From: Arthrobacter yangruifuii
GTDB lineage: Bacteria > Actinomycetota > Actinomycetes > Actinomycetales > Micrococcaceae
Assembly: GCF_009192775.1 (NCBI RefSeq)
Contig: NZ_VTFX01000005.1
Coordinates: forward strand, 310,001-374,000
Length of the DNA: 64,000 nt
Direction: 5' to 3'
Under the pieces are notes generated by a model, which saw nothing but the letters and a program-made list of their open reading frames with translations, had not been told where the DNA came from and did no database searches. Both the position numbers and the translations under genes were made by a program. Position 1 is the stretch's first letter. Every line of letters starts with the position of its first letter. Shown in pieces: positions 1-64,000 of this stretch.

Positions 1-1
1 C

Positions 2-337
2 GGCGGCCTGCACGGCTTCGTGTTCCTGTCCTACGGCGTGGTCACCCTGTTTGTCTGGGCCAACCAGAAATGGCCGGCCCGCACCGGCATCCTCGGCCTG
101 GCCACCACGGTGATTCCGTGGGCCACCATTCCGTTCGAGAAGTCGGTGGACCGCCGCGGCATGCTGAAGGGCGGCTGGCGGATGGCCCCCGGCGGCGAAG
201 AACCCACCAACGGCGTGGACCGCATTGCCGCCCTGGTGCTGCGCCGTCCCGTCGCCGCCGGGATCGTTGCCCTGGTTGCCGTGGCCGTGGTCTTCAGTGT
301 CCTGCTCTACCTCGGCCCGCCCGTTCAGCTGGGGTAG
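2..337 (+). CDS. DUF3817-type integral membrane protein (C-terminal part)
   Basis: Only the last 111 codons lie in the window; the frame is already open at base 2, so the start is off the left edge. Three hydrophobic stretches are visible: HGFVFLSYGVVTLFVW at the edge, TGILGLATTVIPWATIPF in the middle and PVAAGIVALVAVAVV near the end, with a charged linker (RRGMLKGGWR) before the last one. The HG..F..Y and IPW.TIPFE segments fit DUF3817, a family of small actinobacterial membrane proteins of unknown function. The extra C-terminal helix lies beyond the usual core. The gene ends 3 bases from the stop of the convergent exporter gene. Confidence 0.75.
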   Translation, partial: GGLHGFVFLSYGVVTLFVWANQKWPARTGILGLATTVIPWATIPFEKSVDRRGMLKGGWRMAPGGEEPTNGVDRIAALVLRRPVAAGIVALVAVAVVFSVLLYLGPPVQLG

Positions 338-340
338 GCC

Positions 341-1654
341 CTAGGACTCCGGCGCCAGCGGGGCCGCGGGCTCAGCGGCACCGGAACGCAGCTGACGCCG
401 GCCCGGACGGTCGGAACCGCCCCGGCGGTACGCCGTCGTGGCCGTAGCCAGGATCAGGACAATCAGCACGGCACAGCCGATGATCACCGAGACCATGGCC
501 AGGGCGCTGCCCCCAAGGATGCCGACCAACGGGCTGATAAGCCCCGCCAGTCCCACCTGCAGAGCGCCAATCATGGCTGCGGCACTGCCGGCCATGTGCC
601 CGTAGTTGCTGAGGGCCAGGATGGAGGAGTTCGCGGCGATGAAGCCGTGCATGGCCAGAACCAGCCAGAGTCCCGCCGTCAGGCCCGCCGCTCCGCCCAG
701 CCCCGTCAGCACGATGACCGGCAGCAGCGCAGCCAGCCCCAGCAGCAGGAGCACGGCCACCCGCAGGATGCGCATGGGGGAATGGCGGCCCACCAGCCAG
801 GCATTGAGCTGGGCCGAAATCACCATGCCCACGCCGTTGATGGCGAACACCAGCGCGTACTGTGCCGGGCTCAGCCCGTAGCCCTCCTGGAAGACGAACG
901 GCGAGCCCACCACGTAGCTCATGATCACGCCCATGCCCAGTCCGGGGATGATGGCGTGGGCCAGGAACTGCCGGTCACGCAGCAGTACGCGGAAACCGCT
1001 GAACGTGCTGGCGCCGGCCTTGGTGCGGCGGCGTGCCGGCGGCAGCGTCTCCGGCATCCACCGCAGCACAATGACTCCGAGCACAACCCCGATCAGTGCC
1101 AGGGCGAGGAACACTGCGCGCCAGCTGAACAGCCCGGAAACAGCACCGCCGATAGACGGCGCCAGCAGGGGTGCCAGGCCGATGATCAGCATCAGCCGGG
1201 ACAGCATGGCCGCGGCGGTGGAACCGGTGAACCTGTCCCGCACTACGGCAAGGGACACCACGCCGGCGGCGGCGTTGAAGAAGCCCTGCAGCATCCGGAG
1301 CGCAATCAGGAGGCCGATGTTCGGGGCGATGAAGCACAGCAGTGACACCACTACATGCATTCCGATGCCGATGATCAGCGGAAGCCTTCGGCCGAAACGG
1401 TCCGAGAACGGGCCAATCACCAGCTGGCCCACCGCCGCGCCCAGCAGGGTGCCGGACAGGGTGAACTGCGCTGCCGCGGCGCTGGTGTGCAGGTCCTCAG
1501 CCACCTGCGGCAGCGCCGGCAGGTACATGTCCGTGGTTACTGCGGGCAGGGCGGCCAGTGCGCCGAGCATGAGGATGTATTTGATGCTCGTGCGCTTACT
1601 GACGCGCGAACTCGTGCGGACCGGGGTTCCGGTTTCGGGCGGGGTATCGCTCAC
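341..1654 (-). CDS. MFS multidrug exporter, Bcr/CflA family
   Basis: Predicted 437-residue inner-membrane drug:H+ antiporter with about 12 hydrophobic segments, the usual size for the family. The first helix carries TDMYLPALP (residues 41-49), the Bcr/CflA hallmark. The loop between helices 2 and 3 has MFS motif A, GPFSDRFGRR (residues 81-90). The N terminus is a short polar leader rich in Ser/Thr and Arg. It is the last gene of a reverse-strand run (aldo/keto reductase, DJ-1-like, SDR-like, exporter), 35 bases behind the SDR-like gene, so it may be co-transcribed with redox or detoxification enzymes. The substrate cannot be told from sequence. Confidence 0.88.
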   Translation of the reverse strand: MSDTPPETGTPVRTSSRVSKRTSIKYILMLGALAALPAVTTDMYLPALPQVAEDLHTSAAAAQFTLSGTLLGAAVGQLVIGPFSDRFGRRLPLIIGIGMHVVVSLLCFIAPNIGLLIALRMLQGFFNAAAGVVSLAVVRDRFTGSTAAAMLSRLMLIIGLAPLLAPSIGGAVSGLFSWRAVFLALALIGVVLGVIVLRWMPETLPPARRRTKAGASTFSGFRVLLRDRQFLAHAIIPGLGMGVIMSYVVGSPFVFQEGYGLSPAQYALVFAINGVGMVISAQLNAWLVGRHSPMRILRVAVLLLLGLAALLPVIVLTGLGGAAGLTAGLWLVLAMHGFIAANSSILALSNYGHMAGSAAAMIGALQVGLAGLISPLVGILGGSALAMVSVIIGCAVLIVLILATATTAYRRGGSDRPGRRQLRSGAAEPAAPLAPES

Positions 1655-1689
1655 AGGCGCTCCTGGTACGGGTGTCGGGTATCAAAATC

Positions 1690-2535
1690 CTACGGGTGCC
1701 GGACGCCGGTTCCGGCCAGCACGGCCCGGTAGCCTTCCCGGTACGTGGGGTAGCCGAACTCGAATCCGGTGCTGCGCAGCCGCCGGTTGCTCAGCCTGCG
1801 GTTGCCGCCGCGGCTGCTGGAGGTTTCGCCGGCGGGCGGCAGCTCCCGGCCAAGTTCGGCAGCCAGGAAACCAAGCACGTCAGCCAGTTCAACCGGCTCC
1901 ATATCCACTCCAACATAAAGCGGCGCCGGAGCGGAAACCCGGGTGGCCAGATGAACTATGGCCGCCGCTGCGTCATCGCGGTGGATGCGGTTGGTCAGCT
2001 GGCTTCCGTCCGGTACGACGGCGGTTCCGGAGGTTACGGAATCGATCAGCCGGGTGCGTCCCGGTCCGTAGATGCCGGACAGCCGAAGCACCACGGCATC
2101 GGGGCGGCGGTCATGCAGGAGCTGCTCGGCTTCCAGGATGACGGCGCCGGTAACGGATGCCGGCGCGGGCGCGGTGTCCTCGTCCACCTCACCGCCGTCG
2201 GCATCGCCGTATACCGCCGTTGAAGAAACGAACAGGATCCGCGCCGGCCGGATGCCGTCGCGGTCCAACGCGGCCAGGACGTTCGCGGTGCCGTCCACGT
2301 AGGCAGCCCGGTAGGCCTCTTCCGTACGTGCCCCGGCGGCCACGGCAATAACGACGACGTCGGTGCCCGCCGGAATGCGCGGCAGCTCACCGGTCAGGTC
2401 CACGGCCTGCCCGGTGATTTCCGCCGGCAGTTTCTCCGGAGTGCGCCGCCAACCGAGCACGGAAAAGCCGGCCGCGGCGAACCGCAGGCCGGCTTCCGTG
2501 CCCAGATCGCCGCAGCCGGCGATCAGGACTCGCAT
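1690..2535 (-). CDS. NAD(P)-dependent epimerase/dehydratase-like (extended SDR) protein
   Basis: 281 residues. The N terminus MRVLIAGCGDLG is a Rossmann beta strand with the GxGxxG dinucleotide loop (residues 7-12). LFVSSTAVYGD in the middle resembles the SDR active-site region, but no clear YxxxK pair follows, as in YeeZ-like atypical SDRs. NRIHRDDAA matches the conserved HxxD segment of nucleoside-sugar epimerases. I start at the ATG at 2535 because the Rossmann strand begins there; an upstream in-frame extension is proline-rich and unlike the family. The gene is 4 bases behind the DJ-1-like gene, which implies one transcript. The substrate is unknown. Confidence 0.82.
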   Translation of the reverse strand: MRVLIAGCGDLGTEAGLRFAAAGFSVLGWRRTPEKLPAEITGQAVDLTGELPRIPAGTDVVVIAVAAGARTEEAYRAAYVDGTANVLAALDRDGIRPARILFVSSTAVYGDADGGEVDEDTAPAPASVTGAVILEAEQLLHDRRPDAVVLRLSGIYGPGRTRLIDSVTSGTAVVPDGSQLTNRIHRDDAAAAIVHLATRVSAPAPLYVGVDMEPVELADVLGFLAAELGRELPPAGETSSSRGGNRRLSNRRLRSTGFEFGYPTYREGYRAVLAGTGVRHP

Positions 2536-2539
2536 GTAA

Positions 2540-3241
2540 TTACTCAGCCAGGGCGGAGATGACGGCCTTGGCCACATCTTCGCTGGACTGGGGGTTCTGG
2601 CCGGAGATGAGGTTCCGGTCCCGGACCACGTAGCTGGTCCAGGCGGGGCCGGTCTCAATCTCGGCACCCTTGGTGCGCAGCACGTCCTCCACGAACCAGG
2701 GGGTGTTCTCTCCGGTTCCGCCGTTCAGCTCTTCCTCGTCGGTGAAGACGGTGAGCTTGCGGCCGGCGAAGACAAACGTGCCGTCTTCGCTCTCGGCGGC
2801 CAGCAGGCCGGCCGGACCGTGGCAGAACGGGGCAATGATCTTGCCCGCGGCGTCGGCCTCGGTGAGGAGCCGGCCCATGTCCTTATCAAACGCGAGGTCC
2901 GCCATGGGACCGTGCCCGCCGGGCATCACCACGGCGTCGTACTCCGAGATGTCCGCGTCGGCGAGCACCAGGGGTGAGGACAGTTCCGCGTCAATGAAGG
3001 AGATGTACTGCGTGAAGGCTGCAGCCTTTTCCGGGCTGCCCGCGGACTCGGGGGCCAGGGACACCTGGTCCACCGTGGGCTTGACGCCGCCGGGGGTGGC
3101 GATGCGGACAGTGTGCCCGGCCTCGCGCAGCACCCGGTGGGACTCGGCGAGTTCCTCGGCCCAGTAACCGGTCGGGTGTTCGCTGCCGTCCTTCATGGTG
3201 AGGGAGTCTGCTGCGGATACGACCATCAGGATATTTGCCAT
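2540..3241 (-). CDS. DJ-1/PfpI family protein, class-I glutamine amidotransferase fold
   Basis: 233 residues with the layout of the Hsp31/YhbO branch: an acidic residue in GYWAEEL (about 26-31), VVMPGGHGPMADL (about 105-116) and the nucleophile elbow APFCHGPAGLL with Cys140-His141. Members act as glyoxalase III, deglycase-like enzymes or stress chaperones in the cytoplasm; which applies here is not visible. It sits between the aldo/keto reductase gene (53 bases upstream on the same strand) and the SDR-like gene (4 bases downstream). That company suggests carbonyl or oxidative-stress detoxification. Confidence 0.88.
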   Translation of the reverse strand: MANILMVVSAADSLTMKDGSEHPTGYWAEELAESHRVLREAGHTVRIATPGGVKPTVDQVSLAPESAGSPEKAAAFTQYISFIDAELSSPLVLADADISEYDAVVMPGGHGPMADLAFDKDMGRLLTEADAAGKIIAPFCHGPAGLLAAESEDGTFVFAGRKLTVFTDEEELNGGTGENTPWFVEDVLRTKGAEIETGPAWTSYVVRDRNLISGQNPQSSEDVAKAVISALAE

Positions 3242-3294
3242 GCGTTCTTTTTTCCTTTGCTTGGCGGAAATGCGGAAAGTGTGGAAGGTGTGCG

Positions 3295-4182
3295 TTATTT
3301 GCGGGCTGCAGCGGCGCCGGCGGCGTCGAGCTCCGCGAACGTGGCGTCGTCGAGCGAGATGTTTGCGGCACCGAGGTTGTCTTCGAGGTGCGCGATGGAG
3401 CCGGTGCCCGGGATCGGCATCATGACCGGGGAGCGGCGCAGCAGCCAGGCCAGGGCCACCTGGGAGGTGCTGGCGTTCAGGCGCTTGGCGGCCTCATCCA
3501 CGGGTCCGCCTTCCTTCGCCAGCTCGCCGGCGGAGATGGGTGCCCACGGGATGAAGCCGATGCCGTTGTCCTCGGAGTACTTCAGCACGTCCTCGGAAGA
3601 GCGGTCGGTGAGGTTGTAGCGGTTCTGCACCGTAGACACGGTGAAGAACCTGGCGGCGGCTTCCAGATCTTCGACGGAGACCTGGGACAGGCCGAGGGCC
3701 TTCACCTTGCCCTCCTGCTGGAGGTCGCGCAGCACGGCGAACTGCTCATCGCGGTCCACCTTGGGATCGATGCGGTGCAGCTGAAGCAGGTCCAGGGAGT
3801 CCACCTTCAGCTTGCGCAGCGACAGCTCGGTCTGCTGGCGCAGGTACTCGGGGCGGCCCACCGGCACCCAGACGTCCGGTCCGGTGCGGACGAAGCCGAC
3901 CTTGGTGGCTACACGGACGCCGTCCGGGTAGGGATAGAGCGCTTCGGCGATGATCTCTTCGCTGATGTTCGGTCCGTAGGAGTCGGCGGTGTCGATGAAG
4001 TCGACGCCCAGCTCGACGGCGCGGCGCACCACGTCGACGGCGGTGCCGCGGCTCTCGGGCTCGCCCCAGACACCGGGTCCCACAATGCGCATGGCGCCGA
4101 AGCCCAGGCGGTGTACGGTGCCGAGGTCCTTGAGATCGATGGTGGGGGACAGGGCGGGCGAGGTTTCCGTCGTATCAGTCAT
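3295..4182 (-). CDS. Aldo/keto reductase
   Basis: 295 residues, a TIM-barrel NADP(H)-dependent oxidoreductase. The AKR catalytic tetrad can be read off: Asp64 and Tyr69 in DTADSYG, Lys94 in VATKVG and His136 in LLQLHRID. The C-terminal cofactor region has IPGTGSIAHLEDNLGAA, typical of AKRs. An acidic and Thr-rich N-terminal tail precedes the first strand, so the exact start could be slightly downstream. It is first in the reverse-strand run with the DJ-1-like, SDR-like and exporter genes and diverges from the aldehyde dehydrogenase gene. It probably reduces small aldehydes or ketones; the substrate is not determinable. Confidence 0.9.
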   Translation of the reverse strand: MTDTTETSPALSPTIDLKDLGTVHRLGFGAMRIVGPGVWGEPESRGTAVDVVRRAVELGVDFIDTADSYGPNISEEIIAEALYPYPDGVRVATKVGFVRTGPDVWVPVGRPEYLRQQTELSLRKLKVDSLDLLQLHRIDPKVDRDEQFAVLRDLQQEGKVKALGLSQVSVEDLEAAARFFTVSTVQNRYNLTDRSSEDVLKYSEDNGIGFIPWAPISAGELAKEGGPVDEAAKRLNASTSQVALAWLLRRSPVMMPIPGTGSIAHLEDNLGAANISLDDATFAELDAAGAAAARK

Positions 4183-4448
4183 ATCTGCGTCAACACGGCC
4201 CGTGGCGTGGTTTATTCCTCAGCAGCCTTAGTTACGTGCAAGCGGCCTGCGCATGCCAGGGGCCCGGTCCGGGCCGGGGTCGGGCTGGGGCCGGGCTGGG
4301 GTTGGGCACCGCCAGGCCCCGGCGACCACCGTCCGGACCCTGTTGTCCGGGGTCCTGAGGTGGGCTACCTTGTACCCACTGCCGGTACCCGCTGCGGGGC
4401 GGTCGAGGATCAAGGGCAGATCAACAGCTACACAGAGAGGTGTTGGCG
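4183..4448. other. Divergent intergenic region
   Basis: A 266-base gap between the divergent aldo/keto reductase and aldehyde dehydrogenase genes, so both promoters should lie here. It contains a run of short GGGCYGGGGY-like direct repeats (about 4268-4312). I cannot assign -35 or -10 elements with confidence. A GAGAGG ribosome-binding site at 4435-4440 serves the aldehyde dehydrogenase. Confidence 0.4.
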
Positions 4449-5939
4449 ATGACGGAGATTTCCACCGAGGTGGTTACCGGGCTTTACATCAACGGCGAGT
4501 TCCGGACGACGGCGGACACCATGGCCGTTGCCGATCCGGCCAAACCCGGGTCAGTGGCCGGTTATGCGGCGGCTGCATCGCCGGCGGACGTGGCGGACGC
4601 CGTCGGCGCAGCCAAGGCGGCGTTTCCCGCCTGGTCCGCGCTGTCCCCGCAGGAGCGGGCGGACCGGATGGCCGAGGCAATTGCAGGAATAGCCGAAGCA
4701 CGGGACGAGGACGCGGCGGTCCTGTCCCGGGAGAACGGCAAGATCTTTATGGAGAGCTGGGTGGACGCCCTGGTCTTCGAGCTCCGCTGGCAGCTTGCCC
4801 TGGCGTTGGCCGACCAGGTGGACCGGAACGAAACCCTCGAGCCTGCCCCGGGCATCCCGGTGACCACCACCGTCGCCTACCAGCCGCTGGGCGTGGTCAC
4901 CGTGATTGTGCCGTTCAACTGGCCGGTGGCCATCCTCGGAGCTGCCCTGCCGCACGCCCTGCTGGCGGGCAACACCGCCATCGTCAAACCTCCGCCCACC
5001 GCACCGCTGGCCACCGCACGGATTGTGCAGCGCGTTGCCGAAAAACTGCCGCCGGGGGTGCTGAACGTTGTCACGGGGCGGGACGCTGACATGTCCGGCC
5101 TGATCCGGAACCAGGATGTTGCCAAGGTCTGCTTTACCGGCAGCGTCAACGGCGGCAAGCGCATCATGGAGATGGCCTCCGGTTCCCTCACCCGGGTCAC
5201 GCTGGAGCTGGGAGGAAATGACGCAGCCGTCATCCTGGACGATGCCCTGCTGGATGACACCCGGCTGGACCGGCTTTATGCCGCGGTCTTCGACACCACC
5301 GGCCAGATCTGCATGAACGCCAAGCGGATCTACGTGCACCGCTCACGCATGGAGGAACTGGTGCAGGGATTGTCCGCCCGGCTGGAGAATGCCGTGATCG
5401 GGTACGGCCTCGACGAGGGAACCACCATGGGGCCGCTGCATTCCCCGGCGCAGAAAGCCTTCGTGGAAGACCTGATCCAGGAGGCGGATGCTGCCGGTGC
5501 CGACGTACGCCGGTTCGGCACCCTGCCGCCGGATCCGGAACTGCAGGGCGGCAACTTCCTGCGCCCGGCGCTGGTCCTGGATCCGTCACCGGAACTGCGC
5601 GTGGTCACCGAGGAACAGTTCGGACCCGTCATCCCGATCATTGCCTTTGATGACGAAGACGACGCCGTCGCCTGGGCCAACAACACCTGGGCCGGGCTCT
5701 GCGGTTCGGTGTGGACCGAGGATCCGGCCCGGGCCAATGCGGTGGGTTCCCGTCTGGCCTGCGGGTACGTCTGGGTCAATGACCACGGGGCCACCCGGCT
5801 GGACCTCCGCGCCCCCTTCGGCGGCATGAAGCAGTCCGGGATGGGCCGTGAACAGGGGATCCAGGGCGTCCGTGCTTTCCAGGACACCCGTTCCATTGCC
5901 CATCTTGACGAGGCTGCAGCCGCGGCCGCAGCGCACTGA
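4449..5939 (+). CDS. NAD(P)-dependent aldehyde dehydrogenase
   Basis: 496 residues, standard ALDH superfamily length, oxidising an aldehyde to its acid. Active-site features: PFNWP with Asn157, the general base Glu253 in LELGGND, catalytic Cys288 in TTGQICMNA, and EEQFGPVIP further on. GAGAGG 8 bases upstream supports the ATG at 4449 over the GTG at 4440. It is followed after 24 bases by a LigM/DesA-like demethylase gene and then a glyoxalase-fold gene, all on the plus strand, so it is probably part of an aromatic or methoxy-compound operon. By context the substrate could be a vanillin-type aldehyde; that is inference. Confidence 0.9.
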   Translation: MTEISTEVVTGLYINGEFRTTADTMAVADPAKPGSVAGYAAAASPADVADAVGAAKAAFPAWSALSPQERADRMAEAIAGIAEARDEDAAVLSRENGKIFMESWVDALVFELRWQLALALADQVDRNETLEPAPGIPVTTTVAYQPLGVVTVIVPFNWPVAILGAALPHALLAGNTAIVKPPPTAPLATARIVQRVAEKLPPGVLNVVTGRDADMSGLIRNQDVAKVCFTGSVNGGKRIMEMASGSLTRVTLELGGNDAAVILDDALLDDTRLDRLYAAVFDTTGQICMNAKRIYVHRSRMEELVQGLSARLENAVIGYGLDEGTTMGPLHSPAQKAFVEDLIQEADAAGADVRRFGTLPPDPELQGGNFLRPALVLDPSPELRVVTEEQFGPVIPIIAFDDEDDAVAWANNTWAGLCGSVWTEDPARANAVGSRLACGYVWVNDHGATRLDLRAPFGGMKQSGMGREQGIQGVRAFQDTRSIAHLDEAAAAAAAH

Positions 5940-7373
<1,434 letters not shown>

Positions 7374-7448
7374 GATCCTGCCCAACGAGGACCGTACCTG
7401 TCCGCAGCACTGTTCCGTGCCGTCACCGCCGGTCCTAGCGTGGAGGCC

Positions 7449-7841
7449 ATGGACTGGAAAATTGAGCTGGTGCCCGTGCCCGTCTCCAACGTGGATGTTT
7501 CCAAGGCTTTTTACGTGGACCAGGTGGGATTCAACGCGGACTTTGACGAACGCGTTGATGAGAACCTGCGCTTTGTGCAGCTGACCCCGCCCGGATCCGC
7601 CTGCTCGGTGGTCATCGGCCCCGGGACCACCGACATGGTTCCGGGAACGCAACGCATCCAGGTGGTGGTGCCCAGCGCCGCCGATGCCCGCCGGCATCTG
7701 GTGGACCACGGCGTGGCCGCCAGCGAGATCACCCCGCTGGATTGGGGAACGTTCGTGTACTTCAGCGATCCTGACGGCAACGAGTGGTCTCTGCAGCAGC
7801 TCCCGGAGATCCCGCCGACGCTGCCGTCGGAAGCACAGTGA
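7449..7841 (+). CDS. VOC (glyoxalase/bleomycin-resistance) family protein
   Basis: 130 residues, one VOC module pair. The start WKIELVPVPVSNVDVSKAFY and the end VYFSDPDGNEWSLQQ are the two conserved halves of the fold, the latter carrying the usual metal-ligand Glu. I prefer the ATG at 7449 to the GTG at 7440 because the first VOC strand begins directly after it. It follows the demethylase gene by 75 bases on the same strand and may be the third gene of that operon, where a ring-cleaving or lyase-type role is possible but not shown. Confidence 0.8.
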   Translation: MDWKIELVPVPVSNVDVSKAFYVDQVGFNADFDERVDENLRFVQLTPPGSACSVVIGPGTTDMVPGTQRIQVVVPSAADARRHLVDHGVAASEITPLDWGTFVYFSDPDGNEWSLQQLPEIPPTLPSEAQ

Positions 7842-7874
7842 GCTGATCGCAGGACAGCGACAGCCCTGGATCCT

Positions 7875-8237
7875 CTAGAGCTCGGCGGCTACTGCCGCGA
7901 GGACCTCGCTGAGCTGGGCCTTGCTCTGTCCAAAGTCCATCATCGTGGTGGGCACCGCCGGGGTGCTGGACGCCAGCACGCGGGTAGTGCCGGCGTCGAC
8001 CGGTTCAAAGGAAAGCACGATGGACATGCCGAAGGACTTCCATGTCATGTCGGCCGCGAACTCGGCCCGCTCCTGCCAGAGGCCGGTGAGCGTGATGCCG
8101 GGGAGCCTGGGCGCTGCACGCTCAACGGCACCCGGAAGAGCAGCCGCGGGTGCGGAAACCACCAGCTCGCCCCGGCCGCGGGCCCGCTCGGAGGTCACGT
8201 TGAGGCTGAGTGTTTTCGAATTCCCCATATTCGTCAT
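7875..8237 (-). CDS. Conserved hypothetical protein
   Basis: 120 residues, not recognised beyond a general resemblance to small SRPBCC/START-like proteins: alternating strands (KTLSLNVTSE, ITLTGLWQERAEFAADMTW, MSIVLSFEPVDAGTTRVLAS) and a final amphipathic helix (KAQLSEVLAAVAAEL). No signal peptide, membrane segment or cysteine. The ATG at 8237 is chosen; one at 8228 is also possible. It converges with the VOC gene and diverges from lutA. Confidence 0.6.
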   Translation of the reverse strand: MTNMGNSKTLSLNVTSERARGRGELVVSAPAAALPGAVERAAPRLPGITLTGLWQERAEFAADMTWKSFGMSIVLSFEPVDAGTTRVLASSTPAVPTTMMDFGQSKAQLSEVLAAVAAEL

Positions 8238-8344
8238 GCCATGACCATAGCGGCCGGGCCGTGGCGCGGGCACGTCCCGGCGCGGGGTGTCGGGCGGAGG
8301 AATTACCCGCTTTCCGCCGGCTCAGGCATATCAATCGGCGGCGT

Positions 8345-8350
8345 TATATT
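8345..8350 (+). promoter_or_regulatory. Candidate -10 element for lutABC
   Basis: TATATT in an AT-rich patch 57 bases before the lutA ATG. I find no good -35 at 16-18 bases upstream, so the assignment is tentative. There is no gene between 8238 and 8406. Confidence 0.3.
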
Positions 8351-8406
8351 GAAAGATGGTTCCACCCGAGGCAGCCGCAGCGTTGCGGCTCCGTTGAAAG
8401 GCAACC

Positions 8407-9231
8407 ATGAAGATTGCGTTGTTCGCCACCTGCATCGTGGACGCGATGTATCCCACCACCGCCCGCGCCACGGTGGCCATCCTCGAACGGCTGGGGCACG
8501 ACGTCGTGTTCCCGGCCGGTCAGGCCTGCTGCGGGCAGATGCACCTGAACTCCGGGTACTTCCCGGAGGCGGTACCCGTAGTCCGCAACCATGTGGAGGC
8601 ATTCGAGGCCGCAGAGTACGACGTCGCTGTGGCGCCTTCCGGGTCCTGCGTGGCCTCCGTGAAACACCAGCACGCCATGCTGGCCCGCTCCATCGGCGAC
8701 CGGGATCTGGAAACCCGGGCCACCGCCGTCGGCGAGCGGACCTACGAGCTCTCGTCGCTGCTGACCGACGTCCTGGGCGTGGACGACGCCGCGGCGCAGC
8801 TGGGCTCCTGGTATCCGTACCGGATCACCTACCATCCCAGCTGCCACGGGATGCGGCTGCTGCGGCTGGGGGACCGGCAGGCTAACCTGCTCCGGACCGT
8901 GGAGGGACTGGAACTGGAGCCGCTGCCCGAAGCCGATCAATGCTGCGGCTTCGGCGGAACCTTCTCGCTCAAGAACACAGAGGTCTCCTCCGCCATGCTG
9001 GCGGACAAGAACGCGAATATCACCGCCACCGGGGCGCAGCTGTGCACGGGCGGCGACGCGTCCTGCCTGATGCACATCTGCGGCGGACTTTCCCGGGAAG
9101 GCAGCAGGATCTCCACGCTGCACTTCGCGGAGATCCTGGCCAGCACGCGCGAGCACCCGGCCCCGCCGCCGGGCTCGCTCCGCCGGCCAGGCCGAAGAGC
9201 CACGGGAATCGCGGGAAAGGCCGGACAATGA
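8407..9231 (+). CDS. lutA: L-lactate utilisation protein LutA/LldE (Fe-S, cysteine-rich domains)
   Basis: 274 residues. Two copies of the CCG-type cysteine-rich domain are visible: QACCGQMHLNSG (Cys41-Cys42) with PSGSC, and YHPSCHG followed by DQCCGFGGTFS. These bind the iron-sulfur centres used by LutA/LldE and heterodisulfide-reductase-like subunits. With LutB and LutC it forms the L-lactate oxidation complex that feeds electrons from lactate into the respiratory chain. The C terminus has an extra basic/proline tail (PAPPPGSLRRPGRR). Its TGA overlaps the lutB ATG (ATGA), so the two are translationally coupled. Confidence 0.92.
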   Translation: MKIALFATCIVDAMYPTTARATVAILERLGHDVVFPAGQACCGQMHLNSGYFPEAVPVVRNHVEAFEAAEYDVAVAPSGSCVASVKHQHAMLARSIGDRDLETRATAVGERTYELSSLLTDVLGVDDAAAQLGSWYPYRITYHPSCHGMRLLRLGDRQANLLRTVEGLELEPLPEADQCCGFGGTFSLKNTEVSSAMLADKNANITATGAQLCTGGDASCLMHICGGLSREGSRISTLHFAEILASTREHPAPPPGSLRRPGRRATGIAGKAGQ

Positions 9232-10727
9232 GCTCCACCTATCTGGGAATGCCCGGCGTTCCGGTCTTCGGTGAAGGCAACCTGCATGCCTCGGAGCCCT
9301 TCCCGCAGGCAGCCCGGCGGGAACTGGGCAACGCCCAGCTCCGCGCCAATCTCGGCCACGCGACACACACCATCCGGGACAAGCGGCTGCGCGTGGTGGC
9401 CGAACTGCCGGACTGGGAGGATCTGCGCGAGGCAGGCAGTGCCACCAAGACGGCGGTGATGGCGCGGCTGCCGGAGCTGCTGGAGCAGTTCGAGGTGAAT
9501 TTCACCGCGCACGGGGGCATCATCCACTGGGCACGGGATGCCGCGGAAGCCAACGGGATAGTGCGGGACCTGATCCGCGACGCCGGTGCGGACGAGGTGG
9601 TCAAGGTCAAGTCCATGGCCACGCAGGAAATCGGGCTCAACGAATACCTCGAAGAGCAGGGGATCGCCGCGTTCGAAACCGATCTGGCGGAACTGATTGT
9701 CCAGCTGGACCATGACAAGCCGAGCCACATCCTGGTTCCGGCCATCCATAAGAACCGCAGCCAGATCCGGGACATCTTCCTCCGCGAAATGGCGGATGCG
9801 GATCCGGACCTTACGGATGACCCGGCACGTCTGGCCGAAGCTGCCCGCCGGCACCTGCGGCGGAAGTTCCTCTCCGCGAAGGTGGCCGTCTCCGGCGCCA
9901 ACTTTGCGCTCGCCGACACCGGGACGCTCGCCGTCGTCGAATCCGAAGGCAACGGCCGGATGTGCCTCACGCTGCCCGAAACGCTGATCACGGTGATGGG
10001 TGTGGAGAAGCTGCTGCCCTCCTGGACGGATCTCGAGGTGTTTATGCAGCTGCTGCCGCGGTCCTCCACCGGCGAGCGGATGAACCCCTACACCTCGCTG
10101 TGGACCGGAGTGACGCCGGGAGACGGGCCGCAGAACGTGCACCTGGTGCTGCTGGATAACGGACGCAGCGCCGCGCTCGCTGATGAGATGGGCCGGTCGG
10201 CTTTGCACTGCATTCGCTGCAGTGCCTGCATGAATGTATGCCCTGTTTATGAGCGGACCGGCGGGCACGCCTACGGGTCCACGTACCCCGGCCCTATCGG
10301 GGCCATCCTCTCGCCGTTGCTCACGGGAATCACCTCCGAGGAGAACGCGTCCCTGCCCTACGCGTCCTCGCTGTGCGGGGCCTGTTACGACGCCTGCCCG
10401 GTGAAGATCAACATCCCGGAAATCCTGGTGCACCTGCGGTCCGAAGATGTGGAGAGCCGCCGCGGGCGCAGGAAGGTGCCCGGGCAGATGGACGTGGTAA
10501 TGAAGGCCACGTCCTGGATGATGGGCTCCGGCCGGCGCATGGCCCTGGTGGAGAAGGCCCTGCCCCTGGGGAAACTGGCGGCCGGGCCGGATAGGAAAAT
10601 CAAGAAGCTTCCCGGCATTGCGGCCGGGTGGACCCGGAGCCGGGACCTCCCGGCTCCGCCCGTGCAGTCCTTCCGGGACTGGTGGGTTCGCGAACACGAA
10701 GACACAGCGTCGAAAGAGGAAGCATGA
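9228..10727 (+). CDS. lutB: L-lactate utilisation iron-sulfur protein LutB/LldF
   Basis: 499 residues. The N-terminal two thirds is a LUD domain (GGIIHWARDAAEAN, ETDLAELIVQL, VEKLLPSWTDLEVFM), followed by two 4Fe-4S motifs, CIRCSACMNVCPVY (about residues 327-340) and CGACYDACPVKI (about 383-394), then an Arg/Lys-rich C terminus. This is the central electron-transfer subunit of lactate oxidation. The ATG at 9228 is set by the ATGA overlap with lutA; its own TGA overlaps the lutC ATG in the same way. Confidence 0.93.
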   Translation: MSSTYLGMPGVPVFGEGNLHASEPFPQAARRELGNAQLRANLGHATHTIRDKRLRVVAELPDWEDLREAGSATKTAVMARLPELLEQFEVNFTAHGGIIHWARDAAEANGIVRDLIRDAGADEVVKVKSMATQEIGLNEYLEEQGIAAFETDLAELIVQLDHDKPSHILVPAIHKNRSQIRDIFLREMADADPDLTDDPARLAEAARRHLRRKFLSAKVAVSGANFALADTGTLAVVESEGNGRMCLTLPETLITVMGVEKLLPSWTDLEVFMQLLPRSSTGERMNPYTSLWTGVTPGDGPQNVHLVLLDNGRSAALADEMGRSALHCIRCSACMNVCPVYERTGGHAYGSTYPGPIGAILSPLLTGITSEENASLPYASSLCGACYDACPVKINIPEILVHLRSEDVESRRGRRKVPGQMDVVMKATSWMMGSGRRMALVEKALPLGKLAAGPDRKIKKLPGIAAGWTRSRDLPAPPVQSFRDWWVREHEDTASKEEA

Positions 10728-11341
10728 GCGCCCGTACAGACATCTTGGAGCGTCTGCGGTCGGCCCTGCACGATGCCCCGGAAGCTCCGAAGATTCCGCG
10801 GAACTACCGGCACACGTCGGACCTGACCGGGGAAGAGCTCATTGAACTGCTCAGCGACAGGCTGCTCGACTACAAGGCCGGTGTCAGCGTGGTGGATGAA
10901 GCCTCCGTGCCCGCACGGGTGGCTGAGCTGCTGGCCGGGGCGTCCTACGTGGTTCCGGCGGGCCTGGACGAGCGCTGGACGGCACAGGCTCCGGGACGGG
11001 TGGTGGATTCCCCGGAGGAACCGCTGAGCGTTGAGGAACTGGACGGAGTCGAGGCCGTCGTGACCGGCAGCGCGGCAGCGGTCGCCGAGACCGGAACCAT
11101 CATCCTGGATGGCAGCCCGGGCCAGGGCCGGCGGACCTGCTCGCTGATTCCCGACCACCACGTCTGCCTGGTGAAGGCAGAGGACATTGCCGGTGTGCTT
11201 CCCGAAGCGGTGCGCCGGCTGGACGTCACCCATCCGTTGACCTGGATCAGCGGACCGAGCGCCACCAGCGACATTGAGCTGCAGCGCGTGGAAGGCGTGC
11301 ACGGACCACGGAAGCTGGACGTGATTATCATCCGGGGGTGA
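10724..11341 (+). CDS. lutC: L-lactate utilisation protein LutC/LldG (LUD domain)
   Basis: 205 residues, a single LUD domain. MSARTDILERLRSAL is the usual LutC N terminus, VTGSAAAVAETGTIILDG the central conserved strand, and ISGPSATSDIELQRVEGVHGP the C-terminal signature of the family. It completes lutABC, the non-flavin route from L-lactate to pyruvate. The start is fixed by the ATGA overlap with lutB. The gene converges with the esterase gene. Confidence 0.93.
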   Translation: MSARTDILERLRSALHDAPEAPKIPRNYRHTSDLTGEELIELLSDRLLDYKAGVSVVDEASVPARVAELLAGASYVVPAGLDERWTAQAPGRVVDSPEEPLSVEELDGVEAVVTGSAAAVAETGTIILDGSPGQGRRTCSLIPDHHVCLVKAEDIAGVLPEAVRRLDVTHPLTWISGPSATSDIELQRVEGVHGPRKLDVIIIRG

Positions 11342-11366
11342 GCCCGGGTCCGGCCGGGCGGGCTGG

Positions 11367-12476
11367 CTAGGCGGCGATCCGCCCGTCCCTGCGGAAGATG
11401 TCCTCCGGCCGATCCTCCCGCAGCGCAATGACCTTCTCCGGCGGCATTCCGGGCAGGGCAGCTACTCCGGTGACTTCCTCCAGGAACGCGACGGTGCGGT
11501 GCAAGGATTCCATGGCCTCGGGGCGGTGGAGCTGGAACTGGTACTCGTGACCCAGAGCCGGTTTATGGTCCTGCGGCCAGAAACTGCGCCGGACGGGTAC
11601 CCCCAGGTCCTGGAGCCGGTCCGCCAGGGGCAGGGACTGCGTGCGGGTCAGATTGTCCCCGTTCCCACCGGAGATGTAGGTGGGCGGGAAACGGCGGTCC
11701 ACGTGTTTCGGAATGCACATGTGCTCCGCGGCAGCGGTGCCGGCCCAATCCTTGGAGCCGGTGTAGGACCACAGCGCCTTCCTGAGCCCCCAGCCCACCG
11801 GTCCGGCCATGCGGGCCACGGCGTCAAGATCGAACACGCCGCAGTTGAGCAGGATTCCGCGCAGCTGTCCGGGATCCGCGGCCGGCACAACCCCTGTGTC
11901 CTTGGCGTACCCGGGATTGGTGATGACCAGCGCCAGCTGTGCGGCCAGCTGTGCTCCGGCAGAATCGCCCGCCAGCACAATCCGGTTCGGGTCCAGTCCG
12001 TAGCGGTCCGCATGTTCGCGCATCCAGCCCAGAGCTGCGTTCAGTTCCTGCACCGCCGTCGGATAAACGGCCTTCGGCGAGATCGAATATCCCACCCCCA
12101 GGACGGCGTAACCGAATCCGGCCAGGACCCTGAGATACGGCGCCACATCTTCCTTGGAGCCGGAAATCCAGGCTCCGCCGTGGATCCACATCACCACCGG
12201 GAGCGGTTTCCGCGCCGGCTCCTCCGGAAGAAACAGATCCAGGGAGGGTTTTGAGGAGGATCCCAGATAACGCAGGCCACGGTGTCCGGTCACCGTAAAC
12301 CGGGGGATATGGGGCAGGACCTTTTTCACCGGCACCTTGCCGGCTGCAGCGAAGACCCCGCGGATGAGCAGCGCTGACGCCCGGCGGTCCAGTTTGAGAA
12401 CGGCAGCGGCACTTATCCCGGCAACGGCGCCGGCACCGGCCAGGAGCCCCGCTGTAATTAGCGAGGAATGCTTCAT
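11367..12476 (-). CDS. Alpha/beta hydrolase, hormone-sensitive-lipase-like esterase
   Basis: 369 residues. A hydrophobic N terminus (SLITAGLLAGAGAVAGISAAAVL) could be a signal anchor. The HSL-type oxyanion motif HGGAW is at 99-103, nucleophile Ser172 lies in GDSAGAQ, and a likely catalytic His is in LGHEYQF near residue 310. Together these indicate a carboxylesterase or lipase with a short-chain acyl preference, probably membrane-tethered. It converges with lutC and lies downstream of the repeat-rich gap at 12477-12796. The physiological substrate is unknown. Confidence 0.85.
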   Translation of the reverse strand: MKHSSLITAGLLAGAGAVAGISAAAVLKLDRRASALLIRGVFAAAGKVPVKKVLPHIPRFTVTGHRGLRYLGSSSKPSLDLFLPEEPARKPLPVVMWIHGGAWISGSKEDVAPYLRVLAGFGYAVLGVGYSISPKAVYPTAVQELNAALGWMREHADRYGLDPNRIVLAGDSAGAQLAAQLALVITNPGYAKDTGVVPAADPGQLRGILLNCGVFDLDAVARMAGPVGWGLRKALWSYTGSKDWAGTAAAEHMCIPKHVDRRFPPTYISGGNGDNLTRTQSLPLADRLQDLGVPVRRSFWPQDHKPALGHEYQFQLHRPEAMESLHRTVAFLEEVTGVAALPGMPPEKVIALREDRPEDIFRRDGRIAA

Positions 12477-12656
12477 GCCCTTAAGCTAAATCCCCGGAAT
12501 CAGGCGCCTTTCTGCAGGTTCCGCGTCACTGCGCGGCTCCGGGCCGGCGGGTGGGGGGAATCTCATGGCACGCAGTGTCCGGCGTTACTGCCGCAGGCCC
12601 CCTGGCCGATGCCGTGGAACTGATCCAGGACGGATCCAGGACCCATCCACGGAGCC
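12477..12656. other. Non-coding gap, left part
   Basis: First part of a 320-base gap between two reverse-strand genes. It holds the esterase promoter region and a short imperfect repeat of GGATCCAGGAC around 12622-12642. I see no protein-coding signal. Confidence 0.4.
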
Positions 12657-12772
12657 GGACGCCGCAACGGGTCCCGGGACAGTGAGTCCCCGGACGCCGC
12701 AACGGGTCCCGGGACCGTGAGTCCCCGGACGCAGCAACGGGTCCCGGGACTGTGAGTCCCCGGACCCGTTGC
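12657..12772. repeat. Three 35-bp tandem repeats ending in a large hairpin
   Basis: Three near-identical 35-base units start at 12657, 12692 and 12727. They differ from one another at only two or three positions. Each begins GGACGC and contains CAACGGGTCCCGGGAC followed by GTGAGTCCCC, so each unit carries its own small hairpin (GGGAC/GTCCC). The third unit is followed by GGACCCGTTGC, which pairs with GCAACGGGTCC. Bases 12734-12772 thus form one hairpin: 18-base arms, one mismatch, three-base loop. It lies 25 bases beyond the stop of the reverse-strand demethylase gene and may end that transcript, though there is no T-run. Confidence 0.75.
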
Positions 12773-12796
12773 CTGTTTCACGCGGCGCAGTTACGG

Positions 12797-14507
<1,711 letters not shown>

Positions 14508-15485
14508 ATGAGGAAGCTCGGTATTGCTGCGGTTCTGGCGATGGTCTTAGGCGTGACGGGATGCGGGGGCGGCTCGCCGTCGTCCTCCGATACCGCCGAG
14601 AGCGGCGGCACGGACCTGGTGCCCATCGAAGTGGGGGTCATTCCCATTGTGGATGTAGCCCCGATCTATCTGGGGGTGGAGCAGGGGTTTTTCGAGGACG
14701 AAGGGCTGGACCTGACCCTGACCCTGGCCCAGGGCGGCGCGGCAATTGTTCCGGCTGTGACCTCGGGACAAATGGCCTTCGGATTCTCCAACGTCACCTC
14801 CATGATCGTGGGCAAATCAAAGGGCCTGCCGATTCAGATGGTGGCCCCCGGCGCCAGCACCACCGGGGATGTGGATGCGGACTTCGCCTCCGTGATGACG
14901 CTCCCCGACAGCGGGATCGAGGAAATTGAGGATCTGGCCGGCAAGCGGGTGGGGGTGAATACGCTGAACAACATTTCAGATTCCACCATTTCCGAAGCGG
15001 TGAAGCAGGCGGGCGGCGACTACGAAAGCATTCAGTTTGTTGAAATGGCCTTTCCCGATATGCCGGCCCAGCTCGCCGGCGGCAACGTGGATGCCATCGC
15101 CGCGGTAGAACCCTTTGTCACCATAACCTCGGCACAGGGGGCGGTTCCGGTGTTCTCCAACTATGCGGAGCCCATTAAGGACCTCACCGTGGCCGTGTAT
15201 TTCACCTCGGATTCGTACGCCCAGGAAAACCCCGAAACTGTCGAGAAGTTTGTTCGTGCAATGACCGCGTCCCTGGAATTCGCTGAACAGAACCCCGACA
15301 AAGTGCGCGGCGTCCTGCCGAGTTACACCTCGCTTGAGCCCGACGTCATCGAGCAGCTGACACTGCCCCGATACCTCGGGGAGATCAACGAAGACTCACT
15401 GACTGAGGTGATGCGTATTTCCCTCGACCGCGGCCTGATCGAGGAGGAACCCGACCTCGAAGCACTCCTGCCCAAGTCCCAGTAG
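14508..15485 (+). CDS. ABC transporter substrate-binding lipoprotein (SsuA/THI5/NMT1-like)
   Basis: 325 residues. Signal peptide with a lipobox, MRKLGIAAVLAMVLGVTGC (Cys19), followed by a Gly/Ser linker, so it is lipid-anchored on the outer face of the membrane. The mature part reads as a type-2 periplasmic-binding fold: PIEVGVIPIVDVAPIYLG, FFEDEGLDLTL, GQMAFGFSNV, LAGKRVGVNTLNN and QLAGGNVDAIAAVEPF. That pattern fits the family binding sulfonates, nitrate-type anions, pyrimidine precursors or aromatics. No permease or ATPase gene is next to it. Neighbouring demethylase and MetF-like genes suggest import of a methoxylated compound; inference only. Confidence 0.87.
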   Translation: MRKLGIAAVLAMVLGVTGCGGGSPSSSDTAESGGTDLVPIEVGVIPIVDVAPIYLGVEQGFFEDEGLDLTLTLAQGGAAIVPAVTSGQMAFGFSNVTSMIVGKSKGLPIQMVAPGASTTGDVDADFASVMTLPDSGIEEIEDLAGKRVGVNTLNNISDSTISEAVKQAGGDYESIQFVEMAFPDMPAQLAGGNVDAIAAVEPFVTITSAQGAVPVFSNYAEPIKDLTVAVYFTSDSYAQENPETVEKFVRAMTASLEFAEQNPDKVRGVLPSYTSLEPDVIEQLTLPRYLGEINEDSLTEVMRISLDRGLIEEEPDLEALLPKSQ

Positions 15486-15487
15486 CC

Positions 15488-16348
15488 CTAGCCCTGGTAG
15501 TTCCGGATCCAGTCTGCCGTCGTCTTGATCCCGCCGAACGTGTAGAAATGCAGCCGGACGTCTCCGTGGACGGCGGGCGACAGTGCCTGGGCCAGATCCT
15601 GGATAAACCGGTCCGGGCCGGCCGTGCCCAGGAGGTTGGTCAGGGAGAACCCGTACTTATGGGCGATTCCGGCCGAGGATGACACCCCGAACCGCCGCGC
15701 GTAACCGAGGAGGCGCTTCACGCCGGCGGGCCCGGGCACGCCGATCCGTACGGGCGCGGTGACACCCCGGCTGCGCAGTTCCTCGAGCCAGGCCAGGACC
15801 GGAGCGACGTCGAAGCCGAACTGCGTGGTGATTGAAGCGTCCAGGCCGTTCTCGTCCAGCGCAGAGATCTTGTCTTGAAGGGCCGTCCAGAGGGTATCCG
15901 CATCGATGTCCGGGTGTCCCTCCGGATAGCCGCTGATGCTCACGGCCCGAACCCCGTGCCCGGGGAGCATTCCGCTGCGGATCACGGACAGTGCATCAGG
16001 GTAGGGCCCGAGCGGGGAAACCGGGTCTCCGCCGACCACAAAGAGCTCTTCGGTGGCTTCCACTTCCTCGAGGGACTCCAGGAACTTGCCAAGGTCTTCC
16101 CGCGATTGAAGCCTCCGGGCGGAAATGTGGGGAACAGGAACCAGCCCGCCGGCCCGGACGGCGGCCGCGGCCGCAACGCGCATAGGCAGGTCCTCGTTGC
16201 CGAGGAAGGTGACATTGATCCGCGTCGCCGGGGGGATGGACGGCTGGGCTTCCTGCAGTGCGCCGATGTCCTTTCCCGTCATCTCGAGCGAGAAGCCAGT
16301 GAGTAAGGGGGCAGAAGGGGCAGGAGTTTCCGTAGAGTCTTCAGTCAT
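15488..16348 (-). CDS. Methylenetetrahydrofolate reductase-like protein (MetF family)
   Basis: 286 residues, TIM-barrel flavoprotein fold. Recognisable MetF segments are RINVTFLGNED, GLVPVPHISARRL, ELFVVGGDPVSPLGPYPDAL, AVSISGYPEGHPD, SITTQFGFDVAPVLAWLEELR and a C-terminal LHFYTFGG. MetF interconverts methyl-THF and methylene-THF. Beside two THF-dependent demethylases it could recycle methyl-THF to methylene-THF, as proposed for the metF gene of the Sphingobium lignin cluster. It lies 46 bases downstream of the lactate permease gene on the same strand and converges with the binding-protein gene, leaving 2 bases between stops. Confidence 0.85.
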   Translation of the reverse strand: MTEDSTETPAPSAPLLTGFSLEMTGKDIGALQEAQPSIPPATRINVTFLGNEDLPMRVAAAAAVRAGGLVPVPHISARRLQSREDLGKFLESLEEVEATEELFVVGGDPVSPLGPYPDALSVIRSGMLPGHGVRAVSISGYPEGHPDIDADTLWTALQDKISALDENGLDASITTQFGFDVAPVLAWLEELRSRGVTAPVRIGVPGPAGVKRLLGYARRFGVSSSAGIAHKYGFSLTNLLGTAGPDRFIQDLAQALSPAVHGDVRLHFYTFGGIKTTADWIRNYQG

Positions 16349-16394
16349 GCGCGTTACCCTAGCGAGCGCGGTAACCAGTGTCCACGGTTTGCAG

Positions 16395-18134
16395 CTACGG
16401 CAGCATCCACTCCAGAACGGGGGTGGACTGCAGGTAGACCAGAATGCACAGGGCCAGGAGCAGCAGCACGCTCCAGCCGATCACCTTGCGCAGCAGCACG
16501 GATTCCTGGCCGCTCATGTTCACGGCTGCGGCACCGATGGCCAGGTTCTGCGGGCTGATCAGCTTGCCCATCACGCCGCCTCCCGTGTTGGCAGCCACCA
16601 GGAGATGGGGGTCCAGTCCGGCTTCAATTCCGGCGGTCTGCTGCAGTTTGGCGAACAGGGCGTTGGCCGAGGTATCTGACCCGGTGACGGCCGTACCGAT
16701 CCAGCCGAGCACAGGGGAGAGGAAGGCAAAGAACCCGCCGGTGGCTGCCAGCCAGGTGCCGATCGACACGGTCTGCCCGGAAAAATTCATCACGTAGGCC
16801 AGGGCCAGCACCCCCAGGATGGTCAGAGCGGCGGAACGCATCCGCACCGCCGTCGTCCAGATCTCCCGCACCGCCGCGCCGAGGCTCAGGGGATACCGCC
16901 CGTGTTCGTTGAACCGTGAGTAGACCACGGCAACGATCAGGCCGGTGATCAGCAGCAGGGTGCCGGGACTGATCAGCCACTCGAAGGAATAGATGGTGGA
17001 GGACTGGGTCTGGCCGTTGGTGTCCAGCAGGGCTTCGTGCAGCACGGGCCACGGAACCTCAATAGTGGTTCGGGCCAGTGCCGCGGGAACGTCAATGCCG
17101 AGCGTCCACAGGTTGACGAAGCCGAAAATGACGATGACCGCTACATAGGGAAACAGGGCCATCCATGCCCGGGACGCGGTCAAACGGTCCTCCGCGGCAT
17201 CATCCGCCGAGGTCTGGACAGCAGCCGCCGCACCGGAACCGGCCGGGGTCCAGCCGTCGGCCCGCGCCTGGGCCAATTCAGCTTTCATCCGCTGGTCCGC
17301 TTCGGCTCCGTGGCGCGGACGCCAGAAGCGCAGGAATCCCACCGCAGCCAGCATCGCCACCAGGGAGGCGACTATATCCGTCAGTTCGTAGGAGAAGTAG
17401 TTCGAGCAGAGGAACTGGAAGACGGAGAAAACGACGCCGGTGAACAGGGCTACGGGCCAGCAGTCCCGCAGGCCGCGGCGTCCGTCCAGGATAAACAGCA
17501 GGATCAGCGGGACGAACAGGGCCAGCACGGGAGTCTGCCGTCCAACCACGGCACCGATCTCCTCGCCGGTGTAGTTGGTGAGGTTGGCCGCGGTGGTAAT
17601 GGGAATGGCCAGGGCACCGAAGGCCACGGGTGCGGTGTTGGCAACGAGCACTGCCGTGGCCGCACGGATGGGGGCGATGCCCAGTGCCAGCAGCATGGTG
17701 ACGGTGATGGCTACGGGCGCACCGAATCCGGCCAGGGCCTCGAGCAGCCCGCCGAAACAGAAGGCCACGAGGATGGCCTGCACGCGGAGATCTCCTCCGC
17801 CGATGGCGTCGAAGACCCGCCGGAGGTCCTCGAACCGTCCGCTGAGCACGGTGACCTGGTACAGCCAGACCGCCATCACAATGATCCACACCACGGGGAA
17901 CAGCCCAAACGCCGCACCCTGGGTGGCGGACAGCAGGGCCAGTCCCAGGGGCATGCCGAAACCGAAGACGCCGACGGCGAGGGCCACCAGCAGCGCCCAC
18001 GCTCCGGCAACATAGGCACGGGTCTTGGCGAAGGCCAGCAGGAAGAAAAATGTCAGCAGCGGCAGGAGCGCCACGAGGGCGGACAGGCCGACGCTGCTAA
18101 GAACAGGATTGGTGCTTGGGGTGAAGCTGTCCAT
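16395..18134 (-). CDS. lldP: L-lactate permease (LctP/LldP family)
   Basis: 579 residues, about 14 hydrophobic segments, the normal length for the family. Characteristic pieces are FCFGGLLEALAGFGAPVAIT, NTAPVAFGALAIP, TAVTGSDTSANALFAKLQ and NTGGGVMGKLISPQNLAIG. It imports lactate (or glycolate) with a proton. The ATG at 18134 is preceded by GGAGG; an in-frame extension upstream is basic and has no family match. Together with lutABC and the L-lactate dehydrogenase gene it makes this region strongly lactate-oriented, although the three are not in one operon. The MetF-like gene follows on the same strand. Confidence 0.92.
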   Translation of the reverse strand: MDSFTPSTNPVLSSVGLSALVALLPLLTFFFLLAFAKTRAYVAGAWALLVALAVGVFGFGMPLGLALLSATQGAAFGLFPVVWIIVMAVWLYQVTVLSGRFEDLRRVFDAIGGGDLRVQAILVAFCFGGLLEALAGFGAPVAITVTMLLALGIAPIRAATAVLVANTAPVAFGALAIPITTAANLTNYTGEEIGAVVGRQTPVLALFVPLILLFILDGRRGLRDCWPVALFTGVVFSVFQFLCSNYFSYELTDIVASLVAMLAAVGFLRFWRPRHGAEADQRMKAELAQARADGWTPAGSGAAAAVQTSADDAAEDRLTASRAWMALFPYVAVIVIFGFVNLWTLGIDVPAALARTTIEVPWPVLHEALLDTNGQTQSSTIYSFEWLISPGTLLLITGLIVAVVYSRFNEHGRYPLSLGAAVREIWTTAVRMRSAALTILGVLALAYVMNFSGQTVSIGTWLAATGGFFAFLSPVLGWIGTAVTGSDTSANALFAKLQQTAGIEAGLDPHLLVAANTGGGVMGKLISPQNLAIGAAAVNMSGQESVLLRKVIGWSVLLLLALCILVYLQSTPVLEWMLP

Positions 18135-18338
18135 GGTGACCTCCGCGTCAAGTCTGGAACTGACTGCGACGGATGGAGCTTCCCTGCCCGGGCCGGACAG
18201 CGGCCTGCCGGGGAAGCGCTGGAACAAGCGTTTCACTAAGCGTACGGCGGGACTCCCGGCAGGTAACCCCCGGACAGGGTCCGCGGCCCGCAGCGGACCG
18301 GATGGGCCGTTTGGCTTCGCCGGGCCGTCACCCCCGGC

Positions 18339-19046
18339 TTAGCCGGCCGTAACCCCGGCCTCACGGCTTTCGCGGTGGTGGCGGACATATCCGGCGGCTG
18401 CCACACAGATCGAGATGGCGGCGGAAACGGCCAGGCCCAGCCAGAGGCCGACGTTCAATGCTGCCGCTCCGGCAACGGCGCCGAGGAGAATCAGGGCGAT
18501 GGCCAGCGCGCGGCGGACCCAGTACTGGCTGCCGCCCCCCGCGAGGCGTGAATCGGAGGCCAGTCCCGTGATGGTTGAGGTCACCACGACCGTGGTGATT
18601 TCGGCAACCTTGAGCCGTTTGGCGGTAGCGGCCTGGACACCCATCGCGGTGGCGAGTGCCGACGTCGTGATGCTGCCCAGGACGGAGTCACCCTGCACAT
18701 CGACCAGGGCCGTAAAGACGGCCAGCGAGGTGATGACACCGGCCACTACGGCCAGGGAGAACGACGTGCGCCAGGACCAACCCTCCGGTCCCTTGCGCAG
18801 CATCCGCCCGGCGAGGGCGGCTCCGAGCATAAAGAACACCAGGGCGAGGACGGGACGCAGGATCGGCAGGTCCGCTCCGCCGGCAAACGCCATGCCGAGC
18901 AGCACCACGTTGCCCGTCATGTTGCCGGTGAAGACGCGGTCGAGGCCAAGGTAGCCAACGGCGTCGACCACTCCGGTGGAGAAGGTCAGGGCCAGCATCA
19001 GCCACAGATGCACGCGTTCGGTGGGTACGTCGTTCAATCGCTTCAC
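18339..19046 (-). CDS. YoaK family membrane protein (DUF1275)
   Basis: 235 residues with six hydrophobic segments. LTFSTGVVDAVGYLGLDRVFTGNMTGNVVLLG is the conserved N-terminal DUF1275 block (quoted in part here: VFTGNMTGNVVLLG), followed by SALATAMGVQAA and VVVTSTITGL. The family is widespread, its function unknown; some annotate it as a possible exporter. It diverges from the gamma-glutamyltransferase gene across a 126-base gap containing a palindrome. Confidence 0.85.
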   Translation of the reverse strand: MKRLNDVPTERVHLWLMLALTFSTGVVDAVGYLGLDRVFTGNMTGNVVLLGMAFAGGADLPILRPVLALVFFMLGAALAGRMLRKGPEGWSWRTSFSLAVVAGVITSLAVFTALVDVQGDSVLGSITTSALATAMGVQAATAKRLKVAEITTVVVTSTITGLASDSRLAGGGSQYWVRRALAIALILLGAVAGAAALNVGLWLGLAVSAAISICVAAAGYVRHHRESREAGVTAG

Positions 19047-19070
19047 TGGCGGGAGGTCTCCTTAGACGGC

Positions 19071-19087
19071 CGTTGCGTATACGAACG
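19071..19087. promoter_or_regulatory. Candidate operator palindrome
   Basis: CGTTGCGTATACGAACG is a 17-base inverted repeat around CGTATACG with a single mismatched pair. It lies in the divergent gap between the YoaK-like and gamma-glutamyltransferase genes. The transferase gene overlaps a GntR/FCD regulator, and GntR proteins often bind GTATAC-centred sites, so this is a plausible self-regulated operator. Confidence 0.4.
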
Positions 19088-19172
19088 CGTGGCAGATTGT
19101 CCGATTGTATTCAAAACGGTCCGGATAAATGCAAGGATTCCCCTAAACCCGTTACCGGCCGAAAGCTTACCC

Positions 19173-20987
19173 ATGACCTACACCGCCCCGAACTCCTTCA
19201 CCACGCGGCCGACCCTGCAGGGCACCTTCGGAATGACCGCCTCCACGCACTGGCTCGCGACGGCTTCAGCCCAGGCCGTATTGGAACGCGGGGGGAACGC
19301 CTTTGATGCCGCCGTGGCGGGCGGTTTTGTGCTGCACATTGTTGAACCGCACCTGAACGGCCCGGGCGGAGACATGACCGCCGTGTTCGCGACGGCGGCG
19401 AATCCTTCCGACCCTGTGGTGCTGATGGGCCAGGGTCCGGCCCCAGCCGGGGCCACTCGGGAGCATTACCTCGCCGAGGGCCTGGAGCTGGTGCCCGGCG
19501 CCGGTGCCCTCGCCGCAGCCGTTCCGGCCGCCGTTGACGCGTGGCTGCTGCTGCTGCGCGAGCACGGCACCTGGGAATTGGCGGATGTCCTGGCGTTTGC
19601 CATCGATTATGCACGCAGCGGCCATCCCGTCCTGGGCCGGGTCGGCGCCACCATCGAGTCCGTGGCGGAGCTGTTCACCGAGCACTGGCCCACCTCGGCC
19701 GCCCAGTGGATGCCCGGCGGCCGTGTGCCCAAGGAAGGCGACATCCTCCGCAACGAGGCCTATGCCGGGGTGCTGGAGCGGCTGGTGCAGGCCGGCTCCG
19801 GCGAGGCAAGCCGGGCCGAACGGATCGATGCCGCCCGGCGCGAATGGCGCGGGGGTTTCGTGGCGCGGGCGGCCGCCGATTTCGCCGCGGCGCCGCACCG
19901 CCATTCCTCGGGCACCGACCACGCCGGCGTCATTACCGCCGCGGACTTCGCGGCCTTCGAAGCCGGGTTTGAACCCGCAGTGACGTTCGACTTCCGCGGC
20001 TACACCATCGCCAAGACGGCAGCCTGGGGGCAGGGACCGGCGCTGCTGCAGACCCTGGCCATCCTCGCGGGTTTCGACGACGACCGGCTGGACCCCTCCA
20101 CCCCCCTCGGCGCACACACCATCCTGGAAGCCCAGAAGCTGGCCATCGCCGACCGCGAGGCATACTACGGCGACGCGCAGGTGCCCCTGGACTACCTGCT
20201 CAGCGAGGAATATGCCGCGGAGCGCCGGGCGCTGATCACCGACACCGCTTCCCGCAAATTCCGTCCCGGCACGGTGCCCGGCTCCATCCCGTTCGTGCCG
20301 CCGCTGCGCACCGAATACCTGCCGCCCGCCCTGGCCGGAGCGGGCAGCGGCAGCTTTGCCGGCGTCGGCGAACCGACAGTGATGCCCACCGGCGAGACCC
20401 GCGGAGACACCTGCCACATCGACGTCGTGGACCGGTGGGGCAACATGGTTTCGGCCACCCCCTCGGGAGGGTGGCTGCAGTCTTCCCCGACCATCCCCGC
20501 ACTGGGGTTCTGCCTGGGCTCGCGGCTGCAGATGACCTGGCTGGAAGAGGGCGCCCCCTCCACCCTGTCACCGGGGAAACGCCCGCGCACCACGCTGACG
20601 CCCACGCTGGTGCTGCGGGACGGCCAGCCCGTGGTCGCCCTGGGATCCCCCGGCGGGGACCAGCAGGACCAGTGGCAGCTGCTGTATCTGCTGCGCACCA
20701 TCGTCGGAGGCTATACCCCGCAGCAGGCTATCGACGCCCCCGCCCTGCACACCACATCCATTCCCGGATCTTTCTGGCCACGAACCTGGACCCCCGGCGG
20801 AGCGGTGGTGGAGGACCGGCTGGGGGAGGACGTGATTGCGGATCTTGAAGCCCGGGGCCACGCGGTGACGCGGGCAGGGGACTGGGCCCTGGGCCGCCTC
20901 TCCTGTGTTGTCCGTTCCCCGGATACCGGTGTGCTGCAGGCGGGGGCGAATCCACGGGGAGCGCAGGGGTATGCCGCCGGGCGCTGA
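19173..20987 (+). CDS. Gamma-glutamyltransferase family protein
   Basis: 604 residues, Ntn-hydrolase fold. The N-terminal half has TASAQAVLERGGNAFDAAVAGGFVLHIVEPHLNGPGGD (typical GGT; in short, GGNAFDAAVA and PHLNGPGGD). The probable autocleavage site is in GDTCHIDVVDRWGNMVS, where the Thr would become the nucleophile. A Gly-rich PGKRPRTTLTPT segment follows. No signal peptide is seen, unlike classical exported GGTs, so this may be a cytoplasmic GGT-like acylase or amidohydrolase. The start at 19173 is where homology begins. The end overlaps a GntR regulator gene by 17 bases. Confidence 0.88.
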   Translation: MTYTAPNSFTTRPTLQGTFGMTASTHWLATASAQAVLERGGNAFDAAVAGGFVLHIVEPHLNGPGGDMTAVFATAANPSDPVVLMGQGPAPAGATREHYLAEGLELVPGAGALAAAVPAAVDAWLLLLREHGTWELADVLAFAIDYARSGHPVLGRVGATIESVAELFTEHWPTSAAQWMPGGRVPKEGDILRNEAYAGVLERLVQAGSGEASRAERIDAARREWRGGFVARAAADFAAAPHRHSSGTDHAGVITAADFAAFEAGFEPAVTFDFRGYTIAKTAAWGQGPALLQTLAILAGFDDDRLDPSTPLGAHTILEAQKLAIADREAYYGDAQVPLDYLLSEEYAAERRALITDTASRKFRPGTVPGSIPFVPPLRTEYLPPALAGAGSGSFAGVGEPTVMPTGETRGDTCHIDVVDRWGNMVSATPSGGWLQSSPTIPALGFCLGSRLQMTWLEEGAPSTLSPGKRPRTTLTPTLVLRDGQPVVALGSPGGDQQDQWQLLYLLRTIVGGYTPQQAIDAPALHTTSIPGSFWPRTWTPGGAVVEDRLGEDVIADLEARGHAVTRAGDWALGRLSCVVRSPDTGVLQAGANPRGAQGYAAGR

Positions 20988-21696
20988 CGGTGCCGTCCGC
21001 ATCCAGGACACGATCCGCCGGGACATCATTTCGGGTCGGCTGGAACCGGGAACGCGCGTGAGGGAAGCCGTCCTGGCGGCGAGATACGGTGTTTCCAGGG
21101 TTCCTGTCCGTGAAGCCCTGAAGGCACTGGAAGCGGAGGGTTTCGTGGAATCGCGGCCCTATGCCGGCTCCAGGGTGGCTCAGATCCCGGCCGATGATGC
21201 CGGGGACCTGTTCGCCGTGCGGGCAGTGGTGGAAGCCGCGACAGCACGTCGCGCGGCGGAGCACGCCGGCCGGCAGCTCGCCGCCGGAGCGCCGGAGGGA
21301 TCGTGGTGGGAGACGCGGCGCGGCATCGCCCGCATTTTGGACGCCGGCGATGCCGCCGTTGCGGAGCGCCGGCTGGACCTGCTGCCGGAATTGAACGGAC
21401 GGTTCCACCTAGCGGTCGCGGAGCTGGCCGGAAGCCGCTCGCTGACAGCGCTGCTGCGTCAGCTCGCCGGCAAGATCGAATGGCTGTACGCGGCCGACGT
21501 CGCATCCCGCGGCAAAGACTCCTGGAGCGAGCACCGGCGGATCATGGCCGCCGTCGACGCCGGAGACGCGGCATCTGCGGCGGAGCTGATGGCTGCCCAC
21601 GTCCGGGAGTCCCGCACGGGATACCTGAGCAGGTTCGGCCCGTTCCCGGCCGACGGGCACCCGTTCCGTTCCGTTCAGGAAGGCACCGGCCTATAG
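20971..21696 (+). CDS. GntR-family transcriptional regulator (FadR/FCD subfamily)
   Basis: 241 residues. Winged helix-turn-helix in the first about 70 residues (DTIRRDIISGRLEPGTRVRE, LAARYGVSRVPVREALKALEAEGFVE), then an FCD ligand domain with the metal-type histidines in NGRFHLAV, WSEHRRIM and MAAHV. FCD regulators usually respond to small organic acids. The gene begins inside the end of the gamma-glutamyltransferase gene (17-base overlap), indicating co-transcription, and L-lactate dehydrogenase follows 40 bases later. Its effector could be a gamma-glutamyl product or a hydroxy acid such as lactate; unresolved. Confidence 0.88.
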   Translation: MPPGADGAVRIQDTIRRDIISGRLEPGTRVREAVLAARYGVSRVPVREALKALEAEGFVESRPYAGSRVAQIPADDAGDLFAVRAVVEAATARRAAEHAGRQLAAGAPEGSWWETRRGIARILDAGDAAVAERRLDLLPELNGRFHLAVAELAGSRSLTALLRQLAGKIEWLYAADVASRGKDSWSEHRRIMAAVDAGDAASAAELMAAHVRESRTGYLSRFGPFPADGHPFRSVQEGTGL

Positions 21697-21736
21697 TTCA
21701 AGAGGGGTTCCCTCCTACTGTGAGCGAGGCTTTTCC

Positions 21737-22699
21737 ATGGCCAACATCACCACTCGGCCCATCACCAAGCTCGGCATCGTGGGCGCCGGAAGCGTCGGCA
21801 CTTCGCTGGCCTACGCAGCCATCATCCGGGATACGGCCCGGGAGATCGCAATCTATGACATCGACGCGGTCAAGGCCGAAGCCGAAGGGCTGGACCTGGC
21901 CCACGGCACGCAGTTCACCGGAGCCAATACCGTCACCGGCGGAGGCGACATCGAAGCCCTGGCAGGCTCCGACGTCGTCGTGATCACCGCCGGAGCCCGC
22001 CAGCAGCCGGGCCAAAGCAGGCTGGACCTGGCCGGCACCAACGTCCGCATCCTGGAGACGCTGATACCGCGGCTGATGGAACAGGCCCCGGATGCCGTCT
22101 ACATCCTGGTCACTAATCCGGCCGATGTGCTGGCGGTCGCGGCGCAGAAGATTGGCGGGCTGCCGCGCAACCGGATCTTCTCCTCCGGCACCGTGCTGGA
22201 CACCTCCCGGCTGCGCCTGCTGCTGGCACGGGAGGCGCACGTCCTGATGACCAGCGTGCACGCGACCATCATCGGCGAACACGGCGACACGGAGTTCCCG
22301 GTCTGGTCCAACGCGTCCATCGGGCCGGTGCCCATCCGGGAATGGGAGGTCAGCGGACGGCAGGTCTTCACGGATGAATTCCTGACCGCCGCGACCAACG
22401 ACGTCGTCAATGCCGCCTACCAGGTGATTGAGGGCAAAGGAGCCACCAACTATGCGATCGGCCTGGCCGGAGTCCGCATCGTCGAAGCGGTGCTGAACGC
22501 CGAAAACGCCGTCCTTCCCGTGTCGGCGATGCTGGACGGCGAATACGGCATCAGCGGCGTCGCCCTGTCCCTTCCCTCGGTCGTGGGACATAACGGCGTC
22601 TACAAGATGCTGGAGATGCCGCTGGACGAGGAAGAGGCCGGGAAACTGGCGGCATCTGCCGAAACCCTGCGCAGCACCCTGGCCTCGCTCGGAATTTAG
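21737..22699 (+). CDS. ldh: L-lactate dehydrogenase
   Basis: 320 residues, NAD-dependent. Rossmann loop GIVGAGSVGTSLAYA near residue 14, TAGARQQPGQSRLDL with the substrate-loop Arg, VTNPADVLA, and the active-site GEHGDTEFPVWS with the catalytic His. The GHGDTEFP sequence and the Q in the mobile loop favour lactate over malate dehydrogenase. It interconverts pyruvate and L-lactate in the cytoplasm. It follows the GntR gene by 40 bases and may share its transcript. Its stop overlaps the putP stop by a few bases on the opposite strand. Confidence 0.92.
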   Translation: MANITTRPITKLGIVGAGSVGTSLAYAAIIRDTAREIAIYDIDAVKAEAEGLDLAHGTQFTGANTVTGGGDIEALAGSDVVVITAGARQQPGQSRLDLAGTNVRILETLIPRLMEQAPDAVYILVTNPADVLAVAAQKIGGLPRNRIFSSGTVLDTSRLRLLLAREAHVLMTSVHATIIGEHGDTEFPVWSNASIGPVPIREWEVSGRQVFTDEFLTAATNDVVNAAYQVIEGKGATNYAIGLAGVRIVEAVLNAENAVLPVSAMLDGEYGISGVALSLPSVVGHNGVYKMLEMPLDEEEAGKLAASAETLRSTLASLGI

Positions 22700-24207
22700 C
22701 GGACCACGGAGGCTTCCGGCGTGCCCGCGGCCGGTTCCTTGGCCAGGCGTACCGCCTCGTTGAACTCTTCCTCCACATCAGCCGAGGGTTTGTGGGTCAG
22801 GATGCTGACCACCACGGACAGGATGATGTTGATGGCGAAGCCGGGAACAATCTCATACAGCGTCCCGGACAGGGAATCGATGCTGCCCCAGACATACGCA
22901 GTCACGGCTCCGGCGATCATGCCCGCCAGCGCGCCGGCGGTGCTCAGGCGCCGCCAGAACAGGGCCAGCAGAATGGTCGGCCCGAAAGCAGCACCGAAGC
23001 CGGCCCAGGCGAAGCCGACCAGGTCCAGGATGGTGTCATTGCGGCCGAAGGCGATGAGGATGGAGATCACGGACACCACCAGGACGCCCAGCCGGCCCAG
23101 CATCACCATCGAGCGTGGTGAGGCGTCGCGCTTGAGCACAATCTTGTAAAGGTCCTCCACCAGCGCGGAGGAGGTCACGATCAGCTGTGAGGAAATGGTG
23201 CTCATGATCGCGGCGAGCACGGCGGCCAGGACAAAACCGGCCACCAGCGGGTGGAAGAAGATCTGCGCCAGGCTGAGGAAGACGGCTTCAGGCTCGTCCA
23301 GGGTCAGCGCGTTCTGCTGGAAATAGGCAACTCCCACCAGTGCGGTGAGGATGGCACCGACCACGCTGAACAGCATCCATCCGACGCCGATGCGCCGTCC
23401 GGCCTTGGCATCTGCGGGGGAGCGCAGCGCCATGAAGCGGACAATGATGTGCGGCTGGCCGAAATAGCCCAGGCCCCAGGCCAGCGCGGAAATAATACCC
23501 AGTGCCGTGCCGCCGGCAATGGGGTCCAGCATGTCCGGGTTCACTTCACGCAGGGACTGGGCCATGCCGCCGAATCCGCCCACCTGGGTCAGGCCCACCA
23601 CGGGCACCAGCACCAGGGCGGCGACCATCATCAGGCCCTGCACGACGTCGGTGTAGCTGGCAGCGAGGAAGCCGCCGAAGAGCGTGTAGGCAATGGTGAC
23701 GACGGCGACGATCAACATGCCGGCCATGTAGCTGGAGCCGAAGGAGGTTTCGAAGAAGACACCGCCGGCCACCATGCCGGAGGAAACATAGAAGGTGAAG
23801 AAGACCAGGATGATCACGCCGGAGACAACACGCAGCGTCCGTGACCGGTCCCGAAGCCGGTTTTCCAGGAAGCTGGGCACCGTGATGGAGTTGTTCGCGA
23901 CCAAGGTGTAGGCCCGCAGGCGGGGGGCAACAAACTTCCAGTTCAGCCAGGCACCCACGGTCAGCCCGACGGCGATCCACCCCTCCACCAGTCCGGAAAC
24001 GTAGATCGCACCCGGCAGGCCCATCAGCAGCCAGCCGGACATGTCCGAGGCTCCGGCGCTCAGGGCAGCGACGCCGGGTTTCAGGTCCCGGCCGGCCAGC
24101 ATGTAGTCGTCCAGATTGTTGGTTTTCCGGTAGGCCCACCAGCCGATGGCCAGCATCGCGAGCATGTAGACCGCCATGGCGATCACTTTGTACATCTGGT
24201 CCGTCAT
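22696..24207 (-). CDS. putP: Sodium/proline symporter (PutP, SSS family)
   Basis: 503 residues with about 13 hydrophobic segments. PutP/SSS signatures: NNLDDYMLAGRDLKPGVAALSAGASDMSGWLLMGLPG (here LSAGASDMSGWLLMGLPG), GWIAVGLTVGAWLNW, WGLGYFGQPHIIVRFMA and AAIMSTISSQLIVTSSALVED. The latter supplies the Ser/Thr sodium ligands. Imports proline with Na+. The ATG at 24207 gives the standard MTDQMYKVIAM start; a short upstream extension is unlikely. It faces ldh tail-to-tail. Confidence 0.92.
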   Translation of the reverse strand: MTDQMYKVIAMAVYMLAMLAIGWWAYRKTNNLDDYMLAGRDLKPGVAALSAGASDMSGWLLMGLPGAIYVSGLVEGWIAVGLTVGAWLNWKFVAPRLRAYTLVANNSITVPSFLENRLRDRSRTLRVVSGVIILVFFTFYVSSGMVAGGVFFETSFGSSYMAGMLIVAVVTIAYTLFGGFLAASYTDVVQGLMMVAALVLVPVVGLTQVGGFGGMAQSLREVNPDMLDPIAGGTALGIISALAWGLGYFGQPHIIVRFMALRSPADAKAGRRIGVGWMLFSVVGAILTALVGVAYFQQNALTLDEPEAVFLSLAQIFFHPLVAGFVLAAVLAAIMSTISSQLIVTSSALVEDLYKIVLKRDASPRSMVMLGRLGVLVVSVISILIAFGRNDTILDLVGFAWAGFGAAFGPTILLALFWRRLSTAGALAGMIAGAVTAYVWGSIDSLSGTLYEIVPGFAINIILSVVVSILTHKPSADVEEEFNEAVRLAKEPAAGTPEASVVR

Positions 24208-24270
24208 TTGTTTGGATTGCCGTTCAGTAGGGTGCAGGGCGTCACTTACGGCAATCAAGTATGTCAGACG

Positions 24271-24999
24271 TCACACGAGCGTCAGCTCCTTGAGCCTCCG
24301 GGCGTTACGGACCGCGTGCCCCTCGCCGTCGTTGTTGAAATAGGCATAGACGTCCTTCCCGGCGGCATTCCATTCCCCGATCCGGGCTACCCACCACTGC
24401 AGGTCCTGCTCCGAATAGGATCCGGCGTAGAGCCGCTCGGGGTCCGGCCCGTGCAGGCGGACATACACGAAATCGGCCGTGGCGCGCAGGGTGCAGGGCA
24501 GGTGCGCACCGCTCATGACCGTGTAGGCGGCGCCGTGGCGTTCCAACAAGTGGAAGACGTCTTCGGTGTTCCAGCTGTCGTGGCGGAATTCCACCGCCAC
24601 GCGGATGCTGTCCGGCAGTCCAGCCAGCACATAATCCAGGCGCTCGTCATTGCGCTCCATGTCCGGGGAAAGCTGCAGCAGGAACACTCCGCTGCGGTTC
24701 CCCAGCTCGGCAAAGCACCGCTGGATCCGTCCGAGCCATTCATCCGGATCCCGAAGCTTTCGGGCATGGGTGAGTCCGCGGGGAGCCTTGACCGAAAAGA
24801 CGTAGCCTTCCGGCAGCCGCTCCCGGTACGCGGCGAACGCCTCTTCCCGGGGCCAGCGGTAAAAGCTGCCGTTCAGCTCCACGGTGTCGAATTCAGCGGC
24901 GTACTTTTCCAGCCACGCGCGTGCGGGCACGCCCTTGGGGTAGAGCACATTGCGCCAGTGGGTGTAGGCCCAGCCCGAGGTTCCGATATGAATGCTCAT
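24271..24999 (-). CDS. DUF72 (YecE-like) protein
   Basis: 242 residues, TIM-barrel-like. Family landmarks are IHIGTSGWAYTHWRNVLYP at the N terminus, FDTVELNGSFYRWP, KAPRGLTHARKL, VAVEFRHDSWN and YAYFNNDGEGHAVRNA at the C terminus. DUF72 proteins resemble sugar-phosphate isomerase/endonuclease IV folds; no activity is established. The ATG at 24999 is where the family begins. A divergent AHSA1-like gene starts 114 bases away. Confidence 0.87.
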   Translation of the reverse strand: MSIHIGTSGWAYTHWRNVLYPKGVPARAWLEKYAAEFDTVELNGSFYRWPREEAFAAYRERLPEGYVFSVKAPRGLTHARKLRDPDEWLGRIQRCFAELGNRSGVFLLQLSPDMERNDERLDYVLAGLPDSIRVAVEFRHDSWNTEDVFHLLERHGAAYTVMSGAHLPCTLRATADFVYVRLHGPDPERLYAGSYSEQDLQWWVARIGEWNAAGKDVYAYFNNDGEGHAVRNARRLKELTLV

Positions 25000-25113
25000 C
25001 CCGTCCAAACTAGCGCCCGCTGCCATGCGCCGCGGCATTGTGCTGGCCCGGCCGCGGTTCCACACTGGAGTAAGGACCGCCGCAAGACCCGTCCCCGCAC
25101 CTAGGAGCCATCC

Positions 25114-25614
25114 ATGGATGACGAGCTTCCCGACGACGGAGAGGACTTCCTGCATATGGTGCGGGATCTGCCGTCCGGGCCCTCCGCCATTTATTCAGCC
25201 TGGATTGACCTGGCGGGCATCACCGCCTGGTGGGGGGCCGAGGGTTTTATTGTTCCGCCGGACCGGGTCTCCGCCAATCAGCACGAAGGCGGGGACTACC
25301 AGGCCTGCATGGTCAATACCGTCACCGGTGACGAAGTCTGGTGGGGCGGCGAATACCGGATCCTCGATCCTCCGCGCCAATTCGAGGTGACGCAGCAGTG
25401 GAGGCACGCGGACGGCTCACCGGCGGGCCCGGTAAGGGTGATCAACGTGATGCTGGAACCCCTTCAGATCCCGGAGGATGAAGCCATCACCCGCATGACC
25501 TTCCGGGAGGGACCCTTCAGCGAAGACAAGCTGCTGCGGGGGCATGAAGCCACCTGGAACCAGTCCTTCAGCCGCCTCGCCGGTTATCTGGCCAGGCGGG
25601 GCGGACGGCAGTGA
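25114..25614 (+). CDS. SRPBCC/AHSA1-like domain protein
   Basis: 166 residues, one START/Bet v 1-like domain: PSAIYSAWIDLAGITAWWGAEGF at the start, YQACMVNTVTGDEVWWGGEYRILDPPRQFEVTQQW (in short, GGEYRILDPPRQFEVTQQW), and a terminal helix NQSFSRLAGYLARRG. Homologues of the Hsp90-activator C-terminal domain bind hydrophobic ligands; the role here is unknown. An acidic leader (DDELPDDGEDF) precedes the domain. Confidence 0.82.
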   Translation: MDDELPDDGEDFLHMVRDLPSGPSAIYSAWIDLAGITAWWGAEGFIVPPDRVSANQHEGGDYQACMVNTVTGDEVWWGGEYRILDPPRQFEVTQQWRHADGSPAGPVRVINVMLEPLQIPEDEAITRMTFREGPFSEDKLLRGHEATWNQSFSRLAGYLARRGGRQ

Positions 25615-25729
25615 CGTGAGGCGCCCCCCAAGCATGCCGCGGATGAAATAACCAAGGCTGCATCGCGGTTGCTACTACCGTGCCCGGGCAAAAAGGTCCG
25701 GAGTGCAAGCAACTGAAAGGCACGCCTCA

Positions 25730-26719
25730 ATGACTGTTCCGCTCTCCATACTCGATCTCGCCATCATCGATGAGGGCCAGACGGCACGTGATTCCTTTGC
25801 CTCTTCGCTGGCGCTGGCACAGCACGCGGAAAAGCTCGGCTACACCCGTATTTGGTACGCCGAACACCACAACATGCCCACTATCGCGTCCTCGGCCACC
25901 AGCGTGCTGATCGGCTACATTGCCGCGCACACCGAGAGCATCCGGCTTGGCGCCGGCGGCGTGATGCTGCCCAACCATGCGCCGCTGACCATTGCCGAGC
26001 AGTTCGGCACCCTCGAAACGCTCTTCCCGGGCCGCATTGACCTGGGCCTCGGCCGGGCTCCGGGCAGCGACCAGAAAACCATGCGCGCGCTGCGCCGCGA
26101 CCCCATGTCTTCGGACAGCTTCCCCCAGGACGTCCAGGAACTGCAGGGCTACCTGACCGGCAACACCCTCATCCCGGGCATCAACGCCACGCCGGGTGCC
26201 GGCACCGACGTGCCGCTGTACATTCTTGGATCCTCCCTCTTCGGGGCCAAGCTGGCCGCTGCCCTGGGCCTGCCGTACTCCTTCGCCTCACACTTCGCTC
26301 CGCAGGCACTGCAGGACGCCGTCATGATCTACCGCCGCGACTTCAAGCCCTCGGCCCAGCTGGCCGAGCCGTATGTCATCGCCGGCGTGAACGTTATCGC
26401 CGCGGACACAACGGAGGAAGCGCAGCAGATGTTCACCGACTCGCAGCGCCGCCGCGTCACGCAGCTGTTCGGACGGGACCGCACCTTCACGGATGAGGAA
26501 GCCGACGCGATCCTGCAGTCGCCGGGCGGCCAGCAGGTCAAGCAGATGGGCCGCTACTCCGCCGTCGGCAACCCCGGGGAAGTCCGGGACTATCTCGACT
26601 GGTTCACCGACCACGCGCAGGCGGATGAGCTGATCGTTGCCACCCAGACCGCCACGCTGGAATCCCGGCTGCGCTCGTTCCAGCTGCTCGCGGATGCCGC
26701 CCTGCCCGTCCGCTCCTGA
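25730..26719 (+). CDS. LLM-class flavin-dependent oxidoreductase
   Basis: 329 residues, bacterial-luciferase-like TIM barrel. Typical features are [13 protein letters not shown] at the start, [14 protein letters not shown] with the active-site [22 protein letters not shown] and [12 protein letters not shown]. This is the MsnO8-like subgroup that uses FMN or F420. The ATG at 25730 is preceded by GAAAGG at 9 bases. Substrate unknown. The two-gene run with the thioesterase downstream is only a loose association. Confidence 0.9.
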
Positions 26720-26767
26720 CCGGCCCTGCAGCACGGCGGCCTGCGGCTGCTGTGCTAGATATGAAGG

Positions 26768-27238
26768 ATGAGCTCTAACTCCTCCGTCATCCATTGTTCC
26801 GTCGGTATGCGCTGGGGGGACATGGATGCCTACGGGCATGTCAACAATGTGGAGATTGTCCGCATCCTGGAGGAAGCACGCGTGCATGCCTTTGGTCCTC
26901 CCGGCGGAACGGGAGGGCCGGGGCTGCAGCCAGCCGTTCCATTGTTCAGCGATGTGCCGCCGGGCACCCGGTCCCTCGTGGTGGAGCACCGGGTCCGTTA
27001 CGTTGCCGAGCTGACCTACCGGAACATCCCCGCCGACGTCGACGTCTGGATCAGCGCGGTCAAGGGAGCCAGCCTCACCCTGGCCTACGTCATCCATGAC
27101 CCGGTCACCGGCCAGGCCTGTGTGCGGGCCGAGACCACCCTGGCCTTCGTCGACGGCGCTACGGGGGCGCTGCAGCGCCTGACGGCCACCCAGCGGGAGA
27201 TGGCGGCGGCGCACAAGGGCGCATCAGTCTTCGCCTGA
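26768..27238 (+). CDS. Acyl-CoA thioesterase, 4HBT/YbgC-like hot-dog fold
   Basis: 156 residues. The N terminus CSVGMRWGDMDAYGHVNNV is the 4-hydroxybenzoyl-CoA-thioesterase signature, with the catalytic Asp in DMDAYGHVNN. VEHRVRYVAELTYRN and CVRAETTLAFVD are the later strands. It hydrolyses acyl-CoA esters, chain specificity unknown. It starts 48 bases after the LLM oxidoreductase on the same strand. Confidence 0.88.
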   Translation: MSSNSSVIHCSVGMRWGDMDAYGHVNNVEIVRILEEARVHAFGPPGGTGGPGLQPAVPLFSDVPPGTRSLVVEHRVRYVAELTYRNIPADVDVWISAVKGASLTLAYVIHDPVTGQACVRAETTLAFVDGATGALQRLTATQREMAAAHKGASVFA

Positions 27239-27339
27239 CGGCCGGGCCGGCGCCGCGACCCCTGTGACCCGTCCCGTGCGGCCACTAGCATCTTCGGTAG
27301 TCCGGCAGTTCCCCGAACCGGGGTCTAAGGAGATGCACC

Positions 27340-27885
27340 GTGTGGCACAACCTCGGCGTCAGTCCGTCCGAAGCGCTCTGGGTGGTTGTGAGCGCCCTGG
27401 GCATCTATACGGCTTTTTCCCTGATGGTCCGCGGATTCGGGCAACGTGCGCTGGCCAGCTGGTCCACCTTGGACCACGCCATCGTGCTCGCGCTGGGCGG
27501 GGTGCTCGGCCGCGTTGTCCTTGGATACACACCCACCCTGGCGGCCGGCATCATCGGGCTGGCGACGATGTTCGGGATGCTGCGGCTGGAGGCCTACCTG
27601 CGCCGCAGCCGGCGTGGTGCCTACCTCACCAGCCGTCCGATCCTGCTGATGGCCGGGAACGAGATCATCCATGACGGACTGCGCAAGGCCCGCATTCATG
27701 AGGAGGAGCTGTACTTCAAGCTGCGTCAGGCCGGAATCCGGAATCTCTCCGAAGTGGCTGTCGCGATCCTGGAGCCCACCGGCGAGGTAAGCGTCCTGCG
27801 CCGGGGTGAGCTGATTGATCCTCTGCTGTTGACGCGGGTGCCGGACCAGCTGCGTATTCCGCGCGAGCTGGTTATGCCGGAGTAG
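27340..27885 (+). CDS. DUF421 membrane protein (YetF-like)
   Basis: 181 residues: three N-terminal helices (ALWVVVSALGIYTAFSLMV, LDHAIVLALGGVLGRVVL, LAAGIIGLATMFGMLRLEAYL) then the soluble DUF421 domain (PILLMAGNEIIHDGLRKARIHEEELYFKLRQAGI, in short LRQAGIRNLSEVAVAILEPTG). The start is GTG at 27340, with AAGGAG 7 bases upstream. Function unknown; YetF-type proteins are spore or envelope proteins in Bacillus. Confidence 0.87.
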   Translation: MWHNLGVSPSEALWVVVSALGIYTAFSLMVRGFGQRALASWSTLDHAIVLALGGVLGRVVLGYTPTLAAGIIGLATMFGMLRLEAYLRRSRRGAYLTSRPILLMAGNEIIHDGLRKARIHEEELYFKLRQAGIRNLSEVAVAILEPTGEVSVLRRGELIDPLLLTRVPDQLRIPRELVMPE

Positions 27886-27993
27886 GCGGCCCGGCTGTCT
27901 GCCCGACGGGCGGACAGCCGGGCCTACGAGGCCGCTACGAGGCGGCTACGACGCCGCTACGACGCGGCCGGAACGGGCCCCGGGGGAGTGGAT

Positions 27994-28022
27994 TAGGCAT
28001 GTGGGCAAACCTCGTGTAGGCT
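27994..28022 (+). promoter_or_regulatory. Promoter of the first cold-shock gene
   Basis: -35 TAGGCA at 27994-27999, 17-base spacer, -10 TAGGCT at 28017-28022. The assignment rests on alignment with the second cold-shock gene, where -10 TATACT sits at exactly the same distance (33 bases) before the shared TTCAAGCGGCGAAACC leader element. Confidence 0.6.
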
Positions 28023-28028
28023 GAAACG

Positions 28029-28169
28029 CAGTTGTTGTGTTGCGCATTTTGTATTTCAAGCGGCGAAACCAAACGGTCTAGCTGCTTTTCTGTAAAAGCG
28101 GTAAAGGAACACCGCGACTGAAACCGCCCGAAAGTCGGGATGTGTTTCGAATGCAGAAGGAATATTAAA
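28029..28169 (+). promoter_or_regulatory. Long conserved 5' leader of the first cold-shock gene
   Basis: About 140 bases between the inferred start site and the ATG, very long for a 67-codon gene. Shared with the second cold-shock leader: TTCAAGCGGCGAAACC near the 5' end, a CTTTTCTGTA/CTTTTTCTGTA patch, hairpin CCCGAAAGTCGGG (28127-28139), then GTTTCG, CAGAAGGA and ATTAAA just before the ATG. Long structured leaders act as temperature-sensing RNA in cspA-type genes of other bacteria; that function here is inferred. Confidence 0.6.
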
Positions 28170-28373
28170 ATGGCTACAGGTACCGTGAAATGGTTCAACT
28201 CCGAAAAGGGCTTCGGCTTCATTGAGCCCGACGACGGCAGCGCCGACGTCTTCGCTCACTACTCCGCGATCAACTCCAACGGCTACAAGTCGCTGGACGA
28301 GAACCAGAAGGTTAGCTTCGACACCGAGCAGGGCCCCAAGGGCCCGCAGGCCTCGAACATCCAGGCCCTCTAA
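28170..28373 (+). CDS. Cold-shock protein (CspA family)
   Basis: 67 residues, one OB-fold cold-shock domain. RNP1 is KGFGFIEP and RNP2 is DVFAHYSAI; the start [10 protein letters not shown] and the end [10 protein letters not shown] are typical. It binds single-stranded RNA/DNA and helps translation in the cold. By my count it differs from the second copy (30665-30868) at 7 of 67 positions. The ATG at 28170 is preceded by GAAGGA. An in-frame ATG upstream lies in the leader and is not the start. Confidence 0.95.
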
Positions 28374-28415
28374 TCTTTTAGAGACTTTGTAACGGCCGCT
28401 TAGCGCCGATACTCA

Positions 28416-28449
28416 CAAGAGCAGGACGGGATCTCCCGTCCTGCTCTTG
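28416..28449 (+). terminator. Rho-independent terminator of the first cold-shock gene
   Basis: Perfect 16-base arms CAAGAGCAGGACGGGA and its complement around a TC loop, followed by GCGTTT. The AGCAGGACGGGA core recurs in the terminator of the second cold-shock gene. Confidence 0.85.
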
Positions 28450-28544
28450 CGTTTAACCGGTGGATTCCAGCGCGCATCAGGGGCCGGCGGTCCGGCCGGT
28501 CACCGGAGGGATCCGTCAGTTTGTCCGGATCCCTGCACTGCGTG

Positions 28545-28620
28545 GCGCAGGAACCCGGACCAGCAGCGGGGGACCCGGACAATAGGCGGGGGACCCGGTG
28601 CCTCGCGCACCAGATCCCCC
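28545..28620. repeat. GGGGGACCCGG short repeats and hairpin
   Basis: Between the csp terminator and the glutaminase stop, GCGGGGGACCCGG occurs twice (near 28566 and 28586). The second copy forms a hairpin at 28588-28620: GGGGGA pairs with TCCCCC and GGTGC with GCACC. It sits where a reverse-strand terminator for the glutaminase gene would be. No T-run. Confidence 0.45.
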
Positions 28621-28641
28621 GGATTCCCGGCGTACCCCGGC

Positions 28642-30456
28642 TTAGTCGTGGATTCGCACTGCTGCCTCGCGCAGGTACTGCTCCACCCGGGCGTACGCAT
28701 CCTGCGTCAGGGCCTTCCACAGGTTCATGCTCAGCACCGGGTCCTGTTCCGCCAGCTCGTCGATGGCGTCCGCCGTTAGCACCTTGACCTGCACCGGCCC
28801 GGACGCCTTTACGGTGGTTTCCTGGCGCCTGTCCTCGCCCATGGCCATTTCGCCGAAGGTCATGCCCGGGCCGAGGGTGGCGAGTTTGACCCTGCTGCCG
28901 TCCGGTCCGGGTATGGACGTCATGATTTGCCCGGAGACGATGAAGAAGACGCCGCCGAACCGCTGGCCCACGCGCCGGACCACGTCGCCGTCGTCGTACG
29001 TCCTGTCCTCCATCATGTCCTGCAGCAGCTGGGCGTCATCGGGATCCAGCGGGCTGAGCGCGGGGGAATCCGCAGGCTCGATGGTGTCCGGCAGGACCAG
29101 TTCGGTGCCGTGGCCTTCCAGCATCCTGTTTTCACACCACTCGATTGCCGCTGACCTGGTGGTGAAGGACGCCGTTTCCCGGCCGAGCTCCTGCAGGGAT
29201 GCGGCGACCGTCCCTTCGAGCTCCACAAACGCCAGCTCCCGCCCGCTCCGGCGGAGCATGTCCTCTGCCTCGGCTATCAGCCTGATGGCGACGTCGGACA
29301 CTTCGTCTACGCTGCGCAGATCGGCAACCACTAGTTCGACGTCGTCGGGAAGCTCCGTCAGCGCACGCACCATGGATTCAGCACCGGCGAAGAGCAGGTC
29401 GCCGTTGAGCTCGATCACCTGCACCCGGTGGCCGTGTTCGGCCAGGATCTCGGCTGCCTCATCCGTGCGCCGGATGCCTGAGGGGGCAGCGGTGATGTCA
29501 TAAATGGCCCGGATGGCGGAGCGGCCCGTCCGCGCGGCGCGCACGAAGTGCAGTCCGAGGTCGTGGGACAGCCGTTGGCTGACCGCCACCCCGCGGACGC
29601 TGTTGCCGTGGGCATCGAGGGGAGGGGAATAGACCGCCAGACCCACCTGCCCGGGCAGGACGGCCAGGATCCCACCGGCCACACCGGACTTGGCGGGCAT
29701 GCCGACGCTGCTGATCCAGGATCCGGCGTCGTCATACATGCCGCAGGTGGTCATCACCGAAAGCACGCGTTCCACTGAAGCGAGGTCAAGGACTTCGTCT
29801 CCGGAAAGGGGATGCCGGCCGCTGTTGGCCAGGGTGGCGGCCATCAGGGCGAGGTCCCGTGCATTGACCATGACGGAGCACTGACGGAAGTAGTCCTTGA
29901 TGATCGGTGCCGGATCGGTTTCGATAATGCCGAAGGAACGCAGGAGGTAACCCAGGGCGGTGTTGCGGTGTCCGGACCTCGCCTCGGAGGTGTAAATGCG
30001 CTGGTTCACATCGAGGTCACGTCCGGCGAAGGCGGAATAGGTATCCAGGATGCGCTTGAAACGGGACCGGCCGCCGGATCCCTTGACCAGTGAGGTGGCG
30101 GTCAGGGCGCCGGCGTTGATCATGGCGTTGGCGGGCCGGCCGGTGCCTTCGGCCAGGGAGATTTCATTGAAGGAATCCCCGGAGGGCTCCACGTCCACTT
30201 TGGCATCCACGGCCTCCATGCCCAGATCGGCCAGGGCCAGCGCGTAGGTGAAGGGCTTGGAGATGGACTGGATACTGAACTCCTCGCGCGTGTCCCCCAC
30301 TTCGTAGACATAACCGTCCGCGGTGGCCAGCGCTATCCCGAAGCAATCCGGGTTGACGTTGGCCATGGCCGGTATGGCGCTGTACGGTTTGCCGTCCTTC
30401 AAACCGGCTAGCTCGGCGTGGATCCTGCGTAGGTAGTTCTCGATCGGGGAGTCCAT
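28642..30456 (-). CDS. glsA: Glutaminase fused to STAS and cyclic-nucleotide-binding domains
   Basis: 604 residues, about twice the length of a plain glutaminase. Residues 1 to about 305 are the serine-dependent beta-lactamase-fold glutaminase (glutamine to glutamate plus ammonia): SISK with Ser64 and Lys67, NAMINAGALTATSL, CSVMVNARDLALMAATLANSG (in short VNARDLALMAATLANSG) and KSGVAGGILAVLPG. About 340-440 is a STAS domain (VIELNGDLLFAGAE, ELVVADLRSVDEVSD). About 465-590 is a cNMP-binding fold (YDDGDVVRRVGQRFGGVFFIVSGQ, in short FFIVSGQI; LGPGMTFGEMAMGEDR). Activity may be gated by a nucleotide and by STAS partners. It lies antisense between the two csp genes. Confidence 0.92.
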   Translation of the reverse strand: MDSPIENYLRRIHAELAGLKDGKPYSAIPAMANVNPDCFGIALATADGYVYEVGDTREEFSIQSISKPFTYALALADLGMEAVDAKVDVEPSGDSFNEISLAEGTGRPANAMINAGALTATSLVKGSGGRSRFKRILDTYSAFAGRDLDVNQRIYTSEARSGHRNTALGYLLRSFGIIETDPAPIIKDYFRQCSVMVNARDLALMAATLANSGRHPLSGDEVLDLASVERVLSVMTTCGMYDDAGSWISSVGMPAKSGVAGGILAVLPGQVGLAVYSPPLDAHGNSVRGVAVSQRLSHDLGLHFVRAARTGRSAIRAIYDITAAPSGIRRTDEAAEILAEHGHRVQVIELNGDLLFAGAESMVRALTELPDDVELVVADLRSVDEVSDVAIRLIAEAEDMLRRSGRELAFVELEGTVAASLQELGRETASFTTRSAAIEWCENRMLEGHGTELVLPDTIEPADSPALSPLDPDDAQLLQDMMEDRTYDDGDVVRRVGQRFGGVFFIVSGQIMTSIPGPDGSRVKLATLGPGMTFGEMAMGEDRRQETTVKASGPVQVKVLTADAIDELAEQDPVLSMNLWKALTQDAYARVEQYLREAAVRIHD

Positions 30457-30483
30457 GCTTCAAGCCTAGGTGCTGCCGGAGGG

Positions 30484-30512
30484 GTGACTCTCCACGGGTC
30501 CCGCGCTATACT
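30484..30512 (+). promoter_or_regulatory. Promoter of the second cold-shock gene
   Basis: -35 GTGACT (30484-30489), 17-base spacer, -10 TATACT (30507-30512). It is in the 27-base-wide zone just upstream of the divergent glutaminase start. Spacing to the conserved leader element equals that of the first csp gene. Confidence 0.65.
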
Positions 30513-30518
30513 TTTTCT

Positions 30519-30664
30519 TGTTGCAGTGTTGTGCAATTTGTACGTTCAAGCGGCGAAACCCAGATCTAGGGCCAGCCGCTTTTTCTGTATTTTGCACAGA
30601 AGGCACGGCAGCGTGAAACTCCCCGAAGGTCGGGGGCAGGTTTCGTTCAGAAGGATGATTAAAA
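30519..30664 (+). promoter_or_regulatory. Long conserved 5' leader of the second cold-shock gene
   Basis: About 146 bases. Same ordered blocks as the first csp leader: TTCAAGCGGCGAAACC at 30545-30560, CTTTTTCTGTA, hairpin CCCCGAAGGTCGGGG (30621-30635), GTTTCG, CAGAAGGA, ATTAAAA. In the hairpin both arms have gained a base pair relative to the other copy, which supports selection on structure. Confidence 0.6.
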
Positions 30665-30868
30665 ATGGCAACAGGTACCGTGAAATGGTTCAACGCTGAA
30701 AAGGGCTTCGGCTTCATCGAGCCCGATGATGGCAGCGCTGATGTTTTCGCCCACTACTCCGCTATCAACTCCAGTGGCTACCGGTCTCTTGAAGAGAACC
30801 AGAAGGTCACGTTCGACACCGAGCAGGGCCCCAAGGGTCCCCAGGCGGTTAACATCCAGGCTGTCTAA
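30665..30868 (+). CDS. Cold-shock protein (CspA family), second copy
   Basis: 67 residues with RNP1 KGFGFIEP and RNP2 DVFAHYSAI. By my reading it differs from the first csp product by S11A, N37S, K40R, D43E, S49T, S62V and L67V. The same ribosome-binding GAAGGA precedes it. The pair looks like a duplication that also copied the leader and the terminator, with the glutaminase gene now in between on the other strand. Confidence 0.95.
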
Positions 30869-30909
30869 CTAGACATTATGGTCCGTTTCACGGGCCGGCT
30901 TGAATCAGG

Positions 30910-30938
30910 AGCAGGACGGGATTAATTCCCGTCCTGCT
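30910..30938. terminator. Terminator of the second cold-shock gene
   Basis: Arms AGCAGGACGGGA and its complement (12 pairs) around a 5-base AT loop, then TTTGTTTT. The stop codon of the convergent GntR gene (30922-30924) lies inside the hairpin loop. Confidence 0.85.
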
Positions 30939-31725
30939 TTTGTTTTGCCCGCGTATTCATCTCCGTGCTTTCCGGCGCTGAACGCCGAAGTGCGTTATCC
31001 AGCATCTCCAAATCAATGCGGGCATGCATGCGACCAAGATCACCGGCTTCGGCGGACCGCTGCCCGGTGATAGCGGCGATGAGCTTCTCATGATCGCGCA
31101 AGGCGCGTTCCTCCATCCGGCGCATTCCCTCGGCATCGCCCCAGGGATGCCGGGGTGCCGAGATGCTGACCCGGGCCTCGAGATCGAGCAGGAGCGCGGA
31201 CAGCGTGTGGTTGTGCGCCGCGGCGCCGATGGCCAGGTGGAGTAGTTCATCGGCAATCTGCGATTCCGATCCCGAGGCCGCCCGGCGGAAAGCCTCAAGA
31301 CATTGCTCCAGCACCGCTATGTCATCCTCGGAGCGGTTTTCTGCGGCCGCGCGGCACACGGCGCCCTGCAGGTGGGCAATGGCTTCGGACGTGTCCTTAA
31401 GTACCTCCCACCGGCTGCCCAGGACGCGGTGGACGGCCGGGTGGGCGGAGTTCCCCGCCGCTGCCGGCAGGGAACTCTGTACAAAAGACCCCCCGCCCCG
31501 GCCCCGCTGGGTCCGCAGCAGCCCCTCCCGCACCAGCCGGGAAATTGCAGCGCGGACCGTCATCCGTCCCACCCGCAGGGACGCCGCCAGGTCCCGCTCC
31601 GAAGGGAGCCTGGAACCGGGCAGATACTCGCCCACGGCTATCGCGGTGATGAGCCGGTCGGCTATGTCGTCCACGCGTGAGGAAATCTCGAGCGGGGTGT
31701 CGAGACCACCGACGCTGCCTTCCAT
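30922..31725 (-). CDS. GntR-family transcriptional regulator (FadR-like)
   Basis: 267 residues. Winged HTH in about residues 12-80: RLITAIAVGEYLPGSRLPSERDLAASLRVGRMTVRAAISR (in short LPSERDLAASLRVGRMTVRAAI) and LLRTQRGRGGGSFV. The helical ligand domain follows (LLHLAIGAAAHNHTLSALL, RDHEKLIAAI). The ATG at 31725 has AGGAGG upstream. It diverges from the APC permease-acetamidase operon and very probably controls it. Its 3' end, coding for KQKQDGN, overlaps the csp terminator. Confidence 0.88.
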   Translation of the reverse strand: MEGSVGGLDTPLEISSRVDDIADRLITAIAVGEYLPGSRLPSERDLAASLRVGRMTVRAAISRLVREGLLRTQRGRGGGSFVQSSLPAAAGNSAHPAVHRVLGSRWEVLKDTSEAIAHLQGAVCRAAAENRSEDDIAVLEQCLEAFRRAASGSESQIADELLHLAIGAAAHNHTLSALLLDLEARVSISAPRHPWGDAEGMRRMEERALRDHEKLIAAITGQRSAEAGDLGRMHARIDLEMLDNALRRSAPESTEMNTRAKQKQDGN

Positions 31726-31774
31726 GACCGTCCTCCTGGTTCCGCCGCGGCGGGGTCTGCGATGACCGGAGCGG

Positions 31775-31784
31775 TGCCGGCACG
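31775..31784. promoter_or_regulatory. Short palindrome GTGCCGGCAC
   Basis: Perfect 10-base palindrome in the divergent GntR/permease gap. It shares the CCGGCAC half with the larger palindrome 80 bases away, so the two may be paired operator sites. Confidence 0.3.
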
Positions 31785-31810
31785 TAACAAACATTCTAAT
31801 GAGGTTATTG

Positions 31811-31827
31811 GTCTTGTTTGGAGACCT
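31811..31827. promoter_or_regulatory. Inverted repeat GGTCT-N7-AGACC
   Basis: 5-base arms with a 7-base spacer in the middle of the divergent gap, within the AT-rich stretch where the permease promoter should be. GntR/FadR operators often have GGT/ACC ends. Tentative. Confidence 0.3.
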
Positions 31828-31856
31828 TTTCTCCGCAATGATGACTTCGCCGGACC

Positions 31857-31875
31857 CGGCACGGACCGTGCCGGC
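31857..31875. promoter_or_regulatory. 19-base palindrome upstream of the amide operon
   Basis: CCGGCACGG-A-CCGTGCCGG, perfect 9-base arms around one base, ending 43 bases before the permease ATG. It could be an operator for the divergent GntR protein or a leader hairpin. Confidence 0.45.
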
Positions 31876-31918
31876 GGGCGCCCTGCAGTAGAAACCCCCT
31901 TAACGAAAGTGCGAAGCC

Positions 31919-33343
31919 ATGAACCGATCCGCCGGCTCCGAGGAGCGGGATGCCCAGCAGGAGCTGGAATCCCTCGGCTATAAACAGGAACTGCGACGCT
32001 CGGTCTCGACAGCCGATCTTCTGATTTACGGCTTGATCTTTATGCTGCCCATCGCTCCCTGGGCGATTTTCGGAACGGTCTACAACGCGTCCGAGGGCAT
32101 GGTGCCGCTGGTCTACCTCATTGGGCTGATCGCGATGATCTTCACCGCCCTCGCCTACGCCCAAATGGCCAAGTCCATTCCGCTGGCCGGCTCCGTTTTC
32201 TCGTATGTGGGACGCGGCATCCATCCCAACGCCGGGTTCTTCGCCGGCTGGGCCATCCTGCTGGATTACCTCCTTGTCCCCACACTGCTCTATGTCTTCG
32301 CCGCGGAGTCGATGGTGGGGATCTTCCCGGGAACGCCGCGCTGGCTGTGGGCGCTGATCTTCGTGGCCATCAATACGGTGATCAATCTTTCCGGCGTCAG
32401 CTCCATCAAGATCATGAACCGCGTCTTCCTTGCCGTGGAACTGGCCTTCATCGTGATCTTCGTGGTCATCGCCGTCACGGCCCTCAACAACGGCACCGTT
32501 CCCGGCGCCGAGCTGACCATGCAGCCGCTCTGGGATCCGGAGAAGGTGTCCGGACCGCTGATCGCCTCCGCGCTGTCCATTGCCGTTCTGAGCTTCCTCG
32601 GGTTTGACGGCATCTCCACCATGAGCGAGGAATCCACCGGCGGCCGCAACTCTGCAGGAAAGGCCATGGTCGGGGCCCTGCTCATTGTCGCTTCGTGTTT
32701 CATCCTGCAGACCTGGCTGGCCAGCGCCCTGGCCGGCGGCCGGGATTCATTCAGCGATGACGAAGTAGGCAATGCGTTCTTCACCGTGGTGGAGGCCGCT
32801 TCCAGCAGTGGCTGGGCAACGGCATTCTTTGCAGTCAACGTGGTGGCCGTCGGTATTGCCAACGCGATGGCCGCCCAGGCTGCAACGTCCCGCCTTTTGT
32901 ACTCGATGAGCCGGGACCGTCAGCTGCCTGCTTTCCTGAACCGGATCAACGGGCGCCAGGTGCCGCAGAACGCCATCCTGCTGGTGTCCGGTATTTCCGC
33001 CGTGCTGGTCCTGTTCTTCGTGGGCCAGATCGACCTCATCTCCTCCCTGGTGAACTTCGGTGCACTGTTCGGCTTCATGCTGCTGCACCTGTCCGTCGTC
33101 GTGCTCTACGTTGTGCGCCGCAAGTCCCGCAACTACCTGCTTCACCTGGCGGTTCCGGTGACCGGGTTCCTGGTGATCGGCTACGTCCTGTTCAACGCAA
33201 ACACGGAGGCCAAGGTGGGCGGCCTGGTGTGGCTGGCCATCGGCGCCTGCGTTTTCCTTTATTACCGCGCCACCGGGCGCAAGACCGAATTGTCGGCGGA
33301 GGATTCCGAGCTGGCCGACCTTGCAGAAGACCGAAAGGCATAA
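31919..33343 (+). CDS. APC-superfamily amino-acid/amide permease
   Basis: 474 residues, about 12 hydrophobic segments. TADLLIYGLIFMLPIAPWAIFG at the first helix, GSVFSYVGRGIHPNAGFFAGW in helix 3, SFLGFDGISTMSEE (the conserved APC helix-6/7 element) and ATSRLLYSMSRDRQLPAFL. It imports an amino acid, amine or amide. Acetamidase/formamidase follows after 4 bases, so the cargo is plausibly a small amide or an amino compound that yields one. A divergent GntR gene probably regulates it. Confidence 0.88.
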   Translation: MNRSAGSEERDAQQELESLGYKQELRRSVSTADLLIYGLIFMLPIAPWAIFGTVYNASEGMVPLVYLIGLIAMIFTALAYAQMAKSIPLAGSVFSYVGRGIHPNAGFFAGWAILLDYLLVPTLLYVFAAESMVGIFPGTPRWLWALIFVAINTVINLSGVSSIKIMNRVFLAVELAFIVIFVVIAVTALNNGTVPGAELTMQPLWDPEKVSGPLIASALSIAVLSFLGFDGISTMSEESTGGRNSAGKAMVGALLIVASCFILQTWLASALAGGRDSFSDDEVGNAFFTVVEAASSSGWATAFFAVNVVAVGIANAMAAQAATSRLLYSMSRDRQLPAFLNRINGRQVPQNAILLVSGISAVLVLFFVGQIDLISSLVNFGALFGFMLLHLSVVVLYVVRRKSRNYLLHLAVPVTGFLVIGYVLFNANTEAKVGGLVWLAIGACVFLYYRATGRKTELSAEDSELADLAEDRKA

Positions 33344-33347
33344 CACC

Positions 33348-34280
33348 ATGGACCATTTTCTGGACAAGAGCCACGGCAGGTTCGGCTTCTCCGCGAATGA
33401 AACCCCGGCCCTGAAAATCTCTCCGGGCACCGGGGAAACCATCGGTTTCGAAACCAGCGACGAGGTGTACGCCCAGCTGCATGAATTCCGCGACATGGAG
33501 AAGCTCACCGTCGGCATCAACCCGGTCACCGGGCCGGTGTACGTCGAGGGGGCGCAGCCCGGCGACGCCCTGGCTGTCACCATCCACGAGATCCGGCTCA
33601 AGGACCGCGGCTGGTCCGTCAGCCTTCCGGGCTCCGGGGCACTTCAGCACGTTATGGGCCAGGAGATGTTCACCCGGCGCGTCCCGATTGACGACGACGG
33701 CGTGCACGTCACCAGCCGCCACACCTTCGCGCCCAGTCCGATGATCGGTTGCATCGGCACGGCTCCGGCCGAGGGGAGCAACTCGACGATCATGCCGTCG
33801 ACGCCGCAGGGCGGCAATATGGACCTGGTCCAGTGCCGTCCCGGATCCACGGTGTACCTGCCCGTCATGGTTGAGGGCGCCTACCTGTCAATCGGCGATA
33901 TCCACGCCATCATGGCTGAAGGTGAATCATCCTTCGTCGCCATCGAAGCCGAAGGCATTGCCGTGGTGAGCGTGGACGTGGTGAAGGGGATGGCCCTGCG
34001 GGCTCCACGGGTTGAAACCGCGGATGAATGGATCTTCGTCGGACTGGGGAATCCGGTGCAGGAGAGCATTACCCGCGGGTATGAGGACATGTTCGCGTTC
34101 CTCGTGGACGGGCACGGCTGGGACCGCGGGGACGCCTATGCGGTGATGAGCGCCGTCGGGCACTCCCAGCTGGGAGGTCCCACCGGATCCGCCGATCCGG
34201 ACCCGCTGCACCCCTTTAGCGCGGTGGGAGCGGTGACGATCCACCGCCTCCCCAAGGCGGTGCTGGCCTCCGGGGACTGA
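33348..34280 (+). CDS. Acetamidase/formamidase family protein (FmdA/AmdA)
   Basis: 310 residues. Family segments: VYVEGAQPGDALAVTIHEI, RHTFAPSPMIGCIGTAPAEG, TPQGGNMDLVQCRPGSTVYLPV, GAYLSIGDIHAIMAEGE and the C-terminal GDAYAVMSAVGHSQLGG. It hydrolyses formamide, acetamide or related amides to ammonia and the acid in the cytoplasm. The ATG at 33348 lies 4 bases after the permease stop, so the two are one operon, giving an import-plus-hydrolysis unit for nitrogen. Confidence 0.9.
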   Translation: MDHFLDKSHGRFGFSANETPALKISPGTGETIGFETSDEVYAQLHEFRDMEKLTVGINPVTGPVYVEGAQPGDALAVTIHEIRLKDRGWSVSLPGSGALQHVMGQEMFTRRVPIDDDGVHVTSRHTFAPSPMIGCIGTAPAEGSNSTIMPSTPQGGNMDLVQCRPGSTVYLPVMVEGAYLSIGDIHAIMAEGESSFVAIEAEGIAVVSVDVVKGMALRAPRVETADEWIFVGLGNPVQESITRGYEDMFAFLVDGHGWDRGDAYAVMSAVGHSQLGGPTGSADPDPLHPFSAVGAVTIHRLPKAVLASGD

Positions 34281-34403
34281 CTGGGTCCCGGCGCCCGGGG
34301 TGGGCCATCCACCCGGGCGCCGGTTACACCCGTGTCCGAAGGCGGGGTGGGATGCGAAGATGGCCGGGCCCGGACCTCCGCACCCAAGTAAAGGAACTGT
34401 CAC

Positions 34404-35702
34404 ATGGCCGCTGACACCCCTCCGAAGAGACCCCTGAACCACGCCGATGCCGTGGACGACGACGGCGGATCGGAAGCCAAATGGAAGATCGTCGGTCCCG
34501 GGCTGGTGGTCGCCGCCACCGGGGTCGGTGCCGCAGATATGGTGGCCACGCTGGTGGCCGGGTCCCGTTACGGGTACGCATTGCTCTGGGCCGTGATCCT
34601 GGGCGTGGTCCTGAAAATCATCCTGGTGGAAGGAGCCGGCCGTTTCACCCTGGCCACCGGCCTGACCATCTTCGAAGGCTGGCGTTCCCTGGGGAAATGG
34701 ACCACCTGGTACTTCGGTCCCTACATCATGATCTGGGGCTTCATCTACGGAGCCACGGCCATGTCCTCCGCCGCCTTGCCGCTGGCGGCGGTCTTCCCGG
34801 TCCTTCCGCTCACGGCCTGGGCCGTCCTCATGGGCCTGGCCGGCTTCGTGATGGTCTGGTTCGGCAGATATGCCACCTTCGAGAAGATCACCGCGGTGCT
34901 CGTCGGCCTGATGTTCGTCACCGTGGTGGGGCTGGCTGTGATCGCCGTACCCAACATTCCGGCAATGTTCGTGGGCCTGATTCCGATGATCCCCGCGGGC
35001 GGAGTGTTTTACACGTTGGCTCTCGCCGGGGGCGTGGGCGGCACCATCACCCTCGCCGCCTACGGATACTGGCTGCGTGAAAAGGGCTGGTACACGCCTA
35101 AGTGGATGCGGGTCATGCGCATTGACAATTCCATGGCCTATGTCATGACCGGCATCTTCGTGGTGGCGATGCTTATTGTCGGTGCCGAAGTGGTCCGCGC
35201 GGCAGGCGTGTCCCTCGCCAGCGGTGACGAGGGGCTGCTGGATCTTTATGACGTATTGAAGGCCAGATACGGAGACGTGGTGGGCACCGGGTTCCTGATC
35301 GGGTTCTGGGCTGCATCCTTCTCCTCGATCATCGGGGTGTGGAACGGTGTCTCCCTGATGTTCGCCGACTTCTGGGGGAACATCCGGGGCAAGGCATCCG
35401 GCCACCCGGACACCCGCATCGGCGGAAAATACTTCCGCTTCTACGTCCTCTGGCTGACCTTCCCGCCGATGATCCTCTTCCAGCTCGGACAGCCGATCGG
35501 CCTCATCCTTGCCTACGGTGTGCTCGGTTCGCTGTTCATGCCCTTCCTCGCGGTGACCCTGCTGGGACTCCTCAACGGCCGACGGATTCCGAAGCAGTGG
35601 GCCAACAAGCTGCATACCAATCTTGCCCTCGGATTCACCGCACTGCTGTTCATTGCCCTCGGCGTCCAGCAGCTGTGGGACAACATTGCCAAGGTGCTCT
35701 AG
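34404..35702 (+). CDS. Nramp-related transporter lacking canonical metal motifs
   Basis: 432 residues, about 11 hydrophobic segments. Family framework: WKIVGPGLVVAATGVGAADM, VAGSRYGYALLWAVILG, LATGLTIFEG and the helix-6 region IPAGGVFYTLALAGGVGG. The helix-1 DPGN metal motif is replaced by GAAD-like residues, and helix 6 has no MPH. So it should not be called a Mn2+/Fe2+ transporter. It may carry another cation or an organic substrate. It follows the acetamidase gene by 123 bases on the same strand; whether it belongs to that operon is unclear. Confidence 0.82.
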   Translation: MAADTPPKRPLNHADAVDDDGGSEAKWKIVGPGLVVAATGVGAADMVATLVAGSRYGYALLWAVILGVVLKIILVEGAGRFTLATGLTIFEGWRSLGKWTTWYFGPYIMIWGFIYGATAMSSAALPLAAVFPVLPLTAWAVLMGLAGFVMVWFGRYATFEKITAVLVGLMFVTVVGLAVIAVPNIPAMFVGLIPMIPAGGVFYTLALAGGVGGTITLAAYGYWLREKGWYTPKWMRVMRIDNSMAYVMTGIFVVAMLIVGAEVVRAAGVSLASGDEGLLDLYDVLKARYGDVVGTGFLIGFWAASFSSIIGVWNGVSLMFADFWGNIRGKASGHPDTRIGGKYFRFYVLWLTFPPMILFQLGQPIGLILAYGVLGSLFMPFLAVTLLGLLNGRRIPKQWANKLHTNLALGFTALLFIALGVQQLWDNIAKVL

Positions 35703-35739
35703 GGGCACGGAACAGCCGGGATGCCTGCCGGGAAATCTG

Positions 35740-35761
35740 CCGCCGCCGTCCCCGGCGGCGG
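35740..35761 (+). terminator. Possible terminator after the Nramp-like gene
   Basis: CCGCCGCCG / CGGCGGCGG hairpin with a TCCC loop, 37 bases after the stop. Followed only by GACAGTTTA, so termination strength is uncertain. Confidence 0.5.
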
Positions 35762-35885
35762 GACAGTTTAGCGCAGCGGCGGGGCCTGCACGAGGGGTAA
35801 ACCAGAGTAAAAGAAAAGTCGTTACGGGCCATCTACGCAGCGATTCTCCTCAGCTACGCTATTAGCGGCGAGAGAAGGTTGCAGG

Positions 35886-37304
35886 ATGGAAACCAGCGCA
35901 ACGAGTGGCCCGGACAGGCTCATTGCCGGCAGATACCGACTCATTGAACCAATTGGACGCGGCGGCATGGCCACCGTCTACCGGGGCCAGGATGAAGCGC
36001 TGGGCCGCGATATTGCGGTAAAGGTGTTCCGCTCCAGTGCCGTGGCTCCGGATGACATCGGACGGCAGGAAAACGAGATGCGACTCCTCGCCTCGTTGTC
36101 ACATCCAGGCCTGGTGACCCTGTTCGACGCAGGTAAGGATGACGCGGTTCCCGGGGGCACGGCGGACGACGGGCCGCGGACCTATCTGGTCATGGAGCTG
36201 GTGGACGGCCCCGATCTGCGCAGGCGGCTTCGAGGTGGCGGGCTGGAGCCTACGGATGTTCCCCTCATCGGCGCCGAGCTGGCAGGTGCCCTCGCGTATA
36301 TCCATGACAGGGGAGTAGTCCACCGGGACATCAAGCCGGCAAACATCCTGCTGCCCTCGATGGCCGCCGGAACGTCGCCGCGGGCCAAGCTGGCGGATTT
36401 TGGAATCGCCTTGATCCTGAACGGTGCGCGGATCACCGCCGCCGGCGCCACCCTTGGCACCGCCAACTACCTCAGCCCGGAGCAGGCTTCAGGCCTCGGG
36501 GCAGAGGCGGCAAGCGACATCTACTCGCTTGGCCTGGTACTGCTCGAATCGGTAACCGGCAAGGTGGAGTTCAGCGGCAGCGCGATAGAGGCAGCCGTTG
36601 CCCGGCTGAGCCGCGACCCCGAGGTCCCTGCGTCCCTGGAGCATTACTGGCGCGGACTGCTCACAGCCATGACCAGCCGGGATCCCGGCGTCCGGCCGAC
36701 GGCGGCTGAAGTCTCCGCAACCCTGCTGGACTACCGCTGGGCCGAGGGGATTATGCAGCCGGGACTGGTATCCCAGCTGTCTGTCTCCGGTCAGGGCGGT
36801 CCGGCCGACCAGGCATCTTCTGCCGACCCGCCCGGCTCCGCGGAACAGCAGTGGGATCCCTGGAGCGGGCCGGCAACGGTGGAGTCGATCGGGCCGCCGG
36901 CGCCGGCCGGCGAGATTGCCGCGACATCCGCTGCCGGAGAGATACAAGGGACAGAGCCGGCAACCGATCCCGGCCAGGCCCGGCACCCCTCGGCTCCGCT
37001 GCCCTCGGTCTTTCCACCGATGTCCCAGACTGCTTTGTCCGGACCGCTTACCTCGCCGCCGTCCGTCCCGCCAACAGTGGGAGCGGCGGCGCCGGCGCCG
37101 GAGCCGACGCCGCGGGTACAGGTGCTTGCCCGGCCCAGGTGGTCCGCCGCCGGGCGCGCCATGCTGGCCGTCCTGGTGATGGCCGTGCTGACCGCAGCCG
37201 TGGTCTTGATGCTCGGGCGTGTGGGCGCGTTGCAGGACAACGGAATTGTCCCGGGGGAAATAGGGCACAACCTGGAACAGCTGCAGAACAACGTCGGCCC
37301 GTAG
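35886..37304 (+). CDS. Transmembrane Ser/Thr protein kinase (PknB-like)
   Basis: 472 residues. Kinase domain 1-275: Gly loop IGRGGMATVYRG (24-32), Lys46 in IAVKVF, Glu64, HRDIKPANIL (Asp148) and DFGIAL (171-176), then GTANYLSPEQ. About residues 290-420 are a Pro/Ala-rich disordered linker, then one transmembrane helix (about 424-443) and a 29-residue outer tail. No PASTA or other sensor domain is present, unlike PknB. It would phosphorylate cytoplasmic targets. It stands alone, with no phosphatase beside it. Confidence 0.92.
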   Translation: METSATSGPDRLIAGRYRLIEPIGRGGMATVYRGQDEALGRDIAVKVFRSSAVAPDDIGRQENEMRLLASLSHPGLVTLFDAGKDDAVPGGTADDGPRTYLVMELVDGPDLRRRLRGGGLEPTDVPLIGAELAGALAYIHDRGVVHRDIKPANILLPSMAAGTSPRAKLADFGIALILNGARITAAGATLGTANYLSPEQASGLGAEAASDIYSLGLVLLESVTGKVEFSGSAIEAAVARLSRDPEVPASLEHYWRGLLTAMTSRDPGVRPTAAEVSATLLDYRWAEGIMQPGLVSQLSVSGQGGPADQASSADPPGSAEQQWDPWSGPATVESIGPPAPAGEIAATSAAGEIQGTEPATDPGQARHPSAPLPSVFPPMSQTALSGPLTSPPSVPPTVGAAAPAPEPTPRVQVLARPRWSAAGRAMLAVLVMAVLTAAVVLMLGRVGALQDNGIVPGEIGHNLEQLQNNVGP

Positions 37305-37334
37305 TAGTACCCGCAGCGCGGGATACTGGAAGGT

Positions 37335-37745
37335 ATGAGTACTCCACCGCCGGTCCCGCCCGCTGTTACCGCTGAAGACAGGTGCCCGTGCCTGAGCGGG
37401 GAAACCTACGGGAACTGCTGCGGACGGTTCCACTCCGGTGCCGCCGCTGCCCCTACTGCAGAGGCCCTGATGCGTTCGCGGTACAGTGCCTTCGCCACCG
37501 GCAACGTGCCTTATCTGCTGGCCACCTGGCACCCGGACCACCGGCCGTCCCGGCTGGAGTTGGATGCGGGAATGGAATGGCGCCGCCTGGATATCCTCTC
37601 AACCTCCGGCGGCGGCCCGCTGGACACCACAGGCACGGTGGAATTCCGTGCCCACTACCGGCAGGACGGCCAGCGCGGTACGCAGCATGAAAGAAGCAGC
37701 TTTGTCCGCGAACGGGGCCAATGGCTCTATGTGGACGGACGATAG
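37335..37745 (+). CDS. YchJ family SEC-C motif protein (UPF0225)
   Basis: 136 residues. N-terminal SEC-C zinc motif RCPCLSGETYGNCCGRFHSG (CPC and CC ligands), then the YchJ domain with ALMRSRYSAFATGNVPYLLATWHP and the end FVRERGQWLYVDG. Small cytoplasmic NTF2-like protein of unknown function. It starts 30 bases after the kinase gene. Confidence 0.9.
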   Translation: MSTPPPVPPAVTAEDRCPCLSGETYGNCCGRFHSGAAAAPTAEALMRSRYSAFATGNVPYLLATWHPDHRPSRLELDAGMEWRRLDILSTSGGGPLDTTGTVEFRAHYRQDGQRGTQHERSSFVRERGQWLYVDGR

Positions 37746-37897
37746 GCTGCGGCTTCTTCCACCCCGCCGTCGGTAGGACCTAGGCTGGAAAGCATCCGAC
37801 GGCTGCCGTTCTGCAACAGGCACGCTCCGGGAAGCTCCCGAAAGGCAGGCACATCAAGGGGTCCTGCACCTAGGTCGGATAACCAGGCGAGGAAACC

Positions 37898-38953
37898 ATG
37901 AAAGCACTCGTTTACGAAGGCCCCGGGCAGAAGTCCTGGAAGGACGTTCCGGATCCCCGGATTCAGGAGCCGCGTGATGCCATCGTCAAGATCGACACGA
38001 CCACCATCTGCGGCACTGACCTGCACATTCTCAAGGGCGACGTCCCTGCGGTGACCCCCGGCCGGATTCTTGGCCACGAAGGCGTCGGCACCATCACGGA
38101 AATCGGCAGCGGCGTCAGCAACTTCAAGGTGGGGGACAAAGTCATCCTCTCCTGTGTCTCCGCTGACGGGTCCTGCAGCTTCTGCCGGGAAGGGTTGTAC
38201 TCACACTGTGTTGGCGAGGAGGGCAGCGCCGGCATCGGCTGGATTTTCGGCCACCTGATTGACGGCACCCAGGCGGAATACGTGCGTGCCCCCTACGCGG
38301 ACACCTCGCTGTACCTCCTGCCGGAAAGCGTGTCCTCGGAGCACGGCGTGCTGCTCAGCGACATTTTCCCCACCGGGTTCGAGATGGGTGTGCAGTACGG
38401 ACGGACCAAGCCCGGTGACGTGGTCGCCGTCATCGGTGCCGGGCCGGTTGGACTGGCCGTTATTTCCACCGCACGGCTCTATGGTGCCGCCAAGGTCATT
38501 GCCGTGGATCTGGACGCCAACCGTGTTGAGCAGGCCCGCAAATTCGGGGCGACGCACGGGGTGAACTCCGGGGATGCGGACTGGCGCGAGCAGGTGATGG
38601 CCCAAACCGACGGGTGGGGAGTGGACGTGGCCGTTGAAGCGGTGGGCATCCCGGCAACATTCGAGATGTGCACCAGCATTGTGCGCCCCGGAGGCAACGT
38701 GGCAAACGTGGGGGTGCACGGGAAACCTGTCAGCCTGGAACTGGACCGGCTCTGGATCGAGAACATCAACATCAGCATGGGCTTGGTCAACACCAATACG
38801 CTGCCCATGCTGCTGAAGCTCGTGGCGGAGGGCAAGCTGCCGGCGGAGGAGTTCATCAGCCACCGGTACCAGCTGCAGGACATCATGGAGGCGTACGACA
38901 CCTTTTCCCGGGCAGCGGAAACCAATGCCCTCAAGGTGATCCTGCAGGCCTGA
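37898..38953 (+). CDS. Zinc-dependent alcohol dehydrogenase (MDR family), first copy
   Basis: 351 residues. Catalytic-zinc ligands Cys38, His60 and Glu61 (TICGTDLH, GHEGVG). The NAD(P) loop is VIGAGPVGLAV. In the structural-zinc lobe the first Cys of the usual four is replaced: VSADGSC keeps Cys93, Cys96 and Cys104 but has Asp90. It resembles threonine-dehydrogenase/class-III-like enzymes that oxidise short alcohols or formaldehyde adducts. Followed by a strong terminator, then a second MDR gene. Confidence 0.88.
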   Translation: MKALVYEGPGQKSWKDVPDPRIQEPRDAIVKIDTTTICGTDLHILKGDVPAVTPGRILGHEGVGTITEIGSGVSNFKVGDKVILSCVSADGSCSFCREGLYSHCVGEEGSAGIGWIFGHLIDGTQAEYVRAPYADTSLYLLPESVSSEHGVLLSDIFPTGFEMGVQYGRTKPGDVVAVIGAGPVGLAVISTARLYGAAKVIAVDLDANRVEQARKFGATHGVNSGDADWREQVMAQTDGWGVDVAVEAVGIPATFEMCTSIVRPGGNVANVGVHGKPVSLELDRLWIENINISMGLVNTNTLPMLLKLVAEGKLPAEEFISHRYQLQDIMEAYDTFSRAAETNALKVILQA

Positions 38954-38986
38954 CCGGTCCTCCTGCTGAGGGAACTGCGCGGAGAC

Positions 38987-39020
38987 AAGGCGGCAGCCGC
39001 TACGTGGCTGCCGCCTTTTT
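38987..39020 (+). terminator. Rho-independent terminator after the first alcohol dehydrogenase
   Basis: AAGGCGGCAGCC pairs with GGCTGCCGCCTT around a 7-base loop, followed by a T-run (39016-39020). Confidence 0.88.
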
Positions 39021-39098
39021 GCGCTGGGGAAGCACGGGCAGATAATTAAACCGCGGCCGCGTCTGCCCGCCGCAGTTCCGAGCTAAAAGAGGTTTTTC

Positions 39099-40115
39099 AT
39101 GTCTGACGGCACCATGATCGCAGGACGGCTCAACGTCGAAACCGGCACCTTCGCCGTGAAGGAAGTTCCCATCCCGGATCCGGGTCCGGGATTCGTCCGT
39201 ATCAAGGTTGAAGCAGCAGGCGTCTGCCTCTCCGATGTCCACCTGATCCAGGGACTACTGCGGCCGCAGTTCCTGAAGGGCAGCGAGGTCACCCTCGGGC
39301 ACGAGGTGGCCGGCACCGTGGATCTTCCCGGGGCAGGCGTCACATCCGTAGCTCCCGGGGACCGCGTGGTGGTCCAGGCCGGGTATGAGTACAACGGCGT
39401 AACGCTCACCATGGGCGTGGATTTCGACGGCGGCTGGGCTGAGTACCTCGTGGTTCCCGCCGGCGTGCTGGTTCCTTTGGGGGAAGATATTCCCTTCGAC
39501 CAGGCCTCCATCATTCCGGACGCTGTCTCCACTCCGTGGGGCGCCATCGCATCCACCGCGGACGTCCGCGCCGGCGAAGCCGTCGGTGTCTGGGGCATCG
39601 GAGGCCTCGGCGCCCACGGCGTCCAGCTCCTGCGCCTGGTCGGGGCAGCCCCGGTCATTGCCGTTGATCCTCTTCCCGAAGCACGGGAGCGGGCGCTGGA
39701 ATTCGGCGCCGACATTGCACTGGATCCGCTGGCGGAGGACTTCGCCGACGCCATGAAGGCCGCCACCGGCGGCAGGGGACTGGATGTAGCCCTGGATTTT
39801 GCCGGCGTGGACGCCGTGCGGGCACAGGCCATCAACTGCCTGGGCCGGGACGGACGCCTCGTGCTCGTAGGCCTGTCCGGCAAGCCTATGACCATTAATG
39901 ACAGCACCGGCTTCTCCTACGCCCGCAAGCAGATCCGCGGCCATTACGGTTCCGAGGCGCACCATGTGCCGCAGCTGGTTGCGCTGACCCGCCTGGGCCG
40001 GCTGGACTTCGCCAAGTCCGTCAGCGCGCGCATTCCGCTCGCCGACGCCGAGGCAGCAGTGAAGGCCCTGGATGCCAAGGAAGGCAACCCCATCCGCCTG
40101 GTGCTCATTCCGTAG
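39099..40115 (+). CDS. Zinc-binding alcohol dehydrogenase (MDR family), second copy
   Basis: 338 residues. Catalytic ligands Cys43 and His68-Glu69 (GVCLSDVH, LGHEVAG) are present, nucleotide loop VWGIGGLGAHGVQL. The structural-zinc lobe is missing entirely: the loop reads VVQAGYEYNGVTLTMGVDFDGGWAEY (in short VQAGYEYNGVTL), with no cysteine. So it is a one-zinc MDR enzyme. It ends in a very stable hairpin shared with the convergent F420-reductase-like gene. Substrate unknown. Confidence 0.88.
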   Translation: MSDGTMIAGRLNVETGTFAVKEVPIPDPGPGFVRIKVEAAGVCLSDVHLIQGLLRPQFLKGSEVTLGHEVAGTVDLPGAGVTSVAPGDRVVVQAGYEYNGVTLTMGVDFDGGWAEYLVVPAGVLVPLGEDIPFDQASIIPDAVSTPWGAIASTADVRAGEAVGVWGIGGLGAHGVQLLRLVGAAPVIAVDPLPEARERALEFGADIALDPLAEDFADAMKAATGGRGLDVALDFAGVDAVRAQAINCLGRDGRLVLVGLSGKPMTINDSTGFSYARKQIRGHYGSEAHHVPQLVALTRLGRLDFAKSVSARIPLADAEAAVKALDAKEGNPIRLVLIP

Positions 40116-40147
40116 TTGTGCGGATCCCGTAACGGGGTCTCCGCCGA

Positions 40148-40194
40148 GACACACAGAGGCCTCCCGCTGTTACAGCGGGAGGCCTCTGTGTGTC
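40148..40194. terminator. Bidirectional hairpin between convergent genes
   Basis: A perfect 22-base stem with a 3-base loop (TTA), arms 40148-40169 and 40173-40194. It starts 33 bases after the MDR stop and ends 13 bases before the stop of the convergent gene, so it can serve both. No long T-run. Confidence 0.75.
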
Positions 40195-40206
40195 CAGACG
40201 CGGCGG

Positions 40207-40884
40207 TCAGGCCATATCGGCGTACCGCACGGCCTCGGCCAGCGCCTGTTCCATCCCCTTGGCATCCAGAGCGGTCACATAGGCGGGAGTATCCCGCTGC
40301 CAGCGCCACCCCTCGGCGAGCGGACCGGCGTCGATGACGTCGAAACCGAACTCATTAATCAGCGAGGCCACCTGCTCCTTGGCCGCTGCATCGTCGCCTG
40401 CAATGGGCAGGGCCCGGCGGTTGGGCGCACCGGCGGGGGAGCCCTGGCTGGTCAGGTGGTCCGACATGATGTTGGTGAACGCCTTCACCACGTGCGAGTC
40501 AGGCAGGTGTGCCTGCAGCAGCTCGCTGGTGGTGGTGGATTCGTCGTCGAGCTCGGCGATGTTTCCGTCCCGCTGCGGATAGTAGTTCATCGTGTCGATG
40601 ACGGTCTTGCCGCGCAGTTCCTCCACCGGCACCTGCTGGTAGTTCTTCAGCGGGATGGTTACCACCACCAGGTCCCCGGCTGCGGCAGCCTCCGCAGGGG
40701 TGGCTGCCCGTGCGTGCTCACCCAGTTCCATCACGAGTGGCTGCAGCGTTTCAGGCCCCCGCGAGTTGCTGAGGACGACGTCGTATCCCTGCTTTATTGC
40801 CAGGCGTGCCAGCTGGGATCCGATATTGCCGCTTCCGATAAGGCCGATGGTCCGAATCCGGGGTGTGCTCTCTGATGTGCTCAT
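40207..40884 (-). CDS. NADPH-dependent F420 reductase-like protein
   Basis: 225 residues. Rossmann start RIRTIGLIGSGNIGSQLARLA (in short IGLIGSGNIGSQ), with the NADP-selective loop VVLSNSRGPETL typical of Fno. GDLVVVTIPLKNY and VVKAFTNIMSDHLTSQG (in short VKAFTNI) match Fno-like proteins. It would shuttle hydride between NADPH and F420, or be a YdfG-like relative. The ATG at 40884 removes a Cys-rich upstream extension that has no homology. Confidence 0.85.
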   Translation of the reverse strand: MSTSESTPRIRTIGLIGSGNIGSQLARLAIKQGYDVVLSNSRGPETLQPLVMELGEHARAATPAEAAAAGDLVVVTIPLKNYQQVPVEELRGKTVIDTMNYYPQRDGNIAELDDESTTTSELLQAHLPDSHVVKAFTNIMSDHLTSQGSPAGAPNRRALPIAGDDAAAKEQVASLINEFGFDVIDAGPLAEGWRWQRDTPAYVTALDAKGMEQALAEAVRYADMA

Positions 40885-40939
40885 ACAGTCATAACCGCAG
40901 GAAGGGTCAGATATTCCTGACCACAATGGCGTCCGCAGG

Positions 40940-41710
40940 TCACAACCGGCGCAGATACCGCTCGGGGGTGTCAAGGAAGCTTTTCCAGTTGGTGACTAAA
41001 TCCAGCTCGTGCCACCCGCGCTCCCGGAAGCCCCATGCGCCCAGCTCCAGGATCCGGGCGCCGGGGAGTGCCGCGAGCAGTGGTGAGTGCGTCGAAAGCA
41101 GTACCTGGGAACGGCCGTCCGCAACCAGATCCTTGAGGATGCCGAGCAAGGCCAGGCAGCCGGAAAACGAAAGCGCGGATTCGGGTTCGTCGAGCACCCA
41201 CAACCCTGGGCCGCGGAACCTGTCGACAGCCAGGGACAGGAATGATTCTCCGTGTGAAAGTGAATGGAACTCCGTGTCCGTCCGAGACGTCGAGGGGTTG
41301 TTCTCGAGATACGTAAAGAACCCGTGCATGGTTTCCGCGCGCAGGAAATATCCCCGTTTGGTGCCGCCGGGATTGCGTACCAGCTGCAGATGTCTGCTGA
41401 GTTCCGATTCCGTTGATCGTGTCGAGTGGCGGGCGCCGGTTGATCCGCCCTCGGGGGAGAGCCCGAACGCCAAGGCGATGGCTTCCACGAGTGTTGATTT
41501 CCCACTGCCGTTTTCCCCCACGAGCACCGTAGCCGGGGCAAGGTCCAGTCCCGCCTCCAGCAGTTGGGCCACCGGGGGCAGTGTGGCGGGCCAGGTCCTG
41601 CGGTCCAAAGGTTCCAGCGGGTGTTCCCGGACCTGCCGGAGGGGGTACCGGTCGGTGAGCATATCGAGATTCTGCCATCGAACGGGGTCCGGCACCTTTG
41701 CTGCCGGCAC
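40940..41710 (-). CDS. AAA/SMC-like ATPase
   Basis: 256 residues from the chosen GTG. Walker A VGENGSGKST, a signature SHGES, Walker B LWVLDEPESALS and an H-loop LLSTHSP: the ABC-type head of RecF/OLD-like AAA_21/AAA_23 proteins. No coiled-coil arm. The start is uncertain: GTG 41710 is preferred because a start at ATG 41830 would leave 11 bases to the divergent exporter gene. ATG 41662 is also possible. Function unknown; it may be a small DNA-linked or regulatory ATPase. Confidence 0.72.
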   Translation of the reverse strand: MPAAKVPDPVRWQNLDMLTDRYPLRQVREHPLEPLDRRTWPATLPPVAQLLEAGLDLAPATVLVGENGSGKSTLVEAIALAFGLSPEGGSTGARHSTRSTESELSRHLQLVRNPGGTKRGYFLRAETMHGFFTYLENNPSTSRTDTEFHSLSHGESFLSLAVDRFRGPGLWVLDEPESALSFSGCLALLGILKDLVADGRSQVLLSTHSPLLAALPGARILELGAWGFRERGWHELDLVTNWKSFLDTPERYLRRL

Positions 41711-41841
41711 GTTGACGGCGGCACGGAACTGAGGACGGAGGGGAACCTGCCGCCGTGGGTTGCCAGGGCGGTGCTGCGTAATTGCAGAATATGACGGCGG
41801 AAAATTGAAGCCCGGGAAGATTTGGGCCATAGACTTCGGCG

Positions 41842-42591
41842 GTGAGTTCCGGACTGCTGCTGACCATACTGATCGCTGTCTTCGTCGGGGGAATCGCACA
41901 GCGGGTGGCCGGGATTGGATTCGGCCTCCTGCTTGCGCCGTTCTTCATTGTTGCCCTCGGTCCCCATGAGGGCGTGGTGGTCACCAACGTCTGCGGGGCG
42001 CTGGCAGCCGGCCTCGTGATCCGGCAGGTCTGGCGGCGCATCGACTGGAGCATGTACGTCTCGCTGGCTGTGCCGGCGGCAATCGGTGTGCTGCTGGGAA
42101 CCTACACGGCTTCCGTTCTTCCGGTGGGACCGCTGGAAATAGGCGTCGGCATTTTTATGCTCGCCGCACTCACGTCATCGCTTCTGCTAAACCGCACGGA
42201 GATGGTGCTCCGCGGAAGCACTCCGAAAACAGCCGCCGGCCTGGTGGCGGGGATCAGCAACTCGATGGCCGGGGCGGGGGTACCTGCGGTGAGCGCCTAC
42301 GCGGTGCTGGCGCGGTGGCCGCAGGCGTCTTTCATGGCAACCATGCAGCCCTTCCTGGCGACGCTAAGTACTACCACCCTGCTTGTCCACGCCGTGCTTG
42401 AGCCGGGTGCGTGGCCCCGGCTGGACTGGTGGGTATGGGTGGTTCTTTGTGTCCTCACCGCCGCCGGCCTCCGGGCGGGCAGCGCGCTCGCGCCGCACGT
42501 TCCCGAGGCAACCGCACGCCGCATCGTCGTCGCCCTGGCGTATCTGGGCGCCCTCTCCGCCCTGGTCAAGGGGATCCTCGACCTCCAGTAA
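41842..42591 (+). CDS. Sulfite exporter TauE/SafE family protein, first copy
   Basis: 249 residues, seven to eight hydrophobic segments. The start is GTG at 41842. The first repeat has FVGGIAQRVAGIGFGLLLAPF, the second AGLVAGISNSMAGAGVPAVSAYAV. It resembles exporters of sulfite, sulfoacetate or similar anions. A paralogue is at 55686-56432, with the same length and motifs. Confidence 0.85.
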   Translation: MSSGLLLTILIAVFVGGIAQRVAGIGFGLLLAPFFIVALGPHEGVVVTNVCGALAAGLVIRQVWRRIDWSMYVSLAVPAAIGVLLGTYTASVLPVGPLEIGVGIFMLAALTSSLLLNRTEMVLRGSTPKTAAGLVAGISNSMAGAGVPAVSAYAVLARWPQASFMATMQPFLATLSTTTLLVHAVLEPGAWPRLDWWVWVVLCVLTAAGLRAGSALAPHVPEATARRIVVALAYLGALSALVKGILDLQ

Positions 42592-42603
42592 CCCGGAGGC
42601 GCT

Positions 42604-43236
42604 TTAGGATTTCCGGTGGTCCTTCACCGACTTAGCCACCTCTGCAGCGGCGACGGCCTTCGCCACCTTGGCCGCCTTCGAGGACTTCTTCTCCGACTTG
42701 TCCGATTTGTCGGCCTTCGCAGCCTTCGCGGCCTTCGCCGTTTTGGCAGCCTTCGCCGCTGCTTTGCCGCCTGCCGCAGCAACTGCGGTTCCCATCACCG
42801 GCGTCGGAACCGTGACCACTTTGACCTTGGTCTTCGGCCGTTTCCGGTCCAGGATCAATGCGGCGGCAATGCCTGCCATCCAGACGTCCTTTGCGAGGCC
42901 CGTGCCGTCGGGGCTCGGGCGGATTCCGTCCTCCTGGGTCATGCCCGGCGTCATGAGGTACATCCGGATCATCCCGCCGGAGAAGCAGCCCAGAACCAGT
43001 CCCGCCACGCGGGCAGGAACGAACGGGAGCAGCAGGGACAGGCCAACGCAGATCTCGGCGTTGCTCAGGAGCTTGCCGAACTTCACCGGTTCAATGTCCT
43101 GAACCTGCGGAAAGGCATTGGCTGCCATCTGCTGCAGCCCGGCAGCGCTTTCCGCGTCCAGATTGCGCTTGTTAAGACCGGAGTTGAGGATGTAGGCGCC
43201 GGTGGTCAGACGCAGGGGAATATGGCTGAGTTTCAT
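42604..43236 (-). CDS. DoxX-like membrane protein with Lys/Ala-rich tail
   Basis: 210 residues. The first about 135 form a DoxX-like four-helix bundle ([69 protein letters not shown]). The remainder is cytoplasmic and dominated by Lys and Ala, with [19 protein letters not shown] repeats and a [10 protein letters not shown] patch, resembling histone-H1-like tails. That tail is unusual on a DoxX protein. It may bind nucleic acid or anionic lipid at the membrane. Function unknown. Confidence 0.8.
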
Positions 43237-43433
43237 GGGAGTCCCTTCACAGACGATGCAGTTCCGAGCCTACGGCCGGCGCGGTGCCTGCGCCAGAGTG
43301 GACGCTGGAACGCACGCTGACCCGGTACCGGGCAAAAATCTCCGAAACGCGCCCGAACAGGTTACTCACCCGTCGCCCTGTCTGGTTTTATAAGGAGGTA
43401 CGCCGCAGCAGTTGCCGACACAAGAAGGTTCCG

Positions 43434-44330
43434 ATGGAATACCTCCCGGGCGAGCATCCGCGCCCGCGCCATTTCCTCCTCCATCTCAGCGACACGCACC
43501 TGCTGGGGGGTGAGCGCAGCCTGTACGGGGCAGTGGACAGCCAGGCCAATCTCCAGGCCCTCTTCACCCGCCTCGAGGGCAGCGGACAAAGGCCGGAAGC
43601 CATCGTTTTCACCGGCGATCTGGCAGACCGCGGAGAGGCCCGCGCGTATGCCAGGCTCCGCGAGATTGTCCTTCCGGCCGCCGAACGGATGGGAGCCCGG
43701 GTGATCTGGGCGATGGGCAACCATGACAACCGTGCGGCCTTCCGCGAGGTCCTGTTGAATGAGGCACCGGAAATGTCTCCGGTGGACCAGGTGCACCATC
43801 TCGACGGGCTGCGGATCATTACCCTGGATACCACCGTCCCCGGACACCACCACGGTGAACTCAGTGAGGCCCAGCTGGACTGGCTGCGCCGCGAACTGCA
43901 GACGGCCGCTCCGGAGGGAACCCTCCTGGCGATGCACCACCCGCCGGTGCCCAGCGTGCAGGATCTGGCCGTCCTGGTGGAGCTGCGGCAACAGCAGCGG
44001 CTCGCACGGGTCCTGGCAGGCAGCGACGTGCGGGCCATCATCGCGGGACACCTGCATTATTCGACCTTCGGCACCTTTGCCGGTATTCCTGTTTCCGTGG
44101 CATCGGCCACCTGCTACACCCAGGACCTTGCAACGCCGGGAACCCGGGGCCAGGACGCCGGCCAGAGCTACAACATGGTGCACCTGTATGAGGACTCGGT
44201 GGTGCACTCCGTGGTTCCCCTGGAGGAAAGCGGCACCGTGGGGCAGCGCGTGGGCCCGGCGGAAACCGGAACCCGGCTGGCGGAAGCCGGGTTCCGGATT
44301 CCGGATCCGCAGACGCTCACATCGGCCTAG
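43434..44330 (+). CDS. Metallophosphoesterase (CpdA-like phosphodiesterase)
   Basis: 298 residues. All calcineurin-fold metal motifs are present in order: [37 protein letters not shown] and IIAGHLHYS. This is the class III cyclic-nucleotide phosphodiesterase type (CpdA/Rv0805); it could hydrolyse cAMP or other phosphodiesters. The ATG at 43434 follows AAGAAGG. Its stop overlaps the stop of the convergent PPOX gene. A cNMP-binding glutaminase lies elsewhere in the window, though no link is shown. Confidence 0.9.
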
Positions 44331-44752
44331 GACCGGACAGGCTCCGGACCCAGGTTGAAGAACCGGCCGGTCACGGATTCGGGCACAATTTCGACGTAGC
44401 GGTACTTCTCCGTCCGGACCCAGGGCTGCAGCGGAAGCTGATCCGCGGCTTCGATCTCGGCGGAGGTCTCCAGCTGGCGGGTGGTTCCCTTCACGATGAC
44501 GGACCATGCCTGGTCGCTGTGCACCCCGTCGGCTTCAAACGCAACATGGGTGTTGACCGTCATTTCCGCCAGCTTGGTGCCCGGCGCCGTGCGCAGGAGG
44601 AGGACGCCGTCGTGCGCCAGGTAGTTGATGGGATAGATGCTCGGCCGGTTCGCCACACTCACTGCCAGACGGCCGTGATACGTGTGCTCCAGGTACTTCC
44701 AGCTTTGTTCGGGGGACAGTTCAACCACTGGCGGCCGCTCTTCGTTAGTCAT
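44327..44752 (-). CDS. Pyridoxamine 5'-phosphate oxidase-like FMN-binding protein
   Basis: 141 residues, split-barrel flavin fold. [38 protein letters not shown] (in short [18 protein letters not shown]), VAFEADGV and [12 protein letters not shown] are typical of the actinobacterial PPOX/nitroimidazole-resistance-like family. Binds FMN or F420. The start at ATG 44752 removes an upstream stretch without similarity. Confidence 0.87.
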
Positions 44753-44892
44753 GCTCACAGTGTGCCAAGGGCACTCCCCGGCTGCCACTATCAGTGTGCT
44801 TATCAACTTGACTCTGCCGCTTTCCTTGCAAGAGAGTGGACTAGGTAGTATTGCCAGCCAGCAATAAACCAAATCCTCGAGGAGCGCACTCT

Positions 44893-46566
44893 ATGACAGA
44901 CGCAGAACAGCAGAATCCGGCCACCGGACAGAGCAACGCCGGCGAGCCGAAGACCCTCACCACCCGTCAGGGACACCCGGTCTATGACAACCAGAACACC
45001 CGTACGGTGGGAGCCCGTGGTCCGGCAACCTTGGAGAACTACCAGCTCCTCGAAAAGATCAGCCACTTCGACCGTGAGCGGATCCCCGAGCGTGTAGTCC
45101 ACGCCCGCGGTTTCGTGGCCTACGGCGAGTTCGAAGCGACCGGCAAGTGGGGCGACGAGCCCATTGCCAAGTACACCCGGGCCAAGCTTTTCTCCGAGCC
45201 GGGCAAGAAGACCGACGTCGCCATCCGGTTCTCCTCCGTCATCGGCGGCCGGGACTCCTCCGAAGCGGCCCGGGACCCCCGCGGCTTCGCCATCAAGTTC
45301 TACACCGAAGACGGCAACTGGGACCTGGTCGGCAACAACCTCGGTGTCTTCTTCATCCGGGACGCCATCAAGTTCCCCGACGTGATCCACTCCCTGAAGC
45401 CGGACCCCGTCACCTTCCGCCAGGAGCCGGCCCGCATCTTCGACTTCATGTCGCAGACCCCCGAGGCCATGCACATGCTGGTGAACCTCTTCAGCCCGCG
45501 CGGCATCCCCGCGGACTACCGCCACATGCAGGGCTTCGGCGTGAACACGTACCGCTGGGTCAACGCAGCGGGGGAGTCCAAGCTGGTGAAGTACCACTTC
45601 CAGCCGCAGCAGGGCGTGAAGTCCCTGACCGAGGAGGACGCCGCGAACATCCAGGCGAACGATCTCGGCCACGCCTCGAAGGACCTCTACGAGGCCATTG
45701 AGAGCGGCAACTACCCGAAGTGGGATCTGTACGTCCAGATGATGGATGACCACGACCACCCGGAACTGGACTTCGATCCGCTGGATGACACCAAGACCTG
45801 GCCGGAGCAGGAATTCGAGCCGAAGTTCGTGGGCACCATGACCCTGAACCGCAACGTCACGGATCACCACAACGAAAACGAGCAGATCGCTTTCGGCACC
45901 GGTGTCCTGGTGGACGGACTCGAGTTCTCCGATGACAAGATGCTCGTTGGCCGTACGTTCAGCTACTCGGACACGCAGCGCTACCGCGTAGGCCCGAACT
46001 ACCTCCAGCTTCCGGTGAACTCCGCGAAGAATGCCCGCGTGGCCACCAACCAGCGCGGCGGCCAGATGTCCTACGGCACCGACCTCGCACCGGGCCAGAA
46101 CCCGCACGTGAACTACGAGCCGAACATCACCGGCGGGCTGCAGGAAGCACCGAAGCCTGAACAGTCCGAAGTCGGCCCCGAGCTGGAAGGCCGCCTGACC
46201 CGCGCCCGTCTGCCCCGCACGAATGACTACATGCAGGCAGGCCAGCGCTACCAGCTGATGGAGCAGTGGGAGAAGGATGACCTGGTTGCCAACTTCATTG
46301 CCAACGTTGGCCAGGCAGTCCGCCCGGTCCAGGAGCGCATGCTCTGGCACTTCTACATGAGCGATGACGAGCTGGGCGCACGCGTCGGAGAGGGCCTGGG
46401 CATCAGCCTGGACGAGATCAAGGATCTGGGCCCGCTGGCCACCCAGACGCTCAACGAGGAAGAAACCGAGCGGATGAAGAACCTGGGCCACAACGGTCCC
46501 CGCAACGTTGAGGGCCTGACGATGACCCACTGCGTGCCCAACGAGCACGTGGTGGTTACCCGCTAG
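44893..46566 (+). CDS. katA: Monofunctional haem catalase
   Basis: 557 residues. Active-site His70 in [16 protein letters not shown], Asn in [14 protein letters not shown], and the haem-ligand Tyr region [17 protein letters not shown]. It converts hydrogen peroxide to water and oxygen. The length is about 50-70 more than compact KatA enzymes, the extra lying in the C-terminal part ([19 protein letters not shown] onward). The ATG at 44893 has GAGGAG about 10 bases upstream. A candidate -10 is TAGTAT at 44846-44851. Confidence 0.95.
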
Positions 46567-46574
46567 AACAGCTT

Positions 46575-46625
46575 TAACGACGACGGCGCGGGCGCACTTC
46601 GGTGCGTTCCGCGCCGTCGTCGTTA
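46575..46625. terminator. Terminator hairpin between catalase and Stealth genes
   Basis: 17-base perfect arms beginning TAACGACGACGGCGCGG, enclosing a second hairpin with a TTCG tetraloop. It lies between convergent stops and can serve both. The same arm sequence recurs after icd at 63497. Confidence 0.8.
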
Positions 46626-46631
46626 ATCCCC

Positions 46632-48227
46632 CTAGTTTTCCCAGGGAGCCTTCACGGGGAAGTACTTCTCCAGGAACTCCGTCACCCGCCGGGCCCGTTC
46701 CTCGGCAGGAACCTCCGGGAAGCTTCCGTCATTGAGGCAGAACATGTCCTTGTGGCGTTTGGCCAGCAGCCGGTCCATCAGCTTCAGCCCGGCGTAGCTG
46801 GTGGTGTCCACGTACTTCACTTTCGCCGTCTCCTGCGTCACCGCCCGGCCGGTGAGCAGTGCGTAGTAGTGGTAGAGCGAATTGGTCACGGAGATGTTGT
46901 CCTGGGCGCGGAAGGTGCTCGCTGCAGTGGCGGCGAACTCTTCGGGGAACTCCTCCTCCATCTCCAGCAGGACGCTGCGGCGCAGGGGAGCTGCCGTGTG
47001 TTCCAGGTGGCGGGTGGTCACCCGGCCGAAGCGTTCCCAGAGCAGCCGCCGGTTGACCCGCGCCGCATTTTCAAACCCGCTCCGCTCCGGATCATTGGCG
47101 CCGAGGCCGATCCGGGTGCTGGCCTCGATGAACTTGGTGATCCCGCCGGGGGAGAAGAACATGTCCGGGGCCACCGGACGGCCGAAGAACATGTCGTCAT
47201 TGGAGTACAGGAAGTGCTCGGCCAGTCCCGGGATGTGCTGCAGCTGGGCTTCGACAGCCTGGGAATTATGGGTGGGCAGTACCGACGGGTCCTTGAAGTG
47301 CTCCGCGGCGGGCACAAACGTCACCGACGGGTGCTCGGCAAGCCAGTCAGGACGCGCGGAATCCGAGGCAATGAAGATGCGGCGGATCCACGGCGCGAAC
47401 ATATGCACCGAGCGCAGGGCATACTTGAGCTCGTTGATCTGGCGGAAGCGGGCCTCATGGTCGTCGCCCTCACCCACCACCGCATCCTTCATCCGGGCGG
47501 CGCGGGCGGCCTGGAATTCGGCGGAGCTGCCGTCCACCCAGGAGAACACCAGATCGATGTCGAACCGGATGTCCGTGGCGTGGTCGGCAAACATGTTCTC
47601 GATGGTCGGCCAGAGCAGGCCGTGCTTTTCCACGGTTCCCCGCACCACTTCCGCGGCCGGGAGGGTACGCCGGGTGAGGGAGTTCTCGACCGGCAGCGTG
47701 ATGCTGTCCCCTTCCAGGTCCCAGAGTTCAATCTGCACACCGGCGGCAACGGATATCAGCAGGTTGGTGCCGGTGAACGCCCGCGGCCGGTACACCCGGA
47801 TGATCCGCGCCCTGTCGTTGGATGTGAGGCTGCCGTCTGCAATCAGCAGGGTCCGGCTCTTTTTGATGTCTACCGCGCGGGAGTAGAACGGCTCGGTTTG
47901 GCAGGCCTCAACCATTGCCTTCCGCAACTCCTGGCGCCTCCGGAGGTCGACGGCGATCACCGGGCGCTGATCATTGCCGCGCACCAGAAGGTAGGGCACG
48001 CCGGCGTCGTCCAGGACCCGGCGGATGAAGAGCAGGTCCTCCACCATGGCCTCGTGCGGAGTCAGCCCGGTATCCATAAGGCTCAGGCGTCCGCGCACCA
48101 GGGCCACATCGGGCTGCTGCTCCACCCGGTGGAGGGCAGCGGGGGAAGCGGCCTGCAGCGCCGCCGGCTCGAGTTCCGGTTCCGGAGCTCCGAAATAGAC
48201 ATCATGGACAGCGGATGTATCGGTAAT
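46632..48227 (-). CDS. Stealth-family capsular-polysaccharide phosphotransferase
   Basis: 531 residues from the chosen start. Stealth regions are clear: CR1 DIDLVFSWVDGSS, CR2 FRQINELKYALRSVHMFAPWIRRIFIASD (in short RQINELKYALRSVHMFAPW), CR3 THNSQAVEAQLQHIPGLAEHFLYSNDDMFFGRP (in short YSNDDMFFGRP), and CR4 near the end. These enzymes transfer sugar-1-phosphates in capsule or teichoic-like polymer synthesis. No ATG or GTG suits the start. AGGAGG lies 5 bases before an in-frame ATT at 48227, so ATT is proposed. The alternative GTG at 48125 has no ribosome-binding site. No other capsule genes are adjacent. Confidence 0.85.
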   Translation of the reverse strand: MTDTSAVHDVYFGAPEPELEPAALQAASPAALHRVEQQPDVALVRGRLSLMDTGLTPHEAMVEDLLFIRRVLDDAGVPYLLVRGNDQRPVIAVDLRRRQELRKAMVEACQTEPFYSRAVDIKKSRTLLIADGSLTSNDRARIIRVYRPRAFTGTNLLISVAAGVQIELWDLEGDSITLPVENSLTRRTLPAAEVVRGTVEKHGLLWPTIENMFADHATDIRFDIDLVFSWVDGSSAEFQAARAARMKDAVVGEGDDHEARFRQINELKYALRSVHMFAPWIRRIFIASDSARPDWLAEHPSVTFVPAAEHFKDPSVLPTHNSQAVEAQLQHIPGLAEHFLYSNDDMFFGRPVAPDMFFSPGGITKFIEASTRIGLGANDPERSGFENAARVNRRLLWERFGRVTTRHLEHTAAPLRRSVLLEMEEEFPEEFAATAASTFRAQDNISVTNSLYHYYALLTGRAVTQETAKVKYVDTTSYAGLKLMDRLLAKRHKDMFCLNDGSFPEVPAEERARRVTEFLEKYFPVKAPWEN

Positions 48228-48413
48228 GGGAACCTCCTGGGACGGATAGGCGCCGGCAGTGCAGGCGCAGAGTGGAGTGCGGCGCTGCACGGGAACTGCT
48301 GCCGGGAATCCGGCGGGTACTTCGGGATGGGCCGTGGATGGTCCTGGCGCTATGTGCTCACATGCACGCCGCCAGTAGCATGGTGTTCGGACACGGACAT
48401 CGCGGGAGTTGAT

Positions 48414-49112
48414 GTGGGATACCGTAACACCGCCCGACGCAGTACGCCCCGAAACGCTATGCCTCGTAGCATTAGCGTCCGTAACACTGGCTTGATTGCG
48501 GCAGCACTTCTCCTCTCCACCGTACCCTCCTGTGCTGCCCCGCAGCAGGAGGAGGGCCGGACGTCGTCGGCGCCGCAATGGTCCAGCTATACGACGGCGG
48601 ACGGCAGCCTGCGCTTCGAGCACCCGCCGGAGTGGGATGTTCGGGAGCTGCCGGCTCTTGCCAATGACCCGGCGGGCGGGGTGTCCCTGCAGGTGGTCGA
48701 CGCCGGCGGACGCGTGTTGGCCGAGCTGGATACGGGCATCATCACCGACCTGAGCTGCACCGATCCCGCGGAGCCGGCAGCGTACGTGGAGTATGAGAGC
48801 ATTCCGATGCCGGACCTGGATTCGAAACAGGGGTCCGAGCAGCGTTTTGTCTACCGTTCCCTGGGTCCGTCCGGGGGCCGGGCGGCGCAGGCGACCTACG
48901 CCGTGGTGAGCGGTCAGCAGCCGGCTGGCCAGTGCGGACTCTTTGATTTCTTTACTCTGACGGAGTCCAGCGGCGGCCGGTTCGCGGGGGAGTTCGCGGA
49001 CAGTGCGGGTGCATCGCAGGAGGAATACCTTGAAGGGGCTTCCCGGTACCGGGAAACACAGGAATACCGGGATCTTCGAGAGATGCTGACCTCACTGCGC
49101 AACGCGGACTAG
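48414..49112 (+). CDS. Secreted lipoprotein of unknown function
   Basis: 232 residues from GTG 48414 (GGGAG 5 bases upstream); ATG 48459 would give 217. Signal peptide with a hydrophobic core LIAAALLLSTVPSC, where the Cys is a likely lipobox residue though Pro at -2 is atypical. The mature part (YTTADGSLRFEHPPEWDVRELP) looks like a PsbP/PA-type beta domain with a cysteine-containing LSCTDPAEP and QCGLFDFF. Not assigned to a named family. Diverges from the Stealth gene and precedes the DUF6318 array. Confidence 0.72.
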   Translation: MGYRNTARRSTPRNAMPRSISVRNTGLIAAALLLSTVPSCAAPQQEEGRTSSAPQWSSYTTADGSLRFEHPPEWDVRELPALANDPAGGVSLQVVDAGGRVLAELDTGIITDLSCTDPAEPAAYVEYESIPMPDLDSKQGSEQRFVYRSLGPSGGRAAQATYAVVSGQQPAGQCGLFDFFTLTESSGGRFAGEFADSAGASQEEYLEGASRYRETQEYRDLREMLTSLRNAD

Positions 49113-49188
49113 CTGCGGGCGGATAGCTGCTGGACTCCGTTCAGCCGACACTCCCAAATGCCTCATTCATAAGAACGCGGATTTCTGT

Positions 49189-49304
49189 GAGCCACGCTGG
49201 AGCCCTGTGGATAAGCCGTTAGGCGCGGCAGCGTCCTGATTACTATGGCGGAACCGACTGCTTGATCCTTTGTCTCGCGGCCCACCCAGCCTTGGGGTTT
49301 TCGA
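49189..49304 (+). repeat. Array upstream repeat, copy A
   Basis: Leader and promoter segment of the first module, about 85% like copies B and C by eye. It contains the conserved TACTAT -10 (49241-49246), 59 bases before the ATG, and ends TTGGGGTTTTCGA just before the start codon. Confidence 0.7.
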
Positions 49305-49964
49305 ATGCGTAGAACTGAAATGCTCCGTCCTCCCGTGCGGTTGAAGCTCGCGACCGCCTCCGTTGCGGTCCCGTTGCTGCTCCTCTCGGCGTGCTCGGGC
49401 GATTCCGGTGATTCCGGAGCTGGGGAGTCGCCTTCGAGTCCGGCTTCCACGGCTGCGGCAACGGTGGGTCCCACTCCCACGCCGAGCGCGACGTACAGAC
49501 CCGCGTCGGCTGAGGGGCCGGCGGAGAACGTTCCGTTGCCGGTGATGCCGGAGGAAGCGAAGGTGCAGTCCAAGGAGGGGCTCGAGGCCTTTGCCCGGTA
49601 CTGGTACGACCTCATCAATTACGGATTCGAGACCGGCGACGTAGATCCGATTAAGGCGATCAGCGGGCCGGAATGCGTTGTTTGCGACAACTTCTACAGG
49701 ATGGTCGCGTCTGGTTATAAGGATGAAGATTGGATCAGCGGTGGGGCCCTGGTCGTTCAAGGCGTCAGTTCGGAATATGTCCTGACGCCCGAAGGTCGCT
49801 ACCAAGTGCTGATCCAAAATGCACAAGAAGCATCGGAATACTATGGTCCCGGGGTCTTTTACGGCACTCGTGAAGGCTATCCGGAGCCGGGAGTGCAGAT
49901 CATCGAAGCGAGATACCGCGCGGATGGTTGGTACGCCGAGAGAGTCGATACGATCAGTGGCTAA
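49305..49964 (+). CDS. DUF6318 family lipoprotein, module A
   Basis: 219 residues. Lipobox signal ...VPLLLLSACSGD, so it is lipid-anchored outside the membrane. A Ser/Thr/Pro/Ala linker (about 30-60) follows, then the conserved AEGPAENVPLPVMPEEAKVQSKEGLEAFARYWYDLINYGFETGD (in short EGLEAFARYWYDLINYGFETG), and KAISGPECVVCDNFY with a likely redox or disulfide CxxC. From about residue 128 the sequence departs from the other copies (RMVASGYKDEDWISGG...) and ends ARYRADGWYAERV. DUF6318 is a family of unknown function. The partner gene after it is truncated. Confidence 0.85.
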   Translation: MRRTEMLRPPVRLKLATASVAVPLLLLSACSGDSGDSGAGESPSSPASTAAATVGPTPTPSATYRPASAEGPAENVPLPVMPEEAKVQSKEGLEAFARYWYDLINYGFETGDVDPIKAISGPECVVCDNFYRMVASGYKDEDWISGGALVVQGVSSEYVLTPEGRYQVLIQNAQEASEYYGPGVFYGTREGYPEPGVQIIEARYRADGWYAERVDTISG

Positions 49965-50097
49965 GACGACATCGCTGGCTCCCCAGCGACCAATCTTTCT
50001 CGGATGCCTAGGTTCACTTGCCGTTGTTTGTGCAACAAGCGGCACGACTGCTAGCCGCAGTCCGGACCACGCTGGTGCCCTGTGGATAAGTCGTTAG
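49957..50097 (+). pseudogene. Truncated partner gene of module A (signal-peptide remnant)
   Basis: A GTG inside the end of DUF6318-A (overlapping its stop, as AGTGGCTAAG) opens a 46-codon frame. It reads MAKTTSLAPQRPIFLGCLGSLAVVCATSG, i.e. a basic n-region and hydrophobic core typical of an exported protein, and then runs directly into the repeat that starts module B (RSPDHAGALWISR). So the partner gene's secretion signal was kept while the rest was lost at the repeat junction. The position matches that of the intact partners in modules B and C. Confidence 0.65.
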
Positions 50098-50560
50098 TCT
50101 CTGCAGCGTCCTGACTACTATGGCCGAACCGGCTGCTTGATCGTGTGTTTCGCGGCCTACCCGACTTTGGGGGTTTTCGAATGCGCAGAAGTTTTATTTC
50201 CCGCCGTCCCGGGTGGTTGAAGCTTGTGGCCGTTATGGCTGCTTTCCCGATGCTGTTCCTGTCGGCGTGCTCGGAGGCGGCGGGGGATCCAGGGCCGGCG
50301 GAGTCGCCTACGGGTGTGAGCTCCTCGCCTACGCCGTCCGAAACGCCGACGCCCACACCGAGCGCTACGTACAAGCCTGCATCGGCTGAGGGGCCGGCGG
50401 AGAACGTTCCGCTGCCGGTGATGCCGGCGGAGGCGAAGGTGCAGTCCAAGGAGGGGCTGGAGGCCTTTGCCCGGTACTGGTACAACCTCATCAATTACGG
50501 ATTCGAGACCGGCGATGTAGAGCCGATTAAGGCGATCAGCGGGCCGGAATGCGCTGTTTG
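50061..50560 (+). repeat. Module 5' conserved block, copy B
   Basis: 500 bases covering the promoter, leader and first about 126 codons of DUF6318-B. The first 135 bases (50061-50195) are identical to 51825-51959 by direct reading; the remainder differs at scattered positions and by a 6-base Thr-Pro insertion in C. Contains TACTAT (50116-50121). Confidence 0.8.
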
Positions 50561-50840
50561 CAAGAACTTTTATCAGATTGTTGGACCCGGCTACAAAAAT
50601 AGCGACTGGATCAAAGGAGGAGAGCTAGTCGTTCGAAGCGTCCATTCTAACTATGTGGTAACACCGGAAGGGCTTTATCAGGTACTGATTCAAAACGTAC
50701 AAGAACCCCTGGAGTACTTTGGTCCCGGCGTCCTCTACGGCGTGCATGAGGGTTATCCAGAGCCTGGAGTTCAGATGATCGAGGCCCGATACACCGCAGA
50801 TGGTTGGTACGCCGAGCACGTTGTAACCATCGAGGGTTAA
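50181..50840 (+). CDS. DUF6318 family lipoprotein, module B
   Basis: 219 residues. Signal FPMLFLSACSEAA, a Pro/Thr-rich linker with TPSETPTPTPSATYK, then conserved EGLEAFARYWYNLINYGFETGDVEPIKAISGPEC. Past GPECAVCKNFY the sequence diverges (QIVGPGYKNSDWIKGGELVVRSVHSNYV, in short GYKNSDWIKGGELV), then DGWYAEHVVTIEG. Start ATG at 50181, with GGGGG 7 bases upstream. 10 bases on begins its partner gene. The diverged C terminus is 60% or so like module A by eye and less like module C. Confidence 0.87.
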   Translation: MRRSFISRRPGWLKLVAVMAAFPMLFLSACSEAAGDPGPAESPTGVSSSPTPSETPTPTPSATYKPASAEGPAENVPLPVMPAEAKVQSKEGLEAFARYWYNLINYGFETGDVEPIKAISGPECAVCKNFYQIVGPGYKNSDWIKGGELVVRSVHSNYVVTPEGLYQVLIQNVQEPLEYFGPGVLYGVHEGYPEPGVQMIEARYTADGWYAEHVVTIEG

Positions 50841-50850
50841 GAAGGCGAGC

Positions 50851-51747
50851 ATGACACGCTGGCAGTCATTTAGTTTCGGGATTATAGGGTCGCTAATGAT
50901 TGCGATGCTGGGGAGTCCGGTTACTGCTATTGCAGTCACAGGCGACGGGGGATTTAGAGATGACAAAGTAATAGCCGGGGCCGCTTTTCACGAGGATCCA
51001 GCCTCAGGAGTTTGGACGCAAATGCCTGTAGGAATTCCAGATAACCTGAGCGGCTATCGTTTTGAGCCGGTTTGTTTTGATGATCTGGCCGGAGATGTGG
51101 AGTGTCTGGCTGCCAACCAAGCCGCGTGCACCGCCGGGGAGGACGGCCGTCTCGTGTTTTGGTTCTCCGGTTTGAAGACAACCGACCCGAGTACCTGGCC
51201 TAAGGTCGGTGAGACCCCGTCGTGCATTTACTCCGAAGAGCCGGTCGATGTCGGGCAGCGGATCCAGCAGCAGATCCTCACCGCATTCCAGGAACGCCCG
51301 ATAGCTGCCGGAAAGGTGGTCCTGCAGCCCAGCCCGCACACCTTGGTCGGGATGGAAACCAACGTCTACATTGACGCCGCCGAGCAGACCTTCGAAATGG
51401 TCTTGCTGGACCAGACCATCAGAATTATTGCCACCCCCACGGAGTTTGAACTGAACTACGGGGACGGGTCGGTGTACGGGCCTACCAGCACCCCGGGAGC
51501 GCCGCTGCATCAGGACCGGTGGGGTGAGCAGACCCAGACCAGCCACCGGTATGCGGCCAGCGGGGATTACCAGGTGGTGGCGACGGTGCACTTCTCCGGA
51601 ACGTACTCGGTGAACGGCGGACCGATGATTCCGATTGACGGGCGGGCAGCCGTGCCTTCCGAGCGCCAGACTCTGCGCGTCTGGCGCGCTGAAACCCGCA
51701 GCGTTGCGGACAACTGCCTGATCAACCCGAGCGGTGTCGGATGCTAG
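50851..51747 (+). CDS. Secreted Cys-rich protein with PKD-like domain, module B
   Basis: 298 residues, not assigned to a named family. N-terminal signal peptide (SFGIIGSLMIAMLGSPVTAIA). Residues about 34-121 are the part that differs from module C in DNA, with CFDDLAGDVECLAANQAACTAG holding three cysteines. Residues 122-298 are the part nearly identical to module C, including TPSCIYSEEP, a PKD-like fold (FELNYGDGSVYGP ... TSHRYAASGDYQVVATVHFSGTYSV, in short HRYAASGDYQVVATVHFSG) and a terminal DNCLINPSGVGC. Six cysteines suggest disulfides outside the cell. GAAGG precedes the ATG. Confidence 0.85.
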   Translation: MTRWQSFSFGIIGSLMIAMLGSPVTAIAVTGDGGFRDDKVIAGAAFHEDPASGVWTQMPVGIPDNLSGYRFEPVCFDDLAGDVECLAANQAACTAGEDGRLVFWFSGLKTTDPSTWPKVGETPSCIYSEEPVDVGQRIQQQILTAFQERPIAAGKVVLQPSPHTLVGMETNVYIDAAEQTFEMVLLDQTIRIIATPTEFELNYGDGSVYGPTSTPGAPLHQDRWGEQTQTSHRYAASGDYQVVATVHFSGTYSVNGGPMIPIDGRAAVPSERQTLRVWRAETRSVADNCLINPSGVGC

Positions 51748-51760
51748 GCAGGCACAAATA
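51214..51760 (+). repeat. Module 3' conserved block, copy B (547 bp)
   Basis: Covers the last 178 codons of the partner gene and 13 bases after it. It aligns without gaps to 52968-53514; I count nine mismatches, seven of them in the last 150 bases. Upstream of this point the two genes encode similar protein but with mostly different codons, so the boundary is abrupt. Confidence 0.85.
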
Positions 51761-51824
51761 CGGAGTAGGACAACGTCGCGGGAGTGGAAGCGGCCGTGCG
51801 CCGTCGTCGGGTTGTCAGCCGTGG

Positions 51825-52330
51825 TCCGGACCACGCTGGTGCCCTGTGGATAAGTCGTTAGTCTCTGCAGCGTCCTGACTACTATGGCCGAACCGGCTGC
51901 TTGATCGTGTGTTTCGCGGCCTACCCGACTTTGGGGGTTTTCGAATGCGCAGAAGTTTTGTTTCCCGCCGTTCCGGGCGGTTGCAGCTTGTGGCCGTCAT
52001 GCTTGCTTTCCCGATGCTGTTCCTGTCGGCGTGCTCGGAGGCGGCGGGGGATCCCGGGCCGGCGGAGTCGCCTACGGGTGGGACCTCCTCGCCGACGCCT
52101 ACTTCCACTCCGACTCCGACGCCCACCCCGAGCGCTACGTACAAGCCTGCATCGGCGGAGGGGCCTGCGGAGAACGTTCCGCTGCCGGTGATGCCGGAGG
52201 AAGCGAAGGTGCAGTCCAAGGAGGGGCTGGAGGCCTTTGCTCGCTACTGGTATGACCTCATCAATTACGGATTCGAGACCGGCGACGTAGAGCCGATTAA
52301 GGCGATCAGTGGCCCGGAATGCGTTGTTTG
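51825..52330 (+). repeat. Module 5' conserved block, copy C
   Basis: 506 bases matching 50061-50560; first 135 bases identical. TACTAT -10 at 51880-51885. Distance between the starts of copies B and C is 1764 bases, the module period. Confidence 0.8.
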
Positions 52331-52610
52331 CGACACTTTCTACCGCACTGTTGATTACGGCTTTGATGAAGCTGGATGGATCCTAGGGGGCAGTATCAAA
52401 GTCGAGGACGCATTCTCGGAGTACATACTCACCTCGGACGGCCGCTATCAGGTACTGGTGCAACAGACTCAAATCCCTACGTCCTACTACGGACCAACTG
52501 GCATCACGGCTAGCGCGGATGGAACGACAGAGCCGGCGGTACAAATGATGGAGGCGCGTTACACCTCCGCGGGTTGGTATGCCGAAGACGTAGTCACTAT
52601 TTGGTCTTGA
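51945..52610 (+). CDS. DUF6318 family lipoprotein, module C
   Basis: 221 residues. Signal FPMLFLSACSEAA, linker TPTSTPTPTPTPSATYK (two residues longer than B), conserved EGLEAFARYWYDLINYGFETGDVEPIKAISGPEC. The C-terminal part from about residue 129 (RTVDYGFDEAGWILGGSIKVEDAF ... VQQTQIPTSYYGPTGI) is the most diverged of the three. Three bases separate its TGA from the next ATG, suggesting coupled translation. Lipid-anchored, function unknown. Confidence 0.87.
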   Translation: MRRSFVSRRSGRLQLVAVMLAFPMLFLSACSEAAGDPGPAESPTGGTSSPTPTSTPTPTPTPSATYKPASAEGPAENVPLPVMPEEAKVQSKEGLEAFARYWYDLINYGFETGDVEPIKAISGPECVVCDTFYRTVDYGFDEAGWILGGSIKVEDAFSEYILTSDGRYQVLVQQTQIPTSYYGPTGITASADGTTEPAVQMMEARYTSAGWYAEDVVTIWS

Positions 52611-52613
52611 ACA

Positions 52614-53501
52614 ATGAGAATCCGCAAGGTGCTAATCGGTGTGAGCGTTCTGATGACTATTCTGACGGGAGCATCATGGGCCGCTGCAGATGACGGCTTT
52701 CCCCCTGGCTTCTACGAAGACAAGATCCGAGCAGGAGGTTACACGCGGGACCCGGCGACTGGGGCTTGGACACAAATGCCTGTCGGAATTCCCGACGACC
52801 CTTTTGGATACCGCTTTGAACCGGTCTGTTTTGACGACCTCGCAGGAAACGTCGAATGCCTCGCAGCTAACCAGGCGGCCTGCACGGCTGGCGAGGACGG
52901 GAGGTTGGTGTTTTGGTACCGAGGTTTGAAGACTCGGGACTCCGCGTTGTGGGAAAAGGTCAGCGAAACCCCGTCGTGCATTTACTCGGAAGAGCCGGTC
53001 GATGTCGGGCAGCGGATCCAGCAGCAGATCCTCACCGCATTCCAGGAACGCCCGATAGCTGCCGGAAAGGTGGTCCTGCAGCCCAGCCCGCATACCTTGG
53101 TCGGGATGGAAACCAACGTCTACATTGACGCCGCCGAGCAGACCTTCGAAATGGTCTTGCTGGACCAGACCATCAGAATTATTGCCACCCCCACGGAGTT
53201 TGAACTGAACTACGGGGACGGGTCGGTGTACGGGCCTACCAGCACCCCGGGAGCGCCGCTGCATCAGGACCGGTGGGGTGAGCAGACCCAGACCAGCCAC
53301 CGGTATGCGGCCAGCGGGGATTACCAGGTGGTGGCGACGGTGCACTTCTCCGGAACGTACTCGGTGAACGGTGGGCCGATGATTCCGATTGACGGGCGGG
53401 CAGCTGTGCCTTCCGAGCCCCAGACTCTGCGCGTCTGGCGTGCTGAAACCCGTAGCGTTGCGGACAACTGCCTGATCAACCCGGGCGGTGTCGGATGCTA
53501 G
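52614..53501 (+). CDS. Secreted Cys-rich protein with PKD-like domain, module C
   Basis: 295 residues. Signal peptide VLIGVSVLMTILTGASWAAA with an AxA-type cleavage site. Residues 24-118 correspond to module B only at protein level (same Cys positions: CFDDLAGNVECLAANQAACTAG), while residues 119-295 are almost the same as B. The final codon TGC-TAG overlaps an ATG that opens a short lipoprotein-like frame. It is secreted; the PKD-like fold suggests protein or polysaccharide binding. Confidence 0.85.
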   Translation: MRIRKVLIGVSVLMTILTGASWAAADDGFPPGFYEDKIRAGGYTRDPATGAWTQMPVGIPDDPFGYRFEPVCFDDLAGNVECLAANQAACTAGEDGRLVFWYRGLKTRDSALWEKVSETPSCIYSEEPVDVGQRIQQQILTAFQERPIAAGKVVLQPSPHTLVGMETNVYIDAAEQTFEMVLLDQTIRIIATPTEFELNYGDGSVYGPTSTPGAPLHQDRWGEQTQTSHRYAASGDYQVVATVHFSGTYSVNGGPMIPIDGRAAVPSEPQTLRVWRAETRSVADNCLINPGGVGC

Positions 53502-53514
53502 GCAGGCACAAATA
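52968..53514 (+). repeat. Module 3' conserved block, copy C (547 bp)
   Basis: Partner of 51214-51760, same length, ungapped, nine mismatches by eye. After position 53514 the two copies part (B: CGGAGTAGG, C: TCTGGCGAG), marking the right end of the repeat. Confidence 0.85.
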
Positions 53515-53617
53515 TCTGGCGAGTCCCGCCTCGATAATGTTGCTCGGGGCAGGACTCGTAGGCTGCTCCCAAACGCCCGGCCTCCGCAGGGCGGACCCAA
53601 CAAATCACAGCTGTTAG
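53495..53617 (+). CDS. Short lipoprotein-signal ORF, probably truncated
   Basis: 40 codons beginning at an ATG that overlaps the partner gene's stop (ATGCTAG). The product has a basic n-region (MLGRHKYLAS), a hydrophobic core (SIMLLGAGL) and a lipobox LVGC, then only QTPGLRRADPTNHSC before a stop. It looks like a lipoprotein gene cut short, ending at the convergent MSMEG_6728-type gene. The same ATG exists at 51741 in module B but its frame changes after eight codons. Confidence 0.45.
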   Translation: MLGRHKYLASPASIMLLGAGLVGCSQTPGLRRADPTNHSC

Positions 53618-54408
53618 ACGGACTCCGGCCGCGGCACCGCAAACAGCGTCCGGGGATCCTGCAGCACCGCCGGATAGGCGAACGCCGATCGCGGAATGCT
53701 CCCGGAAAGCTTCACCTGCCGCATCGCCGTATCGTTTGTCAGTTCCACCGGGCCCACACGGCCCAGCAGCAGCCGGGTCCGGTCAGCCGGCGAAAGAACC
53801 GCCACGCGGTCGCCGTCGTCCATGTCCTCCAGCAGACGCACCAGCTGCCGGCCGCGTTTGCCCGCAATCGGAGTGCCCTTGGCAGAGCGCATCGGCAGCG
53901 CAATCGCGGCAGCATCGCCGTCGGGAACAGCACGCGCCACCCACAATGCCTCCCCGGGAGCCGGATCCATTGGATCGGGAATGTCCGCAGGGGAGGGCCA
54001 GACATAGGGAAGGCCGCCGTCGGTATCCGGAAACAGGGGACCGTAAACCTCCGGAGACTTTTCAATCAGGTTCGAGCGGTGGCTGCGGTGCAGATCCTCG
54101 TCCCCGATCCAGGGCGGAAGCTCGACGCCGCCTTCCGCAGCCTCCGGGGCGAACTCCAGGATCTGTTCCCGCACCGTATCGGCATGTCCGCGGGCAATCC
54201 ATTCGTCCGTCATGGCCAGACCGTACGTGGTGAGCGCAGGGACAAAGCCCTTCCACATCATCAGGGCGGGGTGGTGCTGCCAGCCGTAATCGGGCACCAC
54301 CAGTCCGCGCAGGAGCTGCAGGGTTTCCACCCGCTGTTTACCGAGCCGCGCCTGGTCCAGGACAGCGGCGCTGCGGGCGAACTCCGGATACGGAAGGAAG
54401 GTCTGCAC
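53614..54408 (-). CDS. MSMEG_6728 family protein (DNA-glycosylase-like)
   Basis: 264 residues. TFLPYPEFARSAAVLDQARLGKQRVETLQLLRGLV (in short LGKQRVETLQLLRGL), GWQHHPALMMWKGFVPALTTYGLAM (in short GWQHHPALMMWKG) and IARGHADTVREQI match the MSMEG_6728-type family, distantly related to T4 endonuclease V-like pyrimidine-dimer glycosylases. A C-terminal PPWIGDEDLHRSHRSNLI segment follows. No activity is established. It marks the right border of the DUF6318 array. Confidence 0.85.
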   Translation of the reverse strand: MQTFLPYPEFARSAAVLDQARLGKQRVETLQLLRGLVVPDYGWQHHPALMMWKGFVPALTTYGLAMTDEWIARGHADTVREQILEFAPEAAEGGVELPPWIGDEDLHRSHRSNLIEKSPEVYGPLFPDTDGGLPYVWPSPADIPDPMDPAPGEALWVARAVPDGDAAAIALPMRSAKGTPIAGKRGRQLVRLLEDMDDGDRVAVLSPADRTRLLLGRVGPVELTNDTAMRQVKLSGSIPRSAFAYPAVLQDPRTLFAVPRPESV

Positions 54409-54420
54409 GGGCCTAGTCTG

Positions 54421-54999
54421 TCACTGCCGAACGCTGCCCAGTTGCCGCACCATGATCAGGTCCCGGAATGATTGGGCTCCCACTCGGAAGGACCGGCGCC
54501 CGGAAGTCTGGAACCCGGACTTGCGGTAAAAGGACTGGGCCCGCACATTCACGTTGTTCACGCCCAGCCAGAGGGACCGTGACCCCGCGGACTCAGCCTC
54601 CCCCGCGGCGGCTTCCATCAGCTCTCCGGCCACGCCTCTGCCATGGACCTCAGGATGCAGGTAGAACTTGCTCAGCTCAGCAGAGGGCTGCAGGGCCCTG
54701 CCCGTTTCCAGTGCCTCCAGCACATCCGGATCCGCGGGCGGCTCCAGGACCAGCAGGCAGTATCCGAGAAGCCGGCCGTCCTGCCGGGCCACCAGCACCT
54801 GCCGGGTGTCGTCGGACAGGTACCCGCTGAAACGTGCGGCGGAAAGATTCGCCGCGACAAACGCCGCACTGTCCTCCGGCGTCACTTCCGGCGGGCAGGC
54901 CAGCGGAAAAGTGACAGCGGCCAGTTCGGCGAGTTCGGGAACATCTTCAGGAACTGCGGGGGAGATGGAAGCCTGCACCCTTCCAGCATAGGCATGCAC
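54421..54999 (-). CDS. GNAT-family N-acetyltransferase
   Basis: 192 residues. Acetyl-CoA motif A: LSKFYLHPEVHGRGVAGELMEAAAGEA (in short HGRGVAGELM) and the GNAT C-terminal NVNVRAQSFYRKSGF. It acetylates a small molecule or protein N terminus; substrate unknown. No clear ribosome-binding site at ATG 54999, so the start is somewhat uncertain. Confidence 0.85.
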   Translation of the reverse strand: MHAYAGRVQASISPAVPEDVPELAELAAVTFPLACPPEVTPEDSAAFVAANLSAARFSGYLSDDTRQVLVARQDGRLLGYCLLVLEPPADPDVLEALETGRALQPSAELSKFYLHPEVHGRGVAGELMEAAAGEAESAGSRSLWLGVNNVNVRAQSFYRKSGFQTSGRRSFRVGAQSFRDLIMVRQLGSVRQ

Positions 55000-55027
55000 C
55001 GGAAGGTGCCGGCAGGGAGGGCAGCGA

Positions 55028-55663
55028 TTAGTACCGTTGGTACAGTTCGCCTACCTGCAGGGCGGTGTCCACGGTATTGTCCGGACCCGGCAGCGGGCAG
55101 GCCCAGGACTCGTCATACGCGCAGGACGGGTTGTAGAGGAAGTTGAAATCCAGCACCAGGCTGCCGGGCAGCGTGCCCTGTCCGAGATCCGCACCCTTGA
55201 TGGTGTCCAGCAGGTACCGGCCGCCGCCGTAACTGCCGCCGTCGACGCCGGAGGTGGCATCCCGGACGGGAATGAAGATCCCGCCGCCGTAGGAGTCCAG
55301 ATGCCATACCGCCAGGCTCCCCACACCTTCGGCGCGGACCGTGCCAAGCCGGGTGAACGGAACCAGGCCGTCCGTCCCCGTGGCCACCTCCATCTTCCGG
55401 CCGGCACCCTCGTCGTCAATCACTGCCTCGAAACGGAAGGCGGGATCATAGCGGGCGGTCCGCAGCCCGCGGAAGCGGCGGCGCGTGTCCTCGGGAAGGG
55501 GCGACGCCGGGTGGGTGCCGAAGAGGCGGTCCCGCCCGGTGGTCCACAGGGCGTGGGCGTGCGGCGTCGAGATCCCCTCGGCGGCACGGCGGGCCTGCGC
55601 ATAGAGGGCGAACGTGTTACGGCGCCAATCGGCGGTGGCAAGGGCTGTGACAGGAGAAACCAT
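55028..55663 (-). CDS. DUF1684 protein
   Basis: 211 residues. The family core is present: YDPAFRFEAVID, VGSLAVWHLDSYGGGIFIPVRDATSG, GGSYGGGRYLLDTIKGAD and FNFLYNPSCAYDESWACPLPGPDN (in short YNPSCAYDESWACPLP). DUF1684 proteins are widespread soluble proteins of unknown function. Start ATG at 55663, diverging from the second TauE/SafE gene by 22 bases. Confidence 0.87.
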   Translation of the reverse strand: MVSPVTALATADWRRNTFALYAQARRAAEGISTPHAHALWTTGRDRLFGTHPASPLPEDTRRRFRGLRTARYDPAFRFEAVIDDEGAGRKMEVATGTDGLVPFTRLGTVRAEGVGSLAVWHLDSYGGGIFIPVRDATSGVDGGSYGGGRYLLDTIKGADLGQGTLPGSLVLDFNFLYNPSCAYDESWACPLPGPDNTVDTALQVGELYQRY

Positions 55664-55685
55664 TCGTCCAGCGTAATGTGTTCGA

Positions 55686-56432
55686 GTGACTACCGGACTC
55701 CTCATCGTGGTGCTCGTCGCCATCTTTATCGGCGCGATCGCCCAGCGGATCGCCGGCCTGGGCTTTGCGCTCCTGATTTCCCCGTTCCTCGTCATCATCC
55801 TCGGCTCCCACGGGGGAGTGCTGATGGTGAATATCTGCGGGATGGTCTCTTCGCTGCTCATCTTGTCCCGCGTCTGGCGGGACGTGGACTGGGCGATGTA
55901 CCGGTGGCTTGCCATCCCTGCAGTCATCGCCAGCGTTCCGGCGTCTGCGGCGGCGGTCTTCCTGCCTTCGGCCCCGCTCGCCGTGACGGTGGGCGCCGTC
56001 GTCCTGGCCGCCCTGAGCATCTCCCTGCTCCTGCAGCGCACCTCCCTGGTGCTGACCGGCAACATGCCCAAGGCCGTGGCCGGCTTCGCCTCCGGTATCA
56101 CCAATGCAATGGCCGGTGTCGGCGGTCCGGCCGTCAGCGTGTACGCGCTGCTGGCCCGCTGGCCGCAGCGCCCGTTCGCCGCCACCCTGCAGCCCTTCTT
56201 CGTCACCACCGCAAGCGTCACCCTGACCTCCAAGCTGCTGCTGGACCCGGGACAAATGCCGCCGTTCCAGCCCTGGGCGTGGGCGCTGATCGGGGTCATG
56301 ATCGTGGGCGGGATCTATGCCGGTGAGAAACTGCAGCGCTTCATCCGCGATGACCAGGCCCGGATGGCCGTGATCGTTATTGCCTTCATCGGCGCCGCCG
56401 CGGCGCTGGTCAAGGGCCTGGTGGACCTCTAG
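55686..56432 (+). CDS. Sulfite exporter TauE/SafE family protein, second copy
   Basis: 248 residues, GTG start. Same plan as 41842-42591: FIGAIAQRIAGLGFALLISPF, then AGFASGITNAMAGVGGPAVSVYALLARWPQRPF. Anion exporter of unknown cargo. The two copies are clearly paralogous, 13 kb apart, and neither sits with sulfur genes. Confidence 0.85.
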   Translation: MTTGLLIVVLVAIFIGAIAQRIAGLGFALLISPFLVIILGSHGGVLMVNICGMVSSLLILSRVWRDVDWAMYRWLAIPAVIASVPASAAAVFLPSAPLAVTVGAVVLAALSISLLLQRTSLVLTGNMPKAVAGFASGITNAMAGVGGPAVSVYALLARWPQRPFAATLQPFFVTTASVTLTSKLLLDPGQMPPFQPWAWALIGVMIVGGIYAGEKLQRFIRDDQARMAVIVIAFIGAAAALVKGLVDL

Positions 56433-56505
56433 TGCCGGCGGCAGTTACCCGACTCACGCCGGAGCCTCAACGGGCGGCGCGGGCTCGGGTGGCACGATAG
56501 AAGCG

Positions 56506-57798
56506 ATGAAAATTTTATTGCGCCCGAAGAAGCCGGGTGTGCCGCCCATGCCGCTCTGGCTGCAGGGAACCTTCGAACTGGGCCAGGCGGCGGTGCTGTC
56601 GGCTTTGCTGGTGCTGCTGCCGCTCGTGGGCGTGTGGTTTGCCGGCGGTTTCACCGAACGGGATTTCACTTCCCTGGCACGCCTCGGAGGGCAGGCGTGG
56701 CTGCTGATCCACGGAGTGCCGCTGTCCCTGACCTTCCCGGCGGGTGAACTGGGCGAAGCGCCGGCCACCGGCCTGCTGTCCTTCTTCCCGCTCGGGCTGA
56801 CGCTGATTCCGTTCTTCCTCTCCTGGCGTGCCGGCCGGCGTCTGGCCCGGGCCTCCTACACGGACCAGCTCTGGCAGGCGCTGCTGGGTGCCCTGGGCAT
56901 CTATGCGGTGATCGGCGCCGCCGCGGCCTACCTGTGCCGTACCGACGCTGTCGGGATCTCGGTGGCCGCCGGCGCTCTGGTACCCCTGATCGCCGCCGGT
57001 GCCGGACTTATTGTGGGTGCGCGGATCGAGGCCGGGTCCTGGGTACGCCTGATCGGCGTGGACCTGACCGATTGGATTGCCCGCACCAGTCAGCATTCCC
57101 GCTGGGCGGGATCCTATGTCTGGGCCGCCCTGCGGGCCGGAGCCGTCGGCACAGTCGCCGCGCTGGGCCTTTCCGCCCTGCTGCTGGTGGCAGCTTTGGC
57201 GTTGAACTGGGCCGAGATGACTTCCGTCTACGAACGGCTCGACGCCGGTGCGCTCGGCGGTGCGGTGCTCACGGTGGTGGAACTGGGGCTGATGCCCAAC
57301 TTCATGGTGTGGACGCTGGGCTGGGCCTCAGGCGCTGGCTTCTCTCTGGGGACCGGCAGCATCATCAGCCCGCTGGAAACCACGGTGGGCCCGCTGCCCG
57401 CTCTTCCGGTCCTGGCCTCCCTGCCCATCGGGACCATGGAATACGGATACGTCGCCCTGCTGATCCCGGTGATGGCCGGCATCCTGGCCGGCTGGTGGTT
57501 CCTCCGGGAAGGGGAAAACCACTTTGACGAGTGGCTCTCCATCAAAATCCGTGCCCGCTGGTTCACCGCACCGGTGTCCACGCTGATCCTGGGCGCGATC
57601 GTTGGCGTGTTCTCCGGCATCCTGGCCGCCGGCGCCGCTTGGCTGGCACGGGGATCCCTGGGCATCGGACGCTTCGTTGGCCTCGGACCGGACCCGCTGT
57701 GGCTGGGATTGTGGGTGGCCGCGGAAGTGGGAATCGGCGTCGTCATCGGGTACGCCGTGGGCCCGTGGCTTGAGCGTGAACCCAAGCTGGAGGTTTAG
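56506..57798 (+). CDS. perM: Cell division protein PerM-like (DUF6350)
   Basis: 430 residues, about ten hydrophobic segments: LSALLVLLPLVGVWFAGGF, LIHGVPLSLTFPAGELGEAPATGLLSFFPLGLTLIPFFLSW (in short GLLSFFPLGLTLIPFFLSW), LLGALGIYAVIGAAAAY, ELGLMPNFMVWTLGWASGAGFSLGTGSI (in short NFMVWTLGWASGAGF). It matches the actinobacterial DUF6350/PerM family, reported to stabilise FtsB in mycobacteria. The location just upstream of purN and purH is the conserved one. The start ATG at 56506 follows a linker without homology. Confidence 0.85.
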   Translation: MKILLRPKKPGVPPMPLWLQGTFELGQAAVLSALLVLLPLVGVWFAGGFTERDFTSLARLGGQAWLLIHGVPLSLTFPAGELGEAPATGLLSFFPLGLTLIPFFLSWRAGRRLARASYTDQLWQALLGALGIYAVIGAAAAYLCRTDAVGISVAAGALVPLIAAGAGLIVGARIEAGSWVRLIGVDLTDWIARTSQHSRWAGSYVWAALRAGAVGTVAALGLSALLLVAALALNWAEMTSVYERLDAGALGGAVLTVVELGLMPNFMVWTLGWASGAGFSLGTGSIISPLETTVGPLPALPVLASLPIGTMEYGYVALLIPVMAGILAGWWFLREGENHFDEWLSIKIRARWFTAPVSTLILGAIVGVFSGILAAGAAWLARGSLGIGRFVGLGPDPLWLGLWVAAEVGIGVVIGYAVGPWLEREPKLEV

Positions 57799-58226
57799 CG
57801 GACCTGCTGGAACGGCAGGTAGTCCGCCTCGCATTCATCCACGCCGCTCAGGGTAAGTGCTGACTGCATGCACGCCTCGTACGTGGCGGTTTCATCCCAG
57901 AGCAGGACCATTCCGGCCAGCCCGAGTGTGGTGAGGAAGGTGACCACCAGGCCCAGCGAGATCAGCACCGGCATCAGTGCCCCAGCCCGGCGCCTGGCCA
58001 CCTTGACCAGGGCGATGATGCCGATCACGAGGGCGGCGATTCCCAGCACGAGGGGGAAGAGCTTCCAGGGCAGGACCAGGCCGGTGCTCAGCAGCATGGC
58101 CGCCAGCAGGAGCCAGAAGATCCGGACGAACTGAACCGCGCTGCGCTTCTGCTCCTCGGTGGGTGCCGGGCGGCCCCCTGGTGTCTGCAGGGTGGAGGTC
58201 TGGTGTTGGGTGCCGTCGTCATTCAT
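57795..58226 (-). CDS. Small membrane protein of unknown function
   Basis: 143 residues. Polar N terminus, then three or four hydrophobic segments (FVRIFWLLLAAMLLSTGLV, LFPLVLGIAALVIGIIALV, LMPVLISLGLVVTFLTTLGLAGMVLL, in short LGLVVTFLTTLGL) and a C-terminal tail with two cysteines (YEACMQSALTLSGVDECEADY). Its stop overlaps the perM stop on the other strand. Not recognised further. Confidence 0.7.
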   Translation of the reverse strand: MNDDGTQHQTSTLQTPGGRPAPTEEQKRSAVQFVRIFWLLLAAMLLSTGLVLPWKLFPLVLGIAALVIGIIALVKVARRRAGALMPVLISLGLVVTFLTTLGLAGMVLLWDETATYEACMQSALTLSGVDECEADYLPFQQVR

Positions 58227-58266
58227 GGGTTTAAGCCTAGGGGACGCTGCCGCCTATGGTGGACGC

Positions 58267-58845
58267 ATGCGCATCGTAGTCCTCGTGTCCGGTACCGGGT
58301 CCAACCTCCAGGCAGTGCTGGATGCCGTCCGTGACGGCCGGCTCGACGTCGAGATTGCCGCCGTCGGCTCCGATCGTCCGGGAACGCAGGGGGTCCGGCG
58401 CGCCGCCGACGCCGGCTACCCGACCTTCGTGGTCCCCTTCCGGGACTATCCGGTCCGGGCGGACTGGAACCGGGACCTCACGGAGAAGGTGGCTTCCTAT
58501 GACCCGGATCTGGTGCTCTCCTCCGGTTTCATGCGGATTGTGGACGAGTCTTTCATCGCGCGGTTCGACGGACGCTACCTGAATACCCATCCGGCGCTGC
58601 TGCCGTCCTTCCCGGGCGCGCACGGCGTGCGCGACGCACTTGCCTACGGAGTCAAGGTCACCGGCTGCACGGTGCACTGGGCCGACGCCGGCGTCGACAC
58701 CGGGCCCATCCTGGCCCAGGCCGCCGTCGAGGTGCTCGACGGCGACACCGAGGAGACCCTGCATGAACGTATTAAGGTCCAGGAACGCCGGCTGCTGATC
58801 GAAACCCTGGACCGGATCAGCCGCGGGGGCATCCCGAAGCTGTAA
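58267..58845 (+). CDS. purN: Phosphoribosylglycinamide formyltransferase (purN)
   Basis: 192 residues, the usual size. N-terminal VVLVSGTGSNLQA, catalytic triad Asn106, His108 (LNTHPALLPSFPGAHG) and Asp144 (ADAGVDTGPI). It formylates GAR with 10-formyl-THF in purine synthesis. ATG at 58267. purH normally follows it; here an MFS gene on the other strand intervenes. Confidence 0.95.
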   Translation: MRIVVLVSGTGSNLQAVLDAVRDGRLDVEIAAVGSDRPGTQGVRRAADAGYPTFVVPFRDYPVRADWNRDLTEKVASYDPDLVLSSGFMRIVDESFIARFDGRYLNTHPALLPSFPGAHGVRDALAYGVKVTGCTVHWADAGVDTGPILAQAAVEVLDGDTEETLHERIKVQERRLLIETLDRISRGGIPKL

Positions 58846-58853
58846 CCGCCGGG

Positions 58854-60206
58854 TTACTCCAGCGCCGCGCCCCTGGTTTCCGGGGCAAATTTCGCCATCC
58901 ACAGCACGGCCAGGAGAACCAGCACCCCGGCCAGCGCGAAGGACAGCGGCAGCCCGAGGTACGGCCACAGCACCGACACGAAGATCAGCGGCCCGAAGCC
59001 GGCACCGACCCGGGACACCGTTGATGCCCACCCGAAGCCGCTGCCGCGCAGGTTGGTGGGATAAAGCTCCGAGACATAGGTGTAGAGGACCGGGATGGCC
59101 ACCTGCACCACAAACCCGTACACCAGCAGCCAGATCGTCGCGGCCGTGGGAACCTCCACCACGAGGGCGACCACCACCAGAATGCCGGCGGACAGGGGGC
59201 CGGTGACCGCCAGGATCCATTTCCGGCCGACTTTTTCGACCAGCAGTGCAGCAGCAATCACGCCCAGCAGCCCGACGGCAGCCATCCCGGAAGTGGTGAG
59301 GAAGGCCCGGTATTCGGCGAAGCCTGCGTCCACGAGGATTTTCGGCATCCACTGCAGGGCCAGGTAGTAGACCAGCAGGATGGTGAGGAACAGGGACCAG
59401 GCGGTGATGGTGGTCTTCGTGCTGAATCGCCAGAGGTCCGCCAGCTGGGCGCCCATGGTGCCCAGGGACAGCTTCTCGGGGGCCTGGGGCTCGGGCAGGC
59501 GCCACTTGGTCTGGGTTCCGCCGGTGCGCCGGACCAGATCGTCAATAACGGCTGAGGCTTCCTCGGCCCGTCCCTTGCGAACGAGGTAAAGGGGAGATTC
59601 GGGAACCGAGCGCCGGACCCAGAAGACCAGGAACGCGGGGATCACCATGATCAGCATGGTGTACCGCCAGTCCGCAAAGGTGGCCATGATCGCGGCCGAG
59701 GTGACGCCGCACAGTGCTGCGCCCACCGGCCACCAGCCGTCCATGCCGGTCAGGACCCGTCCGCGCTGCTTTTTGGGGGTGAATTCACCTACCAGGGCGT
59801 AGTCGACGGGAACACACCCGCCCAGCCCGAAGCCGGCCATAAAGCGGAAGACGCAGAACCAGACGATATCCGGGGAAAAAGCACCCAGCACCGTAAAGAT
59901 CGAGAACACCAGCAGGGTGGCGGAAAAGGCCCGTTTCCGGCCGATCGCATCCGCAATGGAACCCCAGACGAAGGCGCCGATGGCCATGCCGAGCAGGTTG
60001 GCCGTTCCGATCCACGCTGCCTGCGCCGGGGCAAGCGCCCATTCCTTGGACAGCAGCGGAATCAGGACGCCGTTCAGGGTCACGTCCCAGGCATCGAACA
60101 TAAAGCCGAGCCCGCCGATGAGGAAGATTTTGCCCTGGACTTTCCACCTCCAGGGCAGGTTCTGGACCACCTGGTCTCCGGTGGGCAGGGTGTCGGTAAC
60201 GGACAT
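58854..60206 (-). CDS. MFS transporter (sugar/aromatic-acid:H+ symporter type)
   Basis: 450 residues, 12 hydrophobic segments. MFS motif GSIADAIGRKRAF after helix 2, FGLGGCVPVDYALVGEFTPKKQRGR (in short VGEFTPKKQRGR) after helix 4, VPESPLYLVRKGR and YPTNLRGSGFGWA in the second half. SP/AAHS-type; possible substrates are sugars, inositol or aromatic acids. The ATG at 60206 opens MSVTDTLPTGD; an upstream extension is basic and dissimilar. It is inserted between purN and purH on the opposite strand. Confidence 0.85.
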   Translation of the reverse strand: MSVTDTLPTGDQVVQNLPWRWKVQGKIFLIGGLGFMFDAWDVTLNGVLIPLLSKEWALAPAQAAWIGTANLLGMAIGAFVWGSIADAIGRKRAFSATLLVFSIFTVLGAFSPDIVWFCVFRFMAGFGLGGCVPVDYALVGEFTPKKQRGRVLTGMDGWWPVGAALCGVTSAAIMATFADWRYTMLIMVIPAFLVFWVRRSVPESPLYLVRKGRAEEASAVIDDLVRRTGGTQTKWRLPEPQAPEKLSLGTMGAQLADLWRFSTKTTITAWSLFLTILLVYYLALQWMPKILVDAGFAEYRAFLTTSGMAAVGLLGVIAAALLVEKVGRKWILAVTGPLSAGILVVVALVVEVPTAATIWLLVYGFVVQVAIPVLYTYVSELYPTNLRGSGFGWASTVSRVGAGFGPLIFVSVLWPYLGLPLSFALAGVLVLLAVLWMAKFAPETRGAALE

Positions 60207-60468
60207 CGGGTATGTGGCCTTTCGGAGGGGAGGTGCGTGGGTCCGGGGAAACGATACCCGTTGGAAGCGCCGGCCTGTGGATACCACGCAAACCGGTTCC
60301 GGTGTCCGGGGAGATCAGCCCATGCCTGGCCTCCTGCCCCCGGAACGGAAAACCCGCCACCAAGACACGTTGTTACCTCCAGCCCGGGGCAGGCGGAAGG
60401 CAAAGGCATAAACTTCTCGTGGGCCGCACGGCCTGCGCACCGATCATCGACTACTTGGAGTGTCAGCT

Positions 60469-62082
60469 GTGACCAATCCCGTCCTCGACCGTGTTCCTAT
60501 CCGCCGGGCCCTGATCTCGGTCTACAACAAGACCGGCCTGACGGAACTTGCGCAGGGCCTCGCCGCAGCCGGCGTCAGCATCGTCTCCACCGGTTCCACC
60601 GCGAAGCAGATCGCCGCCGCCGGGATTGCCGTCACCGAAGTGTCCGAGGTGACCGGCTTCGCCGAATGCCTGGACGGACGCGTCAAAACGCTGCATCCCC
60701 GGGTCCACGCCGGAATCCTGGCCGACCGCCGCCGCGAAGACCACATTGCCCAGCTGGAGGAAATGGACATTGAACCCTTCGACCTTGTGGTGGTGAACCT
60801 GTATCCCTTCGTGGAGACCGTCCGGTCCGGGGCGGGGCAGGACGAGGTGGTGGAGCAGATCGACATCGGCGGCCCGTCCATGGTCCGCGCAGCCGCGAAA
60901 AACCACCCGTCGGTCGCGGTGGTGGTGGACCCCGGCAAGTACGCCGACGTCGTCACGGCGGCTGGGGAAGGCGGGTTCAGCCTGACGGAACGACGCCGGC
61001 TGGCCGCCGAAGCGTTCGCCCACACCGCCGCCTATGACACTGCCGTTGCCACCTGGACCGCGGAGCAGTTCGGCGACGGCACAGACGAAGGAACCAAATG
61101 GCCGGCGTACACGGGGCTGGCCCTGGAACGCGCCGAAGTGCTGCGTTACGGCGAAAACCCGCACCAGGACGCCGCGTTGTATGTAGACAAGAACGCCCGT
61201 CCCGGCGTCGCCCAGGCCGACCAGCTCCACGGCAAGGCCATGTCCTACAACAACTATGTGGATGCCGACGCCGCCCTGCGCGCCGCCTTTGACTTCGAGG
61301 AACCGGCCGTCGCCGTGGTCAAACACGCCAACCCGTGCGGCATTGCCGTGGCCACACCGGGCGCCGCGGATCCGATCGCCGACGCCCACGCGAAGGCCCA
61401 TGCCTGCGACCCGGTCTCGGCCTTCGGCGGAGTAATTGCCGCGAACCGCACGGTTACCGCGGGCATGGCGCAGACGGTGAAGGACATCTTCACCGAAGTG
61501 GTGATCGCCCCCGACTTCGAGCCGGAGGCGGTGGAGATCCTCTCGGCGAAGAAGAACATCCGCCTGCTCACACTGCCGGACGGCTACGGACGCAACGACG
61601 CGGAATTCCGGCAGGTCTCCGGCGGCGTGCTGTTGCAGAAGGCGGACAGGCTGCAGGCCGAGGGCGACAATCCGGCCAACTGGAGCCTCGTAGCGGGGGA
61701 CGCTGCGGACGAGGCGACGCTGGCGGACCTGGCCTTCGCCTGGTCCGCCGTCCGGGCAGCGAAGTCCAACGCCATTCTGCTGGCCAGGGACGGCGCCTCC
61801 GTCGGGGTGGGCATGGGACAGGTGAACCGCGTGGATTCGTGCAGGCTCGCCGTCGAACGGGCCAACACCCTCGGCGCGGACGGCGGGGAGCGTGCCCGCG
61901 GCGCGGTAGCCGCCTCCGACGCCTTCTTCCCGTTCGCGGACGGCCTGCAGATCCTTCTCGATGCCGGCGTCCGCGCCGTGGTGCAGCCGGGCGGGTCCAT
62001 TCGGGACCCCGAAGTCATGGAGGCGGCCGCAGCCGCAGGAGTCACCATGTACTTCACCGGCGCCCGCCACTTCTTCCACTAA
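60469..62082 (+). CDS. purH: AICAR transformylase / IMP cyclohydrolase (purH)
   Basis: 537 residues. IMP cyclohydrolase domain 1-200 ([49 protein letters not shown]), AICARFT domain after it ([34 protein letters not shown] in short [41 protein letters not shown] in short [13 protein letters not shown]). It performs the last two steps of IMP synthesis. GTG 60469, with GGAG 8 bases upstream, is preferred to GTG 60460. Followed by a terminator. Confidence 0.95.
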
Positions 62083-62097
62083 CGCGGGGCCGATCCC

Positions 62098-62134
62098 GGG
62101 GGCGGTGCAGGTACTGCGCCGCCCCCGCTGTTTA
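62098..62134 (+). terminator. Rho-independent terminator after purH
   Basis: GGGGGCGG pairs with CCGCCCCC, and inside it GCAG with CTGC around a GTA loop, with a T-G wobble. Followed by GCTGTTTA. Confidence 0.7.
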
Positions 62135-62245
62135 GGGCCCGGATAGTGGGCTGTGGCATAGTTGGACTCAAACACAAGCCAAAAAGACGGGTTCCGTCAT
62201 GCCTCAAGACATGCTCCGGTGCCCACCAACACACTAGGAGAACGT

Positions 62246-63481
62246 GTGGCTGAGAAAATTAAGGTTGTGGGCTCTGTCGTTGAGCTCGACGGCGACGAGA
62301 TGACCCGCATCATCTGGCAGTTCATCAAGGACCGCCTGATCAACCCGTACCTGGACGTAGACCTGAAGTACTACGACCTCTCCATCCAGAACCGCGATGC
62401 AACCGATGACCAGGTCACCATTGACGCTGCCAACGCCATCAAGGAACACGGCGTGGGCGTTAAGTGCGCCACCATCACCCCGGACGAAGCACGCGTCGAG
62501 GAATTCGGCCTGAAGAAGATGTGGGTCTCCCCGAACGGAACCATCCGCAACATCCTGGGCGGCGTGGTCTTCCGCGAGCCGATCATCATCTCCAACATCC
62601 CGCGCCTGGTCCCGGGCTGGAACAAACCGATCATCATCGGCCGCCACGCCCACGGCGACCAGTACAAGGCCACGAACTTCAAGGTTCCCGGTGCCGGCAC
62701 CCTGACGCTGACCTACACCCCGGCCGACGGCAGCGAAGAAATCAAGCAGCAGGTTGTCACGTACAACGAAGATGGCGGCGTCGCCATGGGTATGTACAAC
62801 TTCAACGACTCGATCCGCGACTTCGCCCGGGCGTCCTTCGCCTACGGCCTGCAGCGCAACTACCCGGTGTACCTCTCCACCAAGAACACCATCCTGAAGG
62901 CCTACGACGGCCAGTTCAAGGATCTGTTCCAGGAAGTCTTCGACGCCGAGTTCAAGGACCAGTTCGAAGCAGCCGGCCTCACCTACGAGCACCGCCTGAT
63001 CGATGACATGGTTGCCTCCGCGATGAAGTGGGAAGGCGGCTACGTCTGGGCCTGCAAGAACTACGACGGCGACGTCCAGTCCGACACCGTTGCACAGGGC
63101 TTCGGCTCACTGGGGCTGATGACCTCCGTGCTGATGACCCCGGACGGCCAGACCGTCGAGGCCGAAGCTGCACACGGCACGGTGACCCGTCACTACCGCC
63201 AGCACCAGCAGGGCAAGCCCACCTCCACGAACCCGATCGCCTCGATCTTCGCGTGGACCCGTGGCCTGATGCACCGCGGCAAGCTGGACAACACCCCCGA
63301 GGTCATCAACTTCGCCGAAACCCTTGAAGACGTTGTCATCAAGACGGTTGAATCCGGCAAGATGACCAAGGACCTGGCACTGCTGGTTGGCCCCGAGCAG
63401 CCGTACCTCACCACTGAAGAGTTCCTCGCCGCACTGGACGAGAACCTCAAGGCCCGTCTGGGCGCCGAGGTTGCAGCTTAG
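62246..63481 (+). CDS. icd: NADP-dependent isocitrate dehydrogenase (dimeric, type II)
   Basis: 411 residues, the length of eukaryote-like homodimeric Icd. [22 protein letters not shown] (in short [11 protein letters not shown]), [47 protein letters not shown] and [14 protein letters not shown] with the NADP-binding histidine. It oxidises isocitrate to 2-oxoglutarate in the TCA cycle. GTG 62246 is chosen: AGGAG 5 bases upstream and VAEKIKVVG matches family starts. Followed by a hairpin. Confidence 0.95.
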
Positions 63482-63496
63482 GTTTTACTGCACTTC

Positions 63497-63541
63497 CGAC
63501 GACGGCGCGCTGCCCCTTACCGGGGCGGCGCGCCGTCGTCG
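63497..63541. terminator. Terminator after icd, related to the catalase terminator
   Basis: Arms CGACGACGGCGCGC and its complement (14 pairs), continued by GCCCC/GGGGC around a TTACC loop. Same core and same flanking GTTAA as the hairpin at 46575-46625, 17 kb away. Confidence 0.8.
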
Positions 63542-63621
63542 TTAACCGCGGGTGCTTCCCCGTCCATGAAGCACACGCGTAATAAATAGCCACGGGGCAC
63601 CCGCGGTGCCACCATGTGGGA

Positions 63622-64000
63622 ATGTCGAATTCCACCACAGCGCCGCCCGGGCCCGGCGCCGCGAAAAGCGCCGAAGAGCGAAGCGCCCGCATAGCGGTTA
63701 CCGTTTTCCCGCTGCTGATTGTTGCCGGGGGAGCGGTGGCGCTGTTCTTTCCGCAGCCCTTCACCGGCCTGTCCGGCTACATCAATCCGGGTCTGATGCT
63801 CATTATGTTCGGAATGGGCCTGACCCTGACCCTGCCGGACTTCGCGCTGGTGGTCCGGCAGCCGCTGCCCGTCCTGCTGGGTGTGGTGGCCCAGTTCGTG
63901 ATTATGCCCCTGCTGGGCTTCGGGATTGCCTGGGCACTGCAGCTGAGTCCTGAACTCGCGGCCGGCGTGATCCTGGTCGGCTGCGCGCCCGGCGGCACGG
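63622..64000 (+). CDS. Bile-acid:sodium symporter family protein (N-terminal part)
   Basis: 126 codons visible; the gene continues beyond the window. Polar leader, then helices RIAVTVFPLLIVAGGAVAL, INPGLMLIMFGMGLTLTLPDF, PVLLGVVAQFVIMPLLGF and LAAGVILVGCAPGG. The MFGMGLTL and GCAPGGT segments are the sodium-binding hallmarks of the BASS/SBF family, which in bacteria includes pantoate, pyruvate or steroid transporters. ATG at 63622. Confidence 0.88.
   Translation, partial: MSNSTTAPPGPGAAKSAEERSARIAVTVFPLLIVAGGAVALFFPQPFTGLSGYINPGLMLIMFGMGLTLTLPDFALVVRQPLPVLLGVVAQFVIMPLLGFGIAWALQLSPELAAGVILVGCAPGGT

Follow-up and report, generated by a model that had tools for sequence, protein, structure and literature searches.

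A block of about 500–900 bases that reaches across two adjacent genes moves between species as one unit and leaves its flanks in place, a finding of which we are virtually certain. The upstream gene, LIPO, encodes a predicted lipoprotein of the DUF6318 family, the downstream gene, PK, encodes a predicted secreted partner with a PKD domain, and the swapped block comprises the C-terminal half of the one surface protein together with the following protein's N-terminal arm. It forms a clear cassette over two genes that does not belong to the classical quorum-sensing or toxin–immunity systems, and a comparable pattern is otherwise known from pairs of proteins that have to match each other. We consider a polymorphic specificity locus, similar to agrBDC or comQXP, to be the likely explanation, with LIPO and PK probably forming a cognate surface pair of putative interaction and function. 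The window, the whole stretch of 64,000 nucleotides that was analysed, holds three modules (A–C), laid out as follows.

49305..49964, + strand: module A LIPO, a DUF6318 lipoprotein gene, an intact orphan without a PK partner (open reading frame; DUF6318 at 121 bits; lipobox LLLSAC)
49957..50052, + strand: module A stub, remnant of a lost PK gene, a signal-peptide-like frame from GTG 49957 (translation)
50053..50565, + strand: module B 5′ arm, leader and LIPO N-half (mostly 92–100% identical to 51817–52330)
50181..50840, + strand: module B LIPO, a DUF6318 lipoprotein, NTF2-like through homology with the C copy, for which a model was made
50566..51204, + strand: module B cassette, LIPO C-half, PK signal peptide and N-terminal arm, plus the next ~60 PK residues (34–78% identical to C)
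50851..51747, + strand: module B PK, secreted, with a C-terminal PKD domain by homology to C (open reading frame, translation)
51205..51760, + strand: module B 3′ arm, PK C-half including the PKD domain (96–100% identical to the C copy over 51225–51724; dS 0.06)
51817..52330, + strand: module C 5′ arm, leader and LIPO N-half (a repeat, from DNA identity to B)
51945..52610, + strand: module C LIPO, a DUF6318 lipoprotein, NTF2-like (AlphaFold mean pLDDT 87)
52331..52958, + strand: module C cassette (from DNA identity to B)
52614..53501, + strand: module C PK, predicted PKD fold at residues 147–276; residues 19–40 of low confidence (flexible arm)
52959..53514, + strand: module C 3′ arm, PK C-half (from DNA identity to B)

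The sequence-only reading of this DNA had described three modules with conserved outer DNA and a diverged middle in B versus C. The DNA identities confirm that pattern, with arms at 92–100% and a middle at 34–78% whose synonymous sites are saturated (pS 0.73–0.85 for the module B cassette versus C). As synonymous sites are saturated in the middle and not in the arms, the middle has been replaced as a block and not point-mutated, and rapid point mutation or positive selection is excluded as its origin. In the sole same-class pair checked closely, G016/G008, dN of the LIPO C-half (0.045) is well below dS (0.29). The 5′ arm of module B encodes the signal peptide, a Thr/Pro linker, and a conserved helix, ending at CxxC, and module B PK starts 10 bp downstream of its LIPO. 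The LIPO C-half of module A is of the same class as that of module B; the module A stub runs into the module B leader repeat, with repeat D3 beginning at 50053. The array has no Rfam match and no sigma-70-like promoter, and terminator-like sites occur in it only at chance level.

Both genes are present in all 29 genomes sampled from the genus, and the collections compared contain one genome per species. Along ~13 kb, the sister species G012 and G027 show 92–100% identity, and only six 150-bp bins in the predicted middle drop to 43–83%. Their difference is one block, the LIPO C-half plus the PK N-terminus, saturated at synonymous sites versus a dS of 0.01 in the Stealth gene; uniform divergence between relatives, which had been named as evidence against a cassette, is thus not what is observed. 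A second sister pair, G009/G026, has four bins at 48–68% in a background that stays at 89–100% save for a lower stretch in an orphan LIPO, and a third, G015/G028, has a common cassette and no hole. Mirror cases are also found: G016 and G008 have a common cassette (LIPO C-half 87–98%) and a leader at only 69–81%, and G408 and G305 have a common cassette (84–100%) and two leader bins at 51–53%. The expectation that the middle consists of the C-terminal part of LIPO and the N-terminal part of PK holds for the PK signal peptide and ~35 PK residues, which are included in each case observed. The right border, however, varies: at times the exchange takes in a further ~60 residues or enters the PKD half. 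At 50% identity, LIPO C-halves form 12 classes in each of two genera; these old alleles circulate inside a genus without tracking the species tree. The swap was found in Arthrobacter and in related bacteria from soil.

The pattern recurs in two genera whose locus neighbourhoods differ. In the independent genus g31, all 60 loci fetched have a single LIPO–PK pair and no orphan, and two genomes have flanks that are 98% identical, unrelated middles, and then PK DNA that is 100% identical. As exchange occurs in g31 at single-pair loci, arrays are not required, and array shuffling is excluded as a necessary engine; shuffling inside arrays may be an additional route. Of the cassette-exchange locus proposed earlier, the block exchange therefore stands, whereas the tandem array proves unnecessary, the exchange being between species. 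No exchange between the two genera was seen (top cross-genus LIPO C-half identity of 0.38 in 2040 comparisons).

The histories of the LIPO C-half (LC) and the PK arm (PNa) were compared by AU tests on four data sets spanning two genera. With the PK-arm data, every set rejects the flank tree and three accept the LC tree (p = 0.27, 0.41, and 0.08); the 27-genome protein set rejects the LC tree (p = 0.008), yet has it as its best alternative. With the LC data, the PK-arm tree is rejected in every set. In these tests LC matches the PK arm most closely and vice versa, and the LIPO N-half (LN) and PK C-half (PC) are nearest to the flanks, with imperfect congruence in both cases: in g31 the flank tree is rejected by LN as well as PC (p = 1e-42 and 0.007), and in the 27-genome set by PC. 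Co-segregation of the variable halves, set beside uniform divergence as a test of the cassette idea, is thus borne out by the arm data and qualified by the LC data, and the idea has withstood both tests.

Given the flanks, the partial Mantel correlation of LC and PNa is 0.69 (14 units), 0.60 (29 units), and 0.71 (40 loci), with p = 0.0005 each; in the same sets, PNa and the directly abutting PK segment, PNb, give 0.21, 0.61, and 0.28. In the 29-unit set the PNb–LC and PNa–PNb correlations are as strong as that of LC with the arm, and in the clade, as in g31, PNb has a history of its own. The LN–LC Mantel value is inflated because the LN segment used for it (ORF residues 51–151; narrower in the tree tests) overlaps the left border. 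All 34 g31 locus pairs whose PK arms are at least 0.60 identical reach an LC identity of 0.55 or more (base rate 169/1770), and of those 169 pairs, 116 have an arm identity below 0.5. Mismatches include G026_L1/G000_L2 (LC 0.33, arm 0.60) and G020/G012 (LC 0.54, arm 0.31). The adjacent variable parts with a history unlike the flanks that mark a two-gene specificity locus are present, if not perfectly, and the two variable parts are, in our judgement, likely to be functionally coupled.

In terms of protein families, the three LIPO proteins match DUF6318 (PF19843) at 121.4 (A), 116.1 (B), and 123.9 bits (C) against a Pfam gathering threshold of 23.8, and a signal peptide bearing a lipobox (LLLSAC in A, LFLSAC in B and C) predicts a lipoprotein. 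The Pfam entry assigns DUF6318 no function, the library searched contains no paper with that term, and among the titles listed for Arthrobacter with hypervariable, PKD, or lipoprotein subjects none describes the locus; the present analysis offers an initial clue to the function of DUF6318 and of its unnamed partner. The LIPO model matches solved NTF2-like domains for the greater part of the domain length, and its swapped half contains the entire β-sheet. The PK proteins of B and C each score 13.8 bits for PKD (PF00801), under the 23.5-bit threshold; the structure model of the module C copy has a PKD fold, the swapped arm being flexible and the PKD domain conserved. PKD is a generic domain. Searches for PDB sequence relatives gave only 3 and 1 matches at E 0.5–0.9 for the two proteins, none meaningful, and in NCBIfam LIPO has only far-below-cut-off matches over the signal-peptide/linker stretch and PK has none. 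The proteins searched gave no toxin, enzyme, or signalling domain: PK has no toxin match in Pfam or PADLOC, the PADLOC anti-phage defence models match none of five proteins, and neither a histidine kinase nor a pheromone gene is among eight Pfam-scanned proteins (three LIPO, two PK, and three neighbours).

In the mechanism that we propose, homologous recombination between conserved flanks, to the left the leader and N-half of LIPO and to the right the PKD half of PK, would replace the cassette as one block. The lipid-anchored NTF2-like domain of LIPO would bind its own PK at the flexible N-terminal arm, which would require both sides of the interface to swap together; we rate this putative direct binding slightly above an even chance. 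The conserved LIPO linker and PKD domain would carry out common work at the cell surface. The pair may decide between self and other, through kin recognition or protection from a foreign PK, and balancing (rare-allele) selection would then keep the allele diversity. Such a self/non-self or immunity-like role is tentative, falling short of an even chance. Somewhat more doubtful is a Micrococcaceae-wide allorecognition-like system, in which the β-sheet half of a lipid-anchored NTF2-like receptor displayed by each strain and the N-terminal arm of its own secreted PKD ligand would form an orthogonal lock and key, rare-allele advantage would keep diversity, and orphan receptors in arrays would widen recognition or resistance; single-event re-keying would follow from the back-to-back encoding of the interface halves. 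The peptide-binding mode of ARC6 and PARC6 is offered as an analogy. These proteins are described as forming complexes with PDV2 and PDV1, with a crystal structure of ARC6–PDV2 (PMC5877594). If the locus is a recognition system, its 12 natural allele classes per genus would be a ready panel for orthogonal binding and a handle on kin versus stranger discrimination in soil actinobacteria.

The genus of the window has 69 LIPO and 38 PK ORFs; 34 of the latter are full length, each with a LIPO directly upstream. Full-length LIPOs without a full PK number 29, four short ORFs are LIPO fragments (three in the frameshifted G014b), and at two loci PK has decayed and LIPO has stayed. The surplus of partnerless LIPO-like genes and lack of a lone PK expected of an immunity system are thus found in this genus, but not in the fetched g31 loci. 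Orphan LIPOs have a dN/dS of about 0.05–0.5 in nine pairs (seven orphan–orphan and two orphan–paired). The orphan G001a_L6 matches the paired LIPO G014a_L1 at 0.95, and G003b_L2, which lies beside a PK fragment, matches G021_L1 at 0.91; the best foreign paired identity is just 0.30–0.57 for 15 of the 29 orphans. The orphans, the lack of a lone full-length PK, and PK decay fit an immunity- or receptor-like role of LIPO.

Taken as an immunity-type array, surface LIPO would protect against a secreted antagonistic PK, and orphans would guard against foreign PKs, in the manner of the tandem tipC or esaG genes of firmicutes. The excess of LIPO over PK and the close matches of some orphans to paired LIPOs of other species agree with this, and tandem tipC lipoprotein genes are described as recombining via 5′ and 3′ blocks (PMC9484751). 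PK, however, with a Sec-type signal peptide, variable N terminus, and conserved C-terminal PKD domain, is the reverse of polymorphic toxins and has no toxin domain that was found, many orphans lack a close paired match, and g31 manages with single pairs; the explanation is decidedly unlikely. Slightly less so, if still unlikely, is phage- or predator-driven variation, in which phages would use an exposed LIPO–PK complex and the cassette would be exchanged for escape, the parts swapping together only because LIPO and PK must still bind each other. This would account for a hypervariable locus that is exposed, by its signals, and is widespread (PK in 363 of the 395 Micrococcaceae genomes searched), for the difference between sister species, and for the lack of toxin-domain hits, but it does not predict that 29 full-length orphan LIPOs are kept without PK at the dN/dS given above.

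In NTF2-like folds the concavity of the β-sheet is often a binding site for small molecules, and here the whole sheet lies within the swapped half. The LIPO half could thus bind nutrients or signals, with PK as an accessory and the cassette altering ligand range, not pair specificity; this leaves unexplained why the PK arm is co-swapped while the abutting PK sequence often stays, and we find it improbable. Equally improbable is passive linkage in a neutral or weakly selected hotspot, with two unrelated fast-evolving segments neighbouring by chance. Linkage alone could yield co-inheritance, as the segments are neighbours and breakpoints within diverged DNA are suppressed, and the LC and arm trees are only partly congruent. 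Nevertheless, ancient saturated alleles distributed out of step with species would be hard to keep without balancing selection, the pattern recurs in both neighbourhoods, and PNb, which abuts the arm, has a different history.

Several known systems offer parallels. The agrBDC locus of Staphylococcus aureus is described as a variable block over adjacent genes with mutually recognising products, in internal linkage disequilibrium, unlinked to agrA and the flanks, and switched by rare recombination (PMC8768832). The LIPO–PK block also spans adjacent genes, but pair specificity is established for agr and putative here, and a surface lipoprotein and secreted PKD protein stand in place of a histidine kinase, peptidase, and pheromone gene. 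The comQXP pherotypes of Bacillus are reported as divergent allele groups over near-identical housekeeping genes, with incongruent comQ and gyrA trees (PMC4408185); divergent alleles on a near-identical background are common to both loci, whereas the peptide signal and kinase of quorum sensing were not found among the eight proteins scanned. The type VII secretion immunity genes esaG and tipC are tandem paralogues with conserved 5′ and 3′ blocks, a variable middle, and block-mediated recombination, and TipC has a predicted lipoprotein signal and faces outward, according to the same source (PMC9484751). LIPO–PK arrays share the tandem conserved blocks around a variable middle, but the esaG/tipC variation lies within one gene and the LIPO–PK block spans two, and no T7SS-type toxin was seen at the LIPO–PK locus. 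VARTIG of Thermococcales is presented as a hypervariable surface-domain module exchanged between species, with conflict or self/non-self roles proposed (PMC8416519). LIPO–PK is likewise hypervariable and exchanged between species, whereas VARTIG is a large archaeal Ig protein with a variable C-terminal domain, and the parts of that account available to us describe no two-gene cassette. Within the window, the module C cassette has a C-half class that is a singleton in this genus, and its closest relatives found are the metagenome proteins P0097 (LIPO C-half, 62%) and P0002 (PK arm, 60%).

Between a Stealth gene and a PF03013 gene, the window carries three modules arranged head-to-tail, each of which opens with a gene for a DUF6318 lipoprotein (LIPO):

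46632–48236, minus strand: Stealth gene, regions CR1–CR4 all present (Pfam)
48462–49109: LP48, a lipoprotein-like ORF without a Pfam match, between the Stealth and PF03013 genes
53614–54408, minus strand: PF03013 gene (Pfam)

The gene for the secreted partner with a C-terminal PKD domain (PK) begins 10 bp after LIPO in module B and 3 bp after it in module C; in module A, LIPO is intact and PK is reduced to a stub. The sequence-only reading had described modules B and C as conserved at their outer parts and diverged in the middle, and a 50-bp identity profile bears this out, with both arms mostly 92–100% identical and the middle 34–78% identical. As that reading had also proposed, the diverged middle comprises the C-terminal part of LIPO, from about the CxxC motif to the stop, and the N-terminal part of PK, to about residue 120. 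Nei-Gojobori estimates give a dS of 0.25 in the LIPO arm and 0.06 in the PK arm, with a pS of 0.73–0.85 in the middle; the arms are therefore recently duplicated or converted, and the middle represents a distinct, ancient allele.

DUF6318 and PK were both detected in all 29 genomes of the genus that were searched (the window's own and 28 relatives), and 32 loci from the 28 relatives were mapped. Within the fetched stretch, the gene order in most syntenic loci is catalase, Stealth, LP48, array, PF03013, GNAT. The array is LIPO-PK in 14 loci (one with an additional PK fragment), LIPO-PK-LIPO in 10, and LIPO-PK-LIPO-PK-LIPO in G013; the largest, at a second site in G001a, has seven LIPOs and a single PK. 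The 34 LIPO-PK units analyzed include G014c, the PK end of which is out of frame, and exclude the frameshifted G014b locus. In the latter (L049), LIPO, PK, and the adjacent Stealth, LP48, and PF03013 hits are broken up among multiple reading frames, which might reflect decay or poor sequencing. The Stealth gene adjoins the array syntenically in most of the genus. In 11 of the 12 clade genomes, LP48 is 62–100% identical at the DNA level, far more variable than the nearby catalase, Stealth, and PF03013 genes.

The cassette is exchanged between species, and this is tested most cleanly by comparing sister species in 150-bp identity bins across 12–14 kb. Divergence among relatives, which if uniform would have spoken against exchange, is not uniform: G012 and G027 are 92–100% identical throughout, except for six bins (~0.9 kb) at 43–83%, and dS is 0.01 in their Stealth genes, with a pS of 0.88 in the LIPO C-half. 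Similarly, G009 and G026 differ in four bins (~0.6 kb) at 48–68% against an 89–100% background. G015 and G028 have a cassette in common and show no hole (94–100%). Among non-sister genomes, the PK C-halves of G006, G018, and G024 resemble one another (76–100%) and the three cassettes are distinct; the mirror case, G016 and G008, combines a common cassette (LIPO C-half 87–98%, first 45 PK residues 88–92%) with leaders at 69–81%. The segments that move in every observed case are the LIPO C-half (LC) and the PK signal peptide with the first ~35 mature residues (PNa). The right border lies at PK residue ~45–60 in G009/G026 and G013, at residue ~120 in the window and G012/G027, and inside the PKD half in G001b/G003b.

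Approximately unbiased (AU) tests compared the data of each segment with the tree of every segment: the LIPO N-half (LN), LC, PNa (limited to the arm in the protein set), the ~60 PK residues after it (PNb), the PKD half (PC), and the flank. With 12 clade genomes, the flank tree is accepted by LN (p = 0.22), PNb (0.14), and PC (0.28) and rejected by LC (8e-7) and PNa (2e-10). The long flank alignment rejects all other trees, those of LN and PC least (dL 36 and 39 vs 423–849). When module C and the second G013 unit are substituted, the flank tree is accepted by LN (0.40) and PC (0.27) and rejected by PNb (0.023) and PNa (0.007). In the 27-genome protein set, nearly all segments reject all other trees; LN retains the flank tree at 0.051, and PC rejects it. 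The proposal that the variable halves are inherited together is supported, with exceptions. PNa accepts the LC tree in both clade sets (0.27 and 0.41), rejecting those of LN, PNb, and PC in the 12-genome set, but it rejects the LC tree in the 27-genome set (0.008), and LC rejects the PNa tree in all sets. Even in the 27-genome set, each is the other's best alternative (dL 49 vs 78–133 for PNa data; 161 vs 282–436 for LC data). LC and PNa are thus the closest segment pair, with imperfect congruence. Partial Mantel correlations given flank distance are 0.69 (clade, 14 units) and 0.60 (29 syntenic units) for LC-PNa and 0.21 and 0.61, respectively, for the abutting PNa-PNb; LC-PNb equals LC-PNa in the 29 units (0.60).

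PK was found in 363 of 395 sampled Micrococcaceae genomes, representing 31 of 32 genera. In an independent genus, g31, 60 loci were fetched from among the matches listed, and each of the 60 carries a single LIPO with a single PK after it. A search of these 60 loci found none of the flank genes of the window; their most frequent flank orthologues are other genes. Between G397 and G368, the flank genes are 98% identical, the wider surroundings mostly 91–100%, and the LIPO leader and N-half start 98–100%; identity is 24–53% in the LIPO C-half, 31–44% in the first ~60 PK residues, and 100% thereafter to the PK end. Another stretch at 76–85% lies upstream of the pair, ~2.5–3.1 kb into this alignment (L119 vs L128). 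G374/G365 show a similar pattern (PK bins 28–33% inside the cassette, 89–100% after it), and G408/G305 and G218/G347 have common cassettes with dissimilar leaders.

In AU tests of the 40 g31 loci in which the two flank orthologues are present, the LC tree is the only one that PNa accepts (p = 0.08; dL 20 vs 557–663 for the others). Recombination also affects the outer arms, to a lesser degree, as LN (1e-42) and PC (0.007) reject the flank tree although it is still their best alternative (dL 118 and 55; LC and PNa trees >1200). Given flank, r is 0.71 for LC-PNa and 0.28 for PNa-PNb. Across all 60 loci, arm identity of at least 0.60 is accompanied by LC identity of at least 0.55 in 34/34 pairs (base rate 169/1770); the converse fails, with arm identity below 0.5 in 116 of the 169 pairs. 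At 50% identity, LC falls into 12 classes in each genus (34 units in the window's genus, 60 in g31). No LC class is common to both, the best LC identity among 2040 comparisons being 0.38.

The exchange cassette is real: it spans both genes of a family-wide pair and was seen independently in two genera. Recombination at it is nearly certain, and functional coupling of the exchanged LIPO and PK parts is likely. In a literature search covering few subscription papers, the term DUF6318 occurred in no paper, and the matches listed included no account of the LIPO-PK locus. agrBDC and comQXP resemble the cassette in their genetics, and tandem tipC and esaG resemble the LIPO arrays; the proteins differ in each case.

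LIPO ORFs outnumber PK ORFs in the window's genus (69 vs 38, with 34 PKs full-length), and LIPO lies directly upstream of full-length PK in 34/34 cases. With the five G014b ORFs and one fragment of 127 residues set aside, the LIPOs divide into 34 paired and 29 orphan genes. Certain orphan C-halves closely match paired ones in other genomes (0.95 and 0.91), others are without such a match, and one orphan, G003b_L2, adjoins a PK fragment. Because orphans are present and dN is below dS in the nine LIPO pairs compared (seven orphan-orphan, two orphan-paired), LIPO can outlast the loss of PK. Such persistence is consistent with a receptor or immunity role but also with a cassette reservoir. Orphans may exchange cassettes too, since a second dip between G009 (L043) and G026 (L062), at 75–85% in the 89–100% background, falls in the C-half of a downstream orphan LIPO.

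At a second DUF6318 site, L033 (G001a) has seven LIPOs and L036 (G003a) has five, with one PK in each; between the two genomes, the paired LIPOs have C-halves with the same protein sequence, and the DNA of the LIPO leader and N-half is 76–98% identical. The small genome (~2 Mb) of G030, from genus g3, has 10 DUF6318 matches (L070, L071) and a single weaker PK match (E = 1e-19).
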